From an uncultured Bacteroidota bacterium (GTDB lineage: Bacteria > Bacteroidota > Bacteroidia > Flavobacteriales > Flavobacteriaceae), in contig CACLGW010000002.1 of NCBI GenBank assembly GCA_902606525.1, positions 1-64,000 of the forward strand: DNA of 64,000 nt, written 5' to 3'. The translations under genes and the position numbers were made by a program. How positions within the stretch are numbered: position 1 is the stretch's first letter; the number at the start of each line of letters is the position of its first letter. Positions 1-64,000 of this stretch are shown here, in pieces. Under the pieces are notes generated by a model, which worked only from the letters and a program-made list of their open reading frames with translations, did no database searches and was not told where the DNA came from.

Positions 1-60
1 ATTTTCTTCTAAAATAAAGAAAGTTTTTGTTGAAAATTTTAAAAAGTTAAAAAATTTATT

Positions 61-1128
61 TTACTCTTTTAAAAGTTTTACTAGATAATCACCCACTTCA
101 GAAGTAGAGTAAAATTTATCTCCCTTTTTTGCTAAATCCTCAGTAACTTTTCCTTCTAAAAGAGACTCATTAACTACTCTACGAATAGCCGCTCCTTCTT
201 CATTTAAACCAAAACTCATTTCAAACATCATTGCAGCAGACAAAATAGTAGCTAATGGATTGGCTATGCCTAATCCCACAGCCTGAGGAAAGGACCCATG
301 TATAGGCTCGTATAGAGCATTCTCAGTTCCTATAGAAGCTGAAGGCATTAAACCCATAGAACCAGAAATTACTGATGCTTCATCTGTTAAAATATCTCCA
401 AAAAGATTTTCCGTAATTAAGACATCGTAACTGTTGGGCCATTGAACCAGGCGCATGGCCACAGCATCAACAAATTCGTATGATACTTCAACTTCAGGAT
501 AATCTTTTTCTAACTCTTGAACCGTTTCTCTCCAAAGGCGTGAACTTTCTAGAACATTTGCTTTGTCAACGCAGCAAAGTTTTTTAGACCTATTCATGGC
601 TAATTCAAAACCTTTAATAGCTAAACGCTCGATTTCTATTCTTGAATAAGTACACGTGTCAAATGCAGTATTTCCATTATGTTTTCTTCCTCGTTCTCCA
701 AAATAAATACCACCTGTTAATTCACGAAGAAAAATCAAGTCAGTACCCTCTATGCGTTCCTTTTTTAAAGGTGATTTATCTAACAAAGAGGGAAAAGTAA
801 AAGTAGGTCTTACATTAGCGAATAAACCCAATTTTTTACGCATTTTAAGAAGCCCTTGCTCAGGGCGAACTTTTGCAGAAGGATCATTATCAAATCTGGG
901 GTGACCAATAGCTCCAAAAAGAACTGCATCAGCAGCTAAACAAACCTGATGAGTTTCATCAGGATACGGATCACCAACAGCATCAATAGCTGCAGCTCCG
1001 GTTAAGGCGGGTTTCCATTCTATTATATGATTAAATTTATCAGCAATAACATTGGATATTTTTACTGCTTGTTCTATTACATCAGGTCCTATTCCATCTC
1101 CAGCTAAAAGGGCTATTTTTAAATCCAT
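61..1128 (-). CDS. leuB: 3-isopropylmalate dehydrogenase
   Basis: MDLKIALLAGDGIGPDVIEQ start, ENLFGDILTDEASVISGSMGLMPSAS motif; in leu cluster. Confidence 0.97.
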   Translation of the reverse strand: MDLKIALLAGDGIGPDVIEQAVKISNVIADKFNHIIEWKPALTGAAAIDAVGDPYPDETHQVCLAADAVLFGAIGHPRFDNDPSAKVRPEQGLLKMRKKLGLFANVRPTFTFPSLLDKSPLKKERIEGTDLIFLRELTGGIYFGERGRKHNGNTAFDTCTYSRIEIERLAIKGFELAMNRSKKLCCVDKANVLESSRLWRETVQELEKDYPEVEVSYEFVDAVAMRLVQWPNSYDVLITENLFGDILTDEASVISGSMGLMPSASIGTENALYEPIHGSFPQAVGLGIANPLATILSAAMMFEMSFGLNEEGAAIRRVVNESLLEGKVTEDLAKKGDKFYSTSEVGDYLVKLLKE

Positions 1129-1137
1129 TTCACTATT

Positions 1138-2655
1138 TTATTTTTGAATTATATTCAACATTTTTTCGGTAGCTTTTATAGCTGACACGGTTTGGTCCGA
1201 GTCTAAACCACGTGTTGCAAAATCTTGGTTACCCTTTCTCCATATTATTGTAGTTTCACAAAGGGCATCGGAGTTACTTCCTGGAGGTATACGAACTGCA
1301 TAATCAACCAATTTTGGTAAATCAATTTTTTGTCTTTTATATACTTTGTGTAATGCATTCCAGAAGGCATCGTATTGTCCATCTCCAGATGCATTTTCTT
1401 CAAAAGTTTTATTTTCAATTTGAATACTAACACTTGTTGTAGGTTTCAAACCTTTAGAGTGTGTTAAAACATAAGATTGAACTTTAACTTTATCAGGAAT
1501 ATTATTACCCAAAACATCAGAGATGATGAAGGGCAAATCTTCTACGGTTACTCTTTCTTTTCTGTCTCCCAAATCGATAATACGCTTAGTCACTTTTTTT
1601 ATATCTTCATCATTTAGTGTAAGACCAAGTTCTTGAAGATTTTTTTGAATATTTGCTTTTCCAGAGGTTTTACCAAGAGCATATTTACGTTTTCTACCAA
1701 ACCGTTCAGGTAGTAAGTCATTAAAATATAAATTATTCTTGTGATCTCCATCTGCATGAATCCCAGCGGTTTGAGTAAAAACGTTTTCTCCTACAATTGG
1801 CTTATTGGCTGGAATTCTGAAGCCCGTAAAAGTAGCAACAATTTGACTTACTTTATGAAGTGCATCTTCATTAATATTAATTTTAGTATCGGGCAAAAAG
1901 TCATTTATTACCGCTACAACACTTGCTAAAGGAGTATTTCCAGCTCTTTCTCCCATTCCATTTACTGTGAGATGTAAGCCCCCTACACCAGCTTTTACTG
2001 CTTCCAATGCGTTGGCTACACTCAAGTCATAATCATTATGTCCATGAAAATCAAAATGTATATTTGGATAAAGTTTTATTATTGAATTTAGATAATCAGA
2101 AGTTTTATGCGGGGTTAGAACTCCTAAAGTATCCGGTAATAAAACTCTTGAGATTGGCTGTTTAGAAATAAAATCTAAGTACCTAAAAACGTAATCTTTG
2201 GAATTAGCCATTCCATTACTCCAATCTTCTAAATAAACATTTGTTTTAATACCTTCTGCAGATGCGAGCTTAATATTTTTTTCGATATTATTGAAATGTT
2301 CATTAGGCTTTTGTTTTAGCTGGAACTTTAAATGATTTAGGGATCCTTTGGTAAGTAAATTTTGAACTTTAGCTCCAGCTTCTTTCATCCATTTTATAGA
2401 TATTCCGTTATCAATAAACGTGAGCACTTCAATTCGATCAATACAATTGTTTGACTCTCCCCAAGAAGTAATTTGTTTTACAGCTTTAAATTCACCATCA
2501 GACACTCTTGCAGATGCAATTTCAATTCGGTCAATATTTAATTTTTTGATTAAAAGCTTTGCAAGTGTTAACTTCTCTGAAATTGAAAAAGATACCCCAG
2601 AAGTTTGTTCCCCATCGCGTAGAGTAGTATCCATGATTTCAATTGTCTTAATCAT
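1138..2655 (-). CDS. 2-isopropylmalate/citramalate synthase-like protein with C-terminal LeuA regulatory (dimer) domain
   Basis: [50 protein letters not shown]; long C-terminus typical of the LeuA allosteric domain. Confidence 0.88.
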   Translation of the reverse strand: MIKTIEIMDTTLRDGEQTSGVSFSISEKLTLAKLLIKKLNIDRIEIASARVSDGEFKAVKQITSWGESNNCIDRIEVLTFIDNGISIKWMKEAGAKVQNLLTKGSLNHLKFQLKQKPNEHFNNIEKNIKLASAEGIKTNVYLEDWSNGMANSKDYVFRYLDFISKQPISRVLLPDTLGVLTPHKTSDYLNSIIKLYPNIHFDFHGHNDYDLSVANALEAVKAGVGGLHLTVNGMGERAGNTPLASVVAVINDFLPDTKININEDALHKVSQIVATFTGFRIPANKPIVGENVFTQTAGIHADGDHKNNLYFNDLLPERFGRKRKYALGKTSGKANIQKNLQELGLTLNDEDIKKVTKRIIDLGDRKERVTVEDLPFIISDVLGNNIPDKVKVQSYVLTHSKGLKPTTSVSIQIENKTFEENASGDGQYDAFWNALHKVYKRQKIDLPKLVDYAVRIPPGSNSDALCETTIIWRKGNQDFATRGLDSDQTVSAIKATEKMLNIIQK

Positions 2656-2674
2656 ATGGCAGTTTTATTAATAA

Positions 2675-3271
2675 TTAAAATGGGGTATTTATAGCAAAAT
2701 CAATTATTTCAGCCTTTATGTTATTTAAATAGTCAATATCGTCATAGCCATTAAGCATATTTTCCTTTTTATAAGAATTTATTTCAAAGGTTTCTAATGT
2801 TTTAGTTGAACTTATTTTTATTTCTTGAGCAGGAAGATTTATAACTAATACTGTCTTTGGATTTTTCTCTACCTCATCAAAAATTATTTTTAAAAAATCC
2901 CTCGAGACTTGAACCGGTAAAACCCCAATGTTTAAGCAGTTATTTCTAAAAATATCAGCAAAAAAACTAGAAACTATGCATCTAAAACCATAGTCATAAA
3001 CTGCCCAGGCAGCATGTTCTCTAGACGATCCTGATCCAAAATTATATTCACCCACTAATATTTTTCCCGAATAGATATTGTTGTTTAATACAAAATCTGA
3101 TTTCTGGCTGCCATCCCGATTGTATCGCCAATCACGAAATAAATTATCTCCAAACCCTTTGCGTTCAGTTGCTTTTAGAAAGCGTGCTGGTATAATTTGA
3201 TCTGTATCTACATTTTCAATTGGTAATGGTACCACAGTGCTCTTAAGTATTTGAAATGAATCGTAAGCCAT
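2675..3271 (-). CDS. leuD: 3-isopropylmalate dehydratase small subunit
   Basis: VPLPIENVDTDQIIPARFLK and GSGSSREHAAWA motifs. Confidence 0.97.
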   Translation of the reverse strand: MAYDSFQILKSTVVPLPIENVDTDQIIPARFLKATERKGFGDNLFRDWRYNRDGSQKSDFVLNNNIYSGKILVGEYNFGSGSSREHAAWAVYDYGFRCIVSSFFADIFRNNCLNIGVLPVQVSRDFLKIIFDEVEKNPKTVLVINLPAQEIKISSTKTLETFEINSYKKENMLNGYDDIDYLNNIKAEIIDFAINTPF

Positions 3272-3279
3272 ATTATGTT

Positions 3280-4674
3280 TTAGATTAAAGTTCTTGGGTC
3301 AGTTATCATTCCTGTAATTGCTGCTGCAGCAGCTACTAGTGGGCTTGCTAGCAAAGTTCTAGCTCCGGGTCCTTGTCGACCTTCGAAATTTCTATTTGAG
3401 GTACTTACTGCATATTTACCTGGAGGAATTTTATCATCGTTCATTGCAAGACATGCAGAGCATCCTGGTTCGCGCAATTTGAATTCTGCATTCTCAAATA
3501 TTTCAAGAAGACCTTCTTCTTTAATAGCATTTAAAACTTTATGTGAACCAGGAACTAACCATGCTGTTACATTATTGGCACGTTTGTGTCCTTTAATGAT
3601 GTTCGCAAAAGCCCTAAAATCTTCTATACGACCATTTGTACAACTTCCAATAAAAACATAATCGATTTGTTTTCCAATCATACTTTCACCTTCGGAAAAA
3701 CCCATATAGGCTAATGATTTTGCATATGTAGCAGAACTTGCCTCAAAATCTTTAGCATTTGGTATTACTTTTGTAATGCTGATTCCCATTCCTGGATTTG
3801 TTCCAAAAGTGATCATTGGATCAATTTCGGATCCATCAAAGATAATTTCTTTGTCGAATTTTGCATCTTTATCAGTATATAGTGTCTCCCAGTAGTCCAT
3901 GGCTTTATTCCAAGACGATCCTTTCGGAGTAAATTCTCGGTCTTTGATATATTCATATGTTTTTTTATCAGGAGCTATCATTCCGCCCCGAGCACCCATT
4001 TCAATACTTAAATTGCAAACTGTCATTCTTCCTTCCATGGTCAAATCTCTAAATACTTTTCCAGCATACTCAACAAAATAACCCGTAGCTCCAGAAGTAC
4101 TTAATTTAGAAATTATAAATAGTGCAATATCTTTAGGAGTTACACCGTAGTTAAGCGTTCCATTAATAGTAATAAGCATTTTTTTTGGTTTGGGCTGCAT
4201 GATACACTGTGTAGACAAAACCATTTCAACTTCAGAAGTTCCAATTCCGAATGCAATAGCACCAAATGCTCCGTGAGTAGATGTGTGTGAGTCTCCACAA
4301 ACAATTGTAGCTCCTGGTTGAGTTATGCCATATTCCGGGCCAATAACATGAACAATACCATTTTTTTGATGACCTAAACCCCAGTAGGAAATTTGATGAT
4401 CTCTTGCGTTTTTCTCTAAAGCTTTTAACTGATTTCTAGAAAGTGAATCTCTGACTGGAAGATGCTGATTAATTGTAGGCGTATTATGATCTGCAGTTGC
4501 AAATGTTCGTTCAGGATAAAGAACCTTCAATTTTCTATTTTTAAGACCTAAAAAAGCTACTGGGCTTGTTACTTCGTGAACCATATGACGATCAATGAAT
4601 AGAACATCAGGCCCATTATCGATACTTTTAACTACGTGTGAGTCCCATACTTTATCAAAGAGGGTCTTTTTCAT
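3280..4674 (-). CDS. leuC: 3-isopropylmalate dehydratase large subunit
   Basis: [37 protein letters not shown]. Confidence 0.97.
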
Positions 4675-4685
4675 CTCAATTTCAT

Positions 4686-5834
4686 TTAAATATTACTTGC
4701 TTTAATAATTTTTGGCAAGTCTTTATCTTTAATTTCCTTTTTTTGGTCTGCAACAACCAAGAATTCTTTATAAACTCTATCTAATTGTAATTTATCTAAT
4801 TCATAACCAATATTCTTAGCACGATAAGCAAGTGCGGCTCTGCCACTTCTTGCTGTAAGAATTATTGATGACTTATTTACTCCAACATCTTTTGGATCTA
4901 TAATTTCATAAGTTTCTCTTTTCTTTATGACACCATCTTGATGTATACCTGAAGAATGAGCAAATGCATTAGCACCGACGATTGCTTTATTAGGTTGAAT
5001 CGGCATTGCCATACTTTCAGAAACGAGCTGACTGATGCTATATAATTTTTTAGATCTGATTCTGGTATCTAATTTCAATTTAGGGTGTTGCCTCAAAATC
5101 ATGACAACTTCTTCTAAAGAAGTATTTCCTGCACGTTCTCCAATACCGTTTACAGTACATTCTATCTGTCTTGCTCCGTGCTGAACCCCTGCAATAGAAT
5201 TTGCTGTTGCGAGACCCAAATCATTGTGGCAGTGACAAGATAGCCGTGCTCTGTGGATACCTGTTACGTTTTCTTTTAAATATTTCATTTTAGCTCCATA
5301 TTCTTCGGGGAGGCAATGTCCTGTTGTATCAGGAATATTTAAAACAGTAGCGCCAGCTTTAATTACAGCTTCACAAACTCTAGCAAGAAATTCATTTTCA
5401 GATCTTCCTGCATCTTCTGCATAAAATTCTACATCTTCAACAAAACTTTTTGCGTATTGAACTGCAGAGACTGCACGTTCAAGTATTTGATCAGGTGTAG
5501 CTTTGAACTTGTAGCGCATGTGGCTATTAGAAGTACCAATACCAGTATGAATTCGCGAACGTTTTGCAAATTTCAAAGCTTCAGCTGCTGTTTCAATATC
5601 TTTTTTAACTGCCCGCGTAAGTCCACAGACACGGGTATTTTTAACTAACTTGGAAATATCTTCAACTGCTTTAAAATCCCCGGGACTAGAAATAGGAAAA
5701 CCAGCCTCTAAAACATCAACACCAAGAAGGTCTAGCTGTTCAGCAATTAGTAGTTTAGTAGTAGGGTCTAATTTACATCCTGGAACTTGTTCTCCGTCAC
5801 GAAGCGTAGTATCAAAAATTTCAACGTATTCCAT
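4686..5834 (-). CDS. leuA: 2-isopropylmalate synthase (short form, no C-terminal regulatory domain)
   Basis: [33 protein letters not shown]; 382 aa. Confidence 0.93.
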
Positions 5835-5985
5835 AAATTAAAATCAAAAAAGATTTAAATTACAACCTAAATTAATGGATAACATTCACTATGATAAAAT
5901 TGCTATTTTTGTATTACAATATTCGTCAAGAACAACTGCTATCTAACAATCTAATAGTTAGCGTCTTGCATCAAAAAGGATTACA

Positions 5986-7560
5986 ATGACAAATGAGCAG
6001 AAAGATAATTTATTTGTACTAATAAAGTCACTAACTAAGTCAGAAAAAAGACAATTCACCCTATATGTAGGACGCATGGGTTCTAATGAAGACTCCAAGT
6101 TTCTAAACTTATTTCAGCTTTTAGATAAAATGAGCACTTATGATGAAAAGATAATTTTAAAAAAAGGAATAGTTTCCAAACAACAATTATCTAACCTCAA
6201 GGCACATTTATATAAACAAATATTAATTAGCTTAAGAATGAATCCGATGCATAAGAACATGCGAATTCTGATTAGGGAGCAATTAGACTTTGCTACCATT
6301 CTTTATCAAAAAGGATTATACAAACAAAGCCTTAAAGTTCTTGAAAAGGCTAAATTATTAGCGAATAAACATGAAGAAAAATATGTGGCTTATGATATTG
6401 TTGAATTAGAAAAAGTAATAGAGTCACAGTATATAACACGAAGCTTAAGCAATCGAACAGAAACTTTAATTAAGGAAGCTGAAAATTTGAGGAATCAAAA
6501 TAATTTAGCGACCAAACTTTCAAATTTATCTTTACAGCTCTATGAAAGATTAATAAAAGCTGGTTATGCAAAAAGCGACCACGAGTTTAGAGAAATAACT
6601 CAATTCTTCTATGAAAATTTACCTAAAACAGAAAATGAGTCACTAGGATTCAGAGAAAAGCTTTGGTATTTTAAAGCACATGTATGGTATAGTTTTTTGA
6701 TTCAAGATTTTTTATCTTCTTACAGGTATGCTTCGAAGTGGGTAGAAATGTTTGAAGAATCCCCTGCTATGATTGCTATTCATCCTGTTTTTTATCTAAA
6801 GGGCAATAATTATTTGATGGAAAGTTTAGCATTAATAAAATATCCATCAAAATTTAAGATAACACTTAATCAAATGGTTTATTGGACGGAACATGAAGCT
6901 TTTCCTAAAAATGACAATCTAAAAGCTCTAAGCTTTCAATTTTATTTTAATAATAAACTTAATGTCCATTTTTTGGAGGGAAGTTTTGAAGAGGGTCTTA
7001 TTTTAATCCCAGAGATTAAAAAAGGAATTAAAGACTTTATTAATCAAATTGATCCACATCACATTATGATGTTTTACTATAAAATTGCCTGCATGTATTT
7101 TGGTGCTGAAGATTATGAAAATTGTATTGTTTTTTTAGATAAAATTATAAGTAATAAGAGACTAAAAATGCGAGAAGACTTACTATGTTTTTCACGTGTT
7201 CTAAATATTTTTGCTCATTATGAGGCAGGCTTTGATTATCATCTTGAAAATCATCTTCGTGAAACATATAAATTTTTGATAAAAATGAACGATTTACATG
7301 AGGTGCAAAAAGCAATGATAAGATTTGTTAAAGGCTTAGGTGATATTTATCCACATGAATTAAAAACTGCCTTTAAATCATTGTATAAAGAATTAAAACA
7401 GTATGAAAATGATCCTTATGAAAGGAGGTCGTTCTTGTATTTAGATATATTATCTTGGTTAGAAAGTAAAATAAAAAATATCCCGATTTCGAAAATAATA
7501 AAAGAAAAAGCCTTATCTATGAATAGAAAAGAACGCTCCTCCATATCCCCACTTCCATAG
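5986..7560 (+). CDS. uncharacterised helical-repeat (TPR-like) protein
   Basis: Intact 524 aa ORF, alpha-helical repeat-like composition; divergent from leuA. Confidence 0.75.
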   Translation: MTNEQKDNLFVLIKSLTKSEKRQFTLYVGRMGSNEDSKFLNLFQLLDKMSTYDEKIILKKGIVSKQQLSNLKAHLYKQILISLRMNPMHKNMRILIREQLDFATILYQKGLYKQSLKVLEKAKLLANKHEEKYVAYDIVELEKVIESQYITRSLSNRTETLIKEAENLRNQNNLATKLSNLSLQLYERLIKAGYAKSDHEFREITQFFYENLPKTENESLGFREKLWYFKAHVWYSFLIQDFLSSYRYASKWVEMFEESPAMIAIHPVFYLKGNNYLMESLALIKYPSKFKITLNQMVYWTEHEAFPKNDNLKALSFQFYFNNKLNVHFLEGSFEEGLILIPEIKKGIKDFINQIDPHHIMMFYYKIACMYFGAEDYENCIVFLDKIISNKRLKMREDLLCFSRVLNIFAHYEAGFDYHLENHLRETYKFLIKMNDLHEVQKAMIRFVKGLGDIYPHELKTAFKSLYKELKQYENDPYERRSFLYLDILSWLESKIKNIPISKIIKEKALSMNRKERSSISPLP

Positions 7561-8203
7561 GTGCTGCGGTAAAGCAGATATATTTTTTTGTCACAGGGTG
7601 TTCGATACACAATTGCCTTGCATGTAAACTAATACTGCTATCCAAGTTGCTTCTCTTAGCGCCATATTTTAAATCTCCATGAATAGGAAAACCTTCAGTA
7701 CTTAGCTGGGCTCTTATTTGGTGATGACGCCCGGTTTCTAATAAAATTTCTAAAACACAATAATTATCTAATTCATGAATTCGCTTGAAATGTAAATGAG
7801 CTATTTTACTATTTGGGACTTCATTTTTATGAGCCTTTGATTTATTTTGTTTTTTATTTCTAGTCATCCAATGAATTAAGCTTCCCTCATTTTTTAAAAA
7901 ATTTCTATTTACAATAGCCCAGTAAATTTTTTTAGGAAGACGGGATTTGAATTGATTATTCAATCGACTTAATGCTTTGGAAGTTTTTGCGAATGTAACT
8001 ACTCCACTTGTAGGTCTATCTAACCTGTGAATTATTCCTAAATATACTGCATTAGGTTTATTATCTCTTTGTTTAATATATTGCTTGATATTATCTGCTA
8101 GACTTAAATCTCCAGTTTTATCTCCTTGGACTAACTCTCCTGCTTTCTTATTTATAACTATGAGGTGGTTATCTTCAAAAAGAATTCGATTTTCTAAATC
8201 CAA
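7517..8203 (-). CDS. RluA-family pseudouridine synthase
   Basis: IHRLDRPTSGVVTFAKT catalytic motif, ETGRHHQIRAQLS. Confidence 0.93.
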   Translation of the reverse strand: MDLENRILFEDNHLIVINKKAGELVQGDKTGDLSLADNIKQYIKQRDNKPNAVYLGIIHRLDRPTSGVVTFAKTSKALSRLNNQFKSRLPKKIYWAIVNRNFLKNEGSLIHWMTRNKKQNKSKAHKNEVPNSKIAHLHFKRIHELDNYCVLEILLETGRHHQIRAQLSTEGFPIHGDLKYGAKRSNLDSSISLHARQLCIEHPVTKKYICFTAAPMEVGIWRSVLFYS

Positions 8204-8206
8204 AAT

Positions 8207-9019
8207 TTAGTATTGCTCTTTTGCGTTTGGAAAATTTTTCAATTTAACATCTGAAGTATATTGATTTACTGCCTCTTGAATTATTTTGTCTAAGTCTGCA
8301 TATCGTCTGAGGAAACGAGGACTGAACTCTCTATTCATTCCCAACATATCATGAAGAACAAGGACCTGACCATCAACATTAGAACCAGCACCAATACCTA
8401 TAATTGGAATATTAACTGATTTGGATGCTTGTTCGGCGAGTTTCGCAGGAATTTTTTCTAAAACTAATCCAAAACAACCTATACCTTGGAGCATTTGAGA
8501 ATCTTTGAGTAATTGATCAGCTTCTTGTAATTGTTTTGCACGAACAGAATATGAACCAAACTTATAAATAGATTGAGGCGTAAGGCCTAAGTGTCCCATT
8601 ACTGGAATTCCGGCCATTAAAATTCTTTCTATAGATTCTCTAGATTGATTCCCACCTTCTAATTTTACCGCATGAGCTCCTGACTCTTTCATAATTCGTA
8701 TTGCAGAGCGAAGAGCCTCCTTAGAGTCTGATTGATAGGTACCAAAAGGAAGATCTACTACAATTAGAGCTCTCTTTGCAGCTCTAACAACGCTACTAGC
8801 ATGATATATCATTTGATCTAGAGTAATGGGTAATGTGGTTTCGTGACCTGCCATAACATTTGATGCAGAGTCACCTACCAAAATGATATCAACTCCAGCT
8901 GCATCAACTAAACCTGCGAAAGTGAAGTCGTAAGAAGTAATCATGGCAATTTTTTCGCCATTAGACTTCATTTCTTGTATTGATTTTGTAGTTACCCTTA
9001 AATATTTTTGTTTTGACAT
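8207..9019 (-). CDS. panB: 3-methyl-2-oxobutanoate hydroxymethyltransferase
   Basis: [43 protein letters not shown]. Confidence 0.96.
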
Positions 9020-9089
9020 AAAGCAAATAAATCGTAAAAGTAGTATGTTTTCTTATTTGTTGTATTAATAGATTAATAAAAAAATAAAA

Positions 9090-9130
9090 CTGTCATGCTG
9101 TCAGTATTGGTAATATGGCATAATGCTTGT
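9090..9130 (+). promoter_or_regulatory. candidate dnaK promoter: CTGTCATG/CTGTCAG direct repeat plus sigma54-like TGGCATAATGCTTGT
   Basis: TGGCATA-N4-TTGT at 9116-9130, repeat at 9090-9104, 25 bp upstream of the dnaK ATG. Confidence 0.4.
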
Positions 9131-9154
9131 CGTTTATAAAGAAAATAAAATATC

Positions 9155-11062
9155 ATGAGTAAAATAATCGGAATTGACTTAGGAACAACAAATTCATGTG
9201 TATCCGTAATGGAAGGAAATGAACCCATTGTTATTCCAAATGCTGAAGGAAAAAGGACTACGCCATCTGTTATTGCTTTTGTCGATGGAGGAGAAATAAA
9301 GGTCGGTGATCCTGCAAAACGGCAAGCTGTAACCAACCCAACAAAGACTATTGCCTCAATAAAACGTTTTATGGGGAATAAATTTTCAGAATCCAAAAAC
9401 GACATAAGTACGGTAGCTTATAAATTGGTTAAAGGAGATAATGACACCCCTCGTGTTGACATAGACGGGCGTTTATACAGCCCACAAGAGCTTTCAGCAA
9501 TGACATTGCAAAAAATGAAAAAAACTGCTGAAGATTATCTCGGTCAAGATGTTACGGAAGCAGTCATTACAGTCCCTGCCTATTTTAATGATTCTCAGCG
9601 CCAAGCAACAAAAGAAGCAGGAGAAATTGCAGGTTTAAAAGTTGAACGAATAATTAACGAACCAACAGCTGCTGCTCTAGCCTATGGGCTTGATAAAGGT
9701 AATTCTGATAAAAAAATTGCAGTTTATGATTTAGGTGGAGGGACATTTGATATTTCAATACTCGAATTAGGAGATGGAGTTTTTGAGGTGCTTTCAACTA
9801 ACGGAGACACCCATCTTGGTGGAGATGATTTTGACCAAGTTATAATAGATTTTTTAGCACAGACCTTCAAAAAAGATGAATCGATTGATTTAAGAAAAGA
9901 CCCAATGGCTTTGCAAAGACTTAAAGAAGCTGCTGAAAAAGCAAAAATTGAGTTATCATCCTCATCTCAAACCGAAATAAATTTACCTTATGTTACAGCC
10001 ACAGAATCAGGACCGAAACACTTGGTAACAACTTTGACTCGTGCAAATTTTGAAAAACTGGCTGATGAATTGGTCAAAAGATCTATGGCGCCAGTAAAAA
10101 AGGCATTAGATGATGCAAGCTTATCAACAAGTGATATTGACGAAGTAATTCTTGTAGGAGGTTCTACAAGAATTCCTATCATACAGGGAGAAGTTGAAAA
10201 GTTTTTTGGTAAAAAACCATCAAAAGGCGTTAACCCTGACGAGGTAGTTGCTGTTGGTGCTGCTATCCAAGGCGGTGTTCTGACGGGTGATGTTAAAGAT
10301 GTTTTACTTTTAGATGTGACACCTTTATCACTAGGGATTGAAACAATGGGTGGGGTTATGACAAAACTAATTGAATCTAACACTACAATACCAACAAAAA
10401 AATCACAAATTTTTTCAACAGCAGCTGACAATCAGCCCTCAGTGGAAATCCATGTTTTACAAGGAGAACGTTCAATGGCAACAGATAATAAAACCATAGG
10501 ACGTTTTCACCTCGATGGAATTCCTCCTGCTCAACGTGGCACACCACAGATTGAGGTAACTTTTGATATTGATGCTAATGGCATAATAAAAGTAAGTGCC
10601 TTAGATAAAGCAACTAATAAGTCACAAGATATTCGAATTGAAGCTTCTTCAGGATTAACTGAGGAAGAAATTGAAAAAATGAAAAAGGAAGCAGAAGCTA
10701 ATGCAGATGCAGATAAAAAAGTAAAAGAGGAGGCTGAAAAATTAAACAGTGCTGACCAGATGATTTTTCAAACAGAAAAGCAGTTAAAAGAATTTGGAGA
10801 AAAATTATCTGATGATAAGAAGGCACCGATTGAATCTGCTTTAGAGGAATTAAAAAAAGCCTATGAAACAAAAGATCTAGAAGTCATTAGTAAAGCCTTA
10901 GAAAATATTGATAACGCATGGAAGAATGCTTCTGAAGAAATGTATAAAGCACAAGCTGAGCCTGGAAGTGCTACTCAAGAAGATTCTGATCCTCAGCCTA
11001 ATCCAGAGAGCAAAGGAGGCGACGATGTTCAGGATGTTGACTTTGAAGAAGTGAAAGAATAA
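9155..11062 (+). CDS. dnaK: molecular chaperone DnaK (Hsp70)
   Basis: [38 protein letters not shown], acidic C-terminal tail. Confidence 0.99.
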
Positions 11063-11087
11063 AATCAACATTTTGTTTTTAAATAAG

Positions 11088-11119
11088 AAATGTCTTTTGT
11101 AAAACATAAGGCATTTTTT
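11088..11119 (+). terminator. candidate rho-independent terminator of dnaK
   Basis: AAATGTC ... GGCATTT stem (one G-U) followed by T tract. Confidence 0.55.
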
Positions 11120-11141
11120 GTTACCTAGTTTTTAATTAAAT

Positions 11142-11555
11142 ATGAAAAAAGATCAAGTATTATCAATAACTAACGGGATTTGTAAAAATACCTTAATGGA
11201 GACATTAAAAATTGAGTTTATAGATGTTGGAGACAAATTTCTTAAAGCTCGTATGCCAGTAAATTCAAGGGTTTATCAGCCAGATGGAGTTCTTCATGGA
11301 GGAGCTACCGCTGCACTTGCTGAAAGTGTAGGAAGTGCAGCTGTATTTGTTTTGAACAAAGATCCAAATATTCAAGTCCGAGGCATAGAGATTACTGCAA
11401 ATCATATAAAAAGTGTTGAGAATGGATATATTTATGCAACAGCTTCTCCACTGCATCAAGGAAGAACTATCCAATTATGGGAAATTAGAGTAGAGGATGA
11501 AAACGATACCCTGATTTCAATTTGTAAATTAACTACTTACAAAAAAAGAAAATAA
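11142..11555 (+). CDS. hotdog-fold PaaI/MenI-type thioesterase
   Basis: GVLHGGATAALAESVGSAAV motif; 137 aa; next to UbiA and MenE-like genes. Confidence 0.88.
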   Translation: MKKDQVLSITNGICKNTLMETLKIEFIDVGDKFLKARMPVNSRVYQPDGVLHGGATAALAESVGSAAVFVLNKDPNIQVRGIEITANHIKSVENGYIYATASPLHQGRTIQLWEIRVEDENDTLISICKLTTYKKRK

Positions 11556-11569
11556 TTTATTTCAGTAAT

Positions 11570-11597
11570 TTGTTGTTTAATATTTAGAATATATTTG
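11570..11597 (+). promoter_or_regulatory. Bacteroidota-type promoter TTG-N17-TATATTTG
   Basis: TTG 11570-11572, TATATTTG 11590-11597, 17 bp upstream of the PAS-UbiA ATG. Confidence 0.5.
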
Positions 11598-11614
11598 TTC
11601 AAAAATATATTAAT

Positions 11615-12961
11615 ATGAAAAGTGTTATCATTTGTGATATGGAGGGAGTGATTCAGGAAATCAATAAAGGGGCTCTCGAATTATTTGGTTATGATAAAGA
11701 AGAGCTCATAGGAAAAAAAAGAGTATCAATTTTTTCACCAGGAGAAATAGTCATTCAAAATGTTTTAGGTTGGTTAGAAAAGGCCAATAAAGAGGGCAAA
11801 TCATTGGTCAAAACTAACTTCATAAAAAAAGATGGTACCAAATTTAATGCTGAAATACTAATTACTCCTAATTTTGCGAATGGAAAAGATAAAGAGCAAA
11901 CCGGTTATTGTGGAATAACAAAAGAAATTAATGAAGATGTTAATATCCCGATAAACTTTTCAACTAAGATTTTTAAGGGTATTGCTATAACAAGAGGTGG
12001 TTTTACATTGGCATCTATATTACCTATGATTATCATTGCAATTTTATTAAATCAATTAAATTCTTTATCAATTATAAATACGATAATTTCTATAACTGGT
12101 ATCGTATGTCTTCATATTTTTGGAAATTTATATAATGACTATTTTGACGTAAGTTCTGGAACCGATGAAGTAAATAACGAATATTTTAATGTTGGTGATA
12201 AATCTTTAATTTTAAGGGGAGCTCAAATTTCAGGTGGTAGTAGAGCAATTGAATTAGGTCTTATCACATTAAATAAAACAAAAAAATTAGGAAACATAAT
12301 GTTACTAATTGCTTTAGCTTGCATTGTATTCCTATCAATAAGTATATTTTTAGAGACTAAATCTATTAATAATATTTATGGAATATTTACAATTGGTTTT
12401 TTAGGTTTAATATTAACATACTCTTATACAGCTAAACCTTTAAGGTTGTCTGCTAGAAGAGGACTAGGTGAGTTTGTTATTTTTTTAACCTTTGGGCCAT
12501 TACTAACTCTTGGTAGTGCTTTTGCAATGACAAATACCTCTCTTGATATAACATATAATGCTTTAAAGTTTTTTATATTTATTGGCATTCCTTTAGGATT
12601 ATTAACTACTAATATTCTTTTAATAAATCAATTTCCAGATTATAATTCAGACAAAAAATCGAATAAAATTAATTTAGTTGTTTTATTTGGAAAGAAACTT
12701 TCTAGATGGATTTATTTATTAAACTTAGTTTTAATTTTTTTAAGTACTTTCTATTTTATCCAAGAAATATCAAAATTTATTCCAGTATTCAACTACAATA
12801 GTTTTTATATTATTTTTTCAATAATTTTTGTATACGGGTTATATATTTTTAGTGGATTATTCAAATATTATGATTCAAGAAAACTAATTAATTATAACAT
12901 TCATACCATATATTATCAAATTATTTTTTGTTTGGGTTTAGTTTTGACCTTTTATATATAA
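11615..12961 (+). CDS. PAS domain fused to UbiA/MenA-family membrane prenyltransferase
   Basis: N-terminal PAS (~1-110: VIICDMEGVIQEINKGALELFGYDKEELIGKKRVSIF); C-terminal UbiA with Asp motifs NDYFDVSSGTDE and INQFPDYNSDKKSNKINLVV, multiple TM segments. Confidence 0.85.
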   Translation: MKSVIICDMEGVIQEINKGALELFGYDKEELIGKKRVSIFSPGEIVIQNVLGWLEKANKEGKSLVKTNFIKKDGTKFNAEILITPNFANGKDKEQTGYCGITKEINEDVNIPINFSTKIFKGIAITRGGFTLASILPMIIIAILLNQLNSLSIINTIISITGIVCLHIFGNLYNDYFDVSSGTDEVNNEYFNVGDKSLILRGAQISGGSRAIELGLITLNKTKKLGNIMLLIALACIVFLSISIFLETKSINNIYGIFTIGFLGLILTYSYTAKPLRLSARRGLGEFVIFLTFGPLLTLGSAFAMTNTSLDITYNALKFFIFIGIPLGLLTTNILLINQFPDYNSDKKSNKINLVVLFGKKLSRWIYLLNLVLIFLSTFYFIQEISKFIPVFNYNSFYIIFSIIFVYGLYIFSGLFKYYDSRKLINYNIHTIYYQIIFCLGLVLTFYI

Positions 12962-12973
12962 ATAGATATTAAT

Positions 12974-13876
12974 ATGTTTCTTAATCGAGTTTCAGGGTAT
13001 AAAAATCCATTCTGGATGTACCTGCTTGGTTCTTTTATTATTTTTATTTTTACGCTAATTGGTCAGTTGCCACTCACTTTTTTTATGACAAAAGAAAGAA
13101 TTGTAGATGCTAGTGGTGATCCCATGTTAGCATTAAGAAATTTAGATAAAAATTTACAATTACTTTTACTTTTAATCCCCTTTGCGGTTGGCTTTTTAGG
13201 ACTTTTATTGGTAGTAAAAAAAATTCACGGATTTAGTTTGAGAAGTATATCAACATCGCGTAATTCTTTAGATTGGAAAAGGATAATTTATGCCTTCATA
13301 GTTTGGAGTTCGATAACATTTTTATTGATCCTTGTTGATTATGCTATTAATCCCGGTGATTATCAATGGAATTTTAATTTTAATTCTTTTGCTATACTTC
13401 TTTTGATAGCGGTAGCTCTAATGCCTATACAAACTAGTTTAGAAGAATATATTTTCAGAGGATATTTAATGCAAGGTTTTGGAGTTTTATTTAAAAGTAG
13501 ATTAGGAGCATTACTTACTACCTCTTTAATTTTTGGCTGCTTACATTTTTATAACCCTGAAGTTGAGAAATTAGGTTATGGACTAATGATATATTACGTC
13601 GGGACTGGTTTATTTTTAGGAATATTAACTCTAATGGATGAAGGGATTGAACTCGCGCTAGGTTTTCATGCAGCAAATAATTTAGTTACAGCTTTGATGG
13701 TAACTTCTTCTTGGACTGTATTTCAAACAGAATCTGTTTTTATAGATGTTTCTGAGCCCTCTCTTGGTGGAGAAGTCCTAATTTCTGTATTTATATTATA
13801 TCCTTTTTTTATTTTTTTAATGTCTAATAGATTTAATTGGTCTGGATGGAATACAAAAATTACTTCTAAACTATAA
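12974..13876 (+). CDS. CPBP-family intramembrane glutamic endopeptidase-like protein
   Basis: EEYIFRGYLMQG, FGCLHFYNPE, GFHAANNL motifs. Confidence 0.88.
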   Translation: MFLNRVSGYKNPFWMYLLGSFIIFIFTLIGQLPLTFFMTKERIVDASGDPMLALRNLDKNLQLLLLLIPFAVGFLGLLLVVKKIHGFSLRSISTSRNSLDWKRIIYAFIVWSSITFLLILVDYAINPGDYQWNFNFNSFAILLLIAVALMPIQTSLEEYIFRGYLMQGFGVLFKSRLGALLTTSLIFGCLHFYNPEVEKLGYGLMIYYVGTGLFLGILTLMDEGIELALGFHAANNLVTALMVTSSWTVFQTESVFIDVSEPSLGGEVLISVFILYPFFIFLMSNRFNWSGWNTKITSKL

Positions 13877-13878
13877 TT

Positions 13879-14970
13879 ATGCAAACACCCCATTATTCAA
13901 AAATTCATAATCGTTTTCTTTTGAACGGTTATTTTTATGACAAAAACACCCTAAAAGAAGTTGCTTATGACTTTATCAAAGAGGGTGATGAATATGAATA
14001 TTTTTTAGGTGATTTCCTTTTAGATTGGTTTGATAATTCAGATTCTGTTTATCTTGAGAGTTCAGTAACTTCTCCTCAGCCTAAAAAATTTTTATTCAAA
14101 AAGCAGTCTCTTGTAAATAGTGCAATTTCTACAGGAAATTTCTTTGGAATAAGTGTTGGTGATAGTGCTTTACATTGCCTTCCAGCAAATTATATTGCAG
14201 GAAAGATGATGCTGATTCGTGCAATGATATTGGGTTTGGAAATTGATTTGATTTCACCTTCAAAAACCCCATTTCATAAAAATCAAAAAACTTACGATTT
14301 TGTAGCGATGACACCAACGCAAGCTTTTCATTCCCTATCAAATTTAAAAAAAGTAAAAAAACTTATTATAGGAGGCGCTTATGTTTCTTTAGCTCTACAA
14401 AAATCTCTTATTAATTCTAAAGTAAATGCATTTGAAACTTATGGTATGATGGAGACGTTATCTCATATTGCAGTTCGAACTATGCTTGATCCCGTATCTG
14501 AATTTAAATGTTTACCTGGCATTAAGGTTCATCATGACAAACGAAATTGTTTGGTAATCGACGCCCCTAATTTAAATCTTAGTAATCTAGTAACAAATGA
14601 TGAAGTGGAAATCATAAGCCCAAATCATTTTAGATTGATTGGAAGAATAGATAATATTATTTACTCAGGAGATTTAAAACTTCACCCCGAACAAGTAGAG
14701 CGTAAACTTTCTGAAAATCTTTCTTTTCATTTTTTTATAGATAGCATTTCAGATCCATTATTAGGTGAAAAGGTAGTATTAGTAATAAAAGATAACCCTA
14801 AAATTAAATTTGAGAAACTCCAAAAGCAGATTAAAAAGTGTAATCATCTTAAGCCTTACGAGGTTCCCAAAGCTGTAGTTTATTTTAAAGATTTTATCCA
14901 GACATACAGTGGAAAGGTAAAGCGAAAGGATACAATGTCTCAGAAACCACTACGAGTATTAAACTTGTAA
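13879..14970 (+). CDS. MenE-like AMP-binding (acyl-CoA ligase) protein with atypical P-loop
   Basis: YGMMETLSHIAVR, GRIDNIIYSGDLKLHPEQVE, YSGKVKRKDT; expected SGTTGxPK loop reads SVTSPQPK. Confidence 0.78.
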   Translation: MQTPHYSKIHNRFLLNGYFYDKNTLKEVAYDFIKEGDEYEYFLGDFLLDWFDNSDSVYLESSVTSPQPKKFLFKKQSLVNSAISTGNFFGISVGDSALHCLPANYIAGKMMLIRAMILGLEIDLISPSKTPFHKNQKTYDFVAMTPTQAFHSLSNLKKVKKLIIGGAYVSLALQKSLINSKVNAFETYGMMETLSHIAVRTMLDPVSEFKCLPGIKVHHDKRNCLVIDAPNLNLSNLVTNDEVEIISPNHFRLIGRIDNIIYSGDLKLHPEQVERKLSENLSFHFFIDSISDPLLGEKVVLVIKDNPKIKFEKLQKQIKKCNHLKPYEVPKAVVYFKDFIQTYSGKVKRKDTMSQKPLRVLNL

Positions 14971-16587
14971 GAGACCCATATTAAATTTTTCTATAATCGG
15001 AGCATGATTTGCCATATCAATCCCCATACTTATCCAAGATCTAGTTTCAGCTGGATCAATTACCCCATCAACCCATAATTGAGACGCAGCATAGAGTATG
15101 TCAGTTTTGTTTTCATAATCTTCATTGATTTGTTTTTGTAAGTCTATTTCTTTTTTTTCATCAAAATTCACTCCATTTTTTTTGGCTGTAGATTTTTCAA
15201 TTTGCAATAAGACATTGGCCGCTTGACTCCCTCCCATAACTGCGATTTTTGCTGTAGGCCATGCTAGCATTAAACGAGGATCATATGCCCTTCCACACAT
15301 AGCATAATTACCTGCTCCAAAAGAGTTTCCAACAATAATAGTAAACTTAGGTACAACAGAATTGGCGACTGCATTTACCATTTTAGCTCCATCTTTTATG
15401 ATACCTCCGTGTTCAGCTTTGCTGCCTACCATGAAACCAGTAACATCTTGAATGAAAACCAAAGGAATATTTCGTTGGTTACAATTTGCTATAAAACGAG
15501 TGGCTTTATCTGCAGCATCTCCATAAATGACTCCACCAAATTGCATTTCTCCAGATTTACTTTTTACAACCTTTCTTTGATTGGCTATAATACCTACTGA
15601 CCATCCATCTATTTTTGCATATGTTGTTATTAAAGTTTGTCCATACTCTTTTTTGTATTCATCCATAGACTCTTTATCTACCAATTGACCTAAAAGCTTG
15701 TGGCTGTCATAAGGTTGTGTACTTACTTTAGGAAGGATTTTATAAATCATATCAGGATCTCCTGTAGGTAATTTCGGTGCGGTTCGCTGAAAGCCAGCGA
15801 TCGAAGGATGTCCTATTTTCTCAACTAGACTTTTAATTTTTTCTAATGCAGCTTGATCATCTTTTACCTTATAATCTGTAACTCCACTAATACCACTATG
15901 TGTATTTGCTCCTCCTAAAAACTCATTGTCTACATCTTCACCAATCGCAGCTTTTACTAAATAACTTCCTGCTAAAAAAATACTTCCTGTTTTTTCTACA
16001 ATAATTGCCTCATCGGACATGATTGGAAGATAGGCTCCTCCAGCGACACAGCTACCCATTACAGCCGCAATTTGCACAATACCCATACTACTCATTTTGG
16101 CATTATTTCTAAAAATACGTCCAAAATTTTCCTTATCTGCAAAAATTTGGTCTTGGAGGGGAAGGAAAATACCAGCACTATCTACAAGATAGATAATCGG
16201 GATTTTATTTTCTATGGCAATTTCTTGTGCTCTTAGATTCTTTTTTGCAGTCATGGGAAACCAAGCACCAGCTTTTACGGTTGCATCATTTGCAACAATT
16301 ACACACCGCTTTCCAGAGATTTTAGAGATTACAACAACTACACCCGCTGAAGGACAGCCCCCATATTGTTCATACATATTTTCTGCTGCGAGAACACCTA
16401 TTTCAAAAACTTCATCAGGATTATCAACTAATTGATTAATTCGTTGACGAGCTGAAAACTTACCCTTTTGGTTTAATTCTTTAAGACTAGCCTTGCCTCC
16501 TCCTTGTTTTATAATTCTTACTCTTTGTTCGAGTTTTGCCCATGCCATTTTAATGACATCTTTATTTTTTTCTTGTTCTAAATTCAT
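14959..16587 (-). CDS. acyl-CoA carboxylase carboxyltransferase (beta) subunit
   Basis: YGGCPSAGVVVVISKISGKRCVIVANDATVKAGAW; FIQDVTGFMVGSKAEHGGIIKDGAKM; GNSFGAGNYAMCGRAYDP. Confidence 0.92.
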   Translation of the reverse strand: MNLEQEKNKDVIKMAWAKLEQRVRIIKQGGGKASLKELNQKGKFSARQRINQLVDNPDEVFEIGVLAAENMYEQYGGCPSAGVVVVISKISGKRCVIVANDATVKAGAWFPMTAKKNLRAQEIAIENKIPIIYLVDSAGIFLPLQDQIFADKENFGRIFRNNAKMSSMGIVQIAAVMGSCVAGGAYLPIMSDEAIIVEKTGSIFLAGSYLVKAAIGEDVDNEFLGGANTHSGISGVTDYKVKDDQAALEKIKSLVEKIGHPSIAGFQRTAPKLPTGDPDMIYKILPKVSTQPYDSHKLLGQLVDKESMDEYKKEYGQTLITTYAKIDGWSVGIIANQRKVVKSKSGEMQFGGVIYGDAADKATRFIANCNQRNIPLVFIQDVTGFMVGSKAEHGGIIKDGAKMVNAVANSVVPKFTIIVGNSFGAGNYAMCGRAYDPRLMLAWPTAKIAVMGGSQAANVLLQIEKSTAKKNGVNFDEKKEIDLQKQINEDYENKTDILYAASQLWVDGVIDPAETRSWISMGIDMANHAPIIEKFNMGLLQV

Positions 16588-16675
16588 AACGTTATTAAGT
16601 CACTGCTAAAGTAATAATTTCTATAGGTGAAGTTTTAAATAAAAGTTCGATATTTGTCATTGTTTACGAACAAAG

Positions 16676-16855
16676 ATGGGTTTAAACAAAAATAAAATAG
16701 TTGGCTACACCGCTTTGGTAATGGCAATTATTGGTAGTGCATTAATTTTAGTTGGTATTTTTAAATATACTGATTACGCTATAGGTTTTTCAATTGCAGG
16801 TGTAGGATTTTTTGCCATTGCCTGGGCTTTTAACGCCTTAAGGGGCAGAATTTAA
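16676..16855 (+). CDS. 59-aa CAL67264-family membrane protein (missing from ORF track)
   Basis: Translated by hand: [59 protein letters not shown]; one base before the ABC-F ATG. Confidence 0.8.
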
Positions 16856-16856
16856 C

Positions 16857-18551
16857 ATGTCAGAAGATAAAAAGGTAATTTTTTCGATGAATGGGGTTTC
16901 AAAAACCTTTCAAAGTTCCAATCAGCCAGTTTTAAAAAATATTCATTTAAGTTTCTTTTACGGAGCAAAAATTGGTATTCTTGGACTTAATGGCTCAGGA
17001 AAATCTAGCCTTCTAAAAATAATAGCAGGTTTAGATAAAAGCTACCAAGGTGATATAGTTTTTTCAAGTGAGTATAAAGTTGGTTATCTAGAACAGGAGC
17101 CAAAACTTAATGAAGAAAAAACTGTCCTAGAGGTTGTTAAAGAGGGTGTAGCATCTATAGTTGCTATTTTGGATGAATATAACCAGATAAATGATCAATT
17201 TGGTCTGCCAGAGGTTTATGAAAATAATGATAAAATGGGAAAACTTATGGATCGGCAGGCCCAACTCCAGGATGAAATTGATTCAGCAAATGCTTGGGAG
17301 CTCGACACAAAATTAGAGATTGCTATGGATGCTTTACGAACTCCACCTAGCGGTCAAAAAATAGGCCTTCTTTCTGGGGGTGAACGAAGAAGAGTCGCAT
17401 TATGTCGTTTATTATTACAAGAGCCTGATGTGTTGCTTTTAGATGAGCCTACCAATCATTTAGATGCTGAGTCTGTTCAATGGTTAGAACATCACTTAGC
17501 TCAATACCAGGGCACTGTAATCGCTGTAACACATGACCGTTATTTTCTAGACAATGTAGCTGGTTGGATTTTAGAATTAGATCGTGGTGAAGGAATTCCA
17601 TGGAAAGGAAACTATTCTTCCTGGTTAGATCAGAAATTTAAACGTTTGGCTCAAGAACAAAAACAATCTTCCAAACGACAAAAAACTTTAGAACGGGAAC
17701 TAGAATGGGTACGCATGGCTCCCAAGGGGCGGCAATCAAAACAAAAGGCTCGTTTGGCAAATTATGATAAGCTAATGAGTCAAGATCAAAAAAAGATTGA
17801 TGAGAAGTTAGAGATTTTTATTCCAAATGGACCCCGTTTAGGCACGAATGTTATTAAAGCATCCAATGTTTCTAAATCTTTTGGTGAAAAGTTATTGTAT
17901 GAAGATCTCAATTTTAATTTACCTCAAGCTGGAATAGTTGGGGTAATTGGACCAAACGGTGCAGGAAAGTCTACAGTTTTTCGGATGATAATGGGAGAAG
18001 AATCCCCAAACGGAGGAATATTTTCAATTGGTGATACGGTAAAACTAGCTTATGTAGATCAGTCTCATGCTAATATTGATTCTGAAAAATCAATTTGGCA
18101 AAATTTTAGCGATGAGCAGGATTTAATTATGCTAGGGGGAAGACAGATCAATTCTAGAGCATTTCTTAGCCGTTTTAACTTTAGTGGAAATGAACAAAAT
18201 AAGAAAGTTGCTTTACTTTCTGGTGGAGAGCGTAACCGTTTATACTTAGCAATGACCTTAAAAGAGCAAGGGAATGTACTATTGCTAGATGAACCTACTA
18301 ACGACCTTGATGTAAATACTCTTAGAGCCTTAGAAGAAGGACTAGATAACTTCGCTGGTTGTGCTGTAATTATTTCTCACGACCGCTGGTTCCTTGATCG
18401 TATTTGTACTCATATTTTAGCTTTTGAGGGAGATTCCCAAATTTATTTTTTTGAAGGTTCTTATTCAGACTACCGGGAAAATAAGAGAAAACGTTTAGGT
18501 CAAGACATTATGCCTAAAAGGATACAATACCGAAAATTAACTAGGGATTAA
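16857..18551 (+). CDS. ABC-F family ATP-binding protein (EttA-like)
   Basis: Two ABC cassettes: GLNGSGKSS / [16 protein letters not shown] / DEPTNHLD and GPNGAGKST / [15 protein letters not shown] / DEPTNDLD; no TM segments. Confidence 0.95.
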
Positions 18552-19018
18552 GCTAATTTTAATTCCATTTTAATATTTCCACGTAAATAAATCAGGTCAG
18601 CTTCCATAGGAACTTCAATAAAGCCATATTTAAAGTACAAATGAATTGAGTTTTTTAAGATTGTATTTGAATAAAGTACAATTTTATTCCAATGATGCTT
18701 TTTAGCAAAAGAGATAGCAAATTGCATCATAATATTTCCATATCCTTTACCTCTGAATTTAGGATCAATTGCCATTTTACTAAATTCATATACCTGATTC
18801 TCTTTTTTTATGAATGCAAAGGTTCCGATAACTTCATCCTTTATTTCCCCCATTACAATAAAACCACCAGGGTCTAAAATTTCTGTTTTTGGATTGCTTA
18901 ATACTTTTTCATCAATAGGTTCAACCTCAAAATACGTTTTAAGCCATTCAACATTTAGGGCCATAAACTGTTCAGCATCTTTAGCATTAAATTCTCTAAA
19001 CTTAATTTCAGGCGTCAT
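18548..19018 (-). CDS. GNAT family N-acetyltransferase
   Basis: [27 protein letters not shown] acetyl-CoA motif. Confidence 0.88.
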
Positions 19019-20402
19019 TAGTCATATCTTCTGGGCGAACCCAGGCATCATATTCCTCAGCTGTTAAATAACCAAGGGATAAACTGGCCTCTTTTAAAGT
19101 ACTTCCATCTTTATGTGCTTTGTTAGCAATTTCAGCAGCTTTATAGTAGCCTATTTTATTGTTTAGTGCAGTAACAAGCATTAAGGAATTCTCAACTAAT
19201 TGATTGATTCTATTGTGATTAGCTTCAATTCCGTGAATACAATTCTCAGCAAAACTTACACATGCATCACCGAGTAATTTTGAAGATTGCAATATATTTG
19301 TTGCCATTAACGGTTTAAAAACATTCAATTCATAATGCCCTTGAGTTCCTGCTACAGAAATGGCAACATCATTCCCTATTATTTGAGCACAGACCATAGT
19401 CAGTGCTTCACATTGGGTTGGATTTACCTTTCCAGGCATAATAGAGCTTCCCGGCTCATTTGCAGGGATTATCAATTCACCTATACCTGATCGAGGACCC
19501 GAGGACATCATTCGAATGTCATTGCCAATTTTATTCAAAGATACAGCGAGCTGTTTTAAAGCGCCATGTGATTCAACAATTGCATCGTGAGCGGCAAGAG
19601 CTTCAAATTTATTTTCAGCACTTTTAAATGGTAGTTCTGTAAATTCTGCAATATAGGCAGCAACTTTTTTTGAGTATCCTTTTGGAGTGTTAATACCTGT
19701 TCCTACTGCAGTTCCTCCTAGTGCTAACTCTGATAAATGATCAAGTGTATTTTTTAATGCTTTAACACCGTGGTCTAATTGTGAAACATAACCCGAAAAC
19801 TCTTGACCTAAAGTTAGGGGAGTAGCATCCATCAGATGAGTACGTCCAATCTTGATAATCTTTTTAAAGTCATTTGCTTTTTTATTTAATGCATCTCTGA
19901 GTTTTTGAACTCCAGGAATTGTGATTTCAATAATCATTTTGTAAACTGCAATATGCATTCCTGTGGGAAAGGTATCGTTGGATGATTGAGACTTATTTAC
20001 ATCATCATTGGGTGAAAGAGTTTTTGTTTCATTTTCAAAAATCTTTCCTTCCAAAATGTGTGCCCGATTTGTAATTACTTCGTTTACATTCATATTAGTC
20101 TGTGTTCCTGAACCTGTTTGCCAAATCACTAAAGGAAATTGATCATCTAGAACACCTGAGAGTATCTCATCGCACACTTTTGCTATAAGATCACGTTTTT
20201 CGTCTTGTAATATACCTAAATCATGATTTGTATAAGCAGCAGCTTTTTTTAGGTAAGCGAAACCATAGATTATTTCTAATGGCATAGAAGCTGGAGCTCC
20301 AATCTTAAAATTATTACGTGAACGTTCTGTTTGTGCTCCCCAATAAACATCCTTTGGAACTTTTACTTCACCCATAGTATCTTTTTCAATACGATAATCC
20401 AT
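19008..20402 (-). CDS. fumC: class II fumarate hydratase
   Basis: [39 protein letters not shown] signature. Confidence 0.97.
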
Positions 20403-20427
20403 CTAATTTAATTTTTTGTAAAAATAC

Positions 20428-20446
20428 TAGGTTTAAAATAAACCTA
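20428..20446. promoter_or_regulatory. perfect inverted repeat TAGGTTTA-AAA-TAAACCTA upstream of fumC
   Basis: 8-bp arms, 3-bp spacer, 25 bp from the fumC start codon. Confidence 0.4.
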
Positions 20447-20548
20447 ATTTATGAAGCTTTAATTTTTTAATAAAAATTTCCCTTAAAATCTAAATAATAA
20501 AAATAAATATTAGAAAAAACCTTAATTTTATAATGAATTATTTTAAAT

Positions 20549-20731
20549 ATGTTTGAATTTGATCAATATCTTGGCTTTATTTCGTTTTTAACGATATTAA
20601 CAATTGGCTTCTGGCTAATGATATTTTTACTCACTTTTGTAATTCCTTATTGGTTATTTGGATCAATTAAAGAATACCTAAAATATGGGAGAAACAAAAA
20701 AAATCTTGAAAAAAAGAATCAAAAAAAATAA
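20549..20731 (+). CDS. small hypothetical membrane protein with Lys-rich C-terminus
   Basis: 60 aa, hydrophobic stretch then KYGRNKKNLEKKNQKK. Confidence 0.45.
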   Translation: MFEFDQYLGFISFLTILTIGFWLMIFLLTFVIPYWLFGSIKEYLKYGRNKKNLEKKNQKK

Positions 20732-20801
20732 TATCAATTTTTCAGAGAGTTTTTGATTCACATTTTTATTTAATTTTTTTGACTTACCCAAAAAATAGAG
20801 T

Positions 20802-21152
20802 TTAATAACTCTTCAAAAATTCTTTCAGATTTTCTATAGGTCTTGCCAAGACACCTAGATCATCAGAGACAACAATAGGGCGTTCAATAAGTTTTGGAAA
20901 AGAAACTAAAGCAAGTAAAATTTCATTTTCTGAAAGTGAGTCATGATTTGGTAAAGCTTTCCACTCTTTTTCGTTTTTACGAACAATAGCAATTGGATTA
21001 AGATTAGTCTTTATTAGGATCTTTTTTAAATCCTCATAATTCAAAGGATTTTCTAAATATAAAATTATCTCATAATCCATATTTTCTTTCTTAAGAAGTT
21101 CTAAAGCTTCTCTAGACTTTCGGCAGCGAGGATTGTGATATATTTTTAACAA
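20802..21152 (-). CDS. ArsC-family (arsenate reductase-like) protein
   Basis: IYHNPRCRKSREALELL and ERPIVVSDDLGVLARPIE motifs. Confidence 0.92.
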   Translation of the reverse strand: MLKIYHNPRCRKSREALELLKKENMDYEIILYLENPLNYEDLKKILIKTNLNPIAIVRKNEKEWKALPNHDSLSENEILLALVSFPKLIERPIVVSDDLGVLARPIENLKEFLKSY

Positions 21153-21192
21153 ATTAGGTTAGAATAAGAACTTTATTAAGATAATTCAGTTA

Positions 21193-21537
21193 TTATTTAA
21201 TTTTATCTATAATTGCTTTAAAAGCATCTGGTTGATTCATTGCAAGATCTGCTAAAACTTTACGATTTAAGCCAATATTATTTGTTTTGATTTTACCCAT
21301 GAATTGGCTGTAAGACATTCCGTTAAGTCTCGCACCAGCATTTATACGAATAATCCATAAAGACCTAAAATTACGTTTCTTAACCTTACGGTCACGGTAT
21401 GAGTATAGCATAGCTTTTTCAACCGCATTTTTAGCAATAGTCCAAACGTTTTTTCTACGTCCAAAAAAACCTTTTGCTTGTTTTAAAATTTTTTTCCTTC
21501 TTGATCTTGAAGCAACTGAATTTACTGATCTTGGCAT
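21193..21537 (-). CDS. rplT: 50S ribosomal protein L20
   Basis: [39 protein letters not shown]. Confidence 0.98.
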
Positions 21538-21625
21538 TTTTTTAGTTTTTTGAAGTAGGCGGTATCAATACACTTTTGTGAGCCTTTCTTCAGGTTAATA
21601 TATTATGGACTAATTCCCATTATTT

Positions 21626-21829
21626 TTATACCATACGTAATTGCTCTTTGATGCTCTGGCTATCGCTTTCGTGAACAAGACCAGAATGGGTCAATCTCAA
21701 TTTACGTTTTTTAGATTTTTTTGTCAAAATATGGTTTTTAAAAGCATGCTTTCTTTTAATTTTTCCACTTCCTGTTATCTTGAAGCGTTTTTTGGCGCTT
21801 GATTTGGTTTTCATTTTTGGCATAAGCAA
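21626..21829 (-). CDS. rpmI: 50S ribosomal protein L35
   Basis: [44 protein letters not shown]-like sequence; between infC and rplT. Confidence 0.96.
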
Positions 21830-21836
21830 TACGTTT

Positions 21837-22391
21837 TTATTTTTTTTTCGGGGTTATTAACATAATCATCTTTTTTCCCTCCAAAAGAGGCATTTGTTCT
21901 ACTTTACCTATTTCTTCTAAATCTTGAGCTAATCGTAACAAAAGGATTTGCCCTTTTTCTTTAAAAACAATTGAACGTCCTTTAAAAAAAACAAATGCTT
22001 TTAATTTAGCTCCTTCTCTTAGAAATTTTTCTGCATGTTTCTTTTTAAATTCATAATCGTGCTCATCAGTATTCGGACCAAATCTAATTTCTTTAATCAC
22101 AATCTTACTAGTTTTAGCCTTTAAAACTTTATCACGCTTCTTTTGTTCGTACAAAAACTTTTTGTATTCTAAAATTTTACAAACAGGTGGACTGGCTTTT
22201 GGCGAAATCTCTACTAAATCTAACTCTAGTGTCTTTGCCATAGATAAAGCCTCACCGAGTTTATAAACACCTATTTTAACATTATCACCAACAAGCCTAA
22301 CTTCTTGAGCTAAAATTTTATGGTTGATCCGATGTGGGTCTTCCTTAAATACCCTACCTGGGCTATTCGATCTTCTTCTTCGTATTGCTAT
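21837..22391 (-). CDS. infC: translation initiation factor IF-3, extended to an ATA start
   Basis: Upstream in-frame translation gives (ATA)[57 protein letters not shown]..., matching the conserved IF3 N-domain; ORF track starts at internal ATG 22241. Confidence 0.9.
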
Positions 22392-22407
22392 GTCGCTTTG
22401 TTTTAAA

Positions 22408-24354
22408 TTATGTTTTAAAGGTAGCTTGACTATCCTTTATTTCTATTTTAAGTTGTTTAACAACCAATTCAATTGTAAAACTGCCGATGTCTCCCACCTG
22501 ATGTTTTCGTAGAGACAAAGTTTTGTTTTGCACTTCTTTCTCTCCTATGATAATCATATATGGGACTTTAGTGATTTCCGAGTCACGGATTTTTTTTCCA
22601 ATAGTCTCATTTCGATTATCTAGGAGGGCGCGAATTTCGTGATTTTCCAATAAATTTAAAACTTTTAGAGCGTAATTTTTATATTTTTCACTTACACAAA
22701 GAATATTTACCTGGTTTGGCATTAGCCAAAGGGGGAAGTTTCCTCCTGTGTGTTCTAAAAGAATGGCAACAAATCGCTCAATACTTCCAAATGGAGCACG
22801 GTGAATCATAATTGGGCGATGTAATTCGTTATCATTACCTTTATAAGTAAGCTCAAACCGCTCGGGAAGGTTGTAATCTACTTGAATAGTTCCAAGTTGC
22901 CATTGGCGACCCAAAGCGTCCTTAACCATAAAATCTAACTTAGGTCCATAAAATGCAGCTTCTCCCATTTCGGTAATGTAGTCTAGGTTTTTTTCTTTTG
23001 CTGCTCTGATTATAGCTTTCTCAGCTAGATCCCAATTATCAGATTCACCTATATATTTTTCTGGATTTTCCTTATCTCGAAGCGATACTTGCGCGGTAAA
23101 TTCATCAAAACCGAGGGATTTAAATACATATAATACTAAATCAATTACTTTTTTAAATTCTTCATCCAATTGTTCAGGCATACAAAATATGTGGGCGTCG
23201 TCTTGTGTAAAACCTCGAACTCTTGTAAGTCCATGCAACTCTCCACTTTGTTCGTATCGATAAACTGTTCCAAATTCTGCATACCGTATCGGAAGATCCC
23301 TGTAGCTCCAAGGTTTAGTCTTGTAAATTTCACAGTGATGAGGGCAATTCATGGGTTTAAGTAAAAATTCTTCACCATCCGCAGGGGTTTGTATGGGTTG
23401 AAAACTGTCGGACCCGTACTTTTCATAATGTCCGGAAGTCACATATAATTCTTTATTACCAATATGGGGAGAGATTACCTGTTCATATCCCGCTTTGATT
23501 TGAGCAGTCTTTAAAAAGTTTTCTAAGCGTTCACGTAATGCTGCTCCCTTTGGCAACCATAAGGGTAAACCTTGTCCTACTTTTTGGGAGAAAGCGAAGA
23601 GCTCCAATTCCTTTCCAAGCTTTCTGTGATCACGTTTTTTAGCTTCTTCTAAAAGCGTAAGATGCTCAGTTAGATATTTTTGTTTTGGAAATGATATCCC
23701 GTAAATTCTCGTTAATTGTTTCTTTGTTTCATCTCCTCGCCAATATGCTCCAGCCACGCTAAGAAGTTTGACGGCTTTTATGAAACCAGTGTGGGGGATG
23801 TGTCCTCCTCGGCAAAGGTCAGTAAAGTCTGCATGGTCACAAAAACTTATTGTGCCTTCCTCAAGATTTTGTATTAACTCAATTTTATAAGGATTTTTTT
23901 CTTTTTCATAAAATTTTAAAGCATCTAATTTATTACTCATCCGCATCTTAAATTCAAACTTTTCTCTAGCAAAGTTTAAAAATTGTTTTTCTAACGCAGG
24001 CAAATCTTTTTCAGAAAAAGAAGTATCACCAAAATCTACATCGTAATAGAAACCATTTTCTATTGCTGGTCCAATAGTTAATTTAGCCTGTGGATAAATA
24101 GCTAAAATACTTTGGGCTAATATATGAGCTGATGAATGCCAAAATGCAGTTTTTCCTTTCTTATCATTCCATGTAAAAAGATGGATAACTCCATTCTCTA
24201 AGATCGGGGTACTTGTTTCCAGGGTAATACCATTAAAGCTTGCAGACAGAACATTTCGAGCAAGTCCTTCACTAATGTCTTGAGCTATTTGAAATGGTGT
24301 GACTCCTTTTTCATAGTCTCGAACGGATTGATCTGGAAATTGAATTTCTATCAT
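22408..24354 (-). CDS. thrS: threonine--tRNA ligase
   Basis: TGS domain start, [69 protein letters not shown]. Confidence 0.98.
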
Positions 24355-24374
24355 TATTAATTATAAAATCTGTG

Positions 24375-24405
24375 CAAATATAGGGGGTCTTTATAAGGCA
24401 TACAA
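24375..24405 (-). promoter_or_regulatory. thrS-infC-rpmI-rplT promoter TTG-N20-TATATTTG
   Basis: Minus strand: TTG (24405-24403), TATATTTG (24382-24375), 21 bp upstream of thrS ATG. Confidence 0.6.
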
Positions 24406-24412
24406 TGCCAAA

Positions 24413-24646
24413 TTAAAGATTCCTTTTTTTTCGTTCTCCTAATAATGCATTTAAAATAGTTTTAACACCTAAAAAGCCATAATAAATTGCTATTGCTAAC
24501 AAGCTCAGGCCAATTAGTAAAACTGGATAAAATAATGGATGTTCTTTATTTTTAAAAGCTTGATGAACAACTACAGGTCCGGAAAAACAGCAAATTAGAA
24601 AAGTTACCATTCGTTTTAACCCTTTTTGAAATAGGACTTTGTTCAT
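24413..24646 (-). CDS. DUF6095-like small membrane protein
   Basis: GLKRMVTFLICCFSGPVVVHQAFKNKEHPLFYPVLLIGL; 77 aa, two TM. Confidence 0.65.
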   Translation of the reverse strand: MNKVLFQKGLKRMVTFLICCFSGPVVVHQAFKNKEHPLFYPVLLIGLSLLAIAIYYGFLGVKTILNALLGERKKRNL

Positions 24647-24689
24647 ATTTCTTTATGTATCATACTTAGTTTTAAAAAGAAACATAAGC

Positions 24690-25514
24690 TTAAGGCATAT
24701 CATTTTTATCAAAAGCTTCAATTGCTTCTCTTACACCTCCGTAATCTTGAAGTAATTTACGTGAATGTTTTAAGCTAGCACCAGTGGTATCCATTACAAT
24801 TCGTTCAGCACGATCCATAAGTTTATCATTGGAGAGTTGCATGTCTACCATTTTATTTCCTTTTACATGTCCCAGTTGGATCATAGTAGCAGTGGTAATG
24901 CTGTTAAGAATCAATTTTTGTGCAGTTCCAGCTTTCATACGAGAGCTACCAGTTAAAAATTCAGGTCCAACTACAACTTCAATCGGAAAATCACTAACTG
25001 CTGCCATAGGACTATTTAGATTACAAGCAATACAGCCTGTGGGGATTCCGTTTTTTTTTGCTAAAGTTAACCCCTCAACAACATATGGTGTAGTTCCAGA
25101 AGCAGCAATACCAATTATAATATCTTTTGAATTGACTAGCTTTTTTTGCAAATCTTTCCATGCCATCTGGGTATCGTCTTCTGCATTTTCTATGGAATTT
25201 CTAAGGGCATGGTCACCTCCAGCTATCAGTCCAATTACTTTTTCGGGTGGAGTGCCAAATGTCGGTGGACATTCTGAAGCATCAAGAACTCCCAAGCGGC
25301 CACTAGTTCCAGCACCAATATAAAAAAGGCGACCACCTTTTTTAAGTTGTTCTATTACCTTTTTAATCAATGCCTCTGTTTGATCTCTCACCATACCTAC
25401 TGCTTTTAAGGCATTTAGATCTTCAAAATACATTCCGTCAATCAATTCTCTAATACTCTTTTTTTCTAAGTTATTATGATTTGAATCTGCTTCTGTTATT
25501 TTTTCAAATTTCAT
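24690..25514 (-). CDS. murQ: N-acetylmuramic acid 6-phosphate etherase
   Basis: RLFYIGAGTSGRLGVLDASECPPTFG; GSSRMKAGTAQKLILNSITTATMIQLGHVKGNKMVDMQ. Confidence 0.97.
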   Translation of the reverse strand: MKFEKITEADSNHNNLEKKSIRELIDGMYFEDLNALKAVGMVRDQTEALIKKVIEQLKKGGRLFYIGAGTSGRLGVLDASECPPTFGTPPEKVIGLIAGGDHALRNSIENAEDDTQMAWKDLQKKLVNSKDIIIGIAASGTTPYVVEGLTLAKKNGIPTGCIACNLNSPMAAVSDFPIEVVVGPEFLTGSSRMKAGTAQKLILNSITTATMIQLGHVKGNKMVDMQLSNDKLMDRAERIVMDTTGASLKHSRKLLQDYGGVREAIEAFDKNDMP

Positions 25515-25691
25515 TAGATAAATATAGCAAGCAATTAGTATATAACCTAAGATTGTTAATGAAGCGAAACTTTAGGGATATTATGTTGGCCTAGTATTTT
25601 TATTAAAGAACAAAATATTGACTTAATTTAAACAACAAAACAAAAAATCTAAACTTAAGATCAATATTATTATTAAAACTTTAAATAATGG

Positions 25692-26918
25692 TTATCCAAT
25701 CTTAGCTTCTAGGTTTTTTTTAATTACAGAAAGGAATTTCTGTGTTGTTAAGTAGTGAGAACTATTCAACTCCTCGCCATGAATTAAAAGAGCTAGATCT
25801 TTGGTCATTTTTCCACTTTCCACAGTTTCTATACAAACAGTTTCTAATGCAGAACAGAATTCTATTAATTTATGATTATCGTCTAGTTTTCCACGATGGG
25901 CCAAACCTCTGGTCCAGGCAAATATAGAGGCTATAGGATTTGTAGAAGTTTCTTTTCCTTGTTGGTGTTGGCGATAGTGGCGTGTAACTGTCCCGTGTGC
26001 TGCCTCTGCTTCCATTGTTTTACCATCCGGTGTCATTAGTGTAGAGGTCATCAATCCTAAAGAGCCAAATCCTTGGGCCACAGTATCTGATTGTACGTCT
26101 CCGTCATAGTTTTTGCATGCCCAAACGAATCCCCCATTCCATTTCATAGCTGCAGCAACCATATCATCAATTAAACGATGTTCATATTTAATACCTGCAG
26201 TCTTAAACTTAATTTTAAACTCTTTGTTATAAACCTCCTGAAAGATTTCTTTAAAACGACCATCATAAGCTTTTAGGATGGTATTTTTAGTTGATAAGTA
26301 TAATGGCCAACCTTTATCTAAAGCTCGGTTCATACAGGATCTTGCAAAGCCATAAATTGATGAATCTATGTTGTACATACTCATTGCAACACCATTTTCT
26401 TGAAAATGATAAACTTCCCAAGTCTTAGGAGTTCCCCCATCATCAGGGGTGAAGGTCATAGTAAGTTTACCTTTCCCGGTGGTTACTGTGTCTGCGGCCT
26501 TATATTGATCTCCAAAAGCATGACGCCCTATACATATGGGCTTGGTCCAACCTTGAACGTACCTAGGGACATTCTTCATAATTATGGGTTCTCTAAAAAC
26601 AGTTCCGCCTACAATGTTTCGAATAGTCCCATTTGGCGATCGCCACATGTTTGATAAATTAAATTCTTTAACTCTATCTTCATCTGGAGTAATTGTGGCG
26701 CACTTTATTCCTACGTTATGAACCTTTACTGCATTTGCTGCCTGAATCGTAATTTTATCCTGGGTTGCATCACGAGAAGTTACAGAAAGATCATAATATT
26801 CTATATTCAGATCTAAATATGGCAGTATTAGTTGATCTTTAATAAATTTCCAGATGATCCGAGTCATCTCGTCACCATCCATTTCTACTATTGTATTAGA
26901 AACCTTAATTTTTGCCAT
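25692..26918 (-). CDS. icd: NADP-dependent isocitrate dehydrogenase (eukaryote-like homodimeric subfamily)
   Basis: [63 protein letters not shown]. Confidence 0.95.
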
Positions 26919-26943
26919 GTTTTAGATTTAAGTTATGATTTGC

Positions 26944-26968
26944 AAAAAAAAACCGTCACTAGGACGGT
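26944..26968 (-). terminator. rho-independent terminator of rplS
   Basis: Minus strand ACCGTC-CTAGT-GACGGT stem-loop followed by T8-9. Confidence 0.85.
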
Positions 26969-26976
26969 ATCTTTAT

Positions 26977-27324
26977 TTATGCTTCCTTAATTCGAGCTTT
27001 TTTACCCCTTAAATTTTTAAAATAGTAAATGCGTGAGCGCCGCACTTTACCTTTTTTATTTACTTCAATTTTCTCTAAGGTTGGAAGGTTTAGAGGAAAA
27101 ATCCTCTCAACACCAACTGTTCCAGACATTTTTCGAATAGTGAAAGTTTTAGATAAACCTTGACCCTTGATTTGTATAACTGTACCTTTAAAAAATTGGG
27201 TACGAACTTTTTCTCCTTCTCGAATTTGATAATAAACTGTCAATGTGTCTCCTGCATCAAATTCAGGAAAATCTTTTTTAGTTATAAATTCTTTTTGTAC
27301 AAAGCTTATTAGGGCATCCATCAT
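26977..27324 (-). CDS. rplS: 50S ribosomal protein L19
   Basis: FDAGDTLTVYYQIREGEKVRTQFFKGTVIQIKG...SRIYYFKNLRGKKARIKE. Confidence 0.97.
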   Translation of the reverse strand: MMDALISFVQKEFITKKDFPEFDAGDTLTVYYQIREGEKVRTQFFKGTVIQIKGQGLSKTFTIRKMSGTVGVERIFPLNLPTLEKIEVNKKGKVRRSRIYYFKNLRGKKARIKEA

Positions 27325-27388
27325 TAGGATTATTAGTTTTTAAAAATTAACATTCACGTCTATCGTCAGAGGTTAATCTTTAATTGTA

Positions 27389-27418
27389 CGAAATTAAACT
27401 TTATTTTAATCTAAACAA
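27389..27418 (-). promoter_or_regulatory. candidate rplS promoter TTG-N19-TAATTTCG
   Basis: Minus-strand TTG (27418-27416) and TAATTTCG (27396-27389), one mismatch to TAnnTTTG. Confidence 0.35.
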
Positions 27419-27440
27419 TGAATAATGTCAACAAATATTT

Positions 27441-28115
27441 CTATGTTAAGAGATCTGGGCGTAATCTTTTTGTCCGCTCTAAAGCCTCTTTCTCACGCCA
27501 TTCGTTTACTTTGGGTGTATTGCCTGAAGTTAATATTTCAGGGACTTTCCACCCTTTGTATTCTGCAGGACGTGTATATATAGGTGGGGCAAGCAATCCA
27601 TCTTGAAAGCAATCAGTTAAAGCTGATGATTCATCCCCTAAAACACCTGGAATTAGACGAATTATACTATCACTTAAAACAGCTGCTGCTAATTCACCTC
27701 CAGAAAGAACAAAATCTCCGATTGATATTTCATGTGTGATCAGGTGATCACGGACGCGTTGGTCAACTCCTTTATAGTGTCCACAAAGAATAATTATATT
27801 TTCTAAAGTTGAAAAATGATTCGCAAGCTTTTGGTTAAGCTTTTCACCATCAGGTGTTAGATAAATAATTGCATCGTAACTTATTACTTTTTTTAGTGAT
27901 TCAAGGCAAAGATCTATAGGTTCTAACATCAATACCATGCCTGCTCCACCACCAAATGGGTAATCATCAACTTGCTTCTGTTTATGATTACTATAGGCCC
28001 TAAGGTCATGAAAATAAACTTCAACTTTTCCAGATGTAATAGCTCTTCTAAGGATTGAAGCTTCAAAAGGACTTTGAAGAAGTTCTGGAAAGAGAGTTAT
28101 TATATCAATACGCAT
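27441..28115 (-). CDS. trmD: tRNA (guanine-N1)-methyltransferase
   Basis: MRIDIITLFPELLQSPFEASILRRA; DYPFGGGAGMVLM; EISIGDFVLSGGELAA. Confidence 0.97.
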   Translation of the reverse strand: MRIDIITLFPELLQSPFEASILRRAITSGKVEVYFHDLRAYSNHKQKQVDDYPFGGGAGMVLMLEPIDLCLESLKKVISYDAIIYLTPDGEKLNQKLANHFSTLENIIILCGHYKGVDQRVRDHLITHEISIGDFVLSGGELAAAVLSDSIIRLIPGVLGDESSALTDCFQDGLLAPPIYTRPAEYKGWKVPEILTSGNTPKVNEWREKEALERTKRLRPDLLT

Positions 28116-28188
28116 ATTAATTTATATTAATATTAAAACAAACTTAAAATTCCCGGGAATCTTAAGCTATTTATAAAGCTTTTATTAT

Positions 28189-29580
28189 TTAAAATTGTAA
28201 AATAATTTTCTCTTTTTCTCCAGAACTGTTTAGAAAAAGTATGCTTTCCAAATTTCCAATATCGAAGGAGCTAACGTCAGAAAGTTTATTTACTTTTTGG
28301 CCATTAACTTCTAAGATAATATGTCCATTATCAATGCCACTTTGATACAATCTTCTGTTATTCATATTTGAAACATAAAGGCCAAAGTCAGTGTTGTATT
28401 CTTTTTTCTGTTCTGGAGTTAGTTCACGGACTTCCATGTAGAAGAAAATAGAACGATTAATTTTTTCAAGACGAACATTTGTCTTTTTTTCTTCACCATT
28501 TCGTTTGTAAACAATATTTACTTTTTCTCCTGGACGCTTGCTAGCTAAATAACCTGATAAATCAGCAAACTTATTAATAACAATTCCATCTACACTTTTA
28601 ATTATATCTTTTGGGCGGAGTCCAGCTAGATCAGCTCCTAGACCTTCTTCTAAATCAGTAATATAAAAACCTTCAGTTTCGTCCACCTCAAAGCGCTCTG
28701 CGAATTGAGCATCTAAAGCTTGACCCATAACACCGAGCAAACCACGCTGTACATCGCCGTACTCAATAATATCTTCAAATATTTTACGAGCGACATTGCT
28801 GGGAACAGCAAAAGAATATCCAACAAATCCTCCAGAAACGGAAGTTATGGCAGTATTGATTCCAATTAGTTCACCACTAGTATTTACTAAAGCTCCTCCG
28901 CTGTTTCCTCTATTTACAGCTGCATCGGTTTGTATGTAAGATTCGTTCACTCCATCACGCTTATTAAGATCTCGAGATTTTGCACTTATAATTCCTGCAG
29001 TGACTGTAGAATTTAGATTAAATGGATTTCCCACAGCAAGAACCCACTCGCCAATACGAGTTGTATCTGAATTTCCAAAGTATATATAGGGAAATTTAAC
29101 ATCTGAATTAATTTTTAAAACAGCTATATCAGAATCAGGGTCTGATCCAATAACTTTAGCTTTATATGTTTTATTATCATTTGTTGTTATTTCTATCTCG
29201 TTATTATTTTCTATCACATGATTGTTTGTTATTATAAAACCGTCTGGTGATACAATAACTCCCGATCCAGTTCCTATTCGTTCAGGAAGTTCTTCATTTC
29301 CATAAAAATATTTATAAAAAGAAGGTAAATTTGAGTTTGTTGTACTTGTATTTTTCACATGCACTACAGCGTCTATAGTTTTTTCTGCAGCATCAGTAAA
29401 ATCTGTACTTTCCGCAGGAATCGTTTTCGTATTAATAGCATAATTGGTAGGCATCAAAGTATTAGTTTCGATACTTACAGGGTAGTTGTCTTTGACGTCT
29501 TGAGTGTATTGGTCATAAATAAAAAGACTAAATACCGCACTAAAGACAGCTACAATAAATGTTTTAATAAATGATTTCAT
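28189..29580 (-). CDS. DegP/HtrA-family periplasmic serine protease
   Basis: GTGSGVIVSPDGFIITNNHVIE, SDIAVLKI, TDAAVNRGNSGGALVN, two PDZ-like regions, N-terminal TM/signal. Confidence 0.95.
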   Translation of the reverse strand: MKSFIKTFIVAVFSAVFSLFIYDQYTQDVKDNYPVSIETNTLMPTNYAINTKTIPAESTDFTDAAEKTIDAVVHVKNTSTTNSNLPSFYKYFYGNEELPERIGTGSGVIVSPDGFIITNNHVIENNNEIEITTNDNKTYKAKVIGSDPDSDIAVLKINSDVKFPYIYFGNSDTTRIGEWVLAVGNPFNLNSTVTAGIISAKSRDLNKRDGVNESYIQTDAAVNRGNSGGALVNTSGELIGINTAITSVSGGFVGYSFAVPSNVARKIFEDIIEYGDVQRGLLGVMGQALDAQFAERFEVDETEGFYITDLEEGLGADLAGLRPKDIIKSVDGIVINKFADLSGYLASKRPGEKVNIVYKRNGEEKKTNVRLEKINRSIFFYMEVRELTPEQKKEYNTDFGLYVSNMNNRRLYQSGIDNGHIILEVNGQKVNKLSDVSSFDIGNLESILFLNSSGEKEKIILQF

Positions 29581-29632
29581 CTAAATAATATTTTTTTGCA
29601 AAATTATACATTTTTATTAAAAATGAAATTCC

Positions 29633-29651
29633 TTTAACGCCTCTTTAACAC
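29633..29651. promoter_or_regulatory. 11-bp tandem direct repeat TTTAACGCCTC/TTTAACACC between degP and dapF
   Basis: Direct reading; lies upstream of a TAATTTTG box on the minus strand (29606-29599) and a TATATTTG box on the plus strand (29665-29672). Confidence 0.45.
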
Positions 29652-29678
29652 CTTTAAAATTGATTATATTTGTTGATT

Positions 29679-30464
29679 ATGGAGGTTATTTTTGACAAAT
29701 ATCACGGAGTTGGCAACGATTTTATCATAATGGATAATCGAGATGAAAAATATTCTAGCCTAAAATCTTCACAATTAAAATCCCTGTGTGACAGATACAT
29801 CGGGATAGGTGCAAATGGAGTTATTTTAATACAACATTCCTCCGAAGCTGACTTTGAAATGGATTATTTTAATTCAGATGGAAATCCAAGTTCACTTTGT
29901 GGAAATGGAGGGAGATGTGCAGTAGCTTTTGCCAATAGGCATCAAATGATTAAAAGTCAAACTCAGTTTAAAGCGATTGATGGCCTCCATGAGGCTGAAA
30001 TCGTTTCTAACGATAATGTCCGTTTAAAAATGAATAATGTCAAAGAATTGATAAATCATAAAGATGGGATTTTGATAGATACGGGTTCCCCACATTATAT
30101 CCAATTAGTCGAAAATGTTTCGATTTTAAATATAAAAAAAGAAGGTGCAGAAATTCGCTTCTCAGATCCTTTCTTTCAAAATGGGGTTAACGTTAATTTT
30201 CTAGAAAAACAAAACAATAGTCATTTCTCAATTCGCACATATGAACGGGGTGTAGAAGATGAAACATTAGCTTGCGGAACTGGAGCAGTTGCTGGTGCTC
30301 TTGCTATGCATCATATAGGAAAAACAAATGGATTAACGAAAATAAAATTAGAGGCCATTGGCGGTATGTTAATAGTTGATTTCGCAATAAGTGAAATAGG
30401 CTACAAAAACATTCAACTTGAAGGACCTGCGATTTTTGTTTATTCAGGATGTATTAATATATGA
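29679..30464 (+). CDS. dapF: diaminopimelate epimerase
   Basis: FDKYHGVGNDFIIMDNR, NSDGNPSSLCGNGGRCAVAFA, ERGVEDETLACGTGAVA; ATG at 29679 preferred to TTG at 29670. Confidence 0.97.
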   Translation: MEVIFDKYHGVGNDFIIMDNRDEKYSSLKSSQLKSLCDRYIGIGANGVILIQHSSEADFEMDYFNSDGNPSSLCGNGGRCAVAFANRHQMIKSQTQFKAIDGLHEAEIVSNDNVRLKMNNVKELINHKDGILIDTGSPHYIQLVENVSILNIKKEGAEIRFSDPFFQNGVNVNFLEKQNNSHFSIRTYERGVEDETLACGTGAVAGALAMHHIGKTNGLTKIKLEAIGGMLIVDFAISEIGYKNIQLEGPAIFVYSGCINI

Positions 30465-30973
30465 GTTTAAATGATATTTCGTTACGTGCTTTAGAGCCCT
30501 CGGACATTAAATTCCTACTAGAAATAGAAAACGATTCTTCTTATTGGAAATATTCTAATAGAACTGAACCCTATTCTCGTGATCTGCTTGAAAAATATCT
30601 CGATCAACAAGTTCAAGATATTTTTCAAGCGAGACAAAAAAAATTTGTTATCACAAATTTAAAAAAAGCTACAGTTGGCTTTGTTGACCTTTTTGACTTC
30701 GAACCTTTACACCGACGTGCTGGGGTAGGAATAATAGTAAACGAAAATGAACATGGAAAAGGTTTTGGTAGATGTGCAATTAAACTCCTTGGGAATTATG
30801 CTAAACAGTATTTAAATATTAATTGTCTTTTTGCTAATATAGCAATTGAAAATGAAATAAGTATACTAGCATTTGAGGCTTGTGGATATAAAAAAGTTGG
30901 TTTAAAAAAAGCTTGGAATTTTTATGAAGATAAATTTCATGATGAATACTTATATCAAAAATTATTTACCTAG
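30461..30973 (+). CDS. GNAT family N-acetyltransferase (RimJ/SpeG-like)
   Basis: LRALEPSDIKFLLEIENDSSYW; RRAGVGIIVNENEHGKGFGRCAIKLL. Confidence 0.9.
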   Translation: MSLNDISLRALEPSDIKFLLEIENDSSYWKYSNRTEPYSRDLLEKYLDQQVQDIFQARQKKFVITNLKKATVGFVDLFDFEPLHRRAGVGIIVNENEHGKGFGRCAIKLLGNYAKQYLNINCLFANIAIENEISILAFEACGYKKVGLKKAWNFYEDKFHDEYLYQKLFT

Positions 30974-32016
30974 TGTACAGAAAAAAAATCTTTATTATCA
31001 TAATACTGCTTGGAGTTGGATTTGGATTATTCTTTGTTCTTAGATTTTATCAAATTTTTTTTTGGGATAATACATCTTTTGAAAACAAATATTCCTACAT
31101 ATTCATAGACAGTGAGGATAATATCGATTCTTTGGCCATTAAATTAGATCCTATATTAAAATCAACTTCTAATTTCCTTGCAGTAGCAAAGAAAAAAGGT
31201 TATTCAAAAAGTATTCGCATTGGTAAATATAGGATTGAAAAGGGAATGAGTAATAATGATATTATCAATGCTCTTTGGTCTCAGAGGCTTACATCAAATG
31301 TTGTTTTTAATAACCAAGAGCGTTTACAAGATTTAGCAAATCGAATTTCTTTACAAATTGAAGCAGATAGCCTTGAGCTTATAACTGCCTTTCAAGATTC
31401 TACTTTTTTAACTCAAAATGGATTCACTTTAGAAAATGCATTGAGTATGTATTTACCAAATTCTTACAACGCTTTTTGGGATACTACTCCAGAGGAATTT
31501 AGGAACTTAATGCTGAAAAGTTATAAGCGTTTTTGGAATAAGGATCGAATGAAAAAGGTCAAAAAATTAGGTTTAACACCAAATGAAGTTTACATATTAG
31601 CTTCAATTGTTTATAAAGAAACGATAAAAAAAGATGAGCAGTCTATAATAGCTGGATTATATCTTAATCGCTTGAGAAAGAGAATGAAACTTCAAGCAGA
31701 CCCTACCGTAATTTATGCCAAAAAAAAAGAATCTAATAATTTTGATCTTATCATTAAAAGAGTTCTTTACAAAGACTTACTATTAAAATCTAAGTACAAT
31801 ACATACCGATATCGAGGTTTACCTCCTGGCCCTATATGTATGCCAGACCTTTCCACTATTGATTCAGTGCTTAATCCCAAGCTGCATACCTATCTCTATT
31901 TTGTTGCATCCCCATTAAAACCAGGGTACCATTTATTTGCTAAAAATTTAAGAGAGCATAAAAAAAATAAAAAAATTTATACCCAGTGGTTAGATAAACA
32001 AAATCTATACCGTTAA
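30973..32016 (+). CDS. mltG: endolytic transglycosylase MltG (YceG-like), GTG start
   Basis: ASIVYKETIKKDEQSIIAGLYLNRLRKRMKLQADPTVIYA; N-terminal TM; TAGTG stop/start overlap. Confidence 0.93.
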   Translation: MYRKKIFIIIILLGVGFGLFFVLRFYQIFFWDNTSFENKYSYIFIDSEDNIDSLAIKLDPILKSTSNFLAVAKKKGYSKSIRIGKYRIEKGMSNNDIINALWSQRLTSNVVFNNQERLQDLANRISLQIEADSLELITAFQDSTFLTQNGFTLENALSMYLPNSYNAFWDTTPEEFRNLMLKSYKRFWNKDRMKKVKKLGLTPNEVYILASIVYKETIKKDEQSIIAGLYLNRLRKRMKLQADPTVIYAKKKESNNFDLIIKRVLYKDLLLKSKYNTYRYRGLPPGPICMPDLSTIDSVLNPKLHTYLYFVASPLKPGYHLFAKNLREHKKNKKIYTQWLDKQNLYR

Positions 32017-32741
32017 AAAGAACACTCAATTATAAATATACACGGCTTTTTACTAATATTAAGTTTATTTTTCTTCCATTCTATTATCGATCGTGTTTTA
32101 ATATATTCTGAAATTAGAGTTAAATCACATGCTATACAAAGACTTGTATTTAAATTTAAAACCTTAATCATTTCTGTAAATAATAATTGACTTCGGTAAG
32201 GGGTCTCAATAAACACCTGAGCTTGATTTTCTTTTAAAGAATTACGTTGATATTTTAATAAAGCTTTTTCACGTTTTTTTTTATCTATTGGGAGATAGCC
32301 ATTAAAGCTAAAATTTTGTCCATTCATACCCGAACTCATTATTGCTAAGAGTACTGATGATGGACCAATAAGGGGTTTTACAGAAATATTATGCTTATGT
32401 GCTTTTGCAACAATTACTGCACCTGGATCAGCAATCCCAGGACAGCCAACATCTGAAAGTAAGCCTATGGAAGTGCCATTTAGACAAGGATTTATATATG
32501 AGTTAAGTTCTTCAGGATCCGTGAATTTATTTAAAGGTAATATTATTAGATTTTCTTGGTTTTTGTTAGGAATAAGCTTTTTAATGAAGCGTCTTGCCAT
32601 TTTTTCATTTTCAACAATGAAATGCGTGAGTTCTCCAACCACTTTTTTTATTGAAATTGGTAATACCTCGACCGGTGAGTTATTACCTATTGGTGTGGGA
32701 ATTAGATATAAAATTCCTTTTTCTTGTTTTATTAAGTCCAT
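32013..32741 (-). CDS. RsmI-like SAM-dependent methyltransferase
   Basis: GILYLIPTPIGN, GLLSDVGCPGIADPGAVIVAKAHKHNISVKPLIGPSSVLLAIMSSGMNGQNFSFNGYLP. Confidence 0.87.
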   Translation of the reverse strand: MDLIKQEKGILYLIPTPIGNNSPVEVLPISIKKVVGELTHFIVENEKMARRFIKKLIPNKNQENLIILPLNKFTDPEELNSYINPCLNGTSIGLLSDVGCPGIADPGAVIVAKAHKHNISVKPLIGPSSVLLAIMSSGMNGQNFSFNGYLPIDKKKREKALLKYQRNSLKENQAQVFIETPYRSQLLFTEMIKVLNLNTSLCIACDLTLISEYIKTRSIIEWKKNKLNISKKPCIFIIECSF

Positions 32742-33181
32742 AGACTTAAGTCTTTAACAATTTGTTCGCAGGAATAATTCAAAAGTAAATAACATTTATC
32801 AAAAGCTTCATAGTTTCCGTAATATGGATCTGGAATTTCTTGGTCAAAAGGATGAATTAGATTTACTTTTTCTTTGTCTTCTTGAGAATTTGTTAAAGTC
32901 AAAACGTCAGCATAATTGGATTTATCCATCACATAAATATGACTAAAGTTATTAAAATCTTTTTTGGTAAACTTTCGTGCCAAATAGTGACTGATATTAA
33001 TTCCATTTTGCTCCCCTATTAGAATACTTCTAGGGTCTGGTGAATTTCCAATATGATATCCTGCTGTTCCAGCTGAATCCACAATGATATTTGAGGAAAC
33101 TTTATTTTTCAAAATTCCTTGGGCTAGGGGGGAACGACAAATGTTACCCAAGCAAACCATGAGTATTTTTGGAGTCTCCAT
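32732..33181 (-). CDS. low-molecular-weight protein-tyrosine phosphatase
   Basis: ILMVCLGNICRSPLAQGIL P-loop; IPDPYYG. Confidence 0.95.
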   Translation of the reverse strand: METPKILMVCLGNICRSPLAQGILKNKVSSNIIVDSAGTAGYHIGNSPDPRSILIGEQNGINISHYLARKFTKKDFNNFSHIYVMDKSNYADVLTLTNSQEDKEKVNLIHPFDQEIPDPYYGNYEAFDKCYLLLNYSCEQIVKDLSLWT

Positions 33182-33191
33182 TTTAAAAAAA

Positions 33192-34619
33192 TTATAAAGT
33201 TAATTTCTGACTTAAGTCTTCCACGTATTTACGAAACTGTTTATCAGTAAAGGTGAGATTATCAACAGTTTTGCATGCATGAAGGACTGTCGCATGGTCA
33301 CGTTTACCAATTTGATTCCCTATACTAGCTAAAGATGCTTTAGTGAATTTCTTTGCGAAATACATCGCTAGCTGACGTGCTTGAACTATATGTCTTCTTC
33401 TAGTTTTTGATTGAAGGGTTTCTATGTCCATTTGGAAATAATCTGAAACTACTTTTTGAATGTAATCTATTGACACTTCACGTTTAGTATTTTTAACAAA
33501 CTTCATTACTACATCTTGAGCAAGTTCTGAAGTAATATCGACTTTATTGAATGAAGATTGAGCAATTAGAGAGATAATAGCACCTTCTAATTCACGGACA
33601 TTTGTTTTTATATTTTTAGCTACATACTCAATTATATCTTCATTGATATTAACACCATCTCTATAGAGTTTATTTTTAAGGATAGAAATTCGAGTTTCAT
33701 AATTTGGGAGTTGCAGTTCAGCCGAAAGACCCCACTTAAATCGAGAAAGTAGACGTTGTTCAATATCCTGCATATCAACAGGTGCTTTATCGGATGTAAG
33801 TATTACTTGTTTCCCATTTTGGTGCAAATGATTAAAGATATGGAAGAAAACGTCTTGGGTTCCTGTTTTACCAGAAAGGAATTGAACATCATCTATAATT
33901 AAAACATCTAAAAGTTGGTAAAAGTGAATAAAATCATTTCTTGTATTTTTTTTAACGGCTTCTATATATTGTTGAGTAAATTTTTCAGCAGCAATATATA
34001 AAACGGTTTTATCTTGATGTTTTTCTTTGATTTCAACTCCAATTGCATGAGCAAGGTGAGTTTTTCCGAGTCCTACACCCCCAAAAATAAGTAGAGGATT
34101 AAATGAGGTACCACCAGGTTTGGCAGAAACTGCTAATGCAGCAGATCTTCCTAATCTGTTCGAGTCTCCTTCGAGGAAATTTTCGAAATTATAATTTGGA
34201 TTTAGTTGAGATTCAATTTGTAAGTTTTTAATTCCTGGGATAACAAAAGGATTTTTTAATTCAGATGGATGTGAATTTAAAGGTGCATCAACGTCTTGAG
34301 GTTTAATACCAACTCGATTATTACTTGGAATGTTTTCGGTAAATGCAACTTTATTACCAAAGGAATTTTCCATCCGAATAGAATAAACTAAACGAGCGTT
34401 ACTTCCTAATTCTTTTTGCAAGGCTGTTTTAAGAATTTTGACATAATGTTCCTCTAACCACTCGTAAAAAAATTTACTAGGCACCTCTATACTTAAAATA
34501 TTTTCTGAAAGTTTTACTGGTTTTATTGGTAAAAACCAAGTTTTATATGCTTGAGTTTGAATATTGTCCTTTATAAAAGACAGGCAGTTATTCCAAACCG
34601 ATGAAGCGTTGTTAGACAT
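33192..34619 (-). CDS. dnaA: chromosomal replication initiator protein DnaA
   Basis: NPLLIFGGVGLGKTHLAHAIG, LIIDDVQFLSGK, IGKRDHATVLHACKTVD. Confidence 0.99.
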   Translation of the reverse strand: MSNNASSVWNNCLSFIKDNIQTQAYKTWFLPIKPVKLSENILSIEVPSKFFYEWLEEHYVKILKTALQKELGSNARLVYSIRMENSFGNKVAFTENIPSNNRVGIKPQDVDAPLNSHPSELKNPFVIPGIKNLQIESQLNPNYNFENFLEGDSNRLGRSAALAVSAKPGGTSFNPLLIFGGVGLGKTHLAHAIGVEIKEKHQDKTVLYIAAEKFTQQYIEAVKKNTRNDFIHFYQLLDVLIIDDVQFLSGKTGTQDVFFHIFNHLHQNGKQVILTSDKAPVDMQDIEQRLLSRFKWGLSAELQLPNYETRISILKNKLYRDGVNINEDIIEYVAKNIKTNVRELEGAIISLIAQSSFNKVDITSELAQDVVMKFVKNTKREVSIDYIQKVVSDYFQMDIETLQSKTRRRHIVQARQLAMYFAKKFTKASLASIGNQIGKRDHATVLHACKTVDNLTFTDKQFRKYVEDLSQKLTL

Positions 34620-34812
34620 TTAACTTATTATCTTATGTTGTTATTTATGGTTTACTGAGACTTAATTTGTCATTAAACAAATATTGATTAAAAAAAATTA
34701 AAAAAAAAATCAAAAGCCTATTGAATATTAAGTTTTTTTTTTGGAAATTATGTGACAGGTAATATATATTTTGAATTTATTTTTATTTCTCTTACTTGTT
34801 AATTATTTGAGA

Positions 34813-35208
34813 ATGGATTTCAAAACAAAAATCATTAAAGTCCGTTATGGTGAAACAGATCAAATGGGCTTTGTCCATCACAGCAATTATTTAAAATATT
34901 TTGAAATAGCTCGACTCGAATGGCTCTCAGAATTAGGTATTTCTTATGCGGATATGGAACGTGATGGTATTTTAATGCCAGTAGTAAGTGCTAGCTTATA
35001 TTTTAAAGAACCATTATTTTATGGAGATAATTTTTGGGTGACTGTTAAATTGAAAAAAAAACCTAAAGCCACTATTGAATTTGATTATTTAATTACAAAT
35101 CAAAAAGAGAAAATGATTTGTACTGGGAATACTATTTTAGCATTTTTATCACCAATTACAAAGCGTCCAATGCGTTGTCCAAACTTTTTGGTTGAAAAGT
35201 TTAATTAA
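34813..35208 (+). CDS. acyl-CoA thioesterase (4-hydroxybenzoyl-CoA thioesterase type)
   Basis: VRYGETDQMGFVHHSNYLKYFEIARLEWL; ATG 34813 preferred to ORF-track start 34771. Confidence 0.93.
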   Translation: MDFKTKIIKVRYGETDQMGFVHHSNYLKYFEIARLEWLSELGISYADMERDGILMPVVSASLYFKEPLFYGDNFWVTVKLKKKPKATIEFDYLITNQKEKMICTGNTILAFLSPITKRPMRCPNFLVEKFN

Positions 35209-36241
35209 AAAAAAAGTTTAGTTTGTCACCATCTATATTTACTGATGTTTGAGATAAACTACTAAACTTAGGTATAGGAGTGCCTCTATTTAATTTTTTT
35301 GAAGCTACAAAAACTCTAGCCTCATCCCAAAGGTTAGCATCAATGAAATGTTGTAAAGTTATTTTTCCACCTTCTATAATAATAGATTGTATTTCTTGAT
35401 TAAAGCAATAATTTAAAAACGTTTGAAGGTTAAATGGTTTTAGTTTTATCATCTTTTTCATGTTGTTATTAGATGATTTTAATTTATTAAAAAAATATGT
35501 ATTTCTTTTATCACGATATACTTTACTGTCTATTGGTGTTCTGTTTTCAGGATCTAAAATTAAGCGAAGCGGATTACTACCTTCCCAATCTCGAGTAGTC
35601 AATTCAGGGTCATCGTCAATTATAGTTTGAACACCTACAAGTACAGCAGACTCTTGACTTCTCCATTGATGTACTTTTTGACGTGATTTTTGGTTTGAAA
35701 TCCAGTACACAGAACCTTTATTAGTTTCATTTTTTAAAGGGGCAATAAAGTGATCAGAAGTTTGTGCCCATTTCAAAATAAGATATGGGCGTTTTTTTTT
35801 ATGAAATGTAAAAAAACGACGATTAAGAAAGTCAGTTTCTTTTTTTAAAACTCCTAAAGTTACTTTACAACCAAATTGCTCTAAAGATTTTATTCCATTG
35901 CCAGCAACCTTTGGGTTGGGATCAATTGAACCAATAACAACTCTTGGTATCATATACTTTCCTATAATTTCAACACAAGGAGGGGTTTTTCCAAAGTGAG
36001 AGCAGGGTTCAAGATTAACATATATAGTACTTTTTTTAAGTAATGATTTATCTGATACACTATTAATTGCATTAACCTCTGCGTGGTGTTGTCCTGCTTT
36101 TTGATGCCATCCTTCTCCAATTATCTTGTTTTCATGAACAATTACTGATCCAACCATTGGATTTGGATAAGTTTTGCCTAAAGCCTTTTGAGCCAAATTG
36201 ATGCAGCGTTGCATATAATATTGATCAATTGTTTTGTTCAA
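35201..36241 (-). CDS. ribD: bifunctional riboflavin deaminase/reductase
   Basis: GKTYPNPMVGSVIVHENKIIGEGWHQKAGQHHAEVNAI...LEPCSHFGKTPPC; ILKWAQTSDHFI. Confidence 0.96.
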   Translation of the reverse strand: MNKTIDQYYMQRCINLAQKALGKTYPNPMVGSVIVHENKIIGEGWHQKAGQHHAEVNAINSVSDKSLLKKSTIYVNLEPCSHFGKTPPCVEIIGKYMIPRVVIGSIDPNPKVAGNGIKSLEQFGCKVTLGVLKKETDFLNRRFFTFHKKKRPYLILKWAQTSDHFIAPLKNETNKGSVYWISNQKSRQKVHQWRSQESAVLVGVQTIIDDDPELTTRDWEGSNPLRLILDPENRTPIDSKVYRDKRNTYFFNKLKSSNNNMKKMIKLKPFNLQTFLNYCFNQEIQSIIIEGGKITLQHFIDANLWDEARVFVASKKLNRGTPIPKFSSLSQTSVNIDGDKLNFFFN

Positions 36242-36468
36242 ATCTGGTGTTTATTAATTTTATTAACTAGGATAATTTATTATTAATGCTTGTAAATTTA
36301 ATATAAATCAATGTAGATTTAAATTATTTATACTAAGGGGTAATAAATCTTTAATTAAGAGAATTTGAATAAAAATGATTCTTAAAACTTTAGATTTGAT
36401 TTCAATCCTGTTCCCAATAGGATCATTTTATTGAAGTCTTATAAAATATTTCTAATAAAATACTTATT

Positions 36469-37317
36469 ATGACATTACGTGATGGACATGAACTTTTTAT
36501 AGAAGGATTGAATAATTTTCTCGAACAAGCAGAAATTGATTTCATTTACAAATCAATTTTGAAAAACGGCTTAAATCTTGATCCAATACAATTATCAATT
36601 AAACCTTTTACAAAATTGAATTTTAGTGAAGAAATTTTCATTAAGGAAAGTCTTTTGAAAATAATTGCCCACGAACCCCTTCAATATGTAGTTGGTATAG
36701 CTCATTTCAGAGACATTATTTTAAAGGTTGACAAACGGGTTTTGATTCCTCGAACTGAGACAGAGGAATTGGTTAATTGGGTTTTAGATGATTTTGAAAC
36801 ATTGGATAAGCAGCTTAAACTTATTGACATGGGAACAGGCTCTGGATGTATAGGAATCGCGTTGGCAAAAGCACAACCCTTTTTTTCAGTTTATGCTTTA
36901 GATAGAGATAACGATATATTGGAATTGACTTTAGAAAATGCAAAACTAAATCGGGTTCAAATTAAATGTGTTAAGAAGGATATGACTCTAATAAAAGATT
37001 TTAATTTCAAAGTAAATGTAATTGTTTCAAATCCTCCATATGTAATGATTAATGAGAAAAAGCAGATGAAACCTAATGTTTTATTATATGAGCCTCATAA
37101 AGCAATTTTTGTTTCAGATGCAGATCCTTTGTTGTTTTACCGCATGATTTTAGAATTTGCTTCTAAAAACTTAAAACCAAAAGGTTATATTTATTTTGAA
37201 ATAAATCCTCTGTTGGTAAAACAATTAAAAGAGTTAATTGCAACTTTTTCTTATACTGTTTTAGAACGTTTAGATATCTTTGGAAAACCAAGAATGCTTC
37301 GTTTGAAGAAAAAATAA
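36469..37317 (+). CDS. prmC: peptide chain release factor N5-glutamine methyltransferase
   Basis: LIPRTETEELV, DMGTGSGCIGIALAKA, VSNPPYV. Confidence 0.96.
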   Translation: MTLRDGHELFIEGLNNFLEQAEIDFIYKSILKNGLNLDPIQLSIKPFTKLNFSEEIFIKESLLKIIAHEPLQYVVGIAHFRDIILKVDKRVLIPRTETEELVNWVLDDFETLDKQLKLIDMGTGSGCIGIALAKAQPFFSVYALDRDNDILELTLENAKLNRVQIKCVKKDMTLIKDFNFKVNVIVSNPPYVMINEKKQMKPNVLLYEPHKAIFVSDADPLLFYRMILEFASKNLKPKGYIYFEINPLLVKQLKELIATFSYTVLERLDIFGKPRMLRLKKK

Positions 37318-37318
37318 A

Positions 37319-39328
37319 ATGAAAGAGATTCAAAAAAAAATTATAAATCTAAGGGAAGAGTTACACCAACATAATCATCATTATTACATTCAAGATAACC
37401 CTGTAATTAGTGATTTTATTTTCGATCAAATGTTAAAGGAGTTACTAGATTTAGAAAAGGAATACCCTCAATTTTATGATCCAAACTCACCCACTCAAAG
37501 GATAGGAGGAGGAATAACCAAATCTTTTGATACTATTGTGCACCGTTATCCAATGTATTCTTTATCTAATACTTATTCTAAAGAGGAATTGATCCAATGG
37601 GAAGAGCGTATCAGAAAAGTTATAGGAAATGACATAAAAATATCTTATACCTGTGAACTTAAGTTTGATGGTGTTTCTATCAGTCTCACCTATGAAAATG
37701 GAGCCTTAGTTCAGGCTTTAACAAGAGGAGACGGAATTCAAGGAGATGCTATTACTAAAAATGTAAAAACGATTAATACCATTCCTTTGAGGCTAAAAGG
37801 TGATTTTCCAAAATTCTTTGAAATTAGGGGGGAAATTATTTTGCCTTGGGCTGGCTTTCATAAAATGAATGAAAAGCGTGCAGCTGAAGGAGAACCGCTC
37901 TACAGTAATCCAAGAAATACAGCCTCCGGAAGTTTAAAGTTGCTTGATAGCAGCTTACTAGCTGAAAGACCCTTAACCTTTTTCTTATATGCAGTCATAT
38001 CAGATAAGTTATTGATTGAATCTCAATTTGAGGCTTTAAAAAAAGCAAAAGAATGGGGTTTTAAGGTTCCAGAAACTGCAAGTTTAGTTAATTCGATCGA
38101 TGAAGTTTTCGAATACATCTCTAAATGGGATAATAAGCGGAAGGACTTACCTTTCGAAATTGACGGTATTGTAGTTAAAGTAAATCAATTTTCTTTACAA
38201 AAAGAATTAGGATTTACATCTAAAGCTCCACGCTGGGCTATTGCATACAAATATCAAGCTGAACAAGTGGCAACAAAACTTGAAGCGGTCCATTATCAAG
38301 TTGGCAGGACAGGAGCTATTACGCCAGTTGCTTCGTTAAAACCCGTGTCAATCTCTGGAACTGTTGTCAAACGTGCCTCTTTACACAATGATGACCATAT
38401 TCAAAAATTAGGCTTACGAATTGGAGACACTGTATTTGTCGAAAAAGGAGGGGAGATCATTCCAAAAATTACTGGAGTAGACCAAATAAATCGACCTATT
38501 CAATCACAAGAAGTTGTTTTTATAAAAAAATGTCCCGAATGTGATTTTCCTTTAGTACGCGAAGAAGGAGAAGCGCAACACTATTGTAAAAATGAAGATG
38601 GTTGTCCTACTCAACAGATTGGAAAAATACAACATTTCATAGGACGAAATGCTATGGATATTGAGGGTTTAGGTGGAGAAACGGTAAGCTTATTGTTTTA
38701 TGAGGGATTATTATTAAATATCACGGATTTATATAGTTTAAAAAAGGAGCAGATTCTACCATTAGACCGGATGGCTGAAAAATCAGTAAAAAATCTTTTA
38801 AAGGGAATTGATAAATCTAAAGAAAAACCATTTTCTAAAGTTTTATTTGGTTTAGGTATACGGTATGTAGGTCAGACCGTTGCTAAACGTCTTGCAAAGT
38901 CTTTTGGTTCAATAAAAGCATTAATTCAGGCTGATAGAGAAACGTTAACAAAGACAGACGAAATTGGATATCGTATAGCTGAAAGTGTGGTTGAGTTTTT
39001 CTCAAAATCACAAAACCTTGAGATTATAAATAAGCTATCTACTTTTGGACTTCAGTTGGAAGACTACACTGATTTACCTGAACCTAAGAATATTTTCAAA
39101 GGAAAAAAATTTGTAGTCTCGGGAACTTTTAATAATTATAGTAGAGAGGAAATAAAAAATGAAATTGAAATTCTGGGAGGAATCATATCAAGTTCGATTT
39201 CCTCAAAAACAGATTACTTAGTAGCTGGGATTGGAATAGGCCCTTCAAAAAATAGTAAAGCAAATAATCTTAAAGTTCCAATTATATCTGAAAAAGATTA
39301 TCTTATTTTAAAAAATAGTGGTGTTTAA
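37319..39328 (+). CDS. ligA: NAD-dependent DNA ligase
   Basis: CELKFDGVSISLTYENG, TRGDGIQGDAITKNVKTI, Zn-finger CPEC...C...C, C-terminal BRCT. Confidence 0.98.
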   Translation: MKEIQKKIINLREELHQHNHHYYIQDNPVISDFIFDQMLKELLDLEKEYPQFYDPNSPTQRIGGGITKSFDTIVHRYPMYSLSNTYSKEELIQWEERIRKVIGNDIKISYTCELKFDGVSISLTYENGALVQALTRGDGIQGDAITKNVKTINTIPLRLKGDFPKFFEIRGEIILPWAGFHKMNEKRAAEGEPLYSNPRNTASGSLKLLDSSLLAERPLTFFLYAVISDKLLIESQFEALKKAKEWGFKVPETASLVNSIDEVFEYISKWDNKRKDLPFEIDGIVVKVNQFSLQKELGFTSKAPRWAIAYKYQAEQVATKLEAVHYQVGRTGAITPVASLKPVSISGTVVKRASLHNDDHIQKLGLRIGDTVFVEKGGEIIPKITGVDQINRPIQSQEVVFIKKCPECDFPLVREEGEAQHYCKNEDGCPTQQIGKIQHFIGRNAMDIEGLGGETVSLLFYEGLLLNITDLYSLKKEQILPLDRMAEKSVKNLLKGIDKSKEKPFSKVLFGLGIRYVGQTVAKRLAKSFGSIKALIQADRETLTKTDEIGYRIAESVVEFFSKSQNLEIINKLSTFGLQLEDYTDLPEPKNIFKGKKFVVSGTFNNYSREEIKNEIEILGGIISSSISSKTDYLVAGIGIGPSKNSKANNLKVPIISEKDYLILKNSGV

Positions 39329-39416
39329 GCGTTATATATATAACATTTTTAGATAAAATGAATCAAATATATTTTTTTTATGCAATTGTAAGCTGGTTAT
39401 ATAAATTTAAGAATTG

Positions 39417-39941
39417 ATGTATGAATTATTAACTGATGTCATTTTGCATTTAAGGCTAAAAAAGAGATTAAAAAGTCTTAATACAAAACCAAAGCGACCT
39501 GTAAAATCTTTTAAAACAATGGCAATAATAATTCCTTATGAGTGTTCAATTGATGAAAAAGTATTTATTGATCTCTCAAAAAACTTAAATATTTCAATGA
39601 ACAGAGTAACTATATTGACGTTTAGTAAAAAAAAGATACTGAAAAATAAATCAAATTTTAAAAATAGAATTTATTTCACAAGAAATCAGCTCAGTTTTAC
39701 TGGTAATTTCCCCATGGAAATAAAAGCTGTTTTTAAAAAAAAGTTTGATTTGCTTGTGAATTATTTTTCTGAGCAATCAGTATTTCCAGAGTTGATAAGT
39801 ATAAATTTTAATTCAAATCTGAGAATTGGTTTTTCAGAAGCTAATAATCAGATTAATGATATTGTTTTAGATCTAAAATTAGATCAAACGGATCTTTTTC
39901 TGGATGAATCTAAAAAATATTTAAATTCAATTTTAAAATAG
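39417..39941 (+). CDS. DUF6913-like conserved flavobacterial protein
   Basis: Position between ligA and dapA; FDLLVNYFSEQSVFPELISINFNSNLRIGF. Confidence 0.65.
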   Translation: MYELLTDVILHLRLKKRLKSLNTKPKRPVKSFKTMAIIIPYECSIDEKVFIDLSKNLNISMNRVTILTFSKKKILKNKSNFKNRIYFTRNQLSFTGNFPMEIKAVFKKKFDLLVNYFSEQSVFPELISINFNSNLRIGFSEANNQINDIVLDLKLDQTDLFLDESKKYLNSILK

Positions 39942-39947
39942 TGAAAA

Positions 39948-40832
39948 ATGAACTTTAAGGGATTAGGTGTAGCGATGGTAACTCCATTCCATTCAGATGG
40001 AACTGTAGATTATGATTCTATTCCAGCTATTGTTGAAAACATTATTACTGGTCGTGCCGACTATATAGTGGTCATGGGAACCACAGCTGAAGTTGTATGT
40101 TTATCTAAAGAAGAAAAAAAAGAAATTATTCAAGTTATTATTAAAGCAAATAAATCTAAAATTCCAATGGTTATAGGAATTGGGGGAAATAATACTTCTA
40201 AAGTTATTGAAGAAGTTAAACAAACCAATCTTAATCATTTTGATGCAATATTGTCAGTTTCTCCTTATTACAATAAACCTACTCAAGAAGGAATTTACCA
40301 TCATTATGCAGAAATTGCTAAAGTTAGTCCAATCCCCTTAGTAGTTTATAATGTTCCATCTCGAACGGGCAGCTCAGTTGCGGTTTCTACATTTGTTCGC
40401 CTTACTGAAGACTTCGATAACATTATTGCAATAAAAGAAGCTAGTGGAGATATGCTCCACGCCCAAGAGATTATTAAGAGATGTTCAAATCATATTCAAG
40501 TTATTTCTGGGGATGATGCGCTAACTCTACCCATGCTTTTGGCCGGCGCTGTAGGAACAATTTCTGTTTTAGGAAATGCTTTACCTCTTCCGATAGTTAA
40601 AATATTTCATTACATAAAGCAAGGAGATTTAAAAAAAGCATATGAACTTCATTACCAATTATTAGATTTGATTAACCTTTTGTTTGAGGAGGGTAATCCA
40701 GTTGGAATTAAGGCCCTGATGCAATGTTTAAATTTATGTTCTAATCAAGTTCGATTACCATTGGTTAATGCATCCACTCATTTAATGGAACGCATAGAAA
40801 TTGTTTTAGAGGATTCTTTTCAAGCACTTTAA
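39948..40832 (+). CDS. dapA: 4-hydroxy-tetrahydrodipicolinate synthase
   Basis: GLGVAMVTPFHSDGTVDYDSI, VMGTTAEVVCLSKEEK, YNVPSRTGSSV, IKEASGD. Confidence 0.97.
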   Translation: MNFKGLGVAMVTPFHSDGTVDYDSIPAIVENIITGRADYIVVMGTTAEVVCLSKEEKKEIIQVIIKANKSKIPMVIGIGGNNTSKVIEEVKQTNLNHFDAILSVSPYYNKPTQEGIYHHYAEIAKVSPIPLVVYNVPSRTGSSVAVSTFVRLTEDFDNIIAIKEASGDMLHAQEIIKRCSNHIQVISGDDALTLPMLLAGAVGTISVLGNALPLPIVKIFHYIKQGDLKKAYELHYQLLDLINLLFEEGNPVGIKALMQCLNLCSNQVRLPLVNASTHLMERIEIVLEDSFQAL

Positions 40833-40895
40833 ATATTAAAATCTTCTTTGGTATTATCAATTTTTAATGTCAGCTATATTTAGTATTTTTGCAAA

Positions 40896-41723
40896 ATGAA
40901 ATTTAAATTTATTTCTATTTCCATTTTGAAAATTTTAATTGTATTTACTTTTTCATGCAGTGATTACCAAAAACTATTAAATGGTGATAATTCCTCAGAA
41001 AAATATAAGCAAGCAGAAGTTTTTTATAATAATGGTGAATATCGTAAGGCTAATAGATTGCTAGAACAAATTATTCCAAGTTATAGAGGAAAACCGCAGT
41101 CTCAAAGGATAATTTTCTTTTTTGCTGAATCATATTTTCAAACTAAAAGTTATAGTCTGGCAGCCTATCAATATGAGAATTTCATAAAGTCTTTTCCAAA
41201 GAGTGATCGTATTCAAGAGGCCTCTTTTAAAGCTGCTAAAAGTTATTATTATCAATCTCCCACATACAGTTTAGACCAAAAAGAAACCCTTACAGCTATA
41301 GAAAAACTTCAAGTTTTCATTAACATATACCCAAATTCAGAATTTTCAGGAGAAGCTAATCAGATGATTTCCGAATTGCAGGAAAAAATAGAGAAAAAAG
41401 AATTTGAAATAGCTAAACAATATTATACAATTCGTGATTATAGAGCTGCTATAAAGTCCAATGATATTTTTATTGCAAGTTTCCCAGGTACAAAATTTAG
41501 AGAAGAATCTTTATATATTAAATTCATTTCACTATATGAAATAGCCATCAATAGTATCACTAGTAAAAAAGAAGATCGCCTAAATCAGCTCCTAGATCAA
41601 TATGATATTATCCTCAGATATTATCCAGATACTTTTTTCTTAGACGATTTAAATAATAAAATGGAAAAAATAAATTTGGAATTAGAACAATTTAATAACA
41701 CGAAAACAAACCTTTCAAAATAA
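40896..41723 (+). CDS. bamD: outer-membrane assembly lipoprotein BamD-like
   Basis: Lipobox FTFSCSDYQKLLNGDNSSEKY, TPR-like repeats; 5' of rpoZ-coaBC. Confidence 0.9.
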   Translation: MKFKFISISILKILIVFTFSCSDYQKLLNGDNSSEKYKQAEVFYNNGEYRKANRLLEQIIPSYRGKPQSQRIIFFFAESYFQTKSYSLAAYQYENFIKSFPKSDRIQEASFKAAKSYYYQSPTYSLDQKETLTAIEKLQVFINIYPNSEFSGEANQMISELQEKIEKKEFEIAKQYYTIRDYRAAIKSNDIFIASFPGTKFREESLYIKFISLYEIAINSITSKKEDRLNQLLDQYDIILRYYPDTFFLDDLNNKMEKINLELEQFNNTKTNLSK

Positions 41724-41727
41724 AATT

Positions 41728-42057
41728 ATGACAAAATACAGAGAATCAAAAGCCGCACTAACATCTAAGACATATGATCGTAATTCAATAGAAGCAACTA
41801 CTGAAAACATCTATGAAGCTCTATCTATTATTTCAAAGCGTTCTCAGCAAATCAACTTGGATATTAAAAAAGAGTTGCACGAAAAACTTGAAGAGTTTGC
41901 AACTCATAATGATAGTTTGGAAGAAATTTTTGAAAACAAAGAACAAATCGAAGTTTCGCGATTTTATGAGCGTTTACCTAAGCCACATGCTATTGCAGTT
42001 GAAGAGTGGTTAAATGATAAAATTTACTCCCGAAACACTGAAGAGTCAAAAGGTTAA
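41728..42057 (+). CDS. rpoZ: RNA polymerase omega subunit (Bacteroidota type)
   Basis: NIYEALSIISKRSQQINLDIKKELHEKLEEF; conserved bamD-rpoZ-coaBC order. Confidence 0.8.
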   Translation: MTKYRESKAALTSKTYDRNSIEATTENIYEALSIISKRSQQINLDIKKELHEKLEEFATHNDSLEEIFENKEQIEVSRFYERLPKPHAIAVEEWLNDKIYSRNTEESKG

Positions 42058-42060
42058 AGA

Positions 42061-43263
42061 ATGAGTTTGCTAAGCGGTAAAAAAATTTTACTTGGAATTT
42101 CTGGAGGCATTGCCGCTTACAAAACCCCATTAATTGTCCGTGAACTTTTAAAAAGTGGAGCTAAAGTTCGTGTGGTCATGACTCCATCAGCAAAAGATTT
42201 TGTTACACCATTGACTCTTTCTACCCTTTCAAAAAATCCTGTTTTATCATCCTTTACATCAACTGATTTTGATAATCCTATTTGGAATGATCACGTAGAG
42301 TTGGGGTTATGGGCTGATTTAATTTTAATTGCACCAGCTACCTCTAATACCCTTTCTTCTATGTCTCATGGTAGATGCAATAATCTTTTACTAGCCGTAT
42401 ACTTATCGGCAAAATGCCCTGTTTTTATTGCCCCAGCGATGGATTTAGACATGTACCAACATCCTTCAAATCATAAAAATATGGAGATATTAAAGTCTTT
42501 TGGGAACTATATCTTTCCTGTTGGTGAGGGTCAATTGGCAAGTGGTCTTGAGGGAAAGGGAAGAATGTTAGAGCCTAAGCAGATTGTAAATAATCTAATT
42601 ACATTTTTTAATCCAAAATTACCTTTGAAAGGTAAAAGTGTACTGGTTACTGCTGGACCTACCTATGAAGCAATTGATCCTGTTCGTTTTATTGGAAATC
42701 ATTCATCTGGCAAAATGGGTTTTGCTTTAGCTGAACAGGCTGCTGAATTGGGTGCAAAAGTAATTTTAATTAGTGGGCCAAGTCTGGAAAAAATAAATAA
42801 TTCGTCAATTTCTTTAACATCAGTGGATAGTGCAGAGGCTATGTTTAAAGAAGTTAAAAAACATTATCCAAAAGTTGATATTGCAATTTCAGCAGCGGCA
42901 GTCTCAGATTATAAACCAATAAATTATATAAAAGAAAAAATTAAAAAAACTCAAGATCTTTTATCCTTAAAACTTTCCCCAACAGTTGATATACTTTCTT
43001 ATATGGGAAAAGAGAAACAAAAACAATGTTTAATTGGTTTTGCATTAGAAACGGAAAATGAACTTGAAAATGCAAAAGAAAAACTTATAGAGAAAAATCT
43101 TGACGGGATTGTTTTAAATTCTATGCAAGATGAAGGAGCTGGTTTTTCTGTAAATACTAATAAAGTTCAATTTATTAAACCAGATTTAACTGTAAAAAAA
43201 CTCCCATTACTATCGAAGCTAGAATGTGCCAGTCTTATTTTTAATCAAATTTTGTCTTTATGA
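42061..43263 (+). CDS. coaBC: bifunctional phosphopantothenoylcysteine decarboxylase/PPC synthetase
   Basis: LLGISGGIAAYKTPLIVRELLKSGA, VTAGPTYEAIDPVRFIGNHSSGKMG. Confidence 0.98.
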   Translation: MSLLSGKKILLGISGGIAAYKTPLIVRELLKSGAKVRVVMTPSAKDFVTPLTLSTLSKNPVLSSFTSTDFDNPIWNDHVELGLWADLILIAPATSNTLSSMSHGRCNNLLLAVYLSAKCPVFIAPAMDLDMYQHPSNHKNMEILKSFGNYIFPVGEGQLASGLEGKGRMLEPKQIVNNLITFFNPKLPLKGKSVLVTAGPTYEAIDPVRFIGNHSSGKMGFALAEQAAELGAKVILISGPSLEKINNSSISLTSVDSAEAMFKEVKKHYPKVDIAISAAAVSDYKPINYIKEKIKKTQDLLSLKLSPTVDILSYMGKEKQKQCLIGFALETENELENAKEKLIEKNLDGIVLNSMQDEGAGFSVNTNKVQFIKPDLTVKKLPLLSKLECASLIFNQILSL

Positions 43264-44153
43264 ATAAATTTTATCTTTCATTGATTAATATTGTGTTTTT
43301 TTGTAGCCACTTAAAAGCACAAGAATTAAATGCTCAAGTAGTAGTGAATTCAGATTTGGTAAATCAAACTAATCAGCAAATTTTTACAACCTTGGAGCGA
43401 TCATTAAAAGAATTTATTAATACTCAAGTTTGGACAAGTAAAGAATTTTTAAATCAAGAAAAAATCAATTGTTCTTTTGTTTTTAATCTTTCTGGCTATA
43501 GTAATGATCAATTCGAAGCTAGTCTTCAAGTACAATCGCAAAGACCAGTTTTTGATTCCAATTATGATAGTCCTATAATAAATTTCTTAGATAAAGATGT
43601 TATTTTTTCTTATCAAGAATTTCAACCGTTATTTTTTAATCAGTCAAGTTTCGAGTCTAATTTGATTTCACTGATAAGCTTTTATGCAAAAATTATTATA
43701 GGTTTAGATGCTGACAGTTTTGCAATTAACGGCGGAGATTCATATTATGATGAAGCTTATCAAATTGTAAATCTTTCACAAACTACTTCTAGAAAAGGAT
43801 GGAAACCTTCAGATGGGACAAGAAATCGATTTTGGCTAGTTGATGCCCTTAGATCTAATACTTTTAGAGAATATAGATTAGCTTTGTACACATATCATCG
43901 TCAAGGCTTGGATCAAATGACTTCAAACCCTGAAGGGGGTAAACTAGCTTTGATAAAATCTATTCAACAATTAGAGCCCTTATATCAAAGAAGGCCCAAC
44001 GCTTTTTTGCTTCAAATATTTTTTGATGCTAAGGTAGAGGAGATTGTAAATCTTTTCAAGGAAGGGCCGAAGGTGAATTTTAAAAAGACCGAAGAGGTAC
44101 TCAAAAAAATTGCTCCTTTTTTTGGGGCAAGATGGAAACAAATTAAGGCCTAA
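43260..44153 (+). CDS. DUF4835 / PorD-like protein (type IX secretion-associated)
   Basis: Signal-like N-terminus; LNAQVVVNSDLVNQTNQQIFTTLERSLKEFINTQVWT; between coaBC and recN. Confidence 0.82.
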   Translation: MNKFYLSLINIVFFCSHLKAQELNAQVVVNSDLVNQTNQQIFTTLERSLKEFINTQVWTSKEFLNQEKINCSFVFNLSGYSNDQFEASLQVQSQRPVFDSNYDSPIINFLDKDVIFSYQEFQPLFFNQSSFESNLISLISFYAKIIIGLDADSFAINGGDSYYDEAYQIVNLSQTTSRKGWKPSDGTRNRFWLVDALRSNTFREYRLALYTYHRQGLDQMTSNPEGGKLALIKSIQQLEPLYQRRPNAFLLQIFFDAKVEEIVNLFKEGPKVNFKKTEEVLKKIAPFFGARWKQIKA

Positions 44154-44202
44154 TATTTTTTAATATGCCTATCTTTAGATGCTATAAATTGCATTTCACG
44201 AT

Positions 44203-45855
44203 TTGTTAAGACTTCTAAAAATAAATAATTTTGCACTCATCGATAATCTTGAAGTTGATTTTTCGGCTGGTATGACCTGTATTACTGGAGAAACAGGAGC
44301 TGGAAAATCAATTATTCTTGGAGCTCTTTCATTAGTTCTAGGTAAGCGAGCAGATCTATCTAGTTTTTTTGATCGTAATCGTAAATGTACAGTTGAAGCC
44401 ACTTTTGATATATCATCTTATAGATTGAAATCTCTTTTTGAGTCTCATCAGTTAGATTATGAAGAGGAGACCATAATAAGACGAGAAATTCTAGCTCATG
44501 GAAAGTCTCGAGCTTTTGTAAATGATAGTCTAGTGAAATTAAGTGTATTGGAAACCATTAGCTTATATCTTATTGATATTCACTCTCAGGAGGATAATCG
44601 CTCATTGCTTCACAATAATTATCAATTCCAGGTTTTAGATGCTTTAGCAAATAATCAAAAAAAGTTGGCAGATTATCAAAAGGCACTTATTGATTATAAA
44701 TTTATTCTTAACGAATATCAACATTTAAAAAAAATTCAGCGTGAGTCTAAAGATGATCTCAATTTAAAACAATTTTTATTTGAAGAGCTAAAATCTTCTA
44801 ATCTTAAAGTTGGAGTAGAGGAAGACATTAAAATGGAATTGGAAACCTTAAGACACGTGGAATATTTACAAACCTCATTTGCAACTTCAATCCAATTGTT
44901 AGAGTTAGAATCACATGGAATAATAGATCAACTCAAAGAACTTAGAAGAAATAGTCAAGGATTTAGTTCTAAGTCTAATCAGTATGAACAAATAGATAAA
45001 AGTATTCAAAACATTACTTTTGAGGCTGAAGATGTTCTAGAAATAATAAAGAAAAAATTTGAATATTTAGAGGCTAACCCAATGAAGCTTATAGAGTTAC
45101 AGTCTCAGATGGACCATTTGAATGCCCTTTATCAAAAACATAAAGTTAAAACTGTAGACGAACTAATAGATATTAAAGAAAAATTAGAATTTGCTTTAAA
45201 TGAGACAATAAGTATTGATGACAAACTAGTTGTTTTATTTAACAAAGAAAAACGACAAAAAGCAATTTTAATTAAACTAAGTCAAAATCTGTCTCAAAAA
45301 CGTAATCAAGTTATTTCTTTGTTAGAGGAAGAACTAAAACAATTGGTTTCAAAAATGGGAATGAAAGATGCTTTATTTAAAATAAATTTGAGTAGATGTA
45401 ATGAATTTCTTCATAACGGAGTTGATAAACTTTCATTTCAATTTAGTCCTAATAGAGGAGGAGGTTTTAAATTATTAAAGAAAGTTGTTTCTGGTGGTGA
45501 ATTGTCTCGCATTATGTTAGCAATAAAAACAGTCTTATCAAGATATAAAAAACTTCCTACTTTAATTTTTGATGAAATTGATACCGGAGTCTCTGGAAAA
45601 ATTTCAGACAATATTGCAGAAGTCATGTCTAATATGTCAAAAAAGTTACAAGTACTCACAATTACTCATCTCCCTCAAGTAGCTGCAAAAGGAGATCATC
45701 ACTTTAAGGTTGAAAAAAGAGTGGAAAGTGGAAAAACTATCACCCAGTTGTATGCTCTAAGCCACGAGAGTCGAGTGAATGAAATAGCAAATATGCTATC
45801 TGGAAACAAAGTTACTGAGACCGCCATTGCTCATGCAAGGCAATTAATCAATTAA
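44203..45855 (+). CDS. recN: DNA repair protein RecN (TTG start)
   Basis: ITGETGAGKSIILGALSLVLGKRAD; SGGELSRIMLAIKTVL; DEIDTGVSGKISDNIAEVM. Confidence 0.96.
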   Translation: MLRLLKINNFALIDNLEVDFSAGMTCITGETGAGKSIILGALSLVLGKRADLSSFFDRNRKCTVEATFDISSYRLKSLFESHQLDYEEETIIRREILAHGKSRAFVNDSLVKLSVLETISLYLIDIHSQEDNRSLLHNNYQFQVLDALANNQKKLADYQKALIDYKFILNEYQHLKKIQRESKDDLNLKQFLFEELKSSNLKVGVEEDIKMELETLRHVEYLQTSFATSIQLLELESHGIIDQLKELRRNSQGFSSKSNQYEQIDKSIQNITFEAEDVLEIIKKKFEYLEANPMKLIELQSQMDHLNALYQKHKVKTVDELIDIKEKLEFALNETISIDDKLVVLFNKEKRQKAILIKLSQNLSQKRNQVISLLEEELKQLVSKMGMKDALFKINLSRCNEFLHNGVDKLSFQFSPNRGGGFKLLKKVVSGGELSRIMLAIKTVLSRYKKLPTLIFDEIDTGVSGKISDNIAEVMSNMSKKLQVLTITHLPQVAAKGDHHFKVEKRVESGKTITQLYALSHESRVNEIANMLSGNKVTETAIAHARQLIN

Positions 45856-45884
45856 CTGTATCTTTAACATTATAAACTTTAGGC

Positions 45885-46694
45885 ATGTCACATAAAATAT
45901 TAAAAGGGAAAAAGGGAATCATATTTGGTGCTTTAGATAACCATTCAATTGCATGGAAAACGGCTGAATCTGTTGTAAATGCTGGTGGTACTTTTGTTCT
46001 TTCAAATGCTCCTGTTGCTATACGTATGGGAACAATTAATTCACTTGCCAAAAAAACAGGTTCAAAAGTTATTGCTGCTGATGCGACTAAAATTGATGAC
46101 CTAAATATTCTTATTGATCAAGCTCAAGAGATTCTGGGTGGAAAATTAGATTTTGTTCTCCATTCTATCGGTATGTCTGTAAATGTTCGCAAAGGAAAGC
46201 ACTATACAGAACTTAATCATGATTGGATGACAAAGGGTTGGGATGTGTCTGCAGTTTCTTTTCATAAATTGATGCAGTCCTTGTACAAAAAAGATGCAAT
46301 GAATCAATGGGGAAGTATTGTCGCTCTATCATATATAGCTGCACAAAGAACATTTCCAAATTATAATGATATGGCTGATAATAAAGCATATCTAGAGTCT
46401 ATTGCAAGGAGCTTTGGATATTTCTTTGGCAAGGAAAAAAAAGTTAGAGTTAATACCATTTCTCAATCGCCAACACTCACTACTGCAGGCAAGGGAGTGG
46501 AGGGGTTAGACGGTTTTTTAAAATATGCTGAAAAAATGTCTCCACTTGGTAATGCATCCGCCGAAGAATGTGCTGAATATACTATTTCTTTATTTTCAGA
46601 TTACACACGCAAAGTAACCCTTCAAAATTTATTTCATGATGGAGGCTTTTCAAATGTAGGGGTGAGTCAAGAAATAATTGATTCTATAAGTTAA
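45885..46694 (+). CDS. fabI: enoyl-[acyl-carrier-protein] reductase
   Basis: GALDNHSIAWKTAESVVNAGG, LSYIAAQRTFPNYNDMADNKAYLES. Confidence 0.95.
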   Translation: MSHKILKGKKGIIFGALDNHSIAWKTAESVVNAGGTFVLSNAPVAIRMGTINSLAKKTGSKVIAADATKIDDLNILIDQAQEILGGKLDFVLHSIGMSVNVRKGKHYTELNHDWMTKGWDVSAVSFHKLMQSLYKKDAMNQWGSIVALSYIAAQRTFPNYNDMADNKAYLESIARSFGYFFGKEKKVRVNTISQSPTLTTAGKGVEGLDGFLKYAEKMSPLGNASAEECAEYTISLFSDYTRKVTLQNLFHDGGFSNVGVSQEIIDSIS

Positions 46695-46714
46695 TAAATA
46701 GAAAATTTTTAAAG

Positions 46715-47689
46715 TTGAGGGAATTTATGCTGAATAAAGCGAAAATATATAATCTCTTTTTTAAGAATTTGCCCTCTAAAAGAAGATTTCGTTTTTTTCT
46801 TTTATTTATTTTACTGTCCTTCACTTTTTGGTCCAGTACTAAGCTTTCAAAAAATTATTCATTAAAACAGTCTTTTTTGATAGTTTGGACTAACATTCCG
46901 AAAGGAATTATTCTATCCCCAACAATTCAAAAATTTAATATATCGATAACCGCTACTGGAATTGAAATTTTGTTATACCGCTTATTTGAAAAACCTATAA
47001 TGATTTCTTTATCAGAGCTTCATTTTAGTGGTAAAAAGACTAAAATTATTTTGGATAATCAGAAATTCTTGATTCAGCAACAACTTTTTGATAATACAAT
47101 AATTAATGACTTTAATCCAAAGACTATAGATTTAAATTTTAGCCGTCTAGATCAAAAATCAGTTCTTGTCATCCCAAAAATTCAAATCAATTTAAGGGCA
47201 GGATATTTGATAGATTCCGATATTAAAATTTCTCCTGATAGCATTATAGTATATGGACCAAAATCTATTTTAGATTCATTATCATCAATTAAAAGTGAAT
47301 TTTTAATAGCTAATGATGTATATAAAAATCTGAGGAAAAAATTGAATCTAAAATCTTTACCCAATATAAAGTTTTCTAAATCAAAAGTAACTGTAGATCT
47401 TAATGTATCACGATATACTGAAAAAGAATTTGTAGTTAATGTAGAGGTAATTAATCTTCCTCCTGGTATTCGTGTTAAACTTTTCCCCCCTGAAGTCAAG
47501 GTTCGTACTACTTTACCCTTTTCGATATTGAGATCAATAAATGCTTCGGATTTTATTTTAGTAGTAGATTATGAGGACATATTAGCTAAAGAAAATAAAT
47601 TACTTAAACTTAAAATAAAAAGTAAACCTCCTTTAGTTAAAAAAATAAGTTTAGATCCTAAAAAAGTAAATTACTTAATACGAAGATAA
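46715..47689 (+). CDS. YbbR-like domain protein
   Basis: N-terminal TM, GPKSILDSLSSIKSEFL repeat typical of YbbR; upstream of coaE. Confidence 0.78.
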   Translation: MREFMLNKAKIYNLFFKNLPSKRRFRFFLLFILLSFTFWSSTKLSKNYSLKQSFLIVWTNIPKGIILSPTIQKFNISITATGIEILLYRLFEKPIMISLSELHFSGKKTKIILDNQKFLIQQQLFDNTIINDFNPKTIDLNFSRLDQKSVLVIPKIQINLRAGYLIDSDIKISPDSIIVYGPKSILDSLSSIKSEFLIANDVYKNLRKKLNLKSLPNIKFSKSKVTVDLNVSRYTEKEFVVNVEVINLPPGIRVKLFPPEVKVRTTLPFSILRSINASDFILVVDYEDILAKENKLLKLKIKSKPPLVKKISLDPKKVNYLIRR

Positions 47690-47725
47690 ATTAATTTACA
47701 ACTTTAATATTACAAAATAATATTT

Positions 47726-48301
47726 ATGAAAATAATTGGTTTAACTGGTGGAATAGGAAGTGGAAAGACAACTTTATTAAATTGGTTCCGAAAAAAGGGT
47801 TTTCCATGCTTTGAATCGGATTCTGTTGGTCGAAAGCTTCTAAACTCTTCTCTTCGAGAATTAATAATAAAGAAGTTTGGAGCAGATGTTTATGTTGATG
47901 GCAAACTAAACAGAAAAGATTTAGCTAGAAAAGTCTTCAAAGATGAAAAATCACTTGATGATTTAAATAAGATTGTTCATCCAGCAGTAACAGAATCATT
48001 TGAAAAATTTAAACTTAAAAATTTAAATGCACCTTTTGTAATCAAAGAGACTGCAATTTTATTTGAAACTGGAAGTTATAAAGAATGTGATGCAACTATT
48101 TTAATAACTTCTTCAAAGAAAGAACGTATCAAAAGGATTATCAACAGAGATGGGATAAAAAGAAGTGAAGTTTTACAAAGGATGAATAATCAACTAAGTG
48201 AGGCTAAAAAACTAGAACTTTCTGATTATGTAATTGAAAATATTGATTTAGAGGATGTTTATGTCCAGGCTGAGACTATAATTGAAAAGTTAATGGAATA
48301 G
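47726..48301 (+). CDS. coaE: dephospho-CoA kinase
   Basis: MKIIGLTGGIGSGKTTLLNWF; IVHPAVTESF. Confidence 0.97.
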   Translation: MKIIGLTGGIGSGKTTLLNWFRKKGFPCFESDSVGRKLLNSSLRELIIKKFGADVYVDGKLNRKDLARKVFKDEKSLDDLNKIVHPAVTESFEKFKLKNLNAPFVIKETAILFETGSYKECDATILITSSKKERIKRIINRDGIKRSEVLQRMNNQLSEAKKLELSDYVIENIDLEDVYVQAETIIEKLME

Positions 48302-48411
48302 TAATCACATTGTATTAACATTCTATTAATATTTTATTTGATTAAAATAAGAGACATTTGTATAAAAATATCAATAAATATTACTACTTAAGATGAAGTA
48401 AAAAACGAAAG

Positions 48412-50004
48412 ATGAAAAAAGGTTTATTTATCTCACTTGTCAGCTTCATGATTGTTTCAATTTTAGGAATTGTCGCACTTCAAGGATATTGGATTTTTTC
48501 AGCTTGGAATGATAAAGAAGAGGAATTTTCGTTAGCTGTTCAGCAATCCTTAATGATGGTGGCCGAAGAAATTCAAGAACGTGAACTATCAGATTATATA
48601 AGTGCATATGAACGTTTGGTTGATTCCCTAGAAACTCCAGATGATGCTACTTTTGCTAACGTCTTTTTATTTTTGGATGAAGACAAAACTAACAATTTAA
48701 TTTCTTACTACGCATATGGGATTTTAGAAGAAGATTATAAAATCACACCATATTTAGACCCTAAGCTAGGTGACTCCATAGAAACTTTAACTGATGTTAA
48801 AAAAGTTAAGAATACTACTATAATCAATAAAAACGAAGTTTTTAATCGAGAAAATAATATCGCTACTTCAATTGAAAAAATTAAAACTATTGAAAGGATG
48901 AATATTGCAAACCAACGAATTCGTTCTACTTTTAAGGATTATACTGCTAATACCCCTATACATAAAAGATTAAATATCAATGAGTTGGATTATGTTTTAA
49001 AGAGAGAGTTTGATGCAAAAATGATCGTAACCCCTTATGAATTTGGAATTTATGATAATGGTTTGGCTACTAAAATTAAATCCAATAATTATATTGAGGA
49101 ACCAGAAGGATTTCGTTATTCTACTCCAATCTTTCAGGATGATAATAGTGCTCTTAAGTATGAGTTAGTAATTTCTTTCCCAGAAAAAGATCAATATGTT
49201 TTCTCCTCTGTATTAGGAATAGGTGGGTTAACTTTATTTTTGACATTATTTATAGTTTTAGTCTCAAGTACTGCTCTTTATCAAATTATTCAGCAAAAAA
49301 AGATTTCTGAGATTAAAACTGATTTTATAAATAATATGTCCCATGAATTTAAAACTCCTATAGCAACTATCAATTTGGCTTTAGATGCAATATCTAATCC
49401 TAAAGCAATTGAAACCCCAACTAAAGTAGCTCAATATGTTAAAATGATAAGAGAAGAAAATAGTCGAATGTTGTCTCAAGTTGAAAATGTATTACGTATA
49501 TCACAATTGGAACGAAGCAGTGAGCCTATTCAAAAAACTATTTTAGATTCTCACAAAATAATTAAAGATGCGATCAATCATATATATCTTATTTTAAAAA
49601 ATAAATCAGGAGTAATTAAAATTAATTTAGATGCTCATAACTCTTTTATTAATGGAAATAAAAATCATTTAACGAATATTATTGTTAACCTACTTGATAA
49701 TGCCGTTAAGTATTGTGATAAAATTCCAAATGTAGAAGTTGAAACTTATAATGAAGAAAACGACTTTATTATTAAAGTTAAAGACAATGGTATTGGAATG
49801 ACCAATGCTGTTCAAATAAAAATATTTGATAAATTTTTTCGGGCTGCTTCTGGAGATATTCATAATGTAAAAGGACATGGCTTGGGACTAGCTTACGTTA
49901 AAAAAATTGTTGACTTACATAAAGGTGAAATTAAATTAAATAGTAAAATAAATTTTGGCACCACATTTACAATAAAAATTCCAAACTCAGATTGGGTTAA
50001 ATAA
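48412..50004 (+). CDS. membrane sensor histidine kinase (RprX-like)
   Basis: Two TM segments; NNMSHEFKTPIATINLALDAI H-box; NNIIVNLLDNAVKYC; GHGLGLAYVKKIVDLHKG. Confidence 0.95.
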   Translation: MKKGLFISLVSFMIVSILGIVALQGYWIFSAWNDKEEEFSLAVQQSLMMVAEEIQERELSDYISAYERLVDSLETPDDATFANVFLFLDEDKTNNLISYYAYGILEEDYKITPYLDPKLGDSIETLTDVKKVKNTTIINKNEVFNRENNIATSIEKIKTIERMNIANQRIRSTFKDYTANTPIHKRLNINELDYVLKREFDAKMIVTPYEFGIYDNGLATKIKSNNYIEEPEGFRYSTPIFQDDNSALKYELVISFPEKDQYVFSSVLGIGGLTLFLTLFIVLVSSTALYQIIQQKKISEIKTDFINNMSHEFKTPIATINLALDAISNPKAIETPTKVAQYVKMIREENSRMLSQVENVLRISQLERSSEPIQKTILDSHKIIKDAINHIYLILKNKSGVIKINLDAHNSFINGNKNHLTNIIVNLLDNAVKYCDKIPNVEVETYNEENDFIIKVKDNGIGMTNAVQIKIFDKFFRAASGDIHNVKGHGLGLAYVKKIVDLHKGEIKLNSKINFGTTFTIKIPNSDWVK

Positions 50005-50016
50005 AAGTCTAAAAAA

Positions 50017-50721
50017 ATGAAAAATAATAATAAAAAAATTTTGTTAGTCGAAGATGATATAAACTTTGGGAGTATTTTAAAAGAGTATTTAGGGCTTAAT
50101 GATTATGAGGTTACACTCGCAAAAAATGGTATAGAAGGATTTGAAAAATTCAAAAAAGGTAATTTTGATCTTTGTATCCTAGATGTAATGATGCCTTATA
50201 AAGATGGATTCACTTTGGCAAAGGAAATTAGGGAAGAAAATGATACTATACCTATATTTTTTCTTACTGCGAAACATCTTAAAGAAGACGTTTTAAAAGG
50301 TTTTAAGCTAGGTGCAGACGATTACATGAGCAAACCTTTTGATTCTGATGTGCTTTTGGCTAAAATAAAAGCTATCCTAAAACGGAAGAAACCGGTTAAA
50401 GAACTTCATGACGATGCTTTTGAATTTAACTTTAGCGATTTTAATTTTAATTCTAAATTACGCTTATTAAAGCTTAAAGACGGAGTCCCTATTAAGCTTT
50501 CTCCAAAAGAAAATCAATTACTTCGATTACTGGTTTTACACCTTAATGATTTGTTACCTAGAGAAGTTGCTTTGAATAAAATCTGGAGAGATGATAATTA
50601 CTTTACCTCCAGAAGTATGGATGTCTACATTGCTAAACTTAGGAAATATTTAGGAAAGGATAAAAAAGTTCATATTCTCAATATTCATGGTGAAGGATTT
50701 AGACTAGTTACTTCAGATTAA
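50017..50721 (+). CDS. OmpR-family response regulator (RprY-like)
   Basis: ILLVEDDINFGSILKEYL, LDVMMPYKDG, winged-helix C-terminus with RSMDVYIAKLRKYL. Confidence 0.95.
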   Translation: MKNNNKKILLVEDDINFGSILKEYLGLNDYEVTLAKNGIEGFEKFKKGNFDLCILDVMMPYKDGFTLAKEIREENDTIPIFFLTAKHLKEDVLKGFKLGADDYMSKPFDSDVLLAKIKAILKRKKPVKELHDDAFEFNFSDFNFNSKLRLLKLKDGVPIKLSPKENQLLRLLVLHLNDLLPREVALNKIWRDDNYFTSRSMDVYIAKLRKYLGKDKKVHILNIHGEGFRLVTSD

Positions 50722-51620
50722 TTCCCATTCCTTGGATGGAATCTTTCTAACACAGATCTCAAATGATTGTTGTTTAGATGTGTATACATTTCAGTTGTAG
50801 TAATACTTTCGTGTCCCATTAGAATTTGAATAGTTCGTAAATCAGCATCATTTTCTAGAAGATGAGTGGCGAATGAATGCCGAAATGTATGGGGACCGAT
50901 TTTCTTTTGGATATTAGCTTTTAATGCTAAAGAACGAATTAATGTAAAAATCATTTGACGTGTAAGTATACTGCCATTACGATTTAAAAATACAATATCT
51001 CGATATTCTAGACGAACTTTTTGTAATGCTCTAATATCATAAATATATATTTCTAAATATCTTTTAGCAATTACTCCCATAGGCACAATTCTTTGTTTAT
51101 TTCCTTTACCTGTGACTCGGATAAGTGATTCTTTAAAAAAAAGATTTGATAAATTTAGATTAATCAGCTCCGAAACACGAAGACCACTTCCATAAAGAGT
51201 CTCTAATATAGCACGATTACGGTAGCCTTGTGGATGCCCTAAATCTAAATGTTCAATTAGTAATTCAATCTCATTAAGAGATAAAATATCAGGTATTTTT
51301 CTACCTAACTTGGGTGTTTCTATTAAATCTGTTGGATTTGAACCTCGATATTTTTCAAATATTAAATAGTCAAAAAAACTTCGAAGTCCAGCAATTCGTC
51401 TAGCTTGGGTTTGGGAACTCAAAACTTTTGATGTTTCATAAATGAATTTTCTTACTGTTTCTTGACTACAATTAATTGGAGTTTGGTTAATATTTTCAGA
51501 ATTTAAGAAGTTTTGAAATGATTTGATGTCGAGTGTGTAATTTTCTATGGAATTTTTTGACAATCCACGCTCAATTTGGAGGTATATTTTATAATCTAAA
51601 ACGGCTTGCTTCCAATTCAA
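50718..51620 (-). CDS. xerD: site-specific tyrosine recombinase XerD/XerC-like
   Basis: LYGSGLRVSELINL, HTFRHSFATHLLENDADLRTIQILMGHESITTTEMYTH. Confidence 0.92.
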   Translation of the reverse strand: MNWKQAVLDYKIYLQIERGLSKNSIENYTLDIKSFQNFLNSENINQTPINCSQETVRKFIYETSKVLSSQTQARRIAGLRSFFDYLIFEKYRGSNPTDLIETPKLGRKIPDILSLNEIELLIEHLDLGHPQGYRNRAILETLYGSGLRVSELINLNLSNLFFKESLIRVTGKGNKQRIVPMGVIAKRYLEIYIYDIRALQKVRLEYRDIVFLNRNGSILTRQMIFTLIRSLALKANIQKKIGPHTFRHSFATHLLENDADLRTIQILMGHESITTTEMYTHLNNNHLRSVLERFHPRNGN

Positions 51621-51677
51621 AGTGCTTGTTTTTGTGGGAATAATTCAATTTTCAATACTTTTACTAAAATAATAAAA

Positions 51678-52097
51678 ATGAAGATTAGTATCATTAATGG
51701 GCCAAACTTAAATCTTTTAGGAACAAGAGAGCCTTCTGTTTACGGAAATCAAACATTTGAAGATTATTATGCCAAACTCCAAAAACTTTTTCCACAGGTT
51801 ATTTTTGATTATTTCCAGTCTAACATAGAAGGTGAATTAATCAATCGCTTACACAAAGTTGGTTTTAATTCTGATATGATTTTACTTAATGCTGGTGCGT
51901 ACACTCATACTTCAGTCGCAATTGGTGATGCAATTAAAAGTATCGATTCTGATGTTATTGAAATTCATATTTCGAATACTTTTGCTAGAGAAGATTTTCG
52001 ACACACTTCTTATCTAACCCCAGTTGTTAAAGGTCTAATTATTGGATTTGGTTTAGATTCCTATCGTCTTGGAATAGAAAGTGCTTTAAATAAGTAA
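51678..52097 (+). CDS. aroQ: type II 3-dehydroquinate dehydratase
   Basis: MKISIINGPNLNLLGTREPSVYG; AYTHTSVAIGDAI; EIHISNTFAREDFRHTSY; ATG 51678 preferred to 51606. Confidence 0.97.
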   Translation: MKISIINGPNLNLLGTREPSVYGNQTFEDYYAKLQKLFPQVIFDYFQSNIEGELINRLHKVGFNSDMILLNAGAYTHTSVAIGDAIKSIDSDVIEIHISNTFAREDFRHTSYLTPVVKGLIIGFGLDSYRLGIESALNK

Positions 52098-52169
52098 TTA
52101 TTTATTATAGTTATCTATGTGTAATATTTAGTAGAGCTTGAGTTCCGTTCAGATTGAATCTGCTTAAAG

Positions 52170-53558
52170 TTATAGGTGAATAACTTCATCATATGCATCT
52201 GCAACAGCTTCCATTACAGCTTCACTCATTGTTGGGTGAGGATGGACCGCTTTAAGAACTTCATGCCCAGTTGTCTCCAGTTTACGACCTAAAACAGCTT
52301 CAGCGATCATATCAGTTACTCCAGTACCAATCATATGGCAACCTAACCATTCTCCATATTTAGCGTCAAAAATCACCTTAACAAAACCATCTGGGTTTCC
52401 ACCAGCCTGTGCTTTTCCTGAAGCAGAAAAGGGAAATTTTCCAATTTTGATTTCAAAACCTTTTTCTTTTGCCTCATCTTCAGTGAGTCCTACTGAAGCA
52501 ATTTCAGGTGAGCAGTAAGTGCATCCAGGAATATTACCGTAGTCTAAAGGTTCTAGATTATGTCCAGCAATTTTTTCTACACAAAGAATACCCTCAGCAG
52601 AAGCAACGTGAGCCAATGCTTGGCCTTTGGTCACATCACCTATAGCAAAATAGCCAGGAATATTAGTTTGGTAAAAGTCGTTGACCATAATTTTATCACG
52701 ATCAACTGCAATTCCGAGATCTTCCAAGCCAATATTTTCAATATTAGTTTTGATACCTACAGCAGAAAGAACAACATCTGCATTTATGAATTCTTCCCCT
52801 TTTGAAGTTTTTACAGCTGCTTTTACTCCTTTACCTTTAATATCAACGGCTGTAACTTCAGCACCTGTCATAATTTTAATTCCACTCTTTTTGAAGGATC
52901 GTTCAAGTTGTTTGGAGATTTCATTATCTTCCAAAGGAACAATACGATCTAAGTACTCTACAATTGTAACTTCTGTTCCCATAGAATTGAAGAAATAGGC
53001 AAATTCAATACCAATTGCCCCAGATCCCACTATAACTAATTTTTTGGGTTGTTTTTCCAAAGTCATTGCTTTTCTATAACCAATTATTTTTTTTCCGTCT
53101 TGAGGAAGATTCGGTAATTCTCGGGAACGAGCACCAGTAGCAATGATGATATTTTTTGCTTGATATTCTTCAGTTTTTTTACCTTTAGTAACACTAACTT
53201 TCTTTCCAGCTATTAATTTTCCGTGGCCTTCTAAGACATCAATTTTATTTTTATTCATCAAAAAGTTTACTCCTTTACTCATTCCCTTTGCAACGTTTCG
53301 ACTTCGATTTACAACAGCATCAAAGTCTTTATCGTATTGCTCAATACTTAAACCATAATCCTTTGCATGCTTAAGATATTCAAATACCTGAGCAGATTTT
53401 AAGAGGGCTTTTGTGGGAATACACCCCCAGTTCAAGCATACACCTCCAAGGCTTTCTTTTTCAATAATTGCCGTTTTAAATCCAAGTTGAGAGGCACGAA
53501 TTGCAGTGACATATCCACCAGGGCCACTACCCAAAATTATAATATCATATTCTGTCAT
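52170..53558 (-). CDS. lpdA: dihydrolipoyl dehydrogenase
   Basis: GSGPGGYVTAIRASQLG, GGVCLNWGCIPTKALLKSA, AVHPHPTMSEAVMEA. Confidence 0.97.
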   Translation of the reverse strand: MTEYDIIILGSGPGGYVTAIRASQLGFKTAIIEKESLGGVCLNWGCIPTKALLKSAQVFEYLKHAKDYGLSIEQYDKDFDAVVNRSRNVAKGMSKGVNFLMNKNKIDVLEGHGKLIAGKKVSVTKGKKTEEYQAKNIIIATGARSRELPNLPQDGKKIIGYRKAMTLEKQPKKLVIVGSGAIGIEFAYFFNSMGTEVTIVEYLDRIVPLEDNEISKQLERSFKKSGIKIMTGAEVTAVDIKGKGVKAAVKTSKGEEFINADVVLSAVGIKTNIENIGLEDLGIAVDRDKIMVNDFYQTNIPGYFAIGDVTKGQALAHVASAEGILCVEKIAGHNLEPLDYGNIPGCTYCSPEIASVGLTEDEAKEKGFEIKIGKFPFSASGKAQAGGNPDGFVKVIFDAKYGEWLGCHMIGTGVTDMIAEAVLGRKLETTGHEVLKAVHPHPTMSEAVMEAVADAYDEVIHL

Positions 53559-53618
53559 TAGATGTAATTTAAATTTGGTATAAAGTTACGAAATATGAGT
53601 GGAAATTTAAGTGAATTT

Positions 53619-54023
53619 TTATTCACCATCAAAGTGAATACTTGCAGAATTAACACAATAACGTTGACCAGTTGTTGTCGTTCCATCATTAAAAACATGT
53701 CCTTGATGTCCCCCGCATTTTGCACAAACAATTTCAGTACGAATCATATCATGACTCGTATCTTTAATGAACAACAAAGCTCCAGGTAGTGCCTGATCAT
53801 AACTTGGCCATCCACAGGAACTATCAAATTTATATTCTGAGCGATATAAAGGGCTATCGCATCCTTTGCATTTATATACTCCCTTATCAAAGTGATCATT
53901 ATATTTTCCGGTAAAAGGATACTCTGTGCCTTTTTGTCTTAAAATTCTAAACTCTTCATCATTAAGCTTATTGCGCCATTCAGTTTCAGACTTTTTTATT
54001 GGGAAATTTTTAGAACTACTCAT
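53619..54023 (-). CDS. msrB: peptide-methionine (R)-S-oxide reductase, predicted cytosolic
   Basis: CGWPSY, CAKCGGHQGHVFNDG, GQRYCVNSASIHF; Zn CxxC pairs; no signal. Confidence 0.96.
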   Translation of the reverse strand: MSSSKNFPIKKSETEWRNKLNDEEFRILRQKGTEYPFTGKYNDHFDKGVYKCKGCDSPLYRSEYKFDSSCGWPSYDQALPGALLFIKDTSHDMIRTEIVCAKCGGHQGHVFNDGTTTTGQRYCVNSASIHFDGE

Positions 54024-54501
54024 TGGAAGGAATAAAATTTAATGCAGCAGAGTTAATACAATGCCTTTTTCCTGTTGTATTTTTTGGCCCATCATTAAAC
54101 ATATGACCAAGGTGACCTCCACAATTACTGCATTTCAATTCAGATCTAGGATATCCAATTTTATAATCTACATCGTATTCTAAATTTTCTTCAATACCAC
54201 GATCAAATGATGGCCATCCAGTGCCAGAATCAAATTTATATTTAGAGTCATAAAGAGGGGCTTTACAACCTGCACAGACATATGTCCCTCTATCTTTAAT
54301 AAAATTTAAGGGACCTGAAAAAGCACGTTCAGTTCCCGCTTTCCTTAATACATAATAAGCCATTTGAGGTAATTCTTTTTTCCATTCATCATCACTTTTA
54401 ACTACAGGATACTTTCTTTGTTGCTTATTTTTTTTATCTTGAGACAGTCCATTGCAACTAAAAATCAAAAAAATTGGGATAACGAAATAGAGAATATTCA
54501 T
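54016..54501 (-). CDS. msrB: peptide-methionine (R)-S-oxide reductase, predicted exported lipoprotein
   Basis: Signal/lipobox MNILYFVIPIFLIFSCNGLS; CSNCGGHLGHMFNDG; KRHCINSAALNF. Confidence 0.93.
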   Translation of the reverse strand: MNILYFVIPIFLIFSCNGLSQDKKNKQQRKYPVVKSDDEWKKELPQMAYYVLRKAGTERAFSGPLNFIKDRGTYVCAGCKAPLYDSKYKFDSGTGWPSFDRGIEENLEYDVDYKIGYPRSELKCSNCGGHLGHMFNDGPKNTTGKRHCINSAALNFIPSNE

Positions 54502-54594
54502 AATTTTTCAAAATTAAACATTCTTTCGAACTCATAAAAAAAAAGGCATTAAAAAAACAATTTGTCTTACATTTATGAAAATTAAAAATATAAA

Positions 54595-55932
54595 ATGTTA
54601 ACTCTAAAGACTCCCTTAAAAAAGGGGAGTAGAAAGCTAATCAATGCTTGGGCTTTTTACGATTGGGCTAATTCAGTTTACTCACTCGTTATCTCTTCAG
54701 CAATATTTCCTATTTATTTTGGAGCCTTGTTTTCAGAAATAAACACCATTTCCTTTTTTAAATATGATATTAAAAATACAGCTGTAATAAGCTTTGTTAC
54801 AGCCTCAGCATTTATTATAGTAGCACTAACATCTCCGATATTATCTGGTATTGCAGATTATATTGGTAATAAGAAAAAGTTTATGAAGTATTTTGTTTAT
54901 TTAGGATCGGCTTCCTGTATCGGATTATATTGGTTTGAGTTAGATACTATTTATATAGGATTGTTATTTTATTTTTTGGCACTGATAGGTTTATGGTCTA
55001 GTATAGTTTTTTACAATTCTTATTTACCAGATATTGCTTTTCCTGAACAACAGGACCGCGTTAGTGCTAGAGGATATTCATACGGTTATATTGGAAGTGT
55101 TACTCTTTTATTGGTTAATTTAGCCATGGTCATGCAGCCTGATTTATTCGGTATTGAGGGCACAGGAAATGAAGCTTCGATGAAAGCTATGAAATACTCT
55201 TTTATATCAGTTGGGATATGGTGGGCATTATTTAGCCAGTATTCTTTTTATTTTTTACCAAAAAGTAATCACGAGGTTAAGGTTACTAAAGACATTTTAT
55301 GGAATGGTTATAAGGAGTTAAGGCTGGTCTGGAAAGAATTGAAAGAACTACCACGAATAAGACGTTTCCTCCCTGCATTTTTTCTTTATAGCATGGCCTT
55401 GCAGACCGTCATGCTAGTAGCTGCTTATTTTGGTGAAGAAGAAATTGCTTGGGCAAACTCAAATGAAAAGACTGTAGGCCTTATTGTAAGTATTTTACTC
55501 ATTCAGATTGTAGCTATTTTTGGAGCTATTCTCACAGCAAGAGCCTCAGAACGTTTTGGAAATATTCCTGTTTTAGTTATAATTAACTTTATCTGGGTAG
55601 GTCTTTGCATTATTGCTTATTATACAAGAACACCTCTTCAATTTTATTATGTGGCTGGTTTTGTAGGTTTAGTAATGGGTGGATTGCAATCTCTCTCCCG
55701 TTCTACGTATTCAAAATTACTACCTAAAACTCTAGATACTACCTCTTTTTTCAGTTTTTATGAAATTACAGAAAAAATTGGAATTGTTTTCGGAATGATT
55801 TGTTTTGGTTTGGTTGATCATATTTCAGGAAGTATGCGTAATGGGATTTTATTTTTTATCATTTTTTTTATTTTAGGTGCTTTTATGTTATTGCGGATTC
55901 CCAAGCAAAACTTCTCTATTCCCGGGTCCTAA
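54595..55932 (+). CDS. MFS transporter, UMF1-type
   Basis: INAWAFYDWANSVYSLVISSAIFPIYF; LPDIAFPEQQDRVSARGYSYGYIGS; about 12 TM. Confidence 0.92.
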   Translation: MLTLKTPLKKGSRKLINAWAFYDWANSVYSLVISSAIFPIYFGALFSEINTISFFKYDIKNTAVISFVTASAFIIVALTSPILSGIADYIGNKKKFMKYFVYLGSASCIGLYWFELDTIYIGLLFYFLALIGLWSSIVFYNSYLPDIAFPEQQDRVSARGYSYGYIGSVTLLLVNLAMVMQPDLFGIEGTGNEASMKAMKYSFISVGIWWALFSQYSFYFLPKSNHEVKVTKDILWNGYKELRLVWKELKELPRIRRFLPAFFLYSMALQTVMLVAAYFGEEEIAWANSNEKTVGLIVSILLIQIVAIFGAILTARASERFGNIPVLVIINFIWVGLCIIAYYTRTPLQFYYVAGFVGLVMGGLQSLSRSTYSKLLPKTLDTTSFFSFYEITEKIGIVFGMICFGLVDHISGSMRNGILFFIIFFILGAFMLLRIPKQNFSIPGS

Positions 55933-56042
55933 AATAATCTCCATGAATAATTCTTCATTAAAAATACTTTTAGGCATAAATTTATATTTTTATTATCATT
56001 AATAATTAAGGGTTAACATTTTTTAAACCATTATCAAACAAA

Positions 56043-56057
56043 TGGCATAACTATTGT
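56043..56057 (+). promoter_or_regulatory. sigma54-like element TGGCATAACTATTGT upstream of lon
   Basis: TGGCATA-N4-TTGT; same spacing and TGGCATAA core as upstream of dnaK. Confidence 0.4.
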
Positions 56058-56161
56058 TTTATTTTGTTTAGTGTTTTTAAATTGATTGAACTACACTTAT
56101 TGAAGCATTAATAAATTGGAATCAACCATTTCAATATGACATAACGACCTAAATGATATAA

Positions 56162-58633
56162 ATGGCCAGATCCTTTTTTAGCGAAATTGACAATCTGTCA
56201 CTTCAAGATATTGAATCTGAAGCGGATTTAATCCCTTTAATGACGACAGAAGATGAAGAAGCTCTCGAAAATGAATCATTACCGGAAATAGTACCTTTAT
56301 TACCATTGAGAAATACTGTTTTATTTCCAGGAGTAGTGATTCCTATCACCGCCGGGAGAGATAAATCGATTCAGTTGATTAAAGACGCAAACTCAGCCGA
56401 TAAAATTATCGGTGTAGTTACACAACAAAATCAAAGTATTGAAAATCCAGGACCAAAAGATATTTTTGATTTAGGTACTGTAGCACAAATTCTTCGTGTA
56501 TTAAAAATGCCTGATGGAAATACTACAATTATAATTCAAGGAAAAAAAAGATTTAAAATTAAAAGTATTACAAATCAGGATCCTTACATGAAGGCCACTA
56601 TTAAGCCTGTACCAGACGAAATTCCTGATAAAAATGATAAGGAATTCTCTGCAACTATTGATTCTATAAAAGATTTAGCACTTCAAATCATTAACGAAAA
56701 CCCTAACATACCTTCCGAAGCTTCATTCGCAATAAAGAATATTCAGACTCCTTCCTTTTTAATTAATTTTGTTGCTTCTAACATGAACGTTAAAGCTGGT
56801 TACAAACAAAAGATTCTTTCCGAAGTAAATTTGCATAAAAGAGCCATAATGTGTTTAAAACATATGAATGAGGAATATCAAAAACTTGCCTTAAAAAATG
56901 ATATTCAATCAAGGGTTCGCTCGGAGATGGATACTCAGCAGCGTGAGTATTATTTACATCAGCAAATGAAAACTATCCAAGAGGAACTTGGAGGTGTTTC
57001 TTATGAAGAAGAAGTTGATGAAATGCGAATAAAAGCAAAAGATAAATTATGGAATGAGACTGTCGAATCACATTTCAATAAGGAGCTTTCAAAACTTCAA
57101 AGAATGAATCCTCAGGTTGCAGAATACTCAATTCAGCGAAATTATTTGGATCTTTTTCTTGACTTACCATGGAACTATTTTTCCGAAGACAAGTTTGATC
57201 TCAAATATGCTCAAAAAATTCTGGATAGAGATCATTTTGGTTTAAAGGAGGTTAAAAAGCGTGTAATAGAATATTTAGCAGTTTTAAAACTTCGAAATGA
57301 TATGAAATCTCCAATCCTTTGTTTACATGGACCTCCAGGAGTCGGCAAAACCTCTTTAGGAAAGTCTATTGCTGAAGCACTAGGTAGAGAGTATGTTCGA
57401 ATTTCACTTGGTGGTATGAGAGATGAAGCTGAGATACGCGGACACAGAAAAACATATATTGGAGCTTTACCTGGAAGAATTTTGCAAAGCCTTAAAAAGG
57501 CTGGTACTTCTAATCCAGTTTTTGTATTAGATGAGATCGATAAAATTTCTATAAGTCCTCAAGGCGATCCAGGTTCTGCTTTGCTAGAGGTTTTAGACCC
57601 AGAACAAAATTCTGACTTTTATGATAACTTTCTTGAACTAGGTTATGACTTATCTAAAGTAATGTTTTTGGCTACTGCAAACAATTTAGCTACAGTTCAA
57701 AGCGCACTTTTAGACCGTATGGAATTGATAAACGTAAATGGATATACTCTTGAAGAGAAAACATCAATAGCACAAAAGTTCTTATTACCAAAACAATTAA
57801 AAGAGCATGGTTTAAAAAAGAATCAACTCCGCTTAAAAAAAGCAATACTTGAAAAAATTGTAGAGCAATATACCAGAGAATCCGGTGTACGAGGCCTTGA
57901 GAAACAAGTAGCTAAAGCAGTTCGATTCTCAGCTAAGTCAATTGCAATGGAGGAAGATTACATTAAAACTCCTGAAATATCAGATTTAAATACAATTTTA
58001 GGACCAGCCAGAATTCATCGTGATCTATATGAGAATAATCACGTAGCAGGTGTAGTTACTGGTTTGGCCTGGACAGCAGTTGGAGGTGATATTCTTTTCA
58101 TCGAATCAGCCATCTCTCCAGGTAAAGGTAATTTAAGTATAACTGGTAATCTAGGTAAAATTATGAAGGAATCAGCTACTATAGCAATGGAATTTATTAA
58201 ATCAAACTCTTCTCTTCTTAGGCTTGATGATTTTTATTTTGATAAATATAACATTCACATTCATGTTCCTGAAGGAGCAACTCCAAAAGACGGGCCTAGT
58301 GCAGGTATAACAATGTTAACTTCTTTAGTTTCACTTTTTACTCAAAAAAGAGTCAAGAAAAACCTAGCCATGACAGGAGAAATTACACTTCGAGGAAAAG
58401 TATTACCAGTTGGAGGAATCAAAGAGAAAATCCTTGCTGCGAAACGCTCAAAAATAAAGGAAATTATTCTTTGTGAAGCAAATCGTAAGGATATTGAAGA
58501 AATTGATCAAAATTATCTTAAAGGCCTAAAATTTCATTATGTAAACGAAATGATAGACGTCCTAGATTATGCAATTACTAACAAAAAGGTAAGACACGCA
58601 AAAAGTTTCACTTCAGTAAATAATTCTAGCTGA
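56162..58633 (+). CDS. lon: ATP-dependent endopeptidase La
   Basis: [64 protein letters not shown]. Confidence 0.99.
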
Positions 58634-58651
58634 TAGTCTTAATATTTATAA

Positions 58652-59338
58652 ATGCAAAAAATTATTGTAGCAATTGACGGCTTTGCTTCCACTGGTAAAA
58701 GTTCATTAGCTAAACGTCTAGCTAAAAGCCTCAATTACACTTATATTGATACGGGAGCCATGTACCGTGCTATTACATATTTTTATCTTCAACAATTTAA
58801 TACTAATTTTATTAACAAAAAAGAATTAATTTCTTCTCTCGCTAACATAAAAATTCATTTTGAAGATAACCTTTTAGGACAGAAAACTTTTCTAAATAAC
58901 GTGAATATTAGCGAAGAAATACGCCAAAATCATGTTAATTCAGAAGTTAGTAATATTGCAAAAATCAAGGAAGTAAGAACCTTTTTAGTAAAACAGCAGC
59001 AGGTTCTTGGAAAAGATAAAGGTATTATTATGGACGGTAGAGATATTGGAACTGTAGTTTTCCCTAATGCAGAATGTAAATTTTTTCTAACTGCTACTCC
59101 CCAAGTAAGAGCTAAAAGAAGGTATCTTGAGCAGTTAAAAAAAGACAGTAGCGAGTCATATGAATCTGTTTTAGCAAATATAAATAAAAGAGATAGAATT
59201 GACAGAAGTAGATATACCAGTCCATTAACAAAGGCTGAAGATGCCTATGAAATAGATGTAACCGAGCTTAGTTTAGGAGAAGTTTATGAGATTATCTGGA
59301 GTTATGTTTCAAGAAAGCTTGATAACAGAGTCAGTTAA
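58652..59338 (+). CDS. cmk: cytidylate kinase
   Basis: VAIDGFASTGKSSLAKRLAKSLNYTYIDTGAMYRAITY; MDGRDIGTVVFPNAE. Confidence 0.97.
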   Translation: MQKIIVAIDGFASTGKSSLAKRLAKSLNYTYIDTGAMYRAITYFYLQQFNTNFINKKELISSLANIKIHFEDNLLGQKTFLNNVNISEEIRQNHVNSEVSNIAKIKEVRTFLVKQQQVLGKDKGIIMDGRDIGTVVFPNAECKFFLTATPQVRAKRRYLEQLKKDSSESYESVLANINKRDRIDRSRYTSPLTKAEDAYEIDVTELSLGEVYEIIWSYVSRKLDNRVS

Positions 59339-59355
59339 AAAACTTTGTAGTTATT

Positions 59356-59385
59356 TTGTAAAATAAGTCAATACAGTTATATTTG
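59356..59385 (+). promoter_or_regulatory. rpsA promoter TTG-N19-TATATTTG
   Basis: TTG 59356-59358, TATATTTG 59378-59385, exact 19-bp spacer. Confidence 0.75.
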
Positions 59386-59405
59386 CGAGCTTTTCAACTT
59401 ATTTA

Positions 59406-59477
59406 GGAAAAACTAAAAGCATTTAAATTTGTCTAACGCTCTTCTGTCATTGAATTTAAGTTTTTCCCAAGACAGAA
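59406..59477 (+). other. candidate structured 5' leader of rpsA
   Basis: GGAAAAACT(59406-14)/AGTTTTTCC(59459-67) and TTCTGTC(59442-48)/GACAGAA(59471-77), crossing helices. Confidence 0.35.
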
Positions 59478-59495
59478 TACAAAACAATATCGGAA

Positions 59496-61604
59496 ATGGC
59501 TAAGAAACCACCCGAAAAGGAAACTCAAAAGAAAAAAGTTACTAAAAAAATAGTATCTAAAACATCTTCCAAGATTTCTATCAACAAAACCAATCCTTCA
59601 GAAAAATTGTCTAAAACTTTAGCTAAAAAGATTGTTACAGAATCTACGCCTAAAAAAGAAGCAAATAAAACAGCAGTTTTAAAAATGAGGAGTAAATTAC
59701 AATCTAGTAAAGATGGAGGTAAAAAGAAAACAAAAAATACAACTTCAAAAAAAGTTGATTCTACTAAAGTTAAATCTAGGGCTAAAAAGAATGTATTAGT
59801 TAAAAAAGAAAACATTAGGATTGACCAAGATAATGAAGAAGTCAAAAAAAATATTTATGGAACCCAAGATGATTTTTTAGAGACTTTTAATTGGCACAAC
59901 TATCAAGAGGGTATAGATGTAATTGATGATAAACAGCTAAAAGAATTCGAGAAGCTGGTTAAAGAAAATTTTGTAGATACATCGGATGAAGATGTTATAG
60001 AAGGGGTTGTAGTATATATGACACAGCGGGAAGCTATAATTGACATTAATGCAAAATCAGAAGGAGTAATTTCACTAAACGAATTCCGATATAATCCAGA
60101 CTTAAAGGTTGGAGATAAAGTGGAAGTTATTGTAGATACTCGCGAAGATAGAACTGGTCAACTAGTACTTTCTCATCGCAAGGCTCGTGTTATTAAAGCA
60201 TGGGATAGAGTAAATAATGCACACGATAATTCCGAGATCGTAAGTGGTTTTGTAAAATGTAGAACTAAAGGAGGATTGATTGTAGATGTTTTTGGCATAG
60301 AAGCTTTTCTACCTGGCTCACAAATCGATGTAAAACCTATCAGGGATTATGATCAATACGTAAACAAAACTATGGAATTTAAGGTAGTAAAAATTAATCA
60401 CGAATTTAAAAATATAGTGGTTTCACATAAAGCCCTTATTGAAGCTGATATTGAGGAACAAAAGAAGGAAATAATTGGTCAGCTAGAAAAAGGTCAAGTA
60501 TTAGAAGGTATTGTAAAAAATATTACCTCCTATGGAGTATTTATAGATTTGGGTGGGGTTGACGGCTTAATTCATATAACTGATCTTTCTTGGAGTCGTA
60601 TTAATCATCCTAGTGAGATATTAGAATTAGACCAGAAATTAAATGTTGTAATCCTTGATTTTGATGATAATAAATCTAGAATACAGCTTGGACTAAAGCA
60701 ATTGAGTGCTCACCCTTGGGATCAACTATCTGACAAGCTTAAAGAGGGAGACCTCGTTAAAGGAAAAGTTGTTGTTATTGCTGACTACGGAGCTTTTATT
60801 GAGATTGAAGAGGGTGTTGAAGGACTTGTTCATGTTTCTGAAATGTCTTGGTCCACACATTTACGTTCTGCCCAAGATTTTGTAAATATAGGAGATGATG
60901 TAGAGTCTGTTATATTGACTTTGGATCGCGAATCTCGAAAAATGTCACTTGGTATCAAGCAAATTACAACAGATCCATGGACAGACATAACTTCAAAATA
61001 TCCAATTGGTTCTAAACATTCGGGCTTAGTAAGAAACTTTACCAATTTTGGCGTATTTGTTGAGCTTGAAGAAGGAATCGATGGATTAGTGTATATTTCT
61101 GATTTATCTTGGACTAAAAAAGTTAAGCATCCCTCTGAAGTATTAACCTTAGGAGATAAAATTGATGTCATTGTACTTGAATTGGATGTAGATGGTCGTA
61201 AATTAAGTTTAGGCCATAAACATACAAAGGAAAATCCTTGGGATAAATATGAAAAAGAATTTGCTCTTAATACAGAGCATAAAGCTGCTATTACTCAAAT
61301 TGTAGATAAAGGCGCTACAATTACATTTAACGATGATATTGTAGCTTTTGTACCTTCTCGATACATGGAGAAAGAAGATGGAAGAAAACTTGTAAAAGGT
61401 GAGGAAGCTTTATTTAAAATTATTGAATTCAACAAAGAATTTAAGCGAATAGTTGCTTCACACTCATCAATATTTAAGGATAAAGAGATAAAAAATGTTA
61501 AACATTCTGCTTCTAAAGTCCAGGCTTCTAATTCGGATAAAGCAACTTTGGGTGATCTTGACGTCTTGTTAAATTTAAAAGAAAAAATGGAAGGAGATGA
61601 TTGA
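59496..61604 (+). CDS. rpsA: 30S ribosomal protein S1 with Lys-rich N-terminal extension
   Basis: Multiple S1 motifs ([29 protein letters not shown] etc.); first ~110 aa about 30% Lys. Confidence 0.97.
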   Translation: [702 protein letters not shown]

Positions 61605-61631
61605 AAAATTTTCACTAATCCTTAAAAAATT

Positions 61632-61658
61632 AACCTTCCAATTTGGAGGTTTTTTTTT
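61632..61658 (+). terminator. rpsA terminator (or pyrR leader attenuator)
   Basis: AACCTTCC-AATTT-GGAGGTT stem (one bulge) then T tract. Confidence 0.7.
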
Positions 61659-61681
61659 ATACTTTAGTAAAATATTTTATA

Positions 61682-62224
61682 ATGGCAAACAAAGTTCTTC
61701 TTAGTAAAAAAAAAGTAAATGTTATCTTAAGTAGACTTTGCCATCAACTTATTGAAAGTCATGGAGATTTTTCAAATACGGTTCTAATCGGTTTACAGCC
61801 AAGAGGAACCATCTTATTGGACCGATTAATAATACTTCTTGAAAAAGAAGGAATTGAATCTGTTAAATCGGGAAGGTTAGATACTACGTTTTTCAGAGAT
61901 GACTTTCGAAGAAGTAAAAAACTACTAAACGCCAAAAGTACAGAGATTACAGAAACATTAGAAGGCAAAGATGTCGTTTTAATTGATGACGTTTTATATA
62001 CCGGAAGAACCATCAGAGCTGCACTTACTGCTATTGATTCTTATGGTCGTCCAAATTTAATTGAATTGCTTATTCTGGTAGATCGGCGTTTTAGTCGTCA
62101 TTTACCAATACAGCCTGATTATTTAGGGGCACAGATAGATGCTCTGCAAGGAGATAAAGTTAAAGTAGTTTGGTCGGAAAAACTCTCAGATATCATTGTT
62201 TACTTAGAAAAACATAACGAATGA
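61682..62224 (+). CDS. pyrR: bifunctional pyr operon regulator / uracil phosphoribosyltransferase
   Basis: VLIGLQPRGTILLDRL; VVLIDDVLYTGRTIRAALTAI; ATG 61682 preferred to 61643. Confidence 0.95.
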   Translation: MANKVLLSKKKVNVILSRLCHQLIESHGDFSNTVLIGLQPRGTILLDRLIILLEKEGIESVKSGRLDTTFFRDDFRRSKKLLNAKSTEITETLEGKDVVLIDDVLYTGRTIRAALTAIDSYGRPNLIELLILVDRRFSRHLPIQPDYLGAQIDALQGDKVKVVWSEKLSDIIVYLEKHNE

Positions 62225-63159
62225 AAAAATTAAGTGTTTCTAATCTTTTAGGTATCAAATATCTTCAATTAGACGATTTACACTTGATTTTTGAAACAGC
62301 TACTCACTTCAAGGAAGTTATCAACCGGCCAATAAAAAAAGTTCCAAGTTTAAGAGATATTACTATCGCTAATCTTTTTTTTGAAAATAGTACTCGTACT
62401 AAGCTTTCATTTGAATTAGCTGAAAAGCGCTTATCTGCAGACGTAATAAATTTTTCTGCTAATCAATCATCTGTTTCTAAGGGTGAATCCCTAGTAGATA
62501 CAGTAAATAATATTTTAGCTATGAAAGTTGATATGATTGTGATTCGTCACCCTAGTCCAGGTGCTTCACATTTTTTATCTAAAAAAGTAGATTCATGTAT
62601 AATAAATGCCGGTGATGGAACACACGAACATCCTTCTCAAGCATTGTTAGACACATATTCACTCAAAGAGAAGTTAGGGAATCTTCAAGGAAAACGTATA
62701 GCGATAATTGGGGATATATTACATTCACGTGTAGCGTTATCAAATATTTATGCTTTAAAAATATTAGGTGCAGAAGTTATGCTTTGTGCGCCAAAGTCAC
62801 TTTTACCCAAGAATGTTGATTCCTTAGGTGTAATGTCATCTTTGGACTTGATGGAAGTTTTGAATTGGTGTGATGCAGTCAACATATTACGTGTGCAAAA
62901 TGAGCGAATGGAATTAAATTATTTTCCTTCTTCTAGGGAATACAGTCAAAACTTTGGTTTAAATGGAGCACTTCTTAAAAAGTTAAAAAAAGATATTGTA
63001 ATCTTACATCCAGGGCCAATAAATAGGGGGGTTGAAATAACGAGTGATGTAGCAGATTCTGACCAAGCCATAATCTTAGATCAAGTTGAAAATGGAGTTG
63101 CTATTCGTATGGCTATAATTTACCTTCTTGGATCTCAATTAAATACCACTAAACCATGA
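62221..63159 (+). CDS. pyrB: aspartate carbamoyltransferase catalytic subunit
   Basis: FFENSTRTKLSFELAEKRL, HPSQALLDTYSL, LHPGPINRGVEI. Confidence 0.97.
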   Translation: MKKLSVSNLLGIKYLQLDDLHLIFETATHFKEVINRPIKKVPSLRDITIANLFFENSTRTKLSFELAEKRLSADVINFSANQSSVSKGESLVDTVNNILAMKVDMIVIRHPSPGASHFLSKKVDSCIINAGDGTHEHPSQALLDTYSLKEKLGNLQGKRIAIIGDILHSRVALSNIYALKILGAEVMLCAPKSLLPKNVDSLGVMSSLDLMEVLNWCDAVNILRVQNERMELNYFPSSREYSQNFGLNGALLKKLKKDIVILHPGPINRGVEITSDVADSDQAIILDQVENGVAIRMAIIYLLGSQLNTTKP

Positions 63160-63464
63160 TCAAGATAGAAGGATCAGACATTGGTTTAATTGATGATTCA
63201 AATGTTAATAACGAAGAAAATTGTAAAAGGGAATTAGTTTTGCAAGACTTAGATATAATAGTTGATTTTAAAAAAATTGTATCAAAAATTTCCTTTTTAG
63301 AAGAACTTTTCAAATATCAAAAAGAAAAAAACCGATCTATTGTATTTATTCTTCCTGTAGAACAACAAATTAATTACCCAGAAAAATGGGATTTTGTTCC
63401 TACTAAGGCAGAAGCATTAGATTTTATCTTTTTAGAACGAATACAACGAGATTTAGGATTTTAA
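63156..63464 (+). CDS. small conserved protein between pyrB and rnz
   Basis: 102 aa; overlaps pyrB stop; immediately 5' of rnz. Confidence 0.6.
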   Translation: MIKIEGSDIGLIDDSNVNNEENCKRELVLQDLDIIVDFKKIVSKISFLEELFKYQKEKNRSIVFILPVEQQINYPEKWDFVPTKAEALDFIFLERIQRDLGF

Positions 63465-63465
63465 T

Positions 63466-64000
63466 ATGCTTGAATTGACAATTTTAGGCTGTCATTCCGC
63501 AACGCCAATAGAAAATAAACATACATCTTCACAATTATTAGAAGCTGAAGGAAACCTATTTCTAATTGACTGTGGTGAAGGAACACAAATGCAGTTAAGA
63601 AAAGCTAATGCTAAATTTGCTCGTATTCAACATATTTTCATTTCTCATTTACATGGGGATCACTTTTATGGTTTAATCGGATTAATAAGCACATTTCGAT
63701 TACTTGGACGTGCTAAGCCACTCCATATCTATGGACCTAGAGGAATAAAAGAAATTATTACAATACAGCTAAAGATGGCTAAATCTTGGACTGATTATCC
63801 TTTATATTTCCATGAACTTTCTTCTTTAAAAAGCGAAACTATATATGAAGACGAGGTTGTTAGCGTATCTACCCTTCCATTAGATCATCGTGTTTATACC
63901 AATGGATTTCTTTTTACAATTAAATCTATAAATCGAAAAATTAATATCGAAGCGATCAAAGGTATTGACCTAGAGCCCCATCATTACAAACAATTACAAC
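63466..64000 (+). CDS. rnz: ribonuclease Z (truncated by window end; absent from ORF track)
   Basis: Translated by hand: MLELTILGCHSATPIENKHTSSQLLEAEGNLFLIDCGEGTQMQLRKANAKFARIQHIFISHLHGDHFYGLIGL... Confidence 0.95.
   Translation, partial: MLELTILGCHSATPIENKHTSSQLLEAEGNLFLIDCGEGTQMQLRKANAKFARIQHIFISHLHGDHFYGLIGLISTFRLLGRAKPLHIYGPRGIKEIITIQLKMAKSWTDYPLYFHELSSLKSETIYEDEVVSVSTLPLDHRVYTNGFLFTIKSINRKINIEAIKGIDLEPHHYKQLQ

Follow-up and report, generated by a model that had tools for sequence, protein, structure and literature searches.

A PAS domain fused to a UbiA prenyltransferase occupies the position of the men gene block in marine Flavobacteriaceae

We found that a single gene in the window (the whole 64,000-nucleotide stretch of flavobacterial DNA that was analysed) encodes a PAS domain and a UbiA multi-helix membrane prenyltransferase in one chain, and that it lies where a genome of the same genus carries the five biosynthetic genes menF-menD-menB-menA-menC. 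The product, hereafter PAS-UbiA, very probably replaces MenA in the quinone pathway. As for our preferred reading as a whole, namely that PAS-UbiA is a quinone prenyltransferase standing in for MenA, that it works on a salvaged head group, and that its PAS domain is needed, we regard the case for it and the case against it as about equally weighty.

The fusion gene and its distribution

The gene is a single uninterrupted open reading frame (ORF) of 448 aa with an ATG start (11615-12961, + strand), and the same ORF recurs in ~35 genomes, in line with the initial annotation, which had described one uninterrupted frame that encodes an N-terminal PAS fold and a UbiA prenyltransferase with both Asp-rich motifs. 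Its features are as follows.

11570..11597, + strand: promoter-like TTG-N17-TATATTTG site 5' of the fusion gene (TATATTTG box kept in relatives)
11615..12961, + strand: PAS-UbiA fusion gene, 448 aa (ORF, Pfam and TIGR profiles; full length in ~35 genomes)
11621..11929, + strand: PAS domain, residues 3-105 (Pfam PF13426, model topology, conservation, dN/dS)
11633..11635, + strand: invariant Cys7, PAS strand A (alignment of 21 fusions; strand position in the model)
11909..11911, + strand: invariant Cys99, PAS strand I (alignment of 21 fusions; strand position in the model)
12020..12883, + strand: UbiA prenyltransferase domain, residues 136-423 (Pfam PF01040; Foldseek matches to UBIAD1 and AfUbiA)
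12125..12166, + strand: first Asp-rich motif NLYNDYFDVSSGTD, residues 171-184 (invariant residues match MenA positions)
12626..12652, + strand: second Asp-rich motif NQFPDYNSD, residues 338-346 (the MenA equivalent is NNxRDxxxD)

Profile searches placed both domains above their cut-offs, with PAS_9 (PF13426) scoring 40.6 bits against 27 over residues 3-105, TIGR00229 (sensory_box) 42.2 bits against 22.9, and UbiA (PF01040) 69.2 bits against 34.2 over residues 136-423. Consistently, the AlphaFold2 model (21 natural homologues as input; mean pLDDT 77, pTM 0.76) has the complete PAS order of strands 3-8 and 12-16, four helices, and strands 63-70, 76-86, and 97-105, with the helical membrane bundle of UbiA lying C-terminal of the PAS fold. 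In Foldseek comparisons, the PAS half matched 3lyx (TM 0.81, target-normalised), and the UbiA half matched UBIAD1 (8djk) and archaeal UbiA (4tq4). Among 21 aligned fusions, N171, N174, D175, D178, and D184 of the first motif and N338, D342, and D346 of the second are invariant. Together, these results confirm the presence of a PAS domain and a UbiA prenyltransferase in one chain. The promoter attributed to the gene by the initial annotation corresponds to the promoter-like site listed above, and most near relatives retain its TATATTTG box in the same position (L002, L003, L008, L021, L006, and L019; L018 has TACATTTG instead).

The existence of related fusions in other Flavobacteriia, which had been surmised, was also established, and their spread reaches beyond the Flavobacteriaceae. 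A scan of genome contigs recovered ~20 marine Flavobacteriaceae-type records with the full-length fusion (single-cell genomes, MAGs, and one record with a 1.13 Mb contig), together with one Saprospiraceae MAG. The fusion is present in 6 of 151 sampled Flavobacteriaceae genomes, and the phylum sample placed it in two further families as well (f25 and f15), for a total of ~35 Bacteroidota genomes with this architecture. Because the architecture is conserved in ~35 genomes of several families, including single-cell and long-contig assemblies, we rejected an assembly artefact or a frameshift as its origin. A phage-borne cassette was likewise rejected, since one scan of viral contigs found the fusion on none of them.

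A single gene in place of the men block

In G138, a genome of the same genus, the gene order is leu genes-rluA-panB-dnaK-menI-menF-menD-menB-menA-menC-CPBP-menE-PCCB-ABCF (menF and menC checked by Pfam), and G140, from a second genus, has the identical men arrangement between dnaK and PCCB. The window keeps the G138 gene order, but menF-menD-menB-menA-menC are replaced by the PAS-UbiA gene alone (menI-fusion-CPBP-menE), whose product is only 26% identical to the MenA of G138. No remnants of menF, menD, menB, or menC were found in the window or in the fusion loci L002-L021. The flanking features in the window are the following.

11142..11555, + strand: menI-like hotdog thioesterase gene, left anchor of the canonical men locus (71% identical to G138 menI)
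11255..13205, + strand: cassette shared with L002, approximate extent (DNA identity 81-92% versus 54-85% outside; trees)
12974..13876, + strand: CPBP intramembrane protease-like gene, right anchor of the men locus (PF02517, 57.2 bits; 64% identical in G138)
13879..14970, + strand: menE-like gene with eroded adenylation motifs (profile, comparison with G138)

The MenE adenylation motifs are intact in G138 and L002 and eroded in the window, L008, L021, and L016; in the window, TSGTT has become SSVTS, SGG has become SGD, and YGMTET has become YGMMET. Erosion of this kind accords with a DHNA pathway that is dead in the window clade; read simply, MenE decays once the men block is lost. The eroded MenE-like protein stays in frame in these four loci, with a dN/dS of ~0.12-0.13. 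The CPBP gene lies 3' of the fusion in every sufficiently long Flavobacteriaceae locus (window, L002-L021) and persists in loci that lack menI as well as menE (L011-L013, L020). In menE-less lineages, an alpha/beta hydrolase gene is found downstream of CPBP (L011:8509-9471, PF00561 at 94 bits in L011; also L010, L012, L013, and L020).

A tree of seven flanking proteins requires at least three changes of state between men block and fusion, and a single clade of fusion genomes was rejected. More specifically, a grouping of L002 with the window is excluded for the flanking genes (p-AU 0.0002); in one tree, the flanking genes of L002 group with G138 (81/81), a placement that is not decisive. In the tree of the fusion gene itself, L002 is the sister of the window (100/99). 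The segment that the two share is ~2 kb long and holds the 3' part of menI, the fusion, and the 5' part of CPBP. At least one exchange is thus the transfer of a ~2 kb cassette, which, on a simple reading, entered the L002 lineage recently through recombination in menI and CPBP. A swap independent of the men-locus replacement took place within one genus of f25, in which G241 has the order ubiE-menA-pyrE and G383 the order ubiE-pyrE, with the fusion in both; in G383, menA was lost from beside ubiE.

The UbiA and PAS halves compared with known proteins

The initial annotation had called the protein UbiA/MenA-type, and this held insofar as the enzyme is a quinone-type UbiA in MenA's place; the UbiA half, however, forms a subfamily of its own outside the MenA clade. 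The 21 fusions formed their own group in the tree (92/93), as did the MenA-type sequences (100/100), E. coli MenA among them. MenA models scored best but stayed far below cut-off (TIGR00751, 54 versus 102; TIGR02235, 73 versus 225), and the f25 and f15 fusions reached at most 121 bits against a MenA cut-off of 264. Compared with MenA (models TIGR00751, TIGR02235, and PRK06080), the fusion has the same UbiA fold, both Asp-rich motifs, an R210 equivalent, the YT motif, and the metal/prenyl-diphosphate residues, and it is found in the same gene neighbourhood and is interchangeable with MenA across genomes. Unlike MenA, it adds an N-terminal PAS domain and an insert after the first motif, forms a separate clade, reaches no MenA cut-off, and occurs in genomes without DHNA synthesis. 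Positions fixed in MenA are changed in the fusions (R82, P85, Y154, N205, R207, and T219, in E. coli MenA numbering), so that the second motif reads NQxPD and not NNxRD (N205 to Q339, R207 to P341); Q339 is present in 20 of 21 fusions and P341 in all 21, versus N and R at these positions in 47 of 47 MenA-type sequences. PAS-UbiA very probably acts in MenA's place, yet judged by its sequence (clade, score, and second motif) it is not a MenA.

As these MenA-fixed positions are changed, the acceptor may not be DHNA. Cyanobacterial MenA, however, uses DHNA and likewise deviates from NNxRD; the residue changes in the fusion therefore do not settle the acceptor. The acceptor-side differences from MenA would also suit a different quinone derived from an aromatic acid already in the cell (e.g., homogentisate or 4-hydroxybenzoate), for which a single-gene cassette would suffice; 4-hydroxyphenylpyruvate dioxygenase (HPPD) is present in f25 genomes, and the f25 loci L147, L148, L149, and L152 have, within a few kb of the fusion, a gene that resembles homogentisate 1,2-dioxygenase (judged by its sequence start only). 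Such a quinone is nevertheless quite improbable, given that MenA models (up to 121 bits) score far above those for homogentisate or 4-hydroxybenzoate prenyltransferases (16-30 bits) and that HPPD was found neither in the window genome nor in most flavobacterial fusion genomes, G137 being the only one with it. On the latter ground, the homogentisate route was rejected. In a separate case, the closed 2.2 Mb genome G198 (f28), which is without menD or MqnA/D, contains a 457-aa reading frame for a UbiA protein (L159, C1:583951-585015) ~4 kb from HPPD (C1:579358-579987), and its quinone could be derived from homogentisate.

Among solved structures, UBIAD1 (8djk), the vertebrate menaquinone-4 prenyltransferase, is the closest relative of the UbiA half in sequence and one of the closest in fold, and it resembles PAS-UbiA, as read here, in acting on a head group that it does not make. 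It has no PAS domain, differs from the fusion in motif details, and keeps NNxRD. Unlike in the UBIAD1 case, the bacteria with the fusion keep UbiE, an indication that their head group is not methylated.

The PAS half has a dN/dS of 0.017-0.032, close to that of dnaK, compared with ~0.09-0.10 for the UbiA half, and 32 of its 106 positions are invariant across 21 fusions, including Cys7 and Cys99. Its slower rate of change relative to the UbiA half indicates that the PAS half is probably essential; conservation this high is unusual for an appended sensor and points to either a fixed ligand or a need for the domain in catalysis. We infer from the model that Cys7 and Cys99, on strands that neighbour each other in PAS folds, may pair. 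In LOV domains, the photoactive cysteine belongs to a GRNCRFLQ-like motif on helix E. As the initial annotation had remarked, this signature is absent; the region reads GKKRVSIFSPGE, and Cys7 and Cys99 are the only invariant cysteines in the 21 fusions. Nor is there a proximal histidine of the heme PAS (FixL/DosP) type among the invariant or 90%-conserved PAS positions of these fusions. With the matching residues absent, a LOV or heme PAS was rejected, and no feature was seen that would mark a cofactor. The domain shares its fold and Pfam family with the PAS domains of NifL (2gj3) and CPS_1291 (3lyx); it differs from these sensors in that it (i) sits on a membrane prenyltransferase and not on a kinase, cyclase, or regulator; (ii) has two invariant cysteines and neither the LOV cysteine nor the heme-ligand histidine; and (iii) evolves more slowly than its partner domain. 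The domain may be a ligand or redox binder needed for activity, a proposal with equal chances of proving right or wrong. In agreement with the initial annotation, which knew of no functional description of the architecture, we found none in the searched literature (most subscription journals being outside its coverage), nor any paper that joins PAS domains with menaquinone prenyltransferases or that presents a PAS domain directly on a membrane quinone-lipid enzyme.

Quinone-pathway genes and the origin of the head group

Profile searches found menD over the cut-off in none of 35 fusion genomes (13, plus 11 from f25 and f15, plus 11 further, with the repeats G066 and G096 counted once) and menB in none of 13, the f25 and f15 genomes lying outside the 13; the same searches recovered both genes from the canonical relatives G138, G022, and G023. 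These absences come from profile searches of mostly incomplete genomes, which is offset by the numbers and by the complete f25 genomes: the 11 fusion genomes of f25 and f15 are 99-100% complete, and G214 is a closed single contig. The window genome is 57% complete, and the argument rests on its intact locus and on its relatives. An ordinary MenA with a sensor that tunes it to redox state or oxygen, as the initial annotation had proposed, the DHNA being made normally elsewhere in the genome, would agree with the location of PAS and prenyltransferase on one chain and with the general capacity of PAS domains to bind cofactors and ligands. This arrangement is disfavoured, and we consider it highly improbable, because menD and menB are absent as described, the men locus itself has lost five genes, and the UbiA half falls outside the MenA clade.

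Nor was the futalosine route found: MqnA/D (PF02621) was present in none of the 13 window-clade and L022 genomes and not in the closed genome G214. Weak matches to PF02621 (28-36 bits) occur in three f25 genomes. Each f15 fusion genome has one match, at 100 bits in L136 (G252) and 70 bits in L137 (G391). Another gap in the quinone pathway was observed in the f25 genome G256 (L187), which has menA beside ubiE and is without menD, MqnA/D, and PAS-UbiA.

In every fusion genome tested, ubiE/menG was present. Respiration requires isoprenoid quinones, and G151 retains a cluster of cytochrome c oxidase genes (Cox3/Cox4/SCO1) next to heme O synthase; with these genes kept, a quinone is presumably still needed. 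A non-quinone enzyme, whose UbiA half would make another prenyl lipid while complete quinones were obtained from outside, would accord with the many acceptors prenylated by the UbiA superfamily and with the identity of the best solved relatives (UBIAD1 and, in fold, archaeal lipid synthases). We hold it to be the least probable of the readings considered here, in view of the men-locus placement in Flavobacteriaceae, the fact that G383 has lost the menA gene next to ubiE, and the constant retention of UbiE.

In our preferred reading, with PAS-UbiA standing in for MenA, the cell would no longer make a DHNA-type naphthoquinol head group and would instead take it up from its surroundings; PAS-UbiA would attach the polyprenyl chain to the salvaged head group, and UbiE would then methylate the prenylated product to yield menaquinone. 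The PAS domain would bind a small ligand (the scarce head group, a quinone, or a redox signal via Cys7/Cys99) and would be required for activity, not an optional regulator. Salvage is proposed by analogy with Porphyromonas pasteri, which has retained menA and ubiE alone and can grow when DHNA is provided (PMC9704088). As in the fusion genomes, DHNA-auxotrophic Porphyromonas and Tannerella lack menF, menD, menC, menE, and menB and keep a prenyltransferase and UbiE, and the men block has been gained or lost horizontally; unlike the fusion genomes, Porphyromonas and Tannerella retain an ordinary menA, and no PAS fusion is described (PMC9704088). On this analogy, a salvaged DHNA-type substrate is as plausible as its opposite. 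Several points count against the preferred reading: (i) the UbiA half lies outside the MenA clade, with MenA-fixed positions changed; (ii) menI is still under purifying selection (dN/dS) despite the loss of MenB; (iii) G256 is without the fusion and menD but keeps a canonical menA, and therefore pathway loss in f25 needs no fusion; and (iv) no DHNA transporter was identified. In addition, we know of no source of DHNA in seawater.

The gene content would also suit a third de novo pathway to menaquinone or another naphthoquinone, with PAS-UbiA as its prenyltransferase and head-group genes that go unrecognised elsewhere in the genome. The ~35 genomes, from several families, lack menD, and those tested lack menB and MqnA/D, yet prenyltransferase and UbiE are kept; one of these genomes, G214, is the closed single contig; and the changed acceptor-side residues fit a different acceptor. 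Moreover, a recent survey (Chobert et al. 2026, PMC13386864) reported lineages without known quinone pathways and, for Gloeobacter, inferred that menaquinone is made by an alternative route. In L002, however, the block was replaced by a ~2 kb one-gene cassette, so that a multi-gene pathway would need to have been in place beforehand, and no candidate head-group genes were found next to the fusion, its neighbours in f25 being housekeeping genes only. We consider such a pathway unlikely, although it deserves attention. A third isoprenoid-quinone route in Bacteroidota, whose novelty would lie in the pathway to the head group or in the quinone itself, in which one transferred cassette can displace the five-gene DHNA block and the PAS domain takes a direct part in handling the aromatic precursor, is possible if somewhat doubtful.

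The difference between near relatives at one locus, with five biosynthetic genes in some and one fusion gene in others, constitutes a natural experiment. Lineages without a recognised quinone pathway are an open problem (Chobert et al. 2026, PMC13386864), and within the Bacteroidota PAS-UbiA marks such lineages, small-genome marine Flavobacteria among them. If salvage of the head group is true, these bacteria would rely on neighbouring organisms for the vitamin K2 core; if it is false, a third pathway or a new quinone awaits discovery.
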